From: Cyanobacteriota bacterium
Lineage (GTDB): Bacteria; Cyanobacteriota; Cyanobacteriia; Cyanobacteriales; Microcoleaceae
Reading direction: 5' to 3'
Length of the DNA: 38,303 nucleotides
Assembly: GCA_025362325.1 (NCBI GenBank)
Contig: JANYGO010000224.1
Span: 1-38,303 of the forward strand
Shown one piece after another: positions 1 to 38,303 of this stretch. Positions within the stretch are counted from its first letter, which is position 1. Every line of letters begins with the position of its first letter. The notes below the pieces were generated by a model, which made no database searches, was not told the DNA's origin, and worked only from the letters and a program-made list of their open reading frames with translations. The position numbers were made by a program, and so were the translations under genes.

Positions 1-616
1 GTTATGGAGGGAATAAACAATCGAATTAAGTTGATAATGCGCCAAGGATATGGCTTTTCTAATTTTAATAATTTTAGGAACCGCGTCTTAGCTTGCTTTT
101 CTGATTAGATAAACTTATAACCATAAGTTCAGGAGAGCCATTTATTGGTTCAATCCTCGGACTTATGATTGTCAAGTGCTGTCAACTGTCAACTGAATGA
201 ACGACTCGTGTAAAAGCCAGATATTTCTGTGATTCTTTATGCTGGCAAACCATCTCTACATTCTGCGATTGCTTTCCCAAACTCGCCGCCACCAGCTATT
301 TATCTCCTCCCTCACTTTTATTATTAAATTTTGATAAACTAAGTTACAGCCAGCGGCGCAATGTTGTAATATTTCAGTTAAAGCCTGTAACACTTCCATA
401 GGAGGAAGGCAAAATCAAGAGTTATAATTGCTCGGTCGCTGGATCTCTTTTAAAAAAACACCTGTAAATACGTAAGTAAGTTTTAAATTGTGCGATCGCT
501 CGATACATCGTTCCAACCTTCTTGTTTGCTGCCAAGCGATCGCCCGTCATTCATCAGGGTTCCATATCTGCCATCCTCGAATTGAAAATTGATTTATAAA
601 CTGGGTAAAATCAACT
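1..616. other. Gene-free leader region before the giant kinase gene
   Basis: No convincing coding sequence is seen in these 616 bases. The stretch holds two HIP1 sites (492-499 and 536-543), a dispersed repeat at 141-179 shared with 37005-37043, and two heptamer units of the cagttga family just after it (about 178-195). A 47-codon minus-strand ORF at 256-399 is possible but has no ribosome binding site and resembles nothing I know. The 5' leader of the kinase gene lies in the last part. I see no clear -35/-10 pair. Confidence 0.5.
141..179 (-). repeat. Dispersed 39-bp repeat, copy A
   Basis: Read on the minus strand, this segment matches 37005-37043 on the plus strand at 37 of 39 positions (core: gcacttgacaatcataagtc, then ccgaggattgaa). 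In both places it sits beside copies of the cagttga heptamer repeat. It is a dispersed intergenic repeat rather than part of a gene. Confidence 0.75.
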
Positions 617-2116
617 ATGCTGCCAGCTTCAGGGATTTCTGGTTACAACTTACAAGAACTGATTCATCAAGGAACTAACACAGTTATTTATCGGGCAATT
701 TCGACAGCCGAAAAACAGTTAGTAATTCTAAAAATTTTAAACACCGACTGTCCCACTGTCGAACAAAGCGCCAGTTTTAAACACGAATATCAAATTACCA
801 AACATTTCGACTCTCAATATATCATCAAAGTATATCGAGTCGAAATTAAGCGAAATTTTTTATTATTAGTATTAGAAGATATGGGAGGGCTTTCCCTAAA
901 ATCCTGGATGAACAGTCTCGGAAATCAACCAGAATCAGCCGCTGGCGTCACCGAAAATCTAACGGCTACCACGACTCACCAACTCTCCATTACCGAATCT
1001 TTAAACACAGTTATACCTTTGGCAAAAGCTTTAGTTTTCATGCATCAAAATCAAATCATCCATAAAGACATTAAGCCGCATAACATTATCATAAATCCCC
1101 AAACAAAGCAAGTGAAACTTGCGGATTTTAGCATCGCTTCGCGGTTGAGAAAAGAATCAACAGACTTGAAAAATCCCGATCGCCTAGAAGGAACTCTAGC
1201 ATATATGTCGCCCGAACAAACCGGGCGGATGAACCGTTCCCTAGACTACCGCAGCGATTTTTACTCTCTCGGCGTCACCTTTTACGAACTGCTGACAGGA
1301 CAATTACCATTTACCAGCAGCGACCCGTTAGAAATGGTACACTGTCACATTGCCAAAGAACCAGTTTCCCTAGAACAATTAAACCCACAAATTCCCCCAA
1401 TTTTGACCAACATTGTGGCAAAACTCATGGCAAAGAATGCCGAAGACAGGTACCAAAGTGCAACAGGATTGTTAGCAGATTTAGAACGCTGCCAAAATCA
1501 ATTTTTGAGTACAGGTACAATTTCCAACTTTATACCAGGACAACTGGATGCCATGAGTCAGTTGTCAATCCCTCAGAAGCTCTACGGACGAGAAACACAA
1601 ATAGCACAACTTTTACAAATATTCGATCGCGTCAGCAAAGGCCGCGGTGAAATTGTCCTAGTCAGCGGCTATTCTGGTATCGGCAAATCTGTATTAGTCC
1701 ATGAAATCGTCCCCAATCTAACGCAGCAGCGCGGCTATTTCATCTCCGGTAAATTCGACCAGTTTAAGCGGAATGTTCCCTACGCTTGTTTTACTCAAGC
1801 TCTGCGCAACTTCGTGCAGCAAATTTTGATGGAAAGCCCAACTCAGCTAGCAGCATGGCGAGAAACACTACTCAATGCTTTGCAGAAAAATGCTCGAATT
1901 GCGATCGATGCCATCCCAGAATTAAAATTGATTTTGGGCGAGCCACCTCCCGTACCCGAACTCAGTGCTATTGAATCTCAACACCGCTTTTGTCGAGTGA
2001 TGCAGCAGTTCGTCCAAGCAATTGCCACTGTCGAACATCCATTGGTAATGTTTATGGATGACTGCCAGTGGATAGATGCTGCAACAGTCAATTTGTACCA
2101 ACAAAATTGCCTCTAA
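617..2116 (+). CDS. N-terminal segment: Ser/Thr protein kinase plus start of AAA ATPase
   Basis: This 499-residue segment carries the protein kinase domain (about residues 9-295): candidate ATP lysine K39 in VILKIL, catalytic loop HKDIKPHN at 149-156 and DFS at 170-172, where most kinases have DFG. DFS is usual for this cyanobacterial family as I know it. It is followed by GTLAYMSPEQTG. An ATPase domain begins near residue 320 with Walker A GYSGIGKS (351-358) and Walker B-like FMDD (479-482). The TAA comes 17 codons after Walker B, so the ATPase fold would be cut. A protein ending here could still be a soluble active kinase. No strong ribosome binding site precedes the ATG at 617. Confidence 0.75.
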   Translation: MLPASGISGYNLQELIHQGTNTVIYRAISTAEKQLVILKILNTDCPTVEQSASFKHEYQITKHFDSQYIIKVYRVEIKRNFLLLVLEDMGGLSLKSWMNSLGNQPESAAGVTENLTATTTHQLSITESLNTVIPLAKALVFMHQNQIIHKDIKPHNIIINPQTKQVKLADFSIASRLRKESTDLKNPDRLEGTLAYMSPEQTGRMNRSLDYRSDFYSLGVTFYELLTGQLPFTSSDPLEMVHCHIAKEPVSLEQLNPQIPPILTNIVAKLMAKNAEDRYQSATGLLADLERCQNQFLSTGTISNFIPGQLDAMSQLSIPQKLYGRETQIAQLLQIFDRVSKGRGEIVLVSGYSGIGKSVLVHEIVPNLTQQRGYFISGKFDQFKRNVPYACFTQALRNFVQQILMESPTQLAAWRETLLNALQKNARIAIDAIPELKLILGEPPPVPELSAIESQHRFCRVMQQFVQAIATVEHPLVMFMDDCQWIDAATVNLYQQNCL

Positions 2117-2182
2117 AAAACTCCTTACTTTCTACTTATTCTTGCTTATCGAGATAATGAAGTAAGTCCGACGCATCCATTT

Positions 2183-3691
2183 GTGCTGGCTAATGAGGCA
2201 ATTCGAGCAACAGGAATTTCGATCGCAAATATTGAGCTAAAACCCTTAGCAATTTCTGATGTAACTCGATTACTTTCTGACACCTTGAAATGTTGTCCTA
2301 TAAAAGTCGCAGCCTTGGTAAAAATACTGCTAGAAAAAACTCACGGCAATCCATTTTTTTGCAAGCAGCTATTAAACTCATTACACCAACAAAAACTGCT
2401 AACATTCAACGTAAATTATGCCTCGTGGGAGTGGGATATTCAAGAAATTAAGCTGCATAAAAACTCGGAAAACGTGGTTGATTTAATGGTGGAAAAAATT
2501 CAACAGTTGTCAGGTGCAACTCAGAAAATTTTACAGTGGGCGGCTTGTATAAACAACGAATTTAGTCTAGATATATTGTCAGTAGCGAGCGAACAATCTT
2601 TGACTCAAACAGCACAAGATTTGTGGGAAGCGCTGGAAGTAGGGTTGATTTTGCCTGTAGATGGCGCCTATCTAGTACCGCAATTATTTGAGCAGCAAGA
2701 ATTAGAAAAATTCGGTGGAATAGCGAGCCAAGTGCGCTACAAGTTCTTGCACGATCGGGTTCAACAAGCAGCTTATGTCATGATTCCTGACTCGCAAAAA
2801 CAATCCGTGCACTGGAAGCTGGGACGTTTGTTATTGGAGAGAAGCAATCAAGCTGAACGCCAAGAACAGATTTTTGATATTGTCAATCATTTGAACTTTG
2901 CTCGCGAGTTGATTGCTAACCCTGAAGAACTTTATGAATTAGCAGAATTAAATTTACAAGCCGGGAAAACTGCTAAAGCTGCTTCGGCTTTTGCAGATGC
3001 ACTTACTTTTTTTCAAGCCGGGTGTGACTGTTTGCCGATGTCAAGTTGGCAAGATAATTATGCCTTGAGTTGGGCGCTAAATTTAGAACTGGGTGAAACC
3101 GAATATTTAAATAGCAAAAATGATGCTGCTTTAGCAATTTTTGACAGGATTTTACCCCAAACTCAGACTTTGTTAGAACAGTGTGCGATCGCAGAATTTA
3201 AAATAACTTGTCTGCGGATGAAGAATGATTTATCTGCTGCTTATCAGTTAGGGATTGAAACCTTAAAAAAATTGGGGATTGAATTTGAACCCTACCCGGA
3301 CGATCGCTTGCTAGCCAGCGAATTAGCCAATACCAAGAGGATGATTGGCTTATCGATCGATACATTAGCAGATTTACCAGAACTTGCCGAGCCGCTGCAA
3401 CTCGCAGCCCATCGGATTTTGAAAGAACTTTTCCCCATTGCCTATTTTACCAGTCCCAACGCTCAATATCTCTGCGCGATGAAGTTTGTGCAAACCAGCA
3501 TTCTCTACGGAAATTCGCAACTTTCCGCCTTTGGTTACACTTTATATGCGTTTACTTTGGTCAACAAATATCGCGAAATCGAAGCGGGATGCGCCGCCGG
3601 AGAACTGTCGCTCAACCTCTACGAAGGCTGCGATAATAAAGAGTTAGGTGCTTGTATTTTCCATATGTGGGGCGCTTTAACTTTACATTAA
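2183..3691 (+). CDS. Middle segment of the giant kinase: C-terminal ATPase part and helical repeat region
   Basis: This segment continues the same frame after TAA 2114. It has no catalytic motif of its own. It begins in the distal part of the AAA/STAND-type ATPase (KTHGNPFFCKQLL resembles the sensor/arginine-rich region of such proteins) and proceeds into alpha-helical, TPR-like sequence. The nominal GTG start at 2183 has no Shine-Dalgarno sequence, and homologous sequence extends upstream of it (AYRDNEVSPTHP), so it is most likely an internal part of the original gene, not an independent protein. It ends at the second in-frame TAA in ...GALTLH. Confidence 0.65.
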   Translation: MLANEAIRATGISIANIELKPLAISDVTRLLSDTLKCCPIKVAALVKILLEKTHGNPFFCKQLLNSLHQQKLLTFNVNYASWEWDIQEIKLHKNSENVVDLMVEKIQQLSGATQKILQWAACINNEFSLDILSVASEQSLTQTAQDLWEALEVGLILPVDGAYLVPQLFEQQELEKFGGIASQVRYKFLHDRVQQAAYVMIPDSQKQSVHWKLGRLLLERSNQAERQEQIFDIVNHLNFARELIANPEELYELAELNLQAGKTAKAASAFADALTFFQAGCDCLPMSSWQDNYALSWALNLELGETEYLNSKNDAALAIFDRILPQTQTLLEQCAIAEFKITCLRMKNDLSAAYQLGIETLKKLGIEFEPYPDDRLLASELANTKRMIGLSIDTLADLPELAEPLQLAAHRILKELFPIAYFTSPNAQYLCAMKFVQTSILYGNSQLSAFGYTLYAFTLVNKYREIEAGCAAGELSLNLYEGCDNKELGACIFHMWGALTLH

Positions 3692-3721
3692 ATTAAATAT
3701 ATCGATGATTGTAAGCCTTTT

Positions 3722-6496
3722 ATGCTAAAAGCTTTCAATAGCGGTTTAGAAACAGGTGCTTATCAGTGGTCGGGATATGCTTCGATTAATTATCTTTGGG
3801 TCTGCTTTTTTGGGAACGAATCTTTGCCCAAAGCTACAGAAATTGCTGATAAATTTATTCCAGTGCTCTCAAAGGTCGATCGCAATATGCTAGCTTATCA
3901 CTTGCTCAACAAAAATGCGATCGCCCAACTCACCAACCCACCAGAAACCGCCGGAGAGCCGGAAACCTTCATCAACGAACAACAGCTTTTAGAATTTGCA
4001 AAATCCTCTGCCGATCTGACTACTGCTTTTGTAATTTATCTTTACAAGCTGACCCAGGCTAATTGGTTTGGCGAGGTCGATCGGGCATTAGAATATGCTC
4101 TCAAAGGTGCGGAATTTTTGAAAGGGGGCGCCGGTCATTTTGTCAACCCCGTTTTTCGGTTCCATCACGCGATCGCCCTAGCTGCTGCTTGCACAAAAGC
4201 CAGTGATAGCGAGTGCAAACTCTACCTAAAACAGCTCAACATTAGTCTGGACAAGTTTCGAGATTTGGCAGAACATTGTCCGGCAAATTATCTGCACAAA
4301 TATTCATTAATTCAGGCAGAAATCGCGAGGCTGTCAGGAGACAACTATGCAGCAGCACAATATTATGATTGGGCGATCGCCTCCGCCCTCAAAAATGGTT
4401 TCCTCCAAAATGCCGCCCTAGCCAATGAATTAGCTTCCCGATTTTACATAGCCCAAAATCGTTGCAATCTCGCCAAAATTTATCTCAATGACGCCCGCTT
4501 TTGCTATATCGAATGGGGTGCAACTGCCAAAGTTCATCAACTAGAACAATCTCATCCCGATTGGTTTAACACCATCAGCGACGAGCCGATCGCAATAACT
4601 ACAACTGCGAGTACAGCCGCTGATGTCAATATTTTTGATTTAAAAACAGTAATCAAAGCCTCTCAAGCTATTTCTAGCGAAATAGTCTTAGAAAAATTGT
4701 TGAAAAAATTGCTGCATATCATTTTAGAAAATGCTGGCGCGCAAAGCGGGTGCATTCTTTTAGAACGAGAAGGGTACTTGTTCGTTGAAGTGTCGGATAG
4801 CGACCAGCAAGATTATGCAATATTTGAAGAATTGCAGCCAGTTAAAAAGAACTGCCAAGTGCCTCTTTCTATCGTCAATTACGTGGCGAGAACTCAGGCA
4901 CCGCTGGTGCTGAGCGATGTAACTCAAGAAACACTTTACCAATTCGATACCTACATTCAAAATTATCAACCAAAGTCGGTTATGTGCGCGCCAATTGTCT
5001 ATCAAGGAAAGTCGATCGGTATAGTTTATTTAGAAAACAACTTAGTAACCGGAGCCTTCACTCGCGAAGGTTTGACACTTTTGGAAATGCTGACGGCCCA
5101 AGCAGCAATTGCGATTGCAAACGCGCGCTTCTACGCTGGCGAACAAGACAAATCCCGCCAGTTAGCTGAATCCCTAGAAAACTTACAAAAATCTCAAGTC
5201 GAACTCGCCCAAAAAGAAGAGGAGTACCGCAGTATTTTTGAGAGTGTAGCAGACGGACTTACTTTGGTAGATTTGGAAACAGGAAAAATGGTGGCAGCAA
5301 ACCCCGTAGTCTGCGAAGTGTACGGTTATTGCCTGGAGGAATTTTTGAGCTTAAGTCCCTTAGATCTTCTGCACCCAAATTACGTACATCTCTTCGACGA
5401 GTTTATCGCAACCGTCAGCTCGCGCCAAGAATTTTATTGTCAAACTGTGGTGCTGCGAAAAGACGGTACAGAATTCGATATTGAGCTAAAAGCCAAGTTT
5501 TTTGAATACAGAGGGAAACCCCATGCTTTGTCAATTAGTCGCGATATCAGCCAGCGCAAAGCAGCGGAACAAGCTCTACAAACATCAGAAGCTCAACTGA
5601 GAGAGAAAGCGGAAAATTTAGAAGCTATACTGATTGAACTGCAACAAACTCAAGCGCAATTAGTTCAAACTGAAAAAATCTCGCAACTCGGACAACTGGT
5701 GGCTGGAGTTGCTCACGAAGTGAACAATCCTATTAGCTTTATTTCTGGAAACTTGCACCACGTTCAAGAATATATTGCTGATTTAATTAAGTTGGTGAAT
5801 CTTTATCAAGAAAGGTTTCCCGAACCTGGAGCAGAAATTGAACGGGAAATTGAATCGATCGAGCTAGAATATCTATTAGCCGATTTGCCCAAAACTACGG
5901 CATCCATGAAGATGGGCATCGATCGCATCCGCGACATTATGCAGTCTCTGCGCAACTATTCCCGCAGCGACAGTCTGGAAAAAAGAGCAGTTGACATCCA
6001 TGAAGGCATTGAAACTACTTTAATGATTTTGTCTCACCGCCTCAAGGCTAAGCACAACAGACCAGCAATTAAAATTATCAAACATTACGGTGAGTTATCA
6101 ACATTAAAATGCCATCCGGGGCAAATCAATCAAGTATTTATGAATTTGATTGCTAATGCGATCGATGCTGTGGAAGAATCCAACGCGGGCAAAACCTACG
6201 CAGAAATTGAACAAAATCCGAATACAATCATGATTTCTACGGCGGGTGTTTGCCAGCAAGAACCGGAAATCATCGACACGATTGTGATTCAGATTGCTGA
6301 CAATGGACTGGGAATGCCGGAATCAATCAGACAAAAATTGTTTCAGCCATTTTTTACAACGAAAGCAGAAGGCAAAGGTACGGGCTTGGGACTGTCTATT
6401 TGCTATCAGATAGTTACTGAAAGACATGGGGGAACTTTGGAATGTTTGTCTTCGCTAGAAGGTGGAACAGAGTTTGCAATTTGTATTCCGATGTAG
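3722..6496 (+). CDS. C-terminal segment of the giant kinase: GAF - PAS - histidine kinase
   Basis: This 924-residue segment starts with the end of the helical region, followed by a GAF domain (from about residue 305, DLKTVIKASQAISSEIVLEK), a PAS domain (from EEEYRSIFESVADGLTLVD) ending in the typical ISRDISQRKAAEQAL, a short coiled coil rich in Gln/Leu, the phosphoacceptor box GVAHEVNNPISF, and an HATPase_c domain with DNGLGMP, FFTTKAEGKGTGLGLS. All kinase motifs look intact, so an internally started protein could be a working kinase. The ATG at 3722 lacks a Shine-Dalgarno sequence. The kinase half closely resembles the H-NOX-linked kinase at 33840-35228 in motif content and spacing. Confidence 0.75.
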   Translation: MLKAFNSGLETGAYQWSGYASINYLWVCFFGNESLPKATEIADKFIPVLSKVDRNMLAYHLLNKNAIAQLTNPPETAGEPETFINEQQLLEFAKSSADLTTAFVIYLYKLTQANWFGEVDRALEYALKGAEFLKGGAGHFVNPVFRFHHAIALAAACTKASDSECKLYLKQLNISLDKFRDLAEHCPANYLHKYSLIQAEIARLSGDNYAAAQYYDWAIASALKNGFLQNAALANELASRFYIAQNRCNLAKIYLNDARFCYIEWGATAKVHQLEQSHPDWFNTISDEPIAITTTASTAADVNIFDLKTVIKASQAISSEIVLEKLLKKLLHIILENAGAQSGCILLEREGYLFVEVSDSDQQDYAIFEELQPVKKNCQVPLSIVNYVARTQAPLVLSDVTQETLYQFDTYIQNYQPKSVMCAPIVYQGKSIGIVYLENNLVTGAFTREGLTLLEMLTAQAAIAIANARFYAGEQDKSRQLAESLENLQKSQVELAQKEEEYRSIFESVADGLTLVDLETGKMVAANPVVCEVYGYCLEEFLSLSPLDLLHPNYVHLFDEFIATVSSRQEFYCQTVVLRKDGTEFDIELKAKFFEYRGKPHALSISRDISQRKAAEQALQTSEAQLREKAENLEAILIELQQTQAQLVQTEKISQLGQLVAGVAHEVNNPISFISGNLHHVQEYIADLIKLVNLYQERFPEPGAEIEREIESIELEYLLADLPKTTASMKMGIDRIRDIMQSLRNYSRSDSLEKRAVDIHEGIETTLMILSHRLKAKHNRPAIKIIKHYGELSTLKCHPGQINQVFMNLIANAIDAVEESNAGKTYAEIEQNPNTIMISTAGVCQQEPEIIDTIVIQIADNGLGMPESIRQKLFQPFFTTKAEGKGTGLGLSICYQIVTERHGGTLECLSSLEGGTEFAICIPM

Positions 6497-6550
6497 GGGA
6501 GTCATATCATTTCCGTTTGATTAGGAATTGTATCATTATTAAGATAAGAC

Positions 6551-6566
6551 GGCGGTTGAAACCGCC
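6551..6566. terminator. Small hairpin between two convergent signalling genes
   Basis: Arms ggcggt and accgcc enclose the loop tgaa, with ggtc following. It lies between the ends of the giant kinase gene (6496, plus) and the DICT kinase (6591, minus), so it may act as a bidirectional terminator. No long T-run follows. A similar fragment (gcggtttcaaccgcccggt) occurs at about 13262-13280, so it may equally be a dispersed palindromic repeat. Confidence 0.4.
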
Positions 6567-6590
6567 CGGTCTTCTGAACCGTATTGGCTT

Positions 6591-8585
6591 CTAAACAATC
6601 GGAATAGTAAAGTGAAATTCACTTCCTCGGTCTTTTCCCGCGGAATCTGCCCAAATTTTACCGCCCCAGCCGGCGACAATCTGCTTGCAAATTGCTAATC
6701 CCAAACCTGTACCGCCGGCGCTGCGCCGCAATGCTCCTTCTTCTTGATAAAATCGATCGAATACTATTTTTAAACTGCTCGCCTCTATTCCCCGCCCCGT
6801 ATCGGCTACAAGCACTTCTACCATCCGAGAACCGCTGCATTGCGCCTTTATGGTGACGCTTCCCTGGGGTGTGGTGAATTTGCAAGCGTTGTCTAGCAGC
6901 TTGGAGAGCACCTCCACCAACCACTCGCCGTCTGCTTGCACTAATGGCAATTCTGCGGAGACTTCGGCGATAATTTGCGGCAACTTGCGATCGAGTCCGC
7001 CGCGCGATCGCACGCTGCTGAGGGCCAAATCAACGCATTCTTGCAGTGTCAGCGATTCTACATTCCATTTGACTCGCCCGCTTTCTAAGTGAGAAAGTGT
7101 TAAGAAATCCTGCACGAGTTTCCGCATTCTCTCGGCATCGCCGAGGGCAGTTTCTAACATGATCTTCCGCAATTCTTGGGGCATATCTGGTTCGGAGTTC
7201 AAACTTTCCAGACATACTTGAATCGTCGAAAGTGGAGTGCGGAGTTCGTGACCGGTGATGGCAATTAGATTGCTGCGAGTGCGGTCTAATGCTTCTAATT
7301 GTTGGTTGAGTTCTTCTAAATGAGCGTAGGTTTCGGCTTGAATTAAGGCTGCTCCGAGTTGGGTGGCGATCGCCTCTACTAAGGCCAGTTCGTCTTCTTC
7401 CCAAGGCAAGGTCGATCGACACTGGTGCAATTCCATCATTCCCAAAACCCGCCCCTGATAAAGCACAGGCACCATTAACCAAGAGACAATCTGCCAATTT
7501 TTGACAGTTTTTTCTAGGGATTTTGTATTGACAATCAGCGGGTCTTGTGCTGTGTCTTTGATGTAAACTCGTTCTTGCCGGGTGACGGCATCGCGGAATA
7601 TGGGATTTTTCTGCAACTGCCAAGTCTGATCGAGCATGGAAGTAGTGCCTGGACGCAAAAACTCGCGATCGATTTTGACAGAAACATCTACGGCTTTGCA
7701 CCGATAAATCAAACAGCGGCTGGCTGACAAAGCTGTTCCCAATTCTTGGACTGCAACTTCGACGATTTCTTGCGGGTTGAGAGACTGCCGCATTGCCGTT
7801 GTGATTAGGTTGATCAGGCGTTCTTTGCGTTCCTGGGCGGCGATCGCGCTGTATGCTTTCAGCAGTTTGTGCTGGCCTGCTTGCAAGTAGGTGACTAAGC
7901 GTTCGGCAAAAGCGTCGCTCAATTTGGGATTGGGAATCTTTGAGTCTTTTGCCGCACTTTTGTCGGGTTTTGCGGCTTTGGAAGCGGCGGATTTCCGCGT
8001 TTTTTTCGGTGCTTTTGCCAGATTGTAGGTAGTTCGCGCTCGATCGATCTTTTCTGCCAATTCCGGGCGATATTTGAGAATTTTATCCAGCAACAATTCG
8101 GCAGCTTTGCAGCTTACCTCGCGATCAAACGTCCAAATTCCTTCAAATCTACGAGCTTGATCTATTAATAGCGGATCGCGATCGTCCTGGTTGTCGATCG
8201 GCACAATTTTTTCTTGACAAATCAGACAAGTTGAGTAGTGTTGCCCCAGTACGACTAAGTGCCACTCTTTACTTAATGTGTCCTCCGGTGCAAACGCCAC
8301 AGTTTCGTGATGTTCCGAGGAATTTTTAAACTCAGTTTCCGGTGATGATAGCACGTATACCTGAGAGGAGTGATCGGCAATGCGCCGGTAGCGGTGAGCC
8401 TCATGGCGGTAGAAGCGCTCTTGCTGAAAGCTGGCAATGACTAGCGGTTCGTCGTCGGAGCCCGCCAAAACCAAGTCTTCCATCGCGTGAGACAGCGCTG
8501 TCATGGAAGATTTGAAATAAATTTGTGCCCGCAGTTGGGGCAAAGCTTGCAGAAGTTCTGCTAAAAGCGAAATTGGGACGATCAT
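6591..8585 (-). CDS. DICT-domain GAF sensor histidine kinase
   Basis: The 664-residue product begins with a DICT sensory domain (about 1-175; the family is found in cyanobacterial two-component and diguanylate-cyclase proteins). A lysine/alanine-rich linker follows (about 192-215), then a GAF domain (about 258-415), a short coiled coil, the phosphoacceptor box TGHELRTPLS with His446, and an HATPase_c domain with LLDNACKF, DTGRGIEA and GGTGLGLAICKQ. There is no membrane segment, so it should be cytosolic. No response regulator gene adjoins it. The ATG at 8585 has AAGG four bases upstream, and a perfect 11-bp hairpin lies in its leader (8618-8650). It is convergent with the giant kinase gene. 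The signal it senses is unknown. Confidence 0.9.
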   Translation of the reverse strand: MIVPISLLAELLQALPQLRAQIYFKSSMTALSHAMEDLVLAGSDDEPLVIASFQQERFYRHEAHRYRRIADHSSQVYVLSSPETEFKNSSEHHETVAFAPEDTLSKEWHLVVLGQHYSTCLICQEKIVPIDNQDDRDPLLIDQARRFEGIWTFDREVSCKAAELLLDKILKYRPELAEKIDRARTTYNLAKAPKKTRKSAASKAAKPDKSAAKDSKIPNPKLSDAFAERLVTYLQAGQHKLLKAYSAIAAQERKERLINLITTAMRQSLNPQEIVEVAVQELGTALSASRCLIYRCKAVDVSVKIDREFLRPGTTSMLDQTWQLQKNPIFRDAVTRQERVYIKDTAQDPLIVNTKSLEKTVKNWQIVSWLMVPVLYQGRVLGMMELHQCRSTLPWEEDELALVEAIATQLGAALIQAETYAHLEELNQQLEALDRTRSNLIAITGHELRTPLSTIQVCLESLNSEPDMPQELRKIMLETALGDAERMRKLVQDFLTLSHLESGRVKWNVESLTLQECVDLALSSVRSRGGLDRKLPQIIAEVSAELPLVQADGEWLVEVLSKLLDNACKFTTPQGSVTIKAQCSGSRMVEVLVADTGRGIEASSLKIVFDRFYQEEGALRRSAGGTGLGLAICKQIVAGWGGKIWADSAGKDRGSEFHFTIPIV

Positions 8586-8617
8586 CTAGCCTTAAGCGTG
8601 CATTTTTGCCTATGACA

Positions 8618-8650
8618 AAACAGGATCGGAGGTTGAAAGCGATCCTGTTT
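8618..8650. promoter_or_regulatory. Perfect 11-bp hairpin in the leader of the DICT kinase gene
   Basis: Arms aaacaggatcg (8618-8628) and cgatcctgttt (8640-8650) are perfectly complementary around an 11-base loop. The hairpin starts 33 bases upstream of the kinase ATG, so if transcription starts further out it lies in the mRNA leader. It is not followed by a clear T-run on the minus strand, so a leader structure or a dispersed palindrome is as likely as a terminator. Confidence 0.45.
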
Positions 8651-9242
8651 CAGTATCTGATATATTGATGCTTCATGACGCGACTGTTTATGTCCGATCA
8701 TACTAGCAATAGCCCTTAGACGAATCTAAGCCGAGGTATCTTTCAAAGACCTTGAGCTCATCCCAAAGTCACTTCTAAACCAATACGGTTGGGTTAACAT
8801 TTTTTTGTCATTGCCAGCCCGCGCGCTCCTTCCTAGCGATGTCGCTCGCCCTCAAAGCAATCTCCGTATCTGTTTTTCACAGGTATTGCCCACCGCAGTG
8901 TCTTCTCCCAAGCGTATTGACTGATCAACAACTGTTTTTGCGTCTTGGTTTTGACGCTAACTCATCTCTTCAGACTGACTTGGGGTTTAACGAGTCCCAC
9001 CGTTGAGACTGGCGCCGGCACGGCTGGCGGATCTCTTGCATTATACTATCCTTGAGCTATCGGATATCAGTGCCACAAGTATCGGTTATTGGCGCTGGAT
9101 ATCCGATCGCAGTTTTAAGTTTTTCTCACCCAAGCCTAAAACCTTGAGTTTTCCTCGGCTGCTAGTAGCACTCGCGCTGGCTGCTAGAACTCAGTCTCTC
9201 GCCCGAAGGCTTTTGGGAAGCTACCGCCAACAGCGCTCCCGG

Positions 9243-9277
9243 AAGCTAAAGTTCCGCTAAGAGCGGAACTTCAGCTT
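9243..9277. terminator. 16-bp hairpin downstream of the fasciclin gene
   Basis: Arms aagctaaagttccgct and agcggaacttcagctt pair at 15 of 16 positions around a 3-base loop. It lies about 90 bases beyond the fasciclin stop codon on the minus strand. It could terminate that transcript, but no T-run follows, so a palindromic repeat is the alternative. Confidence 0.4.
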
Positions 9278-9369
9278 AAGTTAACACTTTCCCAAAGGCA
9301 CGGCGCCGTGTCCTTACTTGGCGTTTATTTAACCAAACCTGATATCATTCGATCCAAAAAACGCTAATC

Positions 9370-10014
9370 CTACATGGCATCAGGGGGCATCAGCACCTTG
9401 TCAATTACGTGAATAACGCCGTTGCTAGCCTTGATATCAGGTTTCACAACATTAGCGCCGCCGACAGTAACTTTGCCTGCCGCAACTACCACCTTCAGCG
9501 AGCTGCCTTCAACACTTTTCACATCGCCGGATTTGAGGCTGGTAGATAAAACAGCACCCGGAACAACGTGGTAAGTCAAAACCTTAACAAGTTTGGCTTT
9601 GTTGGCTGGTTTGAGCAAATCATCTAACTTTGCTTTTGGCACAGCAGCAAATGCCGCGTCTGTCGGTGCAAAAACAGTGAAAGGGCCTTTTCCTTGTAAA
9701 GTTGTAACCAAACCTGCTGCTCCCAAAGCCTTTGTCAATGTCTTGAATTGAGGGTCGCCAGATGCAATTGCGACAATATCCTTAGCAGCGGCCATTGATC
9801 CCGGTGAAGCCATTGGTTTGGGTGAAGCCATTGGTGCCGGTGAAGCAGCTATTTTCACATTTTCTGCAACTTGGTGAGTTGGGGTTGCAGTAGCAACATT
9901 GGTGTTGGAGTTGATGTGAGCCCAAGCCGGGAAACCAATCAACGCGCTAGCGCCGATTACTCCTGCAAAACCTGTGAGTTGTTTCATCCAGCTAGGTACA
10001 TTTGAATTTTTCAT
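9370..10014 (-). CDS. Secreted fasciclin (FAS1) domain protein
   Basis: The 214-residue product has an N-terminal export signal (residues 1-32, hydrophobic core [13 protein letters not shown], likely cleavage after AWA), a low-complexity Pro/Ala/Met/Ser linker with repeated PMASP (about 57-75) and a single FAS1 domain (about 78-211) with [21 protein letters not shown] and [13 protein letters not shown]1 domains act in adhesion at cell surfaces or in the periplasm, and the linker probably spaces it from the envelope. It appears to be a single-gene unit on the minus strand. The start is the first Met before the signal sequence; AAGG lies about 14 bases upstream, farther than usual. Confidence 0.9.
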
Positions 10015-10182
10015 TGCGCTTGCATTTCCTTATGACAATAAAACAGTGAACATGAATTCTTATGTTAGCCAAATCTCCACAAAAGGTAAGGTTGGGAGAG
10101 GCTAAGGTAGAGAGAAAATTCCCTGGCATTCCCGATCGACCAAAACTCTCTCACTATAGCGCAAGCTTAGGCAAAAAGAGGC

Positions 10183-10962
10183 TCAACCGCTAAATCTGTA
10201 ACTCAAAACCTCAATCACCGAACCGGTTTGGGGTAAGTCAGCAGATTTGACCGAAATCGTGTCATTATCCAATCGGCGCACCGGCGTGTCCTGCATCAGC
10301 GCTAAGAATTCATCTAGTGGCACCAAATCGCACGCAGCATCGGCGGCTTGGGTTTTGTAATGCGTGGGAATCACCATCTTTGGTTTGAGAAGTTGCAAAG
10401 TTTGCTTCGCTTCCGCTGGAGTGTAAGCTTTCGGCCCTCCGCCCACGGGAATCAGCAGGATATCCGGGCGCCCGATCAAGATTTGTTCTTCAATGCCGAT
10501 CGGCCCTGCCACTCCACCCAAGTGTAAAATCTTAATACCAGCTTGCTGCCACAGCCAAGCCACGTTCACCCCAAACCGCCGTCCTCCCTCACGATCTTTT
10601 TGCGTCCGAATCCCTTGAATCCTGAGCCCGTTCGATCGATAAGCGCCCGGTTCGTACAAAAGACCGGGATTGCCAGAAAATCCGTCTACCGCCCCTTCAT
10701 CGAGCAACCGGCTGCTAATCAGAATCAAATCTGTAGGAACCTTGGGAGAACGATAGCCAGCCGTACAGCCCAGGGGGCGAAAAGGATTCACCAGCACCCT
10801 CGCACCGCCTCCTGTAAACAAAAAGCAAGTGTGCCCCAACCACTGAATCGACAAAGAACCAGTAGTTTGAGCTTGATAGCTTTCCCATCCAGATGGCAAA
10901 CCAGTGAAGAAAGCTGCTAGCAAACCCGTCTGTGCGTAACGTATTAATTGTCGCCGTTTCAT
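10183..10962 (-). CDS. Exported MBL-fold (UlaG-like) protein with a degenerate metal motif
   Basis: I place the start at the ATG at 10962 (259 residues), because the upstream in-frame extension to 11010 (NNKRPTPDNPNHK) looks like leader sequence. The N-terminus KRRQLIRYAQTGLLAAFF resembles a twin-arginine signal or a membrane anchor. The fold markers of UlaG-like beta-lactamase-superfamily proteins are visible: WLGHTCFLF (His44), VLVNPF, ILHLGG (His147) and IPTHY (His201). The signature HxHxDH motif expected after DLILI is absent: residues 82-91 read ISSRLLDEGA. The binuclear metal centre must therefore be changed or missing, so hydrolase activity should not be assumed. The gene lies upstream of the fasciclin gene on the same strand with a 168-bp gap. 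Confidence 0.8.
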   Translation of the reverse strand: MKRRQLIRYAQTGLLAAFFTGLPSGWESYQAQTTGSLSIQWLGHTCFLFTGGGARVLVNPFRPLGCTAGYRSPKVPTDLILISSRLLDEGAVDGFSGNPGLLYEPGAYRSNGLRIQGIRTQKDREGGRRFGVNVAWLWQQAGIKILHLGGVAGPIGIEEQILIGRPDILLIPVGGGPKAYTPAEAKQTLQLLKPKMVIPTHYKTQAADAACDLVPLDEFLALMQDTPVRRLDNDTISVKSADLPQTGSVIEVLSYRFSG

Positions 10963-11095
10963 CTTGTGGTTGGGGTTGTCGGGTGTTGGTCGTTTGTTGT
11001 TATACCACAAAACACAGTGAGTCGATTTTAGATTTTAGATTTATATTGTGCGCGATCGATTAACCGCACTACGAACCGAAGAGCCTTCTTGCTTC

Positions 11096-11683
11096 TTAAA
11101 GTCTTTCTAAGAAATTTCGCAATAATTGCTTTCCCGAAGTCGTCAAAATACTTTCCGGGTGAAACTGCACACCTTCAATGTGCGGATATTCCCGATGCCG
11201 CACACCCATAATTGTGCCATCTTCAACCCAAGCCGTAACTTCCAAGACTTCAGGACAACTCTGCTTTTCTATTACCAAACTATGATAGCGAGTTGCAATC
11301 ATCGGCGAGTCTACTCCTACAAAAACTCCTACTCCTGCGTGTTCTACCTGAGAAGTTTTGCCGTGCATCAATACTGGTGCAGAAACTATTTTGCCGCCGA
11401 ATACTTGACCGATACTTTGATGTCCGAGACACACGCCCAAAATTGGCAGAGTCGGGCCCAATTCCTTGATTAATTCCAGAGAAATTCCCGCATCCTCCGG
11501 CCGCCCCGGGCCTGGAGAAATTACCACTGCTGCCGGTTGCAATCGTCTAATTTCTGCTAATGAAATTTGGTCGTTACGGTAGACTTGGACTTCTCTGGCT
11601 GCGGGCAACTCGGCACCGAGTTCTCCTAGATACTGTACCAAGTTGTATGTAAAACTGTCGTAGTTATCGATGACTATAATCAC
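11096..11683 (-). CDS. trpG: Anthranilate / aminodeoxychorismate synthase component II (glutamine amidotransferase)
   Basis: The 195-residue length is usual for this class I amidotransferase subunit, which hydrolyses glutamine and passes ammonia to TrpE or PabB for tryptophan or folate synthesis. The catalytic triad is visible: Cys85 in GVCLGHQ, His175 and Glu177 in GVQFHPES. The N-terminus [19 protein letters not shown] and the oxyanion motif [12 protein letters not shown] are intact. From sequence alone trpG and pabA cannot be separated, and many bacteria use one subunit for both. It is followed on the same strand by dgkA (about 180 bp upstream in gene order). Heptamer repeats of the ttttaga type lie on both sides (around 11028 and 11708). 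Confidence 0.92.
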
Positions 11684-11859
11684 GGGTTAAGTTGGATTTA
11701 AGGTGGGAGATTTTAGATTTTAGATTGACTCGCTGCCTGAAAGCAATAGTTTGAAAAATTTAGATAGATGCCTAAGATAAAAATAGCTGCAATATGTAGG
11801 AATAAAACCAAAAATCTCAAATTGGTCATCTAAAATCTAAAAGTTTCCTGCCCCATAAC

Positions 11860-12372
11860 TCATTGACGGACGATCGCAATTTGAAGCACTTCCCACAACG
11901 GAGGAAGCAGAAGTGCAGCAGCGACAATTGCCGCAGCCATTGCCGATACCAGAACGGCTCCGGCAGCGCAGTCTTTGGCAATTTTGGCGAGTTCGTGGTA
12001 AGATTGCCCGACAGTTAAGTCTACCACCGATTCGATCGCCGTATTTAACAATTCCATTGCTAAAACTATGCCAATTGTGACGCCGATCACTGATATTTCT
12101 ACAGGTTTTAGTTGCAAAAATAGCCCAAGTCCGATCGCCAAAGTTCCTATAACAGTGTGAATGCGAAAATTGCGCTGAGTTTCAAAAGCATAAGTCAGCC
12201 CGCCCCAAGCGTATCTAAAACTCGTAGCTAAGCTAGATGCGATTTTCCAGGACAGTTCTCGCTTGTATTTCAAGGCTTTTTTAGGCTCGTGGACTGTCGG
12301 ACTGGCAGAGTCTTGAGGCATGATCGCAAACTTGGCAATGTTTGATGATATTGACGGTTGATCTAGTGTCAT
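11860..12372 (-). CDS. dgkA: Diacylglycerol kinase family integral membrane protein
   Basis: The product phosphorylates diacylglycerol or undecaprenol at the inner membrane. Evidence is the DGK signature ELLNTAIESVVDL (about residues 107-119), the later motif AKDCAAGAVLVSA and three hydrophobic spans (GTLAIGLGLFLQL, ISVIGVTIGIVLA, AAIVAAALLLPP). The ATG at 12372 is preferred to the TTG at 12378. Residues before about 45 are a polar extension typical of cyanobacterial members. Its upstream neighbour ybeY is the same pair seen in many bacteria, where the two genes are often co-transcribed; here a 150-bp gap separates them. Confidence 0.88.
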   Translation of the reverse strand: MTLDQPSISSNIAKFAIMPQDSASPTVHEPKKALKYKRELSWKIASSLATSFRYAWGGLTYAFETQRNFRIHTVIGTLAIGLGLFLQLKPVEISVIGVTIGIVLAMELLNTAIESVVDLTVGQSYHELAKIAKDCAAGAVLVSAMAAAIVAAALLLPPLWEVLQIAIVRQ

Positions 12373-12533
12373 AAACAACCAACTTTAAGTTACAGAGATT
12401 AATGAAAGCTAGACTTTTAAAATTGACTTCATCAAGTCTAGTTAACTTTCCTAAGTTTTTACTAAAGTTTTGGTGTAATTTCAGAAAGTTATGTTTGGCT
12501 TGACCTGATTTGTTAAGTCATCATCAAAGTCAG

Positions 12534-13070
12534 TTATGCTGTTTGGATCTCAAGACCGATCGCGCGCAGCAATGTTTCTTGTCGATCGAGCATTTGAGTC
12601 AAACTCTCTTCATCCGGGTGATCCCACCCCAAAAGGTGCAGAAAACCGTGGGCTGCGAGCCAAGCTAGTTCGGTCTTCAGGGGATGTCCTTGCTGCTGGG
12701 CTTGTCGCTGAGCCGTGTCGATCGAAATCACGATATCACCCAAGTATAAGGGCTCGGATGACTGCATTTCCTCTAGCTGAGGACAGTTTACCTCTAAAGC
12801 TGCAAAAGCTAATACATCGGTAGGTCGATCAAGCTGGCGGTACTGGGCGTTGAGGGCTTGCATCTCCGGATCGGCGGTTAAACGCAGGCTGACCTCGTAG
12901 CCAGGGGCCGCGGGCACATCCTCCGCCTGGTTTTCCAGCCAAACGCTAAACCAATTTTCCCAAGTTTCGCCTGAAATCTCCCCGCTGGGCGCACTCTCCG
13001 GGCGGTTGTCAGTGTCGGCGGACGGTTGGGCGAGCCCATAACAGTCTTCGACGTTCACCTCTATTAGCAT
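12534..13070 (-). CDS. ybeY: Endoribonuclease YbeY, rRNA maturation factor
   Basis: The 178-residue protein has the metal-binding signature HGFLHLLGWDH with His141, His145 and His151, and the typical upstream segment QLDRPTDVLAFA and YLGDIVIS. YbeY is a metal-dependent RNase involved in 16S rRNA 3'-end processing and 70S quality control. An acidic, Pro/Ser-rich stretch at residues 15-55 lengthens the N-terminus relative to the E. coli protein. It precedes dgkA on the minus strand. No Shine-Dalgarno sequence is obvious before the ATG at 13070. Confidence 0.93.
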   Translation of the reverse strand: MLIEVNVEDCYGLAQPSADTDNRPESAPSGEISGETWENWFSVWLENQAEDVPAAPGYEVSLRLTADPEMQALNAQYRQLDRPTDVLAFAALEVNCPQLEEMQSSEPLYLGDIVISIDTAQRQAQQQGHPLKTELAWLAAHGFLHLLGWDHPDEESLTQMLDRQETLLRAIGLEIQTA

Positions 13071-13285
13071 TTTTTTGCTCTAGTGTCAAGGAACATATTC
13101 AATTTTTTGACAATCTTAAATTGGGCGATCGAGCTAATAGACTTTTTGCTTTTAGCAGGCAGAGTACAGGAATCTGTTGAATATTGCAACGGGTCGATCG
13201 CACAATCACATCAAACGGCGCGGTATTTAACCCGCAGGCGAGTGCGTGAGTGTCTGTATCGACGCGGTTTCAACCGCCCGGTATT

Positions 13286-13507
13286 CTAAGAGTTGAAATA
13301 TCGATCGAGAAAAGCCAAACCGACGAGTACGCCCAAAAGTCCAGCCGCCGTCAAAGCAAAATGAAACAGAGAAGTCGCCCGCTTGCGAACCATATTCCGC
13401 ATCGCCAGCTTGACATAACTCGGTGGAGGTGCATTGTTTGTCGGCGCTGTCGGAGTTTCGGCGGCGAGCTCTTCGGAGGCGGGAGTTGTTGAGGGAGGTT
13501 GATTCAT
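13286..13507 (-). CDS. DUF3285 family small membrane protein
   Basis: This is a 73-residue protein with a Pro/Thr/Ala-rich N-terminal half and the conserved cyanobacterial DUF3285 core PPSYVKLAMRNMVRK followed by one membrane span (about residues 50-67, LTAAGLLGVLVGLAF). The function is unknown; it is a small, probably thylakoid or plasma membrane protein found across cyanobacteria. It lies 215 bp upstream of ybeY on the same strand. Confidence 0.8.
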   Translation of the reverse strand: MNQPPSTTPASEELAAETPTAPTNNAPPPSYVKLAMRNMVRKRATSLFHFALTAAGLLGVLVGLAFLDRYFNS

Positions 13508-13563
13508 AGTGGTTAGTTTAGGAGGTTAACAGAGGGGCTGCTGAAGACAGACTCGCCACGATG

Positions 13564-14394
13564 TTAACAAAAATGTAACGTTTTGTGTAGATTTTTTGAG
13601 GTTTGGGATGGTCGGAGGCTGGTTGCGCGCAGCAGAGAATCAGCCCAAACAGCATCCGGTTCGGCAAGCGGGGGCACGGATTCGGCGGTATAGTCGATCG
13701 TAAAATCATATCCGGCGCGATCGTACACTGTATTCAACAACGCCTGTAAATCCACAACTGGTTCCACATCGCCTCCGCGCAAAGGCAAAGGAAAAGCCGG
13801 AATTGCATCCGGTAGATTAAACAAATACAAATCAGCCATAGGGCGACAATCTCCCCGACTCACCAAAATTCGATAACTTCCCTCAATATTGTCACCAAAA
13901 ACAGGCAGAGGTTCGTAACTTCGCAGCAAGTCAATTTCCACTAAGTGCGATCGACTTCCGAATACCTTATCTCGCTTTTCCTCATACATCTCCCGCCCCT
14001 TTCCCGGACGTTTATTAGCAGGTGAAAGCACCTCAATCACCGTCACAACTTCTTTACTTGCCATATCTCTAATCTCCAAATACGCTTCTCTCACCTCCTC
14101 AAACATCGGTAATCCGACTTTCAAAGGCGTAACAGTTCGTGTCGCGACAGCTACATTAGATGAATTTGAATTTCTGGGAGTAGGATTGCGCACAATTGAA
14201 ACATCAGGAATTCCGACTAACAGAGATTGTTCTCCCTTGAGTTCATAAATGCGCTTTTCAATCGCCACTCGATATTTTGGCACCAGTTGGGGAACCAAAA
14301 CATCTGCAATCGCCACGATTAAACGACTATGTACCTCTGGCCAAAAGTCAGGACTTTCTAAATAGGGATTCATCCCCGGAAATGGATTAGGCAT
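13564..14394 (-). CDS. DUF4058 family protein, tandem copy 1 (last in the array)
   Basis: The N-terminus MPNPFPGMNPYLESPDFWP and the later segments VVTVIEVLSPANKRPGKGR, VEIDLLRSYEPLPVFG and RILVSRGD define DUF4058. No function is established; the segment EVLSPANKRPGKGR with conserved Glu, Asp and Lys residues resembles a PD-(D/E)xK-type core, which is only an inference. It is 276 residues, 14 longer than its two neighbours, because its C-terminus after SLLRATSLR runs into unrelated sequence (PSQTSKNLHKTLHFC). It starts 30 bases after the stop of copy 2, and no Shine-Dalgarno sequence precedes it. Confidence 0.88.
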   Translation of the reverse strand: MPNPFPGMNPYLESPDFWPEVHSRLIVAIADVLVPQLVPKYRVAIEKRIYELKGEQSLLVGIPDVSIVRNPTPRNSNSSNVAVATRTVTPLKVGLPMFEEVREAYLEIRDMASKEVVTVIEVLSPANKRPGKGREMYEEKRDKVFGSRSHLVEIDLLRSYEPLPVFGDNIEGSYRILVSRGDCRPMADLYLFNLPDAIPAFPLPLRGGDVEPVVDLQALLNTVYDRAGYDFTIDYTAESVPPLAEPDAVWADSLLRATSLRPSQTSKNLHKTLHFC

Positions 14395-14424
14395 AGTAAT
14401 ATATTGTTGAAATTTTCCACCGCA
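14395..14424. repeat. Duplicated spacer between DUF4058 copies 1 and 2
   Basis: The first 26 bases (agtaatatattgttgaaatt and then ttccac) are identical to those of the spacer at 15214-15243. The spacer and the first about 50 bases of the adjoining gene are nearly identical between the two junctions, marking the duplication unit. Confidence 0.85.
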
Positions 14425-15213
14425 TCAACCTCTCAATCCCATCTCCCGCAACCAAGCATCAGCCCAAACAGCATCCGGTTCCGACAGCGCAGGCACCGGT
14501 TCGGTGGTATAATCGATTCTAAAATCATAGGCAGCGCGATCGTAAACCCCATTTAATAACTCTTGTAAATCTACAATTGGTTCCGCATCGCCTGGGCGCA
14601 AAGGCAATGGAAATTGAGGAATCATATTGGGTAAATTGAAAAGGTACAAATCTGCCAAAGGCTTTTGATTTGTTCGACTTACCAAAATTCGATAACTTCC
14701 CTCAATCTCATTACCAAAAACTGGCAGAGGTTGGTAACTTCGCAGCAAGTCAATTTCCACCATCTGAGTCCGACTACCAAACACCTTTTCTCGCTTTTCT
14801 TCATACATTTCTCGCCCTTTACCAGGACGCTTGTTGGCTGGTGATAGCACTTCAATCACTGTCACAACTTCCCTGGTTTCTGTATCTCGCACCTCTAGAT
14901 AGGCTTCCCTAAATTCGACAGGTACTGGCAGTCTTACTCTCAAAGCCGTCACAGGCGGTGCGGCAACTGCGATATTAGAAGAAGTAGGGTTTGTTTGAAT
15001 TGGATAGCGCTGCACGGTGACATCAGGAATCCCCACTAATAGGGAATTTTCGCCGCTAATCTCATAAACTCTTTTTTCAATATCAACGATATATCTTGGC
15101 AGCAACTGCGGCACTAATGATTCAAAAATGCTACTAATTAGCAAGTGATGTACTTGGGGCCAAAAATCAGGACTTTCTAAATAGGGATTCATCCCCGGAA
15201 ATGGATTAGGCAT
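14425..15213 (-). CDS. DUF4058 family protein, tandem copy 2
   Basis: This 262-residue middle paralogue has the same landmarks as its neighbours: MPNPFPGMNPYLESPDFWP at the N-terminus, VIEVLSPANKRPGKGREMY, VEIDLLRSYQPLPVFG and the C-terminal DAVWADAWLREMGLRG. The spacer to the copy downstream (14395-14424) and the spacer behind it (15214-15243) are the same for the first 26 bases, which shows that gene and spacer were duplicated as a unit. Neither spacer has a ribosome binding site, so translation may depend on reinitiation from the preceding copy. The function is unknown. Confidence 0.88.
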   Translation of the reverse strand: MPNPFPGMNPYLESPDFWPQVHHLLISSIFESLVPQLLPRYIVDIEKRVYEISGENSLLVGIPDVTVQRYPIQTNPTSSNIAVAAPPVTALRVRLPVPVEFREAYLEVRDTETREVVTVIEVLSPANKRPGKGREMYEEKREKVFGSRTQMVEIDLLRSYQPLPVFGNEIEGSYRILVSRTNQKPLADLYLFNLPNMIPQFPLPLRPGDAEPIVDLQELLNGVYDRAAYDFRIDYTTEPVPALSEPDAVWADAWLREMGLRG

Positions 15214-15243
15214 AGTAATATATTGTTGAAATTTTCCACTACA
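15214..15243. repeat. Duplicated spacer between DUF4058 copies 2 and 3
   Basis: This is the partner of 14395-14424: the first 26 of 30 bases are identical. It lacks a Shine-Dalgarno sequence, unlike the leader of copy 3. Confidence 0.85.
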
Positions 15244-16032
15244 TTAACCCCTTAACCCTGTCTCCCGCAACAAACCATCGGCCCAAGCAGCATCGGCTTC
15301 CGACAGCGCAGGAACGGGTTCGGCGGTATAATCGATTTCAAAATCATATCCCGCGCGATCGTATACTTGATTAATCAGCGCTTGTAAATCCAAAACAGGC
15401 TCTACGTCTTCTGGACGTAAAGGCAAGGGAAATGCAGGAATTGGATCGGGAATGTTAAATAAGTACAAATCTGCGATCGGACGTTGATTGCTGCGACTGA
15501 CTAAAATGCGGCAGTCGCTTTCATTATAACCTCCAAACACTGGCAAAGGTTCCCCACCGCGCAACAAGTCTATTTCGACTAAATGCGTACTGGTATCAAA
15601 TATTTTATGTCGCTTATTGCCATACTTTTCTCGACCTTCCCCTCTGCGTTTATTTGCAGGTGAAAGCACTTCAATCACTGTAACAACTTCCTTGGTCGCC
15701 ATGTCAATTACTTCTAAATATCCTTCACGAAATTCTTCCGACCCTTGGATTATGACTTTTAGAGGTTCCACGGTTCTAGAAGCGACAGCAATATTAGATG
15801 ATACTGGATTAGTTGGATAGCGTTTTTGTTGGATAGAGACATCAGGAATCGCTACTAATAGAGAAGTTTCACCTTGGATTTCATAAATTCGCTTTTCAAT
15901 AGCGACGCGGTATTTGGGGCGCAATTGCGGAGTGAGAGACTCTTTAATCGCACTAATCAGTAAATGATGAACTTCTGGCCAAAAATCAGGATGTTCTAAA
16001 TAGGGATTCATCCCCGGAAATGGATTAGGCAT
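15244..16032 (-). CDS. DUF4058 family protein, tandem copy 3 (first in the array)
   Basis: This 262-residue protein is the promoter-proximal copy. It alone has a consensus ribosome binding site: GGGAGGT followed by acgatt and then ATG at 16032 (minus strand). Compared with the other copies it diverges most in the middle (GEGREKYGNKRHKIFDTST in place of GKGREMYEEKR...VFGSR; GGYNESDCRILVSR). It lies 130 bp downstream of the thrS stop on the same strand, with two small hairpins between them (16081-16112 and 16120-16140), so it probably has its own promoter. The function is unknown. Confidence 0.88.
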   Translation of the reverse strand: MPNPFPGMNPYLEHPDFWPEVHHLLISAIKESLTPQLRPKYRVAIEKRIYEIQGETSLLVAIPDVSIQQKRYPTNPVSSNIAVASRTVEPLKVIIQGSEEFREGYLEVIDMATKEVVTVIEVLSPANKRRGEGREKYGNKRHKIFDTSTHLVEIDLLRGGEPLPVFGGYNESDCRILVSRSNQRPIADLYLFNIPDPIPAFPLPLRPEDVEPVLDLQALINQVYDRAGYDFEIDYTAEPVPALSEADAAWADGLLRETGLRG

Positions 16033-16119
16033 AATCGTACCTCCCGTTGATTACTATCATTTTAGCAAACAGATTAGAAAAACGCAGACAATATCAAACT
16101 ATCATCTGCGTTAATTGTG

Positions 16120-16140
16120 GAATGGGCGTCTCGCCCGTTC
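16120..16140. terminator. Hairpin behind thrS
   Basis: Arms gaatgggcg and cgcccgttc pair at 8 of 9 positions (plus a G-T) around loop tct, 23 bases after the thrS stop on the minus strand. A weaker 8-bp inverted repeat (aacgcaga / tctgcgtt) lies at 16081-16112. It is a candidate terminator separating thrS from the DUF4058 array, but a T-run is lacking and it may be a dispersed palindrome. Confidence 0.4.
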
Positions 16141-16162
16141 TAAAATCAGAAATTAACCCCTC

Positions 16163-17989
16163 CTAAAAATCCCCATAACTACTAATAGCACCCTGCAACC
16201 TCCCAATAACATCATCAACCAAAATCGCCCCCAACTCCCCACAAGCACGAGTCCGAACATTCAAACTATTCGCCTCAACCTCCTTAGCACCCACAACACA
16301 CATCACCGGAATTTTATCCTTTTCAGCATTGCGAATCAACTTACCCAAACGCTCGCTACTCTCAACCTCCGCGCGAATATTCAGCGCCTTCATCCTCGCC
16401 TCTACTTCCTTAGCAAACGGCAAAAACTCCTCGCTCACAGGCAACAACCGCACCTGAATCGGCGCTAACCATATCGGGAAATCACCCGCGTACTGCTCGA
16501 TCAAAATCCCGATCAAGCGCTCCAAAGAACCGAAAGGAGCGCGGTGAATCATCACCGGACGCTTGCGAGTCCCGTCTTCAGCGACGTATTCCAAATCAAA
16601 ACGTTCTGGCAAATTGTAATCTACCTGAACAGTTCCCAATTGCCATTCTCTATCCAACACATCTTGGAAAATGAAATCGAGTTTCGGGCCGTAAAAAGCC
16701 GCTTCCCCAATTCCCTCAAAATAATTCATTCCCAAAGTTTCCACCGCGCGGCGGATTGCACCTTGCGCCTTTTCCCAAGCTTCATCGGAACCGATGTATT
16801 TTTCTAAATTGTTCGGATCGCGGAAACTCAAACGCGCCTTAAAATTCTTCAGTTGCAAACTCTTGAATACTGACAGAATCAAATCCACCACGCTCAAAAA
16901 TTCAGCATCCAACTGTTCCGGCGTCACAAACAAGTGGGAATCATCCACCGTAAAGCCGCGCACCCGCGTTAAACCGCCCAATTCTCCTGATTGTTCGTAG
17001 CGGTAAACTGTGCCGAATTCGGCTAACCGCATCGGCAGTTCGCGATAGGAACGCAGTTCGCTTTTATAAATTTGAATGTGAAAAGGGCAGTTCATCGGTT
17101 TCATCACAAAACCCTGTTCGTTTGCTGCCGCTTCTGCATCCTCCGCCATCAGCGGAAACATATCTTCTTTGTATTTCTGCCAGTGTCCCGAAATTTTGAA
17201 CAAATCGACTCTGGCAATGTGCGGAGTCACAACTTGCAAATAGCCGCGCTTGATTTGTTCTTGTTTCAAGAAATCTTCTAAAATACTTCTCAAAATAGTG
17301 CCTTTGGGCGTCCACAAAGGCAAACCGGGGCCCACCGCATCGGCAAAAATAAACAAGCCTAATTCTTTGCCTAATTTACGGTGATCTCGTCTTAGGGCTT
17401 CTTCTTTGCGGTGCTTGTAGGCTTCTAGCTGTTCGGGTGTTTCCCAAGCTGTGCCGTAAATGCGCTGTAGCTGGGCTTTGGTTTCGTCGCCGCGCCAGTA
17501 CGCGCCCGCGAGACTCTCTAGCTCGATCGCCCTTCCGTTGATTTCACTGGTATTATCCAAATGGGGCCCAGCGCACAAATCCCACCAGTCGTCACCCAAA
17601 TGGTACAGAGTAATCGGTTCAATCAAACCCGCCAAAATTTCTAATTTGTAAGGTTCGTTTATCTCCTTAATTCGGCGTTCCGCTTCCTCGCGGCTGACTT
17701 CTTCCCGAATTACAGGCAGTTTGCGGTTGATGATTTTGATCATTTCTTTTTTAATTGCCTTGAGATCCTTTTCGGTAAAAGGTTCGGGGCAATCAAAATC
17801 GTAATAGAAACCGTTTTCAATCCAAGGGCCGATTGTGACTTGGGCCTTGGGAAATAACTTCTGTACCGCCATCGCCATAACGTGAGATGTAGTGTGGCGA
17901 ATTTTTTTTAGTTGCTCCGACTCACTCGTGCGGGGCAACTCAATCTTAACGGACTCTTCTGGAGCGGAAATGGATTCTGAGCTAGACAT
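16163..17989 (-). CDS. thrS: Threonyl-tRNA synthetase without N-terminal TGS domain
   Basis: This enzyme charges tRNA-Thr. The editing domain (N2) is intact, with HTTSH and CAGPHLD. The catalytic core shows the zinc ligands in MNCPFH, DDSHLF and the IHRAPFGSLER region, plus class II motifs 2 and 3 (YRYEQSGE, GSLERLIGIL). The C-terminal anticodon-binding domain begins near APIQVRLLP. I choose the ATG at 17989 (608 residues) over the TTG at 18004. Compared with the 642-residue E. coli enzyme it lacks the N-terminal TGS (N1) domain, a feature I recall in cyanobacterial ThrRS. Ser/Glu-rich residues precede the editing domain. It is monocistronic or first of a minus-strand run, followed by the DUF4058 array. 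Confidence 0.95.
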   Translation of the reverse strand: MSSSESISAPEESVKIELPRTSESEQLKKIRHTTSHVMAMAVQKLFPKAQVTIGPWIENGFYYDFDCPEPFTEKDLKAIKKEMIKIINRKLPVIREEVSREEAERRIKEINEPYKLEILAGLIEPITLYHLGDDWWDLCAGPHLDNTSEINGRAIELESLAGAYWRGDETKAQLQRIYGTAWETPEQLEAYKHRKEEALRRDHRKLGKELGLFIFADAVGPGLPLWTPKGTILRSILEDFLKQEQIKRGYLQVVTPHIARVDLFKISGHWQKYKEDMFPLMAEDAEAAANEQGFVMKPMNCPFHIQIYKSELRSYRELPMRLAEFGTVYRYEQSGELGGLTRVRGFTVDDSHLFVTPEQLDAEFLSVVDLILSVFKSLQLKNFKARLSFRDPNNLEKYIGSDEAWEKAQGAIRRAVETLGMNYFEGIGEAAFYGPKLDFIFQDVLDREWQLGTVQVDYNLPERFDLEYVAEDGTRKRPVMIHRAPFGSLERLIGILIEQYAGDFPIWLAPIQVRLLPVSEEFLPFAKEVEARMKALNIRAEVESSERLGKLIRNAEKDKIPVMCVVGAKEVEANSLNVRTRACGELGAILVDDVIGRLQGAISSYGDF

Positions 17990-18128
17990 CGGCTGAATTA
18001 GCAATTAATGAGAGTTGCAGTTGCTTCTATCTTACTCAGAATGGGACAGCAACCGCCGACTTCCGGCTGGGGCCATTGGTGTCAACTTCAGGCTAGAACA
18101 CTTCAAAAATCTCGCTTTTAGCTGAGTC

Positions 18129-18220
18129 TAGATCCCCCTCGCATCCCCCGAAAGCAAGGGGGACTTTGATGATCATTTCCAGTTCCCCCCGACTATCCGG
18201 GGGGCTAGGGGGTATCTGCT
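18129..18220. repeat. Poly-C/poly-G intergenic repeat element
   Basis: The segment contains alternating blocks: gatccccctcgcatcccccg, caagggggact, agttccccccg, ccggggggctagggggtat. Such ccccc/ggggg palindromic blocks are a common type of degenerate dispersed element in Oscillatoriales intergenic DNA. It can fold into several hairpins. No gene is supported here. Confidence 0.5.
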
Positions 18221-18494
18221 GCTTAATCGTCAGACAGCCTGCTGATAATACGTTTGACGTAATTTGATACCTCTGGATGTTCTTGATTTTTGAAACGTTT
18301 GCTTTTGTTGTTTTCTGTATCACAGAGTCTTCAGCTATACACACGCTGTCTGAGCGCATATTTTGGTATGATTTTGGGATTTTGATGCAAAAATTGCTGC
18401 TGACACTGTTCAATTTATGCACACCTGCTAATTTTTGTGAAATTATTGAATTTTTGTTAAAAATATGTTAATTTTTGTAAACCACGCTTAAGGT

Positions 18495-18500
18495 TATAAT
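18495..18500 (+). promoter_or_regulatory. Probable -10 box of the DUF2605 gene
   Basis: A perfect TATAAT lies 25 bases before the ATG at 18525, giving a leader of roughly 18 bases. No good -35 match lies 16-18 bases upstream (only TTTTTG at 18473-18478). Confidence 0.4.
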
Positions 18501-18524
18501 AGATAAATAACTCAATTTTAATCC

Positions 18525-18854
18525 ATGCTTAATTCCAATTTGCCGGAATCAGAATTGCTCAAAGCGTTACTAGAACCGCTGTTAGAGGATTTTAATTACT
18601 GGTTCGAGCGATCGAGCAACCTCTTAGAAACTGAGGAAATTCATTTTTTGAGCGGCGAAGCTCAATCCAACTTGCTGGCGCGAGTCAAACAGGCTCAGCA
18701 AGAAGTAGGCGCAGCTAAAGCCCTATTTCAAGCAACTGGAGGTCAAGTTGGGATTGAAACCGCAGCACTCATGCCGTGGCACAAACTGCTCGCCGAATGC
18801 TGGCAAGTATCGGCGCGCTTTCGCTCGTGGCAGTCAGCTCCCCCTGGAAAATAA
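18525..18854 (+). CDS. DUF2605 family protein
   Basis: This 109-residue acidic, mostly helical soluble protein belongs to a family that I recognise from cyanobacterial genomes (LLEPLLEDFNYWFERS...LLETEEI...FLSGEAQSNLLARVKQAQQEV). Its function is unknown. It is followed 157 bp downstream by a DUF2973 gene on the same strand, a pairing that is common in cyanobacteria and suggests a joint role. A -10 box lies at 18495-18500; no Shine-Dalgarno sequence is seen. Confidence 0.85.
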   Translation: MLNSNLPESELLKALLEPLLEDFNYWFERSSNLLETEEIHFLSGEAQSNLLARVKQAQQEVGAAKALFQATGGQVGIETAALMPWHKLLAECWQVSARFRSWQSAPPGK

Positions 18855-19011
18855 GAAGGCGAGTTACAGTTAAACCCGCAGTCTCATGTTAAACCTTGGG
18901 AAAGTCGCGGCAAACTTGACAAACTCAAACCGATTTCCAGTTAATAAGTGATTACTTGCTGAAACACATTTGTAAATTGCTGTGTGGCTGTTTAGCCCGG
19001 AGGAGAAAATA

Positions 19012-19323
19012 ATGTTACACCTGCTTTATATTTTAGCTTTCACCGTTCTTGCCTTTCTCGCCGTCGGTAACTTAATCCGCAGTCTAGTTACCGTAGGTAT
19101 CGAGTCCCAGCGCCCCCAACAATTCAGGGCAAATAATCGCTACGCATCCTATCCCCGCTCTCAAGCCGTGCCCCATCCCGAACTTTTAGACGAATACGGA
19201 AATATTGTCAACGAACCACTATTAGTGATGCGTTCGCTGACTGTCCAAGACGCGCGCGAACAATTAGATGCTCTCTACAAATCATCTCCTGGCGGCAGCG
19301 ATGAAGGAGGCGAACTAGCCTGA
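19012..19323 (+). CDS. DUF2973 family membrane protein
   Basis: The start is the ATG at 19012, with AGGAG at 19001-19005 and a 6-base spacer; the upstream GTG at 18982 has no such site. The 103-residue product starts with a membrane span (MLHLLYILAFTVLAFLAV), followed by a basic/polar cytosolic part ending in LVMRSLTVQDAREQLDALY, the DUF2973 signature. It is found in cyanobacteria next to DUF2605 genes, as here. The function is unknown. Confidence 0.85.
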   Translation: MLHLLYILAFTVLAFLAVGNLIRSLVTVGIESQRPQQFRANNRYASYPRSQAVPHPELLDEYGNIVNEPLLVMRSLTVQDAREQLDALYKSSPGGSDEGGELA

Positions 19324-19350
19324 ACCAAGCACAGCTTAATCAAATTTTGC

Positions 19351-19414
19351 AACGGGGTCTCCGGCCCGTTCCACAAAAATAATTATTTCTGTGGAACGGG
19401 CCGGAGACCCCGTT
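19351..19414. repeat. Perfect 25-bp-arm palindromic element between convergent genes
   Basis: Arms 19351-19375 and 19390-19414 are perfectly complementary (25 bp, starting aacggggtctccggcccgtt), with a further 4-bp stem (aaat/attt) inside the 14-base loop. The element lies between the ends of the DUF2973 gene (plus) and the cobalamin-binding protein gene (minus), so it can terminate both. It is flanked by the direct repeat ttttgcaa (19345-19352 and 19424-19431). The length and GC content suggest a REP/MITE-like element co-opted as terminator. Confidence 0.7.
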
Positions 19415-19421
19415 CTTAGCT

Positions 19422-19437
19422 ATTTTTGCAAGAGGTC
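19422..19437. repeat. Solo copy of a MITE terminal repeat
   Basis: The 16 bases atttttgcaagaggtc are identical to the reverse complement of the left end of the element at 26931-27038 and are likewise followed by TA. No matching opposite end is seen here, so it is a single end or a decayed copy. Confidence 0.55.
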
Positions 19438-19452
19438 TATAGAATTCAAATT

Positions 19453-20403
19453 TTAGGCGGCTGGCATTTCTGAAAATCGCTGCCAACCCTTTTCCCCAAA
19501 CCCAAAATCGAAGATTTCCGGATGGAGAATTTCTGCTAAAATTTCTAACGAATCCACCAATCTCGGCCCCGGACGATTAAAGTAAGAATTGCCGTCAGTT
19601 ATGTAAACTTTCCCGGTTTTTACTGCTTGCAAATCTTGCCATTCTGCGTATTTAGTTATCTGCATTGCTTCGCAGCGAGTGCGGTTTAAATCAAAGCCGC
19701 AAGGCATGAAAATAATTACATCGGGATTAGCTTCTACTAGCGATTCCCATTTTAACCACGGGGAATGTTCCCCGACAATGCCAAACAGCGAATTACCTCC
19801 CGCCATCGCCACTAATTCCGGAATCCAATTTCCCGCAGCCATCAAAGGTTCAATCCACTCGATGCAGGCTACTTTCGGAAGTCTCTCTTTTGTGTTAAGA
19901 ATAGATGATGCTGAGATTTTGGATGTAATAGCAGCGATGCGGGATTGCAAAAGTGCGATCGTACTTTTGGCATCTACGCCCAGAGCATCAGCAACTCGCT
20001 CAATATCCGTCCAAATTTCTGCGAGCAAATTCGGCTGCAAAGAAATAATTTGTGGCTGGCTATTTACCAACGTGCTAACAGCTTGTTCCACCTCTGTCAG
20101 AGAACAAGCACAGACTTCGCATTGAGCTTGAGTAATAATGTGAGTGGGCTGCAATTTTTCCAAAGTATCTATTTCTACTTTATACACGCTCAGCGCATTT
20201 TGCAACAATTGAGTCACGCGGTTGTGAATTTCGCTGCTAGTGCCTTCGGGATTGAATTTAGGCTGAGTGCACACAGGTAAATTTTGGATTTCTGGGGGAT
20301 AATCGCATTCGTGGGAACGGCCCACAATTGCATCGGTTAATCCTAAAGCTGCTACAATTTCGGTGGCACTGGGAATGAGCGAGACAATTCTGAGTTGATT
20401 CAT
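19453..20403 (-). CDS. Cobalamin-binding-type protein (BtuF/FecB fold), no export signal
   Basis: The 316-residue product begins directly with the core strand LRIVSLIPSATEIVAALGL, followed by VGRSHECDYPPEI and, in the second lobe, NPDVIIFMPCGFDLNRT and YITDGNSYFNRPGPRLVDSLEIL. This places it in the periplasmic-binding-protein family of vitamin B12/siderophore (BtuF-like) type, often annotated cobalamin-binding protein. It has no signal peptide and no neighbouring permease or ATPase gene, so it may act in the cytosol rather than in transport. QAQCEVCACS carries three Cys residues that could bind a ligand or metal. A palindromic element separates it from the glycosyltransferase gene upstream. 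Confidence 0.82.
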   Translation of the reverse strand: MNQLRIVSLIPSATEIVAALGLTDAIVGRSHECDYPPEIQNLPVCTQPKFNPEGTSSEIHNRVTQLLQNALSVYKVEIDTLEKLQPTHIITQAQCEVCACSLTEVEQAVSTLVNSQPQIISLQPNLLAEIWTDIERVADALGVDAKSTIALLQSRIAAITSKISASSILNTKERLPKVACIEWIEPLMAAGNWIPELVAMAGGNSLFGIVGEHSPWLKWESLVEANPDVIIFMPCGFDLNRTRCEAMQITKYAEWQDLQAVKTGKVYITDGNSYFNRPGPRLVDSLEILAEILHPEIFDFGFGEKGWQRFSEMPAA

Positions 20404-20446
20404 AATTTAACCCTATTTTTTGTTGCTTATTCGTTCTAATCTCATT

Positions 20447-20535
20447 TCCGGTCGATTGACTGCAATAAGTAAGGATCGCGCGTGCGGACTTTAGTCCGCA
20501 CGCGCGATCCATTTTTGTTATGGTAATCGACCGGA
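20447..20535. repeat. Nested palindromic element (outer 11-bp and inner 17-bp inverted repeats)
   Basis: Outer arms tccggtcgatt (20447-20457) and aatcgaccgga (20525-20535) enclose an inner perfect 17-bp hairpin, arms ggatcgcgcgtgcggac (20473-20489) and 20494-20510, loop ttta. The 89-bp unit lies between two minus-strand genes and has MITE-like architecture. It may also end transcription from the glycosyltransferase gene. Confidence 0.65.
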
Positions 20536-20595
20536 CATAATATAACTTCTGTTTACCCGCGAAATTAAAGGGCTTTCTTGCTGCTGCTGTAGTTG

Positions 20596-23340
20596 TTAGA
20601 TTTTCAAGTTTTTTAAGAATTGCAAATCTTGCCACGCTTGGATGAGATTGCCTTGCATCAAAGCGGCTAAACCGTTTAAAACTCTAATTTCCGCGAGGTT
20701 GGGGTTGAGCGCGAGAGCTGGTTTTAAGGCTGTTTCCGCGGCTTTGGGATGCCAGCCGTAAATCTGGACGAAGGCGAGATAAGCATAAGCGTAGGGGTTT
20801 TGAGAGTCGAGTTGAGTGACTTTTTCTAAAGCTGCGATCGCGCTTTCGACATTCTGCTGCAATACTCTAGAAAATGCCAAAGCATAAGCGAATTCTAGAT
20901 TGTTGGGTTCCTGCTTCAGCCGATATTCTAACGCTTGTTCCGCTTGCACGGTATAATCTTGAGTTGGATCGTACTGATTGATCCGCCCAATCTGCTCGAA
21001 CACAGGTTCTAAACCGGGCAATCCTTGCGGTAAATTGACCGCCATCTCCCGCAATTGAGTCACTAAATCTAACTCAGGCTTATCCTCATTTTCAGGGACT
21101 TGCTCGGCGATTTTCAACTTTTTCTCATCTTCGTTCCCCCTGGGAGCCTGGGAACGCATAACTACAGGTTCTGCGTCGATTTTAACTGTTACCTGCGGCA
21201 CCTGAATCGGGTAAGTTTCACCAGTTTTGCGATCGAGATAAGTAGCTTGCAGAGTGTACCTTCCCGGTGCAATATTAGCAGGAATCAGCATCGCCGTGCG
21301 ATCGACTACTCGAAACCCCACAGCAAATTTATCCGCTTCCAGCATCCCCGGATGCAAAGTTGAAGAGGCGATCGCGCGATCGTGTAAAATCCTCACAGTC
21401 TTTCCCGGTGCAAAATCGCCAGACTGCTGATTTTGCCACGTTACCAACACTAAACCAGACTGCAACTGCTGCCAAGGCCCCGACCAAGTATAAGTAACCG
21501 GCAGCGCCACACCGGGAACAGATGATGCAGCAACAGTAACTTGGTCTAATTGTACTTGCGATCGCGCTTCATGCAACGGCTCTATTTCCACAGGCTGTAC
21601 TCGCTTGCGGTAAAGATTCAAATTAGTATTGTCAGGCAAAACCCAATTTTTTTGCAACTGAAACTTTCCGCCTGTTTCGATCGCAGCCACCGCTGCATTT
21701 TGAGCTTTCTTAATTTTTTCGCGAATCGAACCTTGCGGCCCAGTTTTAGTTAAAAACCAAGCTAGCGATCGCACATCTTGCGGCACTTCTTTTAAATTCG
21801 TTCCCACCTGCCGCCCGTAAACCTGAAAATTAGCTAAAGCACCGTAATAATTCAAATTATGCTGATTAATTTCCGGCGTCGAAGGTAACACGCCTAAAGT
21901 CGATTGCAAATAAGGTTCCGTAGCGATAATTTCGGCAATTACCTCTCGATGCGGCCACTCTTTCCCCAAATAAGGATAGCTAGAATTCCCCGGACTAACA
22001 AATTCAACTAAGCTATGTCCAAAACCACCGCCCAGCGGCCACATATGGAACAGCATCGCCAGCATTGCCAAGCCAATTGTTCCCCAGCGAATTTGTCGCC
22101 CCCAACGAGAAGGCCACAGCGTTAAACAGTAGGCTAAGAAAATAGATAAAACTGGCAAATAAGGTATCACATATCGGTCGTCTTTGTTGAGATTTAGGGA
22201 ATTAATTAAATAAGATCCCACCCAAAAAACAGCCAGCCACCGACAGGAGTTAAGATGCAAGATTGACCGACTATCCGCTCGATTTCGCCAATAATAAAGT
22301 ATAAATCCGACTAAGGGAATCAGTAACAGAGGCCAGGAAACCTGTTCGGGTAAGTGTTGAGCATAGTAAATCCAAGCGTCGATCGTATTCAGGCCCGGAT
22401 CTCCCTCGGCGATCGCAGAATCGATCGTTGCCCGTTTTCCCCCGGTCAAAATTAACAGCCAATTAGTTTTCGCCCAAGGCCCAAACACCGCCACCGACAG
22501 CAACAAAGCACCAGCTAATTGAGCTAATCTGCCCCAAGCTTTTTGGCGCACAGCACCAACCGCCAACCACAAAATAGGCGCAAACAGAAACAATACAGTA
22601 GTGTGTTTAACTAATATTGATAAACCCAGAGAAATCCCAAAGGCGATCGCCCAAAAGAAAGATGACGCGGAGAGGGGGAGATTGGGAGAGGGGGAGAGGG
22701 GGAGAGGGGAGGAGAGGGAGAGGGGGAGAGGGGGAGAGGGGGAGAATTTATGCTTCTTATTTGTTCCTGCTTCCAACTTCAGTCTATCCGTTACATCCGT
22801 TACATCCCGCACATTGCTCGCTGCCGAACCTTCCTGCTTCCACATTGTCAGACAATAAAAACAAAAAGTAATCGCCGCAGTTAGGGGAAAATCCAGTAAA
22901 AATTGCAAGCGGTACCGATAAAGTCCCGGTAACAAAACGCAAATTGCAGCAGCCCACAAACCCACTTGTCGGTTAAATAATTTGACGCCCAGACTGTAGA
23001 CTGAAGCCAGCAGAATTGCACTAAATAATAAATGAACCAGGGTTGCCCGATCGCCCCCAACACCAAAAATATGCAGAAACGGCACCGTTAAGATGTACAC
23101 CAAGGGCGGAATTTTAGTCGAAAGCAGCCAGAAGTTTGTCCACCACTCGCCGGAAAACCACACAGGATGCTGCAACGCCTGCAAGTAATTCAGGGTGCTG
23201 GTGAGGTATTCTGCCTGATCCCAGGCGGGGACAGAGCGATCGAGGGCAAACCAGAGGCGATCGCTAATTGCCCCCAGCAGCCAAATTATGCCCAAGACAA
23301 GCAGACTCTTGTCCCCGCTGTCCCGATGTTGCAGTGCCAT
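20596..23340 (-). CDS. GT39/ArnT-like membrane glycosyltransferase with C-terminal TPR region
   Basis: The 914-residue product has many membrane spans in its first about 450 residues (LLVLGIIWLLGAI, LVHLLFSAILLASVYSLG, LWAAAICVLLPGL and others). The periplasmic loop after the first span has RSVPAWDQAEY, placing an Asp where GT39-type enzymes have their catalytic acid. A soluble domain follows and, near the C-terminus, TPR-like repeats (YAYAYLAFVQIYGWHPKAAE). Such enzymes move sugars from polyprenyl-phosphate donors to acceptors on the outer face of the membrane; the acceptor here is unknown. Residues 171-227 are a hydrophilic insertion in the loop between spans, made of the repeat peptide GSAASNVRDVTDVTD and a Ser/Pro/Leu low-complexity run; the flanking sequence reads as a normal membrane protein. 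Confidence 0.82.
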   Translation of the reverse strand: MALQHRDSGDKSLLVLGIIWLLGAISDRLWFALDRSVPAWDQAEYLTSTLNYLQALQHPVWFSGEWWTNFWLLSTKIPPLVYILTVPFLHIFGVGGDRATLVHLLFSAILLASVYSLGVKLFNRQVGLWAAAICVLLPGLYRYRLQFLLDFPLTAAITFCFYCLTMWKQEGSAASNVRDVTDVTDRLKLEAGTNKKHKFSPSPPLPLSLSSPLPLSPSPNLPLSASSFFWAIAFGISLGLSILVKHTTVLFLFAPILWLAVGAVRQKAWGRLAQLAGALLLSVAVFGPWAKTNWLLILTGGKRATIDSAIAEGDPGLNTIDAWIYYAQHLPEQVSWPLLLIPLVGFILYYWRNRADSRSILHLNSCRWLAVFWVGSYLINSLNLNKDDRYVIPYLPVLSIFLAYCLTLWPSRWGRQIRWGTIGLAMLAMLFHMWPLGGGFGHSLVEFVSPGNSSYPYLGKEWPHREVIAEIIATEPYLQSTLGVLPSTPEINQHNLNYYGALANFQVYGRQVGTNLKEVPQDVRSLAWFLTKTGPQGSIREKIKKAQNAAVAAIETGGKFQLQKNWVLPDNTNLNLYRKRVQPVEIEPLHEARSQVQLDQVTVAASSVPGVALPVTYTWSGPWQQLQSGLVLVTWQNQQSGDFAPGKTVRILHDRAIASSTLHPGMLEADKFAVGFRVVDRTAMLIPANIAPGRYTLQATYLDRKTGETYPIQVPQVTVKIDAEPVVMRSQAPRGNEDEKKLKIAEQVPENEDKPELDLVTQLREMAVNLPQGLPGLEPVFEQIGRINQYDPTQDYTVQAEQALEYRLKQEPNNLEFAYALAFSRVLQQNVESAIAALEKVTQLDSQNPYAYAYLAFVQIYGWHPKAAETALKPALALNPNLAEIRVLNGLAALMQGNLIQAWQDLQFLKNLKI
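22660..22830 (-). repeat. In-frame repeat insertion inside the glycosyltransferase gene
   Basis: Two parts can be seen. At 22786-22830 the coding strand carries a segment encoding SAASNVRDVTDVTD, nearly the same at DNA level as 28536-28577 in ribBA (including tandem gtaacggat units). At about 22671-22746 there is a purine-rich array of gagaggg(g)gga units on the plus strand, encoding Ser/Pro/Leu on the gene strand. The insertion keeps the reading frame and adds about 57 residues to a cytosolic or external loop. Confidence 0.7.
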
Positions 23341-23474
23341 TGCGATTTTTGGATTTTAGGTTGCCGCTTTTAGCTTACAGGCAGGCGGTTCCGGGCGCTC
23401 TAAAAAATATTTTGAAAAAGTGCTTGCTAAATTCCGTATGTGTCTGTTAAGATAATAAAGCGAAAAAAAAACAA

Positions 23475-23547
23475 GCCGAGATAGCTCAGTTGGTAGAGCA
23501 GTGGACTGAAAATCCACGTGTCCGGAGTTCAAATCTCCGTCTTGGCA
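23475..23547 (+). tRNA. tRNA-Phe (anticodon GAA)
   Basis: The 73 bases fold into a full cloverleaf: acceptor GCCGAGA with TCTTGGC and discriminator A, D-arm with AGCTCAGTTGGTAGAGC, anticodon stem GTGGA/TCCAC around the loop CTGAAAA (anticodon GAA), and the T-arm CCGGAGTTCAAATCTCCG. The CCA end is not encoded. A Rho-independent terminator follows at 23553-23582. Confidence 0.97.
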
Positions 23548-23552
23548 TCGCA

Positions 23553-23582
23553 AAACCCTCACATTGTTGAGGGTTTTTTTTT
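23553..23582 (+). terminator. Rho-independent terminator of tRNA-Phe
   Basis: Arms aaaccctca (23553-23561) and tgagggttt (23568-23576) form a perfect 9-bp stem with a 6-base loop, followed by an unbroken T-run. It starts six bases after the tRNA. Confidence 0.9.
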
Positions 23583-23628
23583 AGGAAAATGCGGGCCATG
23601 CAGCTACTCAAGATGTACGTTTGCCCGT

Positions 23629-23648
23629 GGCGGGGTGACAACCCCGCC
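23629..23648. repeat. Small GC-rich palindrome downstream of tRNA-Phe
   Basis: Arms ggcggggt and accccgcc enclose gaca. It lies between the tRNA terminator and the 3' end of the minus-strand binding-protein gene and could end that transcript. There is no T-run. Confidence 0.4.
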
Positions 23649-23735
23649 GGAAACCCAGACATGGCTGATATTTGACCGACTTGTGCTAAAAAAAGATAGG
23701 TCAGACGAAAATTACACTCGAATGTAAGTGTCAGA

Positions 23736-25022
23736 TTAATAAGTCCAGTTTTGCTTAGTCTGCAAGCTATAGGTTCCATCTTTCACATTCACCCGCTCAG
23801 GAATCAGATCCATATCTCTAAATATATTTGCCTGATGCTGTAGGGCCGTGAGCGATTGGTCGTCGATCGGGATAATAGCGCGTTCGGCACTACGTTGCTG
23901 TAAAAGTTCTACAATGGATGGATCGATTTCATGGTGCTCTGCCAATCGCACAGTAGCTTCTAATTCCTGTTTCTTAGCCCAAGTTCCCGCTTCATTTACC
24001 TCTTCTAAAATCACCTTGAGCAAGTCAGGATAGTCGCGTACCAACTCTGGAATCGCATAATAATAGGTCGGAACTTCCACAGAGGCTTTGTCACCAAAGA
24101 TGCTCTCTAAGTCTGCAATCGAGCGCCCTGGATAAGCGCTTCGGACTTGAGTTGTCGTGTAGGGAACCCAAATTACCCAAGCATCGACCTCACCTTGTCG
24201 GAATAGGGACAACGCCTGTGGCTGGGTCAGATAAATTGGCTCAATGTCACTAAACTCTAATCCCACTTTTGCCAGTGCTCGCACCAGCACATAATGGGCG
24301 CTTGAGCCTTTGTCAAAAGCTATCTTTTTACCCTTGAGGTCAGCAAGCGTCTGAATTGGCGAATCTTCTGGCACTAAAATCGCTTGACCTTTGGGAGCAG
24401 TATATTTTTCTTTAGCCACCCGCACAAATACATGATCCGCTGCTTGAGAGAAGATGCTGGCTGTACCACCGCCGCCGCAGAAATCGATCGTCCCATTGCT
24501 TAGCGCTTCTATCAGAGCAGAAGCTGATAAGAAGCTCGTCCAAGTGACAACCAGCCCAAATGGTCGCAAACGATTTTCGAGCAAGCCTTGAGTACGGAGG
24601 ACTTCCAGATTTGTCATCCCCTCTGGATACCCGATTTTCAGTTGCTTGAGCCGCCGCGCTTGCTCAGCTAAGGGCGTGTTACCAGAATGAGCAGAACGGT
24701 TAGAAAACCAGCGATCCAAAACTACACAGAAAATAATCCCACCCACAAACAGTCCCACGGTTTCTAATACCCGGATTGTTGAGTCTTTAGGTAGTGCGAC
24801 CTGATTTACCTGACTTACTAGAGGGGAGAGTACATTGCCAGAGGCAGAAGCGGCAACAGCATGACTGTCAAAAGTCAGACTCAAAACCAAAAGCGAGACA
24901 AAGCCGATGCAAAACAGACCTGCAAACCGATAGGCGGTCGGTCTACGAGTGGTCGAACTGAGCGACCGTAAGATATTTTGACCTCCGCCTCTAGGCAGAC
25001 GGCCAATCAAACGGCTAATCAT
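23736..25022 (-). CDS. Membrane-anchored SsuA/TauA-like substrate-binding protein
   Basis: I place the start at the ATG at 25022 (428 residues), where AAAGGAG precedes by five bases; the longer frame to 25082 has no such site. There are two membrane spans (about residues 31-51 and 85-103) and a basic N-terminus. A complete SsuA/NMT1-type binding domain follows (from KIGYPEGMTNLEVLRTQGLL): LIEALSNGTIDFCGGGG, LADLKGKKIAFDKGSSAHYV, FRQGEVDAWVIWVPYT. Such domains bind sulfonates, taurine, nitrate or thiamine-precursor-like ligands. The double membrane anchor is unusual, and no ABC permease or ATPase gene lies nearby. It is transcribed divergently from a CadD-family transporter gene; the roughly 320 bp between holds the shared control region. 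The ligand is unknown. Confidence 0.82.
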   Translation of the reverse strand: MISRLIGRLPRGGGQNILRSLSSTTRRPTAYRFAGLFCIGFVSLLVLSLTFDSHAVAASASGNVLSPLVSQVNQVALPKDSTIRVLETVGLFVGGIIFCVVLDRWFSNRSAHSGNTPLAEQARRLKQLKIGYPEGMTNLEVLRTQGLLENRLRPFGLVVTWTSFLSASALIEALSNGTIDFCGGGGTASIFSQAADHVFVRVAKEKYTAPKGQAILVPEDSPIQTLADLKGKKIAFDKGSSAHYVLVRALAKVGLEFSDIEPIYLTQPQALSLFRQGEVDAWVIWVPYTTTQVRSAYPGRSIADLESIFGDKASVEVPTYYYAIPELVRDYPDLLKVILEEVNEAGTWAKKQELEATVRLAEHHEIDPSIVELLQQRSAERAIIPIDDQSLTALQHQANIFRDMDLIPERVNVKDGTYSLQTKQNWTY

Positions 25023-25344
25023 AATTACTCCTTTGGTAAACACAGGTGATGGACGCTGGATGAATTGAAGATGGGCGATCAAGTCAAAGCACCGCTTGAT
25101 ACAGAACTTCCGGCTGCTATTCGCGGACGCAGACAGTATCGAAAGTTAGGACATGAAAGGGATACGAGTAAAACTGCGCTTCATAATAGCCGGAACTGCT
25201 GTATGTAAAAACTACCAGATTTGCTCGCTCGTTACACCCAATATGCGATACTCTCATTATCATATCGAGATTGTGGTGTTTCTCCACAACGATTGAGAAA
25301 TTCGTCGTTTCGGCGATCGGACAGGTGTTCTGTGAGGGATGGTA
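25023..25344. promoter_or_regulatory. Divergent control region between the binding protein and the CadD transporter
   Basis: Both start codons have good ribosome binding sites at the edges of this stretch (25028-25034 on the minus strand, 25334-25338 on the plus strand). Inside lie an inverted repeat ttgtgg/ccacaa (25272-25277 and 25285-25290) and a distant ttccggct/agccggaa pair. Either could be an operator. I do not see a clear promoter pair or a regulator gene beside it. Confidence 0.4.
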
Positions 25345-26013
25345 ATGGATTGGTTAATTGCAACAATTAAGATCGGGCTAGCTGCTGCTGTAGCAACAAC
25401 GTTTGACGACAATATTTATCTGACTGCCTTCTTCAGTGAGGTTAATCGTACTTTTCGTCCTCAACATATTGTGGTGGGTGAGCTTCTAGGGTTCACGGCA
25501 TTGATGGCAGTGAGTTTGGTTGGTTTCTTACTGGGGCTAGTAATTCCGTCAACTTGGACGGGGCTACTGGGGATTTTGCCGATACTCATTGGCTTGAATA
25601 ATTTGCTCAATCTGAATAAGGATGATTCAGCCGAAGATAAGTCAACTAATCTGAAAAGAAACTCTAAAATTCGAGGATTTGATTCTCGGCAGCGATCGCT
25701 CTGGGACGTAATCCGCGATCAGGAGACCTATCGCGTTTTCGCAGTCACGATTGCTAACGGCGGTAACAATCTTGGGATCTATATCCCTTTGTTTGCCACT
25801 AGCTCAATCCAAAATCTGTCCGTAATTATACCCATTTGCTATTTTATTGTTGGCTGCTGGCTGTTTATGTCCTATACTCTGACGCATCTACCTGGGATTG
25901 CTTTCATCCTCAGCCGTTATGCTCGCAAGATTTTCCCCTTTGTGCTGATGTGGCTGGGTTTCAGAATTCTGGTAGACAGCGAATCCTATCGTATTTTTCT
26001 ACCGAACATTTAA
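25345..26013 (+). CDS. CadD-family (cadmium resistance type) membrane transporter
   Basis: The start is the ATG at 25345, with GAGGG at 25334-25338 and a 6-base spacer; the ATG at 25339 is too close to that site. The 222-residue product has membrane spans with the CadD family's N-terminal motif (AAAVATTFDDNIYLTAFFS), the segment HIVVGELLGFTALMAVSL, a hydrophilic loop (about residues 90-125) and FAVTIANGGNNLGIYIPLF. In this family members export Cd2+ or related cations, but substrate assignment from homology is loose. It is divergent from the membrane-anchored binding protein and appears to be monocistronic. Confidence 0.85.
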   Translation: MDWLIATIKIGLAAAVATTFDDNIYLTAFFSEVNRTFRPQHIVVGELLGFTALMAVSLVGFLLGLVIPSTWTGLLGILPILIGLNNLLNLNKDDSAEDKSTNLKRNSKIRGFDSRQRSLWDVIRDQETYRVFAVTIANGGNNLGIYIPLFATSSIQNLSVIIPICYFIVGCWLFMSYTLTHLPGIAFILSRYARKIFPFVLMWLGFRILVDSESYRIFLPNI

Positions 26014-26154
26014 CAGGCCAAGGCGATCGAGGCATCCAAAAAATCTATGGCAACTGTACAATTCTCTACAAAAAAGGAAGAAAAGAGACTTTAACATAAC
26101 AGAATAATTCCCAAAAAAGCGATGCTGTAAAGCCCAAATGAGAGATCTATCAAT

Positions 26155-26328
26155 TTAATTTCCTTGCCACTCCCGATCTTGCAGTTCCTTTTGAGGGAGT
26201 AGCAAGGTGGCTTCAATTTCTTGCCGGATTGCTATTGTGACTTCGCAGTTACTATTCAAGCAATCGATCGGGAGTTGAACGGAGGGAGAGGTAAAAATAA
26301 TCTCTGCGTCGCTGGTTGTGCTAGTCAT
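26155..26328 (-). CDS. Possible 57-residue protein of unknown function
   Basis: This ORF begins MTSTTSDAEIIFTSPS and ends in a charged helix (TIAIRQEIEATLLLPQKEL...). The amino acid composition looks protein-like (alternating hydrophobic pattern, Gln/Glu-rich C-terminus). No Shine-Dalgarno sequence is seen before the ATG at 26328. It may be a remnant of the same decayed locus as the methyltransferase fragment. Confidence 0.3.
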   Translation of the reverse strand: MTSTTSDAEIIFTSPSVQLPIDCLNSNCEVTIAIRQEIEATLLLPQKELQDREWQGN

Positions 26329-26358
26329 TCATAACCGCAAATCCATTCTCAACAGTCA

Positions 26359-26403
26359 GTCACTCCGATGCTTGATGGCAACGCGATCAAGCATCGGAGT
26401 GAC
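26359..26403. repeat. Perfect 18-bp hairpin
   Basis: Arms gtcactccgatgcttgat (26359-26376) and its exact complement (26386-26403) surround the loop ggcaacgcg. It lies in gene-poor DNA and is not followed by a T-run, so a palindromic repeat is more likely than a terminator. Confidence 0.6.
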
Positions 26404-26767
26404 AATAATCATTCCCTTGACACCGCAGGCAAGCCTGCTCGGGTTTCAACCGTTGCCGTTGACTTTTGTGCTGGTTCTGAGGGCTTTACGTGCTGCTTAC
26501 GTTACTGCCGCCGAAAATGTGAAACAAGTGTTTTGCATTCTCGTAAAATTTTATTCATCAAGGCGCAGCACTTATGACTTTAGACAGAGCTTCCTACTTT
26601 TTAGATCAATTATCGGCTTCAGCAAGCTAGCCTCGCGACATTGCCGATGAGTGCTCAGCCATCGCTTAACTTAAGCTCCAAAGTTCTATTTAATACCAAT
26701 CTATAAAATAGTTAAAATTGATAAACTGCTGCAATTGGCAACTTTAGAATAAAGACAAATGTGCTTC

Positions 26768-26929
26768 TCAGAGTTCCTTTTTTCTCAAAAAAATATCAAC
26801 TCGATTAGCCGCAATATCGCAGTAATTAACCCTAATTAAAAATCCGATCGCTTGACGCTGCAAACCCAGAGCCACAATTGCTGTAGTACCGGAAAACATA
26901 AATGGATGTAAAACAATTTCGTTTAAATT
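26768..26929 (-). pseudogene. 3' remnant of an N6/N4-type DNA methyltransferase gene
   Basis: The minus strand reads 53 open codons ending in TGA at 26768: ...VLHPFMFSGTTAIVALGLQ, then RQAIGFLIRVNYCDIAANRV. This matches the conserved SAM-binding segment of Dam/MT-A70/N4-type methylases, DPFMGSGTTxxxA...GxEINPxYCxIAxxR, but with key changes: Asp to His, Gly to Phe and the ligand Glu to Leu. There is no open frame or start upstream, because the MITE-like element 26931-27038 abuts it. It is therefore an inactive relic of a methyltransferase, possibly of a former restriction-modification locus. Confidence 0.65.
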
Positions 26930-26930
26930 A

Positions 26931-27038
26931 GACCTCTTGCAAAAATCCGAAAATACCCTGAAACCATCTGCGTCAATCAGTGTTTATCTGCCCGATATCT
27001 GCGGTTGCTCTATGACTCGAAGATTTTTGCAAGAGCTC
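26931..27038. mobile_element. 108-bp MITE-like element with TA duplication
   Basis: The terminal inverted repeats gacctcttgcaaaaatc (26931-26947) and gatttttgcaagagctc (27022-27038) match at 16 of 17 positions and are each flanked by TA (26929-26930, 27039-27040). This is the layout of a non-autonomous element mobilised by an IS630/Tc1-type transposase, which targets TA. It has no coding capacity. A solo copy of its end lies at 19422-19437. It sits directly at the 5' edge of the methyltransferase remnant. Confidence 0.65.
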
Positions 27039-27045
27039 TATTAGA

Positions 27046-27132
27046 TGTAGACTTGATGATTCCATCGACGATATCAGTCAAGCTCATGAAATATTAGAGA
27101 GTTATTTTGTTGACAAAGTACAATATTTATAG
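27046..27132 (+). pseudogene. Possible C-terminal coding tail, CRLDDSIDDISQAHEILESY type
   Basis: After the MITE-like element one plus-strand frame reads an acidic, helix-like tail (LDDSIDDISQAHEILESYF and then VDKVQYL) to a TAG at 27130. No start is visible upstream. It looks like real protein sequence cut from its gene, but it is too short to identify. Confidence 0.25.
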
Positions 27133-27257
27133 TAAGTGAGTTCAGAAATCTTGTCAAACTGATCTCGATCGGGCAATCACCCTGCCGGAAACAAAAGGTT
27201 ACAATCAAAAATAGATTCTATTTCCATAACTATACTGTTTATAGCTTGAAATTCTCA

Positions 27258-29069
27258 GTGCCAAATAACCACACCTCAACTCAATCCTTTCAATTTGACT
27301 CAATTGACAGCGCCCTCATAGACCTGAAAGCAGGTCGGATGCTGGTAGTAGTCGATGACGAAAACCGCGAAAACGAAGGCGACGTGATTTGTGCCGCCCA
27401 ATTTGCCACCCCCGACAACATCAATTTCATGGCCGTTCACGCTAGGGGTTTGATTTGTCTGGCCTTGAGCGGCGAAAGGCTCGATCGGCTGGAACTGCCC
27501 CTCATGGTCAGCAAAAACACCGACAACAACCAAACCGCCTTCACCGTCAGCATCGATGCAGTCAACGGCGTCAGTACTGGCATCTCCGCCGAAGACAGGG
27601 CCCGCACCATCCAAGTAGCAATCCACCCGGACACCAAACCTCAAGACTTGCGCCGTCCCGGTCACATTTTCCCGCTGCGGGCGATCGACGGTGGCGTCCT
27701 CAAACGCGCCGGTCACACCGAAGCCTCCGTTGACCTCGCCAGACTCGCCGGCCTCTATCCCAGCGGCGTGATCTGCGAAATTCAAAACCCCGACGGTTCG
27801 ATGGCGAGGTTGCCGGAATTAATCGAGTACGGCAAAACCCACCACCTCAAAATCATCAGCATTGCCGACTTAATTAGCTATCGGCTGAAGCACGATCGAT
27901 TTGTCCGCCGCGAAACCGTCGCCAAATTGCCCACTGAATTCGGCAATTTTATGATTTACGCCTACCGCGACACTCAAGACAATTCAGAACACGTTGCTAT
28001 TGTCAAGGGCGATCCGGCAGAATTTAAAGACAAACCCGTGATGGTGCGGGTGCATTCCGAATGTCTAACCGGCGATGCTTTCGGTTCCCTGCGCTGCGAC
28101 TGCCGGATGCAACTGCAAGCGGCACTGAAAATGATCGAAAATGCCGGTTCCGGCATCATAGTTTACTTGCGCCAAGAAGGTCGGGGCATTGGATTGGTAA
28201 ATAAACTCAAAGCTTACTCCCTGCAAGATTTGGGATACGATACCGTGGAAGCTAACGAGCGGTTGGGCTTTCCCGCCGACTTGCGCAACTACGGCGTTGG
28301 AGCACAAATGCTCAACGATTTGGGAGTGCAAAAAATTCGCTTAATTACCAACAACCCGCGCAAAATTGCCGGTTTGAAAGGTTACGGCATTGAAGTTGCC
28401 GATCGCGTTCCCTTACTAATTGAAGCCACAGATTACAACTCGATCTATCTGGCAACCAAAGCCGAAAAACTCGGTCATATGCTGCTGCAAACTTATTTAG
28501 TAACAGTGGCTATTGAGTGGAACGAAACGAAGGAAGCAGGAAGTTCGGCAGCGAGCAATGTACGGGATGTAACGGATGGAGAGAAGCAAAAAAAGGGAGG
28601 AAGGAAGCAAGAAGAAGGAGAAGAGCTTTTAATTCCGGTACAGCAGTCTCCAATTGCCAGTCGGTACGGACACTTGGAAAAACTGCGGCATTTGGCGGCT
28701 AGCCACGACTTGCTGCTGCAAGAAGAAGCGCGGCCGGTGGGCATAGCTCTGTTCGGAGAAGGTTCCCTGATCGTTCACCTGGGCTTCGACCAAGCCGGAC
28801 TCGCGGCCCCGGACTGGTACTCGGAACCCAATCATCCTTACGTCAAGGCGATCGCCCAAATTCTCGGCGACCTCAGCACAGAGCCGAATTTGCAAACCTT
28901 AGAATTCATGGTTTCCTCCGGCGGTGATCCGCTCAAAACCCTGCAAGTCCAGCTCGATCGAGAGAGCTTCCCCCTCGCACAAGTCGCGTCCGCCTGCGCT
29001 GCGCTTCAACCTCAAACCATCTATAGCTTTTCCGCTATTCCCGATTCAGCCCTCGGAATGTCAAGCTAG
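27258..29069 (+). CDS. ribBA: Bifunctional 3,4-dihydroxy-2-butanone-4-phosphate synthase / GTP cyclohydrolase II
   Basis: The enzyme catalyses the two entry steps of riboflavin synthesis. Residue numbers below are from the TTG at 27246; I favour the GTG at 27258, so subtract four. Domain order: RibB (about 15-215) with VVDDENRENEGD; RibA (about 220-425) with the zinc cluster of Cys273, Cys284 and Cys286 (SECLTGDAFGSLRCDC) and LRQEGRGIGL; then a C-terminal extension (about 465-607) seen in cyanobacterial RibBA. Between the last two, residues about 429-460 are a hydrophilic insertion holding SAASNVRDVTD and Lys/Glu-rich sequence, of repeat origin (see 28536-28577). No Shine-Dalgarno sequence precedes either start; no FMN riboswitch was recognised. 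A pentapeptide-repeat gene follows 28 bp downstream. Confidence 0.93.
   Translation: MPNNHTSTQSFQFDSIDSALIDLKAGRMLVVVDDENRENEGDVICAAQFATPDNINFMAVHARGLICLALSGERLDRLELPLMVSKNTDNNQTAFTVSIDAVNGVSTGISAEDRARTIQVAIHPDTKPQDLRRPGHIFPLRAIDGGVLKRAGHTEASVDLARLAGLYPSGVICEIQNPDGSMARLPELIEYGKTHHLKIISIADLISYRLKHDRFVRRETVAKLPTEFGNFMIYAYRDTQDNSEHVAIVKGDPAEFKDKPVMVRVHSECLTGDAFGSLRCDCRMQLQAALKMIENAGSGIIVYLRQEGRGIGLVNKLKAYSLQDLGYDTVEANERLGFPADLRNYGVGAQMLNDLGVQKIRLITNNPRKIAGLKGYGIEVADRVPLLIEATDYNSIYLATKAEKLGHMLLQTYLVTVAIEWNETKEAGSSAASNVRDVTDGEKQKKGGRKQEEGEELLIPVQQSPIASRYGHLEKLRHLAASHDLLLQEEARPVGIALFGEGSLIVHLGFDQAGLAAPDWYSEPNHPYVKAIAQILGDLSTEPNLQTLEFMVSSGGDPLKTLQVQLDRESFPLAQVASACAALQPQTIYSFSAIPDSALGMSS
28536..28577 (+). 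repeat. Repeat-derived in-frame segment inside ribBA
   Basis: This DNA segment, encoding AGSSAASNVRDVTD, is nearly identical over about 45 bases to the minus-strand segment at 22786-22830 in the glycosyltransferase gene and is in the same reading phase. It ends with the unit gtaacggat. The surrounding linker (to about 28640) is purine-rich low-complexity sequence. Confidence 0.75.
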
Positions 29070-29097
29070 GTTCAGGATTAAATAGAGCGAATTTGAC

Positions 29098-30537
29098 ATG
29101 GACATGAACGTTGGTGACTTTCTGCACCGGCTCGACCTCAGGGGACAAGCGCTTAAAGGCACCAACCTCGGCGGTGCGGAACTCCGAGGAGCCAACCTCA
29201 GGGGAACAGACCTCCGAGAAACCAATCTCAGCGACGCTATTCTCAGGTATGCAGACCTGATCGAAGCCGACCTCACCCGCGCCAATCTCAGCGGGGCGGA
29301 CTTAGCTGAGTCATTTCTCAATTTAGCCAACCTCACCAGAGCCGATTTGACCGGTGCTGTCCTCCGAGAAGCTACTCTGGTAGGAGCCGAACTCATGGGA
29401 GCCAACCTCAAAGGCGCAAGTTTGATCAAGGCAAATTTAGTTGGAGCAAATCTCGCCGAAGCCAACTTAACCAGAGCCAACCTCAGCGGTGCCGATTTGC
29501 GCGGTTCTCAGATGACCGGCGCCATTTTAGACAAAGCCGTCTACAACAACCGGACAATTTTTCCCGAGGATATTGACCCGCGCGAAATGGGAGCAATTTT
29601 GCTAGCTCCCAATGCTTCGCTCCCGGGCTTAAATCTGATTATGGTAGATTTGACCGAAGCGGATTTAAAAGGAGCCGATTTGCGGCGCACAAACTTATAC
29701 AAAGCTATTTTATTTGGAGCCAAGCTCGATCGGGCAAACTTAGCAGGAGCCAACCTCAGCGGAGCCGACTTGAGGGAAGCCAGTTTGAGCGGCACAATCT
29801 TAGAAAAAGCTGTTTACAGCAACCAGACCTTGTTTTCAGAAGGCATTGACCTCAGTCTAGGTGGAGCTTATTTAATTGCTCCCAATGTATCGCTGCAAGG
29901 GATAAACTTAACCGGAGCCGACTTAAACGGGTCAGATTTAAGCGGAGCTAATTTGAGCGGTTCTAACTTAAGTTCAGTCAATCTCAAAAATGTAGACCTC
30001 AGCAGAGCCAGCTTAAAAAAAGCTTATCTCAAAGGTGCAAACTTGGAGGGAACAGATTTGAGAGGAGCCGATTTGAGCGGCGCAATTTTGCACCAAGTAA
30101 ACTTGAGTTCTTCTGACCTCCGGGGTGTAGACTTAACAAGGGCCGACCTCAGCGGCGCTAATTTGAGCGATGCCGATTTGAGGGAAACAGATTTCACCGG
30201 AGCTACTTTGCTGTTCGCTAACTTAAGTGGGGCCGACTTGAGAGGTGTAGACTTGACAAAAGCTGACCTCAGCGGCGCGAAGTTAAACGAAGCAGACCTC
30301 AGAAAAGCAGATTTGATGAGAGTAAATTTGGAGGGAGCAGATTTAACTGAGGTAGACTTGAGCGATGCTCATTTATTCCGAGTTAATCTCAGAGGTGCTA
30401 ACCTGAAAGGTGCAAACCTCAAAGGCGCAAGTTTGAAAGGGGTATCTTTGACCGATGCTTATTTGAGCGAAACAGATTTGACAGATGTAGACCTGAGTCC
30501 GAGTTTCTTTGAACTGCCACTAGAATCGGAATGGTAA
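29098..30537 (+). CDS. Pentapeptide-repeat protein with two homologous interruptions
   Basis: Nearly all of the 479 residues follow the A(D/N)LXX pattern, which folds into a right-handed quadrilateral beta-helix. The repeats form three blocks split by two related non-repeat segments: residues 147-180 (AVYNNRTIFPEDIDPREMGA) and 238-270 (AVYSNQTLFSEGIDLSLGGA). No signal peptide or membrane span is visible, so it should be cytosolic. Such proteins may act as protein-protein scaffolds or DNA mimics; no function can be assigned here. It starts 28 bp after ribBA and is probably translated from the same message. It is followed by the heptamer-repeat array. Confidence 0.9.
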   Translation: MDMNVGDFLHRLDLRGQALKGTNLGGAELRGANLRGTDLRETNLSDAILRYADLIEADLTRANLSGADLAESFLNLANLTRADLTGAVLREATLVGAELMGANLKGASLIKANLVGANLAEANLTRANLSGADLRGSQMTGAILDKAVYNNRTIFPEDIDPREMGAILLAPNASLPGLNLIMVDLTEADLKGADLRRTNLYKAILFGAKLDRANLAGANLSGADLREASLSGTILEKAVYSNQTLFSEGIDLSLGGAYLIAPNVSLQGINLTGADLNGSDLSGANLSGSNLSSVNLKNVDLSRASLKKAYLKGANLEGTDLRGADLSGAILHQVNLSSSDLRGVDLTRADLSGANLSDADLRETDFTGATLLFANLSGADLRGVDLTKADLSGAKLNEADLRKADLMRVNLEGADLTEVDLSDAHLFRVNLRGANLKGANLKGASLKGVSLTDAYLSETDLTDVDLSPSFFELPLESEW

Positions 30538-30538
30538 T

Positions 30539-30868
30539 TGGCAGTTGACTGTTGACAGTTGACTGTTGACAGTTGACTGTTGGCAGTTGCTAGTTGACAG
30601 TTGACCTGTGACAGTTGACCTGTGACAGTTGACCTGTGGCAGTTGACCTGTGGCAGTTGACAGTTGACCTGTGACAGTTGACCTGTGACAGTTGGCAGTT
30701 GGCAGTTGCTAGTTGGCAGTTGATTAGTTGCTAGTTGGCAGTTGACAGTTGGCAGTTGACAGTTGACAGTTGCTAGTTGCTAGTTGGCAGTTGCTAGTTG
30801 GCAGTTGCTAGTTGGCAGTTGCTAGTTGGCAGTTGATTAGTTGCTAGTTGGCAGTTGCTAGTTGCTAA
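30539..30868 (+). repeat. Heptamer tandem-repeat array (cagttga type), forward arm
   Basis: About 330 bases consist of imperfect 7-bp units such as cagttga, ctgttga, cagttgg, ctagttg, combined into longer units (cagttgacctgtga repeated, cagttgattagttg twice). Arrays of this type are the short tandemly repeated repetitive (STRR) sequences known from filamentous cyanobacteria. They vary by slippage. No open frame is supported here. Confidence 0.9.
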
Positions 30869-30883
30869 TAATTACCGAATAAC

Positions 30884-30959
30884 AAATAAACGAATAACAA
30901 ATAAACGAATAACAACTGACAACTGACAACTAATCAACTGACAACTAATCAACTGACAA
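30884..30959 (+). repeat. 15-bp tandem repeat and inverted heptamer array before the HerA-like gene
   Basis: Units gaataacaaataaac occur twice, followed by caactga units with interspersed caactaatcaactg. The latter are the reverse complement of units in the array at 30539-30868 (cagttgattagttg), so the two arrays together can form a very large hairpin. The ATG of the next gene (30960) begins at the last unit. Confidence 0.85.
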
Positions 30960-32696
30960 ATGACTAATGACAAACCGTTAGGCTCTGTTATTCAAGGTTC
31001 CCTCAGCAAGGGATTAGAAGTGCGACTGCACGCCGACGTTTCGGTAGAAGATATGAGGGTGGGGAAATTTTTAGTAGTGCGCGGAGTCCGATCGCACTTT
31101 TTCTGTATGCTCACCGACGTGTCTCTCGGAACATCCAGCGGACGCATTTTATCCAACCCTCCCAACCCCAACGACGATTTTCTGATCGCAGTCCTCGCCG
31201 GTAGCAGCACCTACGGTACGATCGAGCTTTCGCCGATGTTGATGCTAACTGCGGAAAAAGAAAAATCTCAAGCAATCTTCAATCCAACAGGTAACGGAGT
31301 CCCCGATAAAAAGTTGGCATTGGGAAATTTGGGTTCTTTTGAGGCGCAAAGTGGCGCCGATATGGAACTGCTGCCGGTCAAAACTATTCCCAGCCACTTT
31401 TCCCAGGTGTTTGATGCCAAAGAAACCGATTTTCGGGCAGTTTTTGGCTGGGAAGATGACCCGTACAGGCGCAATTTTGCGATCGGCAAACCGATTGACA
31501 TGGACGTGGCTGTGTGCTTGGACTTAGACCGATTTGTGGAACGCAGCAACGGAGTTTTTGGCAAGTCGGGAACCGGAAAATCTTTTCTGACGCGCTTGCT
31601 GCTGTCCGGAATTATTCGCAAGCAAGCTGCTGTTAATCTAATTTTTGATATGCACTCTGAGTACGGGTGGGAAGCGGTTTCGGAAGGAAAACAATTTAGC
31701 ACTGTCAAAGGTTTGCGGCAGTTGTTTCCCGATAAAATTCAGATTTATACTCTCGATCCAGAATCGACAAAACGCCGGGGAGTCCGCGATGCTCAAGAGT
31801 TGTTTTTGAGTTTCGAAGAAATTGAAGTGGAAGATATCTCGCTAGTGCAGCGGGAGTTGAATTTGTCGGAAGCTAGTATCGAAAATGCGATTATTTTACG
31901 CAACGAGTTGGGCAAGGGTTGGATTAATAAGTTACTGGAAATGACCAACGAAGATATCCAAATGTTTTGTGAAGAAAAGCGGGGAAATAAGTCTTCGATT
32001 ATGGCATTGCAGCGAAAATTAGAGCGTTTAAATGATTTGAAATACATTCGCAAACGCTGTCCCAAAAATTATGTAACTGAAGTTTTGCAGTGTTTGGATA
32101 GCGGTAAAAATGTAGTAATTGAGTTCGGTTCGCACTCGGATTTGCTCTCGTATATGTTAGCGGCAAATGTGATTACTCGCCGCATTCACGCATCTTACGT
32201 GCGGAAAGCTGAAAAGTTTTTGCAGAGTAAAAATCCGTGCGATCGCCCGCAACCGTTAGTGATTACCATTGAGGAAGCTCACCGCTTTCTCGATCCGGCG
32301 ATCGTGCGATCGACTATTTTCGGCACAATCGCCCGCGAAATGCGAAAATACTTCGTAACTCTGCTAATTGTAGACCAGCGTCCCTCCGGTATCGACGGCG
32401 AGGTGATGTCGCAAGTCGGCACGCGGATAACAGCTTTGTTAAACGACGATAAAGACATCGATGCTATTTTCACCGGCGTTTCAGGAGGCCAAAGTTTGCG
32501 ATCGGTTTTGGCTAAGTTAGACTCGAAACAGCAAGCATTAGTTTTGGGGCACGCTGTACCGATGCCGGTAGTTGTGCAGACTCGTCCCTACGACGAGCAA
32601 TTCTATAGGGAAATCGGGGATATTGACTGGCAAGAAATGCCCGATGAACAAGTGTTTGCCGAGGCAGAATCTGCTAAAATGGATCTGGGATTTTAG
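30960..32696 (+). CDS. HerA/DUF87-type hexameric ATPase
   Basis: The 578-residue protein has an N-terminal HAS-like beta-barrel region (about residues 1-180: GSVIQGSLSKGLEVRLH). The ATPase core has Walker A GKSGTGKS (201-208), the segment NLIFDMHSEYGWE and Walker B LVITIEEAHRF (near 434-444). The pattern GTIAREMRKYFVTLLIVDQRPS and the ending typical of HerA fit DNA-translocating hexamers used in end resection or conjugation-like DNA pumping. HerA usually pairs with a NurA nuclease, and none is seen here. The ATG at 30960 arises from the tandem-repeat array, with no Shine-Dalgarno sequence. It ends 584 bp before the H-NOX gene. Confidence 0.85.
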   Translation: MTNDKPLGSVIQGSLSKGLEVRLHADVSVEDMRVGKFLVVRGVRSHFFCMLTDVSLGTSSGRILSNPPNPNDDFLIAVLAGSSTYGTIELSPMLMLTAEKEKSQAIFNPTGNGVPDKKLALGNLGSFEAQSGADMELLPVKTIPSHFSQVFDAKETDFRAVFGWEDDPYRRNFAIGKPIDMDVAVCLDLDRFVERSNGVFGKSGTGKSFLTRLLLSGIIRKQAAVNLIFDMHSEYGWEAVSEGKQFSTVKGLRQLFPDKIQIYTLDPESTKRRGVRDAQELFLSFEEIEVEDISLVQRELNLSEASIENAIILRNELGKGWINKLLEMTNEDIQMFCEEKRGNKSSIMALQRKLERLNDLKYIRKRCPKNYVTEVLQCLDSGKNVVIEFGSHSDLLSYMLAANVITRRIHASYVRKAEKFLQSKNPCDRPQPLVITIEEAHRFLDPAIVRSTIFGTIAREMRKYFVTLLIVDQRPSGIDGEVMSQVGTRITALLNDDKDIDAIFTGVSGGQSLRSVLAKLDSKQQALVLGHAVPMPVVVQTRPYDEQFYREIGDIDWQEMPDEQVFAEAESAKMDLGF

Positions 32697-33280
32697 ATTA
32701 ATAATTGCTAGATTAATTGCAGGAATTACATAAATTTTACTGTAAATTAATCCTTGCGAAAAATCTGGTCTAGCTGGGAATGAGAGAAATACCTGGTTTT
32801 TGGGTGAGTTATGAATTAGAAAGTGCGACGATCGATAGTAAAATAAAATTAGCCCTCATCCAGGAACCCAGTATCTACCCCCTCATCCCCTCAGCCCTCA
32901 TTTCACAAAATTTAAGATAAATAAAATTTAGGCATTTAAACGCAATTTTTAAGGGTTTGAGGATTTTTTAGCAGCTAGCTAGGAGTCGGAAAGTGCGATT
33001 ATCTCTAACTTTAGGGGAACCAAAAATTAGAGTTTAAGTTATATTAGGTGGTGGCGGCACCCTCGACTGTCACAATCGGTTTTCAGGGAATTTTACCAAG
33101 GATATATGTAATTTTTGCTACAAAGAACGGTTGCTTCGTGGCGATCGCAAGTTAGAAATTCCCAAATGTTAAAATTCGCAGTTTGACAAGTCTCGGTGCG
33201 GAAGGCGGCATACAATATAATTCAAGCCAGATGAAGTGCAAGTATAAAAAAACACCCGCCTTGATGAGCAGGAGCAGTGA
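32697..33280. other. Intergenic region upstream of the H-NOX operon
   Basis: No gene is supported in these 584 bases. The last 110 bases hold the likely control region of the H-NOX operon, including a perfect TATAAT at 33216-33221 and the ribosome binding site at 33270-33274. Confidence 0.6.
33216..33221 (+). promoter_or_regulatory. Candidate -10 box of the H-NOX operon
   Basis: TATAAT lies about 60 bases before the H-NOX ATG. TTGACA occurs at 33183-33188, but the 27-base spacing to this box is too long for a classical promoter (a TACAAT at 33211-33216 gives 22). The assignment is therefore tentative and may need an activator or another sigma factor. Confidence 0.3.
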
Positions 33281-33832
33281 ATGTACGGTTTAGTTAACAA
33301 AGCGATCGAAGAAATGGTCTGTTCTCGCTTCGGAGAAGAGACTTGGGAAACCATCAAAGAGAAAGCAGATGTAGACATTGACGTTTTCATGACAATGGAG
33401 GCTTATCCAGACGATCTCACTCACCGCCTGGTACACTCGGCAAGCGAAGTGCTAGGAATGAGCGCAGACGAGATTTTACAGGCTTTCGGCGAATACTGGG
33501 TAATCTATACCGCCTCTGAAGGCTACGCCCAAATCCTCGATATGGCGGGAGATAACCTGCGGGAGTTTCTGGCAAACCTCGACAACCTCCACGCCCGCGT
33601 CGGGTTGAATTTTCCCCAGCTTCAACCGCCTTCGTTTCGGTGTACTGACAACTCCGAAAATAGCATGGAACTGCACTATTACTCTCACAGGCAAGGGTTT
33701 GCCCCAATGGTGAAGGGGCTGTTGAAAGGTTTGGCGTGCCGATTCCAAACCAAGGTAGAGATCGAGCAAACAAGCGATCGTACTCAGGGAGCAGATCGCG
33801 ACGTGTTCTCCATCCACTGCAAATCTAGCTAA
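33281..33832 (+). CDS. H-NOX (heme NO/O2-binding) sensor protein
   Basis: The 183-residue stand-alone domain binds heme and senses NO (some relatives bind O2). The proximal heme ligand His104 sits in NLHARVG, and the heme-propionate motif YxSxR is present (Tyr133, Ser135, Arg137; YYSHRQGF). The length is that of bacterial stand-alone H-NOX. The start is decided by AGGAG at 33270-33274 with a 6-base spacer. The gene is followed seven bases later by an HNOBA-type histidine kinase, the usual partner in bacterial H-NOX signalling, so the two form an operon. Ligand preference (NO alone or also O2) cannot be decided from the sequence with certainty. Confidence 0.95.
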
Positions 33833-33839
33833 AACTCTT

Positions 33840-35228
33840 ATGGTTTCCCCTGCATTCAGTTCTCCTCCTCTGATATTTGCAAAAGCTTTTCCATTTCATT
33901 TAGCATTCCGGAGATGGGAGACTGAAATTGTGCATTTGGGAGATGTTTTAGCTCGGATCTGCCCCGAATTATCTTTAGGAAGTTCGCTCAAGGAACACTT
34001 TCGGATCGAACGGCCGAACGTTCCTCTAGAATTTGACGCCATTCGAGAGCAGTCTCGCTCGATCTTCCTTCTCGAATCACTGCACAGCAAAATGCTGCTC
34101 AAAGGGCAGATGGTTGTGGCCCAAAATCCCGAAGTAATCTTTTTCCTCGGTTCCCCTTGGATCGCAGACTTAGCGGATCTCGCCCCGCTGGGGCTGACTA
34201 TTAACGATTTCGCCCTTCACGATCGGGTAGTTGACTTGCTTTTCTTGTTGCAAGCACAGAAAACTGCCTTAGCGGATGCTAAAAAACTCACTGAGAAATT
34301 AACCAAACAGCGAGCTCAATTGCGATCGGCACTACAGGAAGCAGAACAGGCGGCGAATGCTGTGGCCCAAACCCAACAACTCAAGAAAACTCTGCAAGAA
34401 TTGCAGCAAACCCAAGCGCAACTGATCCAAAGCGCCAAAATGTCGAGCCTCGGTGAACTTGTCGCGGGTGTAGCTCATGAAATCAACAATCCCGTCAATT
34501 TTATTCTAGGCAACCTCGACTGCGCCCGCGACAACATTCAACAGTTGCTGAAACTGATAGAACTCTATCAAAAATACAATCCCGATCCGGCACCGGAAAT
34601 TCTCGCTTATAAAGATGAAATTGAATTTGATTTTTTACATCAAGACTTGCCTAAACTTTGCTCTTCCATGCGGGTAGGCGCTGACCGGATTCGCAAGATC
34701 GTGGTGTCGCTGCGTAATTTTTCTCGCCTAGATGAAGCGGAAATGAAGTTTGTCAATATCCACGAAGGGCTAGATAGTACGCTGCTAATACTGCAAAATC
34801 GGCTCACAGGAAATAATGGCAGGCCGGAAATTGAAGTGATTAAAGAATATGGCGAACTGCCACTTATAGAATGTTATCCAGGACAGCTCAATCAGGTGTT
34901 TGTCAATCTGCTCAGCAATGCAGTAGATGCTTTAGAAATGGGCGCCCGTGAGGGCGGTAGGATTCGGATTCGCACGGAACTTTTGCAGGCGGGCGATCGC
35001 GCCAGAGTGCTAATTGCCGATAACGGGCCGGGATTTGGCACTCTTGTGAGCGATCGAATGTTTGACCCGTTTTTTACCACAAAACCTGTAGGTCAGGGTA
35101 CGGGGTTAGGGCTCTCAATCAGTTACCAGATTGTTGTTTTGAAACATCAGGGGTTGATTCGCGCTATTGGTGTACCCGGTTCCGGGGCGGAGTTTTGCGT
35201 TGAAATTCCGTTGAAGCAAAAAAATTAG
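33840..35228 (+). CDS. H-NOX-associated (HNOBA) sensor histidine kinase
   Basis: The 462-residue protein begins with an HNOBA domain (about 9-140: AFPFHLAFRRWETEIVHLGD), the region that contacts H-NOX proteins. A coiled coil follows (about 142-200), then the phosphoacceptor box GVAHEINNPVNF with His213 and an HATPase_c domain with DNGPGFG and FFTTKPVGQGTGLGLS. No membrane span is seen. It starts seven bases after the H-NOX stop, so translation is probably coupled. In known systems H-NOX bound to NO changes the kinase's autophosphorylation. No response regulator gene follows; the partner must be encoded elsewhere. The kinase core closely resembles that at the C-terminus of the giant kinase (5700-6490). 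Confidence 0.93.
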   Translation: MVSPAFSSPPLIFAKAFPFHLAFRRWETEIVHLGDVLARICPELSLGSSLKEHFRIERPNVPLEFDAIREQSRSIFLLESLHSKMLLKGQMVVAQNPEVIFFLGSPWIADLADLAPLGLTINDFALHDRVVDLLFLLQAQKTALADAKKLTEKLTKQRAQLRSALQEAEQAANAVAQTQQLKKTLQELQQTQAQLIQSAKMSSLGELVAGVAHEINNPVNFILGNLDCARDNIQQLLKLIELYQKYNPDPAPEILAYKDEIEFDFLHQDLPKLCSSMRVGADRIRKIVVSLRNFSRLDEAEMKFVNIHEGLDSTLLILQNRLTGNNGRPEIEVIKEYGELPLIECYPGQLNQVFVNLLSNAVDALEMGAREGGRIRIRTELLQAGDRARVLIADNGPGFGTLVSDRMFDPFFTTKPVGQGTGLGLSISYQIVVLKHQGLIRAIGVPGSGAEFCVEIPLKQKN

Positions 35229-35844
35229 GGCTGGCGCGTTCACAGCCAGCTTTTATAGACTTTTACTTACTCCCAGCAGAATTTCCATAGCACATATTTA
35301 AAAAAAAGTCAAGAATTATTTTAAACAGTAAGTTGCAGCGAATACGGCGATCTAGTTCGGTTATCTCGCATCGCAGCATCTAGGCAGCGAGAAAAATTCA
35401 AGCGATGATAGAACAGAGAGCAAAAACCAGCCCTCGAATTGCATGAGTCTGTTTGGATGAGTCTGTTTGCATGGGTATTGTGAAGTTGAGTTCCAGTTAA
35501 AACTAGCAGGGAATTTAAAACCTTAAGGGAAAATGTAGAATCTTGACCTTAAGACAGAGGTTTTTACCCTTTACGATCCTCAAAATTTGGAATAGTATTG
35601 AGAAAAGTAAACTCTTGCTTCACTTCGCCTTGAACTAGCCGTTAAAGCTAGCGATTTACGGAAAATCGAGGGGGATTACTAGAAAATCAAGCACAAAAGT
35701 AATCCCAAACAAAAAGCTTCTACCGATCGTCACCGAGAAACAGGAGGGGTAACATCCCAGTCGCAGTCTTTATCCCACTTGTAAAAGTGGGACAGGGTAT
35801 CACCAACTTTTTATCTGTTGTTACAAGGAGTGCAATACTCACCC
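35229..35844. other. Leader and promoter region of the sigma factor gene
   Basis: The 616-base stretch has no supported coding sequence. It contains the small hairpin at 35773-35792 close to the sigma gene, and AT-rich sequence. It is long enough for a complex promoter, as expected of a regulated sigma gene. Confidence 0.55.
35773..35792 (+). promoter_or_regulatory. 8-bp hairpin with GTAA tetraloop in the sigma factor leader
   Basis: Arms tcccactt (35773-35780) and aagtggga (35785-35792) enclose GTAA, a GNRA-type tetraloop, 52 bases upstream of the sigma factor ATG. This position and the unusually stable loop suggest an RNA element in the leader rather than a terminator, since no T-run follows. 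Confidence 0.45.
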
Positions 35845-36849
35845 ATGTCCACCACCACCCCCAAAACCAAAACAGTGAAAGCCGATCGCATGGGCACCCG
35901 GCCATACTCCTCAACGGATACGGTTCGTACCTATCTGCACGAAATCGGTCGCGTACCCCTGCTAACCCGAGAAGAAGAGATTGTTTTCGGCAAGCAGGTA
36001 CAGCAAATGATGAAATTAATCGAAGCAAAACAAGCACTTGCTAAAGAATGGCAGCGGGATCTGACGAACGAAGAGTGGGCTGCCGAAATGGAGTTGGCGG
36101 AAGCCGAACTGAACCGGATATTGCAGTTAGGGCGGCGCGCCAAGCAAAAGATGATTGAAGCGAATTTGCGCCTAGTAGTCGCGATCGCCAAAAAATACCA
36201 AAAACGTAACATGGAATTCTTGGATTTAATTCAAGAAGGCACCCTCGGTTTAGAACGAGGAGTAGAAAAATTTGACCCGATGCGCGGATACAAATTTTCT
36301 ACCTATGCGTACTGGTGGATTCGCCAAGCAATCACTCGCGCGATCGCCCAACACGCCCGCACCATTCGATTACCAATTCACATTACCGAAAAACTCAACA
36401 AAATCAAAAAAGTGCAGCGGGAACTCACCCAGCAATTGGGCAGATCTCCCTCGCCTGCGGAAATTGCCACCGCCCTAGAACTGCAACCTTCCCAAATTCG
36501 GGAATACCTGCTGATGGCAAGACATCCAGTTTCTTTGGACTTGCGCGTAGGAGACAACCAAGATACCGAACTGCAAGAACTCTTAGAAGACGAAACAGCA
36601 TCTCCAGACAACTACATTACTTCGGAATTGTTGCGGCAAGACTTGAATACTTTGATCTCAGAACTTACCCCCCAGCAGCGAGATGTGATCGTTCTGCGCT
36701 TCGGTTTGGAAGACGGCACCGAAATGTCGCTGGCGAAAGTCGGAGAACGGCTCAATCTCAGCCGGGAACGGGTGCGGCAGCTAGAACATCAAGCCCTCGC
36801 CCACCTGCGGCGCCGCCAATCTCAAGTCCGAGAATACTTAGCTAGTTAG
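35845..36849 (+). CDS. Group 2 sigma-70 family RNA polymerase sigma factor
   Basis: I prefer the ATG at 35845 (334 residues) to the TTG of the longer frame; AAGGAG lies 14 bases upstream, a rather long gap. Regions are intact: 1.2 (DTVRTYLHEIGRVPLLTREE), 2 with NLRLVVAIAKKYQKR and YAYWWIRQAITRAIAQ, 3 (HITEKLNKIKKVQRELTQQL) and 4.2 with LSRERVRQLEHQALAHLRRR. Lack of a long acidic N-terminal region 1.1 and the overall length fit the non-essential group 2 factors (SigB/SigC/SigD type) of cyanobacteria, active under stress, light or nitrogen change; I cannot decide which one. It is downstream of the H-NOX/kinase pair but separated by 616 bp. A strong terminator follows. Confidence 0.92.
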   Translation: MSTTTPKTKTVKADRMGTRPYSSTDTVRTYLHEIGRVPLLTREEEIVFGKQVQQMMKLIEAKQALAKEWQRDLTNEEWAAEMELAEAELNRILQLGRRAKQKMIEANLRLVVAIAKKYQKRNMEFLDLIQEGTLGLERGVEKFDPMRGYKFSTYAYWWIRQAITRAIAQHARTIRLPIHITEKLNKIKKVQRELTQQLGRSPSPAEIATALELQPSQIREYLLMARHPVSLDLRVGDNQDTELQELLEDETASPDNYITSELLRQDLNTLISELTPQQRDVIVLRFGLEDGTEMSLAKVGERLNLSRERVRQLEHQALAHLRRRQSQVREYLAS

Positions 36850-36854
36850 CTACT

Positions 36855-36894
36855 AAAAGAGTTGAGATTTTCCCCACAATCTCAACTCTTTTTT
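36855..36894 (+). terminator. Rho-independent terminator of the sigma factor gene
   Basis: Arms aaaagagttgagatt (36855-36869) and its exact 15-base complement (36878-36892) with an 8-base loop, followed by Ts. It begins six bases after the stop codon. Confidence 0.92.
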
Positions 36895-37004
36895 GGTACA
36901 GGGGGAAGGATGTTTTTATTTGAGGGGTCGATCTTCAGTTGACAGTTGACCGCTCGACAGTTGACCGCTCGACAGCTTGCCCAGAGCCGGTCGTTGGGAT
37001 GAGG

Positions 37005-37043
37005 GCACTTGACAATCATAAGTCCGAGGATTGAAGCAATGAA
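37005..37043 (+). repeat. Dispersed 39-bp repeat, copy B
   Basis: This copy matches 141-179 (minus strand) at 37 of 39 positions. The two differ only at one G/C and one G/A position. Here too the cagttga heptamer repeat lies just upstream. Confidence 0.75.
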
Positions 37044-37266
37044 TAGTCTGATTTTAATTTCTCGCCTTTAAGGGTGGAGGCTTTAAACCAATTCTTTGGA
37101 GTAAAATTACTCAAAACTAAATTTAGATTAGAGTTGAGGAACCGGGTTGGCGATCGAGACTTCAAGTTAATAGTCAGCGTTCAATTAGATTGCCGGTTTC
37201 TTTAATATTTTTGAAACTGGTAACAGAGGCGCTTCAAGGCAGCTATTTTAAATTTTGGGGTCAGGA

Positions 37267-37764
37267 GTGATTTTAACTTATTTGATATTGACAAGCAGTT
37301 TAGAAGCACTCGCGATCGCGCTTGCCCTCTCGCCTGGTAACTTCAGCATCGCATTCGTCGCACGCCGAGCACAGGACTCGGACATCAAATCCGGCGTTTT
37401 TAGCTCGCAATCCCCCCCAAATCCTGCGCTAGATACCGCTAGCACAGGTTTAGCAGAGGGCGTTTACCTCTACGGCCAATCCAGCAAACCAGATGAAATT
37501 AAAAAAGAATATTTTGTATTTGAAACGCGGCAAAGTAAGGTAATCGGTGCTTTTTACCTACCTCGGTCTACTTTTTACTGTTTTTACGGCACAAGCGAGC
37601 GAAATCAATTAAATTTAACAGTAGTGGACAGTTACGACGGCAGTCGCTCTCCCTACTCCGTCAACCTCCAACAGTATTATCCAATTTCCGCCGTCAGCGA
37701 CAACGACCGGCGCATCTTAGGTATTTGCAAAGCAGCTCACAAAGAGCAAGTGTGGGGAAAATAG
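37267..37764 (+). CDS. Hypothetical exported or membrane-anchored protein
   Basis: I place the start at GTG 37267, with gggg six bases upstream; TTG at 37255 is an alternative. The 165-residue product opens with a hydrophobic stretch (ILTYLILTSSLEALAIALAL), a likely signal peptide. The mature part is polar with GVYLYGQSSKPDEIKKEYF, VIGAFYLPRSTFYCFYG and LNLTVVDSYDGS, and two Cys residues. The segments look like a family found in other cyanobacteria, but I know no function. The next ORF (CHASE4 sensor) starts 98 bp downstream on the same strand. Confidence 0.65.
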   Translation: MILTYLILTSSLEALAIALALSPGNFSIAFVARRAQDSDIKSGVFSSQSPPNPALDTASTGLAEGVYLYGQSSKPDEIKKEYFVFETRQSKVIGAFYLPRSTFYCFYGTSERNQLNLTVVDSYDGSRSPYSVNLQQYYPISAVSDNDRRILGICKAAHKEQVWGK

Positions 37765-37862
37765 CAGAAGACTGGCGCAACGCCAGCAGTCAGAGTTCAG
37801 GAAACAGCGGTAAAATTGCTCCTGAGTTGAGAATTTCGGACGGACACCACACAAACGGCAAG

Positions 37863-38168
37863 ATGAAACTGCGTCGGAAAACACTATCGATAGTTGGGAT
37901 TACCATCGCTGGACTGACTGGCATTCTGTATGCCGCCTCCTCAAGCATCCTTTTAGGCAGCCTTGTCAAAGCCGAGGAACAAGAAGCCACACAAGTTGTC
38001 AAGGGAGTGCTCAGCGTGTTCGGGCAAACCGCAGACGATTTCAACTCGCGCTTTGCCGACTGGTCAGCCTGGGATGACACCTACGCTTTCATCCAAAACG
38101 GTAACAAAGAATTCATCGCCTCCAATTTGATTCCCGAAGGACTGGCTAATGTGAGAGTTAACATATAG
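37863..38168 (+). pseudogene. Truncated CHASE4-domain membrane sensor
   Basis: From the ATG at 37863 the frame reads a basic N-terminus and a membrane span (LSIVGITIAGLTGILYA). The first part of a CHASE4 extracellular sensor domain follows (VLSVFGQTADDFNSRFADWS, then AWDDTYAF and EFIASNLIPEGLANVRVN). It then stops at a TAG (38166-38168) after only about 101 residues. Normal CHASE4 sensors continue with the rest of this domain, a second span and cytosolic output domains. The sequence after 38160 does not continue it in any frame I examined, so an inserted element or deletion is likely. The longer frame from 37725 starts inside the preceding gene and is not used. Confidence 0.75.
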
Positions 38169-38303
38169 CATTTCTTAGAAAGATGAGGTATAATATAACT
38201 GACTTAAACGGAGTGAAAAATATAGAACCTCAAAATGTTATACAGCTCTAATTAAATGGGGCGCTCTTCGAGCAGTAGTCCCTCGACCCGCAGCAGTCAC
38301 TCT
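38163..38303 (+). other. Sequence beyond the break of the CHASE4 gene, possibly a mobile element end
   Basis: The 141 bases to the window end lack any CHASE4 homology. They contain a perfect TATAAT (38189-38194), a short AT-rich leader and GC-rich sequence from about 38258. No transposase reading frame begins before the window ends. An insertion sequence is possible but not shown. Confidence 0.3.

Follow-up and report, generated by a model that had tools for sequence, protein, structure and literature searches.

The window, by which the whole stretch of DNA analysed here is meant, corresponds to the complete contig C320 (38,303 bases) of a draft genome of 6.37 Mb in 396 contigs, with an estimated completeness of 94.9% and a contamination of 1.3%. 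Its left part carries a large kinase gene interrupted by two in-frame stop codons, followed by a convergent sensor kinase gene. The coordinates of these features are summarized in Table 1.

Table 1. Features of the interrupted kinase gene and of its convergent neighbour.
Feature	Position	Strand	Remarks
HstK-type Ser/Thr kinase-AAA ATPase-GAF-PAS-histidine kinase frame	617..6496	+	1,960 codons including the terminal TAG; two internal TAA
Open piece 1, 499 codons	617..2113	+	Pkinase (PF00069) and AAA_16 (PF13191), to just past Walker B
First in-frame TAA, codon 500	2114..2116	+	Sense codon in 9/9 orthologues
Open piece 2, 524 codons	2117..3688	+	After the AAA module; no Pfam domain matched at E 0.001
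Second in-frame TAA, codon 1025	3689..3691	+	Same amino acid in 9/9 orthologues
Open piece 3, 934 codons and terminal TAG	3692..6496	+	GAF, PAS, HATPase_c; HisKA below curated cut-off
DICT-CHASE6_C-GAF-histidine kinase gene	6591..8585	-	Convergent neighbour, intact

The open reading frames listed at 617-2116, 2183-3691 and 3722-6496 share one frame, and translation of the whole gene yielded exactly the two internal stops given in Table 1 before the terminal TAG was reached. The first-pass annotation had described a one-frame kinase gene split by two TAA codons, each followed by A, with family-like sequence in the gaps behind them. Translation and alignment to intact orthologues bore out this description in every part: the base after each of the two internal TAA codons is A, and the stretches behind the stops (AYRDNEVSPTHP behind the first, IKYIDDCKPF behind the second) are family sequence that aligns without gaps to nine intact orthologues. 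In the same alignment, no frameshift was found in the kinase gene.

When the intact protein of Microcoleus sp. CAN_BIN18 (G010) was used as a query, the three pieces were recovered as a single match of 88% identity covering all 1,961 residues, with two TAA codons inside, so the three-piece pattern is not a product of chance. Near codon 118, the window gene is without one codon that is present in all seven orthologues compared, and G010 carries one extra codon beside this site. Compensated frameshifts, i.e., an insertion together with a deletion in the A-runs near 2100-2121, were also considered and rejected, as the orthologue alignment has the same length there and contains no indel.

Piece 1 matched the models of the Ser/Thr kinase domain (PF00069, E 1.2e-40) and of AAA_16 (PF13191, E 1.5e-42). 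The motifs VILK, HKDIKPHN and DFS are present together with Walker A and Walker B; the lysine of VILK, the HxD element of HKDIKPHN, and DFS are catalytic motifs, and the Walker motifs are those of the P-loop. The Walker B stretch VMFMDDCQW ends at codon 485, in agreement with the earlier placement of the first stop just past this motif. In piece 3, PF01590 (GAF) and PF02518 (HATPase_c) were above the cut-off and the H box is present, while HisKA reached 22.0 of the 26.9 bits of its curated cut-off; the H, N, G1 and G2 boxes of this piece correspond to those of the orthologues. Among the matches listed from an NCBIfam scan of the three pieces, only the PAS model TIGR00229 exceeded its curated cut-off. 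The kinase, Walker, H, N and G motifs inspected match those of the orthologues, small substitutions aside.

An N-terminal kinase, an AAA_16/P-loop module and a C-terminal GAF and histidine kinase part were thus all found in the arrangement of an HstK-type protein, but not in one uninterrupted frame, because of the two internal TAA codons. HstK, a member of the cbSTKIII group, also has AAA and GAF domains, and the name HstK-type is used for the window gene on the grounds of domain content. According to the title of the HstK paper as listed in PMC2176072, HstK of Anabaena PCC 7120 (Alr2258) likewise combines a Ser/Thr kinase and a histidine kinase in one protein, from which the window gene differs in that its frame is interrupted by two stops. 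Passages of PMC2176072 use cbSTKIII as a group label for cyanobacterial Ser/Thr kinases, and its references include Phalip 2001, the original HstK paper. In search listings, the openings of abstracts and these passages of PMC2176072, no mention of the window gene was found.

DNA searches against 39 genomes and protein searches against 29 genomes of the same genus yielded nine close orthologues with 81-88% protein identity to the window frame, among them those of G010, of filamentous cyanobacterium Phorm 6 (G040) and of Microcoleus sp. LEGE 07076 (G042). Seven coding sequences were compared first, and two more were added afterwards. The orthologues resemble the window gene in the whole frame and in the motifs inspected but, unlike it, are uninterrupted: in each, about 1,961 codons form a single open frame, and both stop positions are occupied by sense codons. 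In this alignment of orthologues, which had been proposed as a check of the two codons, both stops were private to the window genome among the genomes examined. The two columns differ in character, since three different amino acids occur among the nine orthologues at the first stop and one and the same amino acid is found in all nine at the second.

The search of the genus with the G010 query likewise returned two TAA codons for the window gene and none for the nine orthologues. In total, 369 family matches were recorded in the 29 genomes (sum of the per-genome column). In-frame stops were present in two of the best 150 of these 369 matches, a number that was counted by hand, includes the query's own gene and is based on the scoring of no more than 15 first-look candidates in any one genome; copies broken by a frameshift or by a contig end would not register as stops in this search. 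One of the two is the window gene. The other, G043:C567, is likewise a large kinase of the same family with an in-frame stop (TAG), but it is a distant paralogue with 41% identity to the G010 query, and its stop is single, compared with two in the window gene. The nearest paralogue in the window genome itself (C202; 69% identity to the G010 query) is intact and open over 1,989 codons. An exact 30-base pattern search added little, as it allowed zero mismatches and covered 29 genomes without the orthologue genomes G023, G040 and G042.

A close orthologue (at least 81% identity to the G010 query) was present in 10 of the 29 genus genomes, the window genome counted, which marks the gene as accessory; at the genus level, it seems to be dispensable. 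In two relatives (L139 and L048; G039:C322 and G011:C26), a gene at the same locus with about 70% identity was observed, in which the match is broken at query residues 1535-1650. The break coincides with the PAS region and lies inside one open frame, and these genes seem to be a natural variant without the PAS domain.

With respect to the surroundings of the gene, the contig that carries the kinase gene also contained a match to the DNA of the convergent neighbour in eight out of nine relatives, in one of them as a 310-base contig end only. Upstream, the main matches with the nine relatives were 71-78% alike over part of the first 616 bases (mostly from about position 200 or 310 on), so this region is recognisably retained.

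Selection was evaluated with an MG94-type codon model for ten sequences, each piece being fitted on its own tree. On the window branch, dN/dS reached 0.304, 0.415 and 0.232 for pieces 1, 2 and 3, compared to background values of 0.331, 0.275 and 0.288, and none of the differences was significant (p 0.70, 0.11 and 0.34, respectively). Fixing the window branch at 1 worsened the fit relative to the one-ratio model by 2dlnL of 31.9, 8.1 and 42.6. For the whole gene, the window branch yielded 0.307 versus 0.300, values obtained on one average tree although the piece trees are incongruent; a window-branch value of 0.40 was disfavoured at a 2dlnL cost of 4.6, and a value of 1.0 was rejected (84.8). 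Relaxed selection on the window branch was therefore not detected by the codon model, either per piece or for the whole gene. The relaxation in all parts that the first-pass annotation had named as the sign of a plain pseudogene did not appear. Piece 3, which lies behind both stops, looked as constrained as any other piece.

The highest window-branch estimate was that of piece 2, with private changes of 7 nonsynonymous to 3 synonymous. In simple polarised counts, the window branch showed 86 nonsynonymous and 72 synonymous changes and G010 showed 38 and 40; for piece 2 alone, the counts were 28:15 versus 7:13, which looked raised but corresponded to the codon-model p of 0.11. Control branches (G010, G040 and G023, each in three pieces) gave one nominally significant result in nine tests (G010, piece 1, 0.577, p 0.045), which indicates that intact copies, too, show minor deviations. 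The N/S ratio of private changes in the window gene was 0.91 (32 to 35) and fell inside the range observed for the nine relatives, 0.64-2.14; the class "stop" in these change counts takes in two-change codons, the real stops being two. The window gene thus showed neither an excess of amino-acid changes nor a frameshift, and what is demonstrated is the stops alone and not decay itself.

Among the ten genomes, the three piece trees (617-6496) disagree with one another. On this phylogenetic evidence, recombination inside the kinase gene is likely.

Normal selection up to now implies that the breaks are very recent, or that they are consensus errors, or that a segregating allele was sampled. If unconstrained sequence is assumed to evolve at a dN/dS of 1, at most about 13% (one eighth) of the window branch would have been neutral since the break.

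Taken together, the locus is most likely a very young pseudogene of an accessory HstK-type dual kinase in a Microcoleus-type cyanobacterium, possibly a nonsense allele that is still segregating. The disabling changes are missing from all nine orthologues, and a window branch without detectable relaxation fits only a very recent break. After the split from the sequenced relatives, two substitutions would have arisen, each making a TAA. Translation from 617 would then end after codon 499, so that the GAF-PAS-histidine-kinase output would be lost and the product would be at most a fragment of 499 residues that retains the whole Ser/Thr kinase domain and part of the ATPase module. This reading takes the function to have been lost and the stops to be real in the cell rather than errors of the consensus.

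The constraint retained in piece 3 is what a very recent break would leave, and it can be explained without assuming that the sequence past the stops serves a second purpose. That two independent stops arose in a period too short to lift dN/dS is slightly unexpected. When random single-base changes were introduced into the G010 orthologue, about 4-6% of them created a stop, so a second stop in a short unconstrained period is not remarkable. The missing frameshifts, which had been put forward as an argument against random decay, carry little weight here, since the break is probably too young: so few substitutions would have accumulated afterwards that, given the ratio of indels to substitutions, hardly any frameshifts, or none, would be expected. 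Of the four options named in the first-pass annotation, the very young pseudogene and the natural nonsense allele stood, as the stops are private among the genomes examined, all nine relatives are intact, and selection on the window branch is normal; sequencing error was disfavoured, and readthrough was not upheld.

An intact gene in the cell, with both stops introduced by the draft assembly, was regarded as unlikely. The draft character of the genome, with the contig number, completeness and contamination given above, is in line with such errors, and the same can be said of the intact orthologues and of the fully normal selection on the window branch. However, the other genes of the contig gave no sign of them: of 22 other gene places, 17 had counterparts in relatives, and in-frame stops were absent from all 17. 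The 22 places comprised the 21 open reading frames inspected in the window and the one at 18982; the counterparts of the 17 were matches above 60% identity to ORFs of at least 120 aa in five stretches of four relatives. The five uncovered places were 11096-11683, 23736-25082, 25339-26013, 33281-33832 and 33840-35228; three shadow frames on the opposite strand, at 6107-6505 and 6661-7068 (both with stops) and at 19706-20122 (free of stops), were excluded from the 22, as was the gene truncated by the right end of the contig. Furthermore, both errors would need to be stop-making substitutions in one and the same gene, without any frameshift, and the private changes, lying inside the range of the relatives, showed no excess of random errors.

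A gene fission under way, in which piece 1 acts as a free kinase and pieces 2 and 3 are translated from GTG 2183 and ATG 3722, was considered very unlikely. The candidate starts lie 66 and 30 bases past the two stops, and the first is ATG or GTG in all nine orthologues and the second ATG in eight of the nine. In the orthologues, however, both codons lie within a single protein, so finding them here does not speak for a start. By eye, the 25 bases before each candidate are without a Shine-Dalgarno-like stretch, and the first split falls inside the ATPase module, just past Walker B. There is even less reason to expect a new short gene formed by truncation, i.e., a free Ser/Thr kinase that is expressed and is kept because kinase signalling is thereby uncoupled from the histidine-kinase half; such an outcome would be highly surprising.

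Least probable of all was functional readthrough, by which a short Ser/Thr kinase would be made along with a low level of the full receptor. All inspected catalytic motifs are kept, and purifying selection was seen on the window branch in all three pieces, but this signal is accounted for by the time before the stops arose. The stops are not conserved: a stop was found at either place in none of the nine relatives, and their privacy among the genomes examined argues against a conserved readthrough or two-product device. The variable first and invariant second column among the orthologues also speak against it. In addition, TAA terminates 10 of the 21 window ORFs inspected and so looks like a normal stop here. 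Reassignment of the codon was rejected on the same count and because the 17 comparable gene places of the 22 align without internal stops.

The probable young pseudogene is of little importance on its own, representing one clean case of turnover in the very large kinase family of filamentous cyanobacteria. The break has been caught so early that the sequence past the stops still shows the purifying selection of the past. It also calls for caution, as neither an in-frame stop without frameshifts nor a dN/dS well below 1 is, taken alone, a sign of readthrough.

Several other observations were made on the contig. At 37863-38303, a gene for a CHASE4-HAMP-PAS-histidine kinase, which is 843-893 aa long in relatives, breaks off after about 100 codons, where a repeat starts near 38163. 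Seven further matches of the repeat were found in the window genome, two of which lie at base 1 of a contig, and relatives such as G020 contain many as well. The repeat probably represents the terminus of a mobile element; the contig may thus carry a second broken sensor gene, or may just end in the repeat. Elsewhere in the genome (L158:223-1598; G000:C292), a flippase-like polysaccharide-synthesis gene lies in three open pieces between two inverted copies of the same repeat and is possibly another decayed gene. Three tandem DUF4058 genes are located at 13564-16032. At 33281-35228, a Haem-NO-binding (H-NOX) gene is followed by an HNOBA-histidine kinase gene, and the two possibly form an NO sensor pair.
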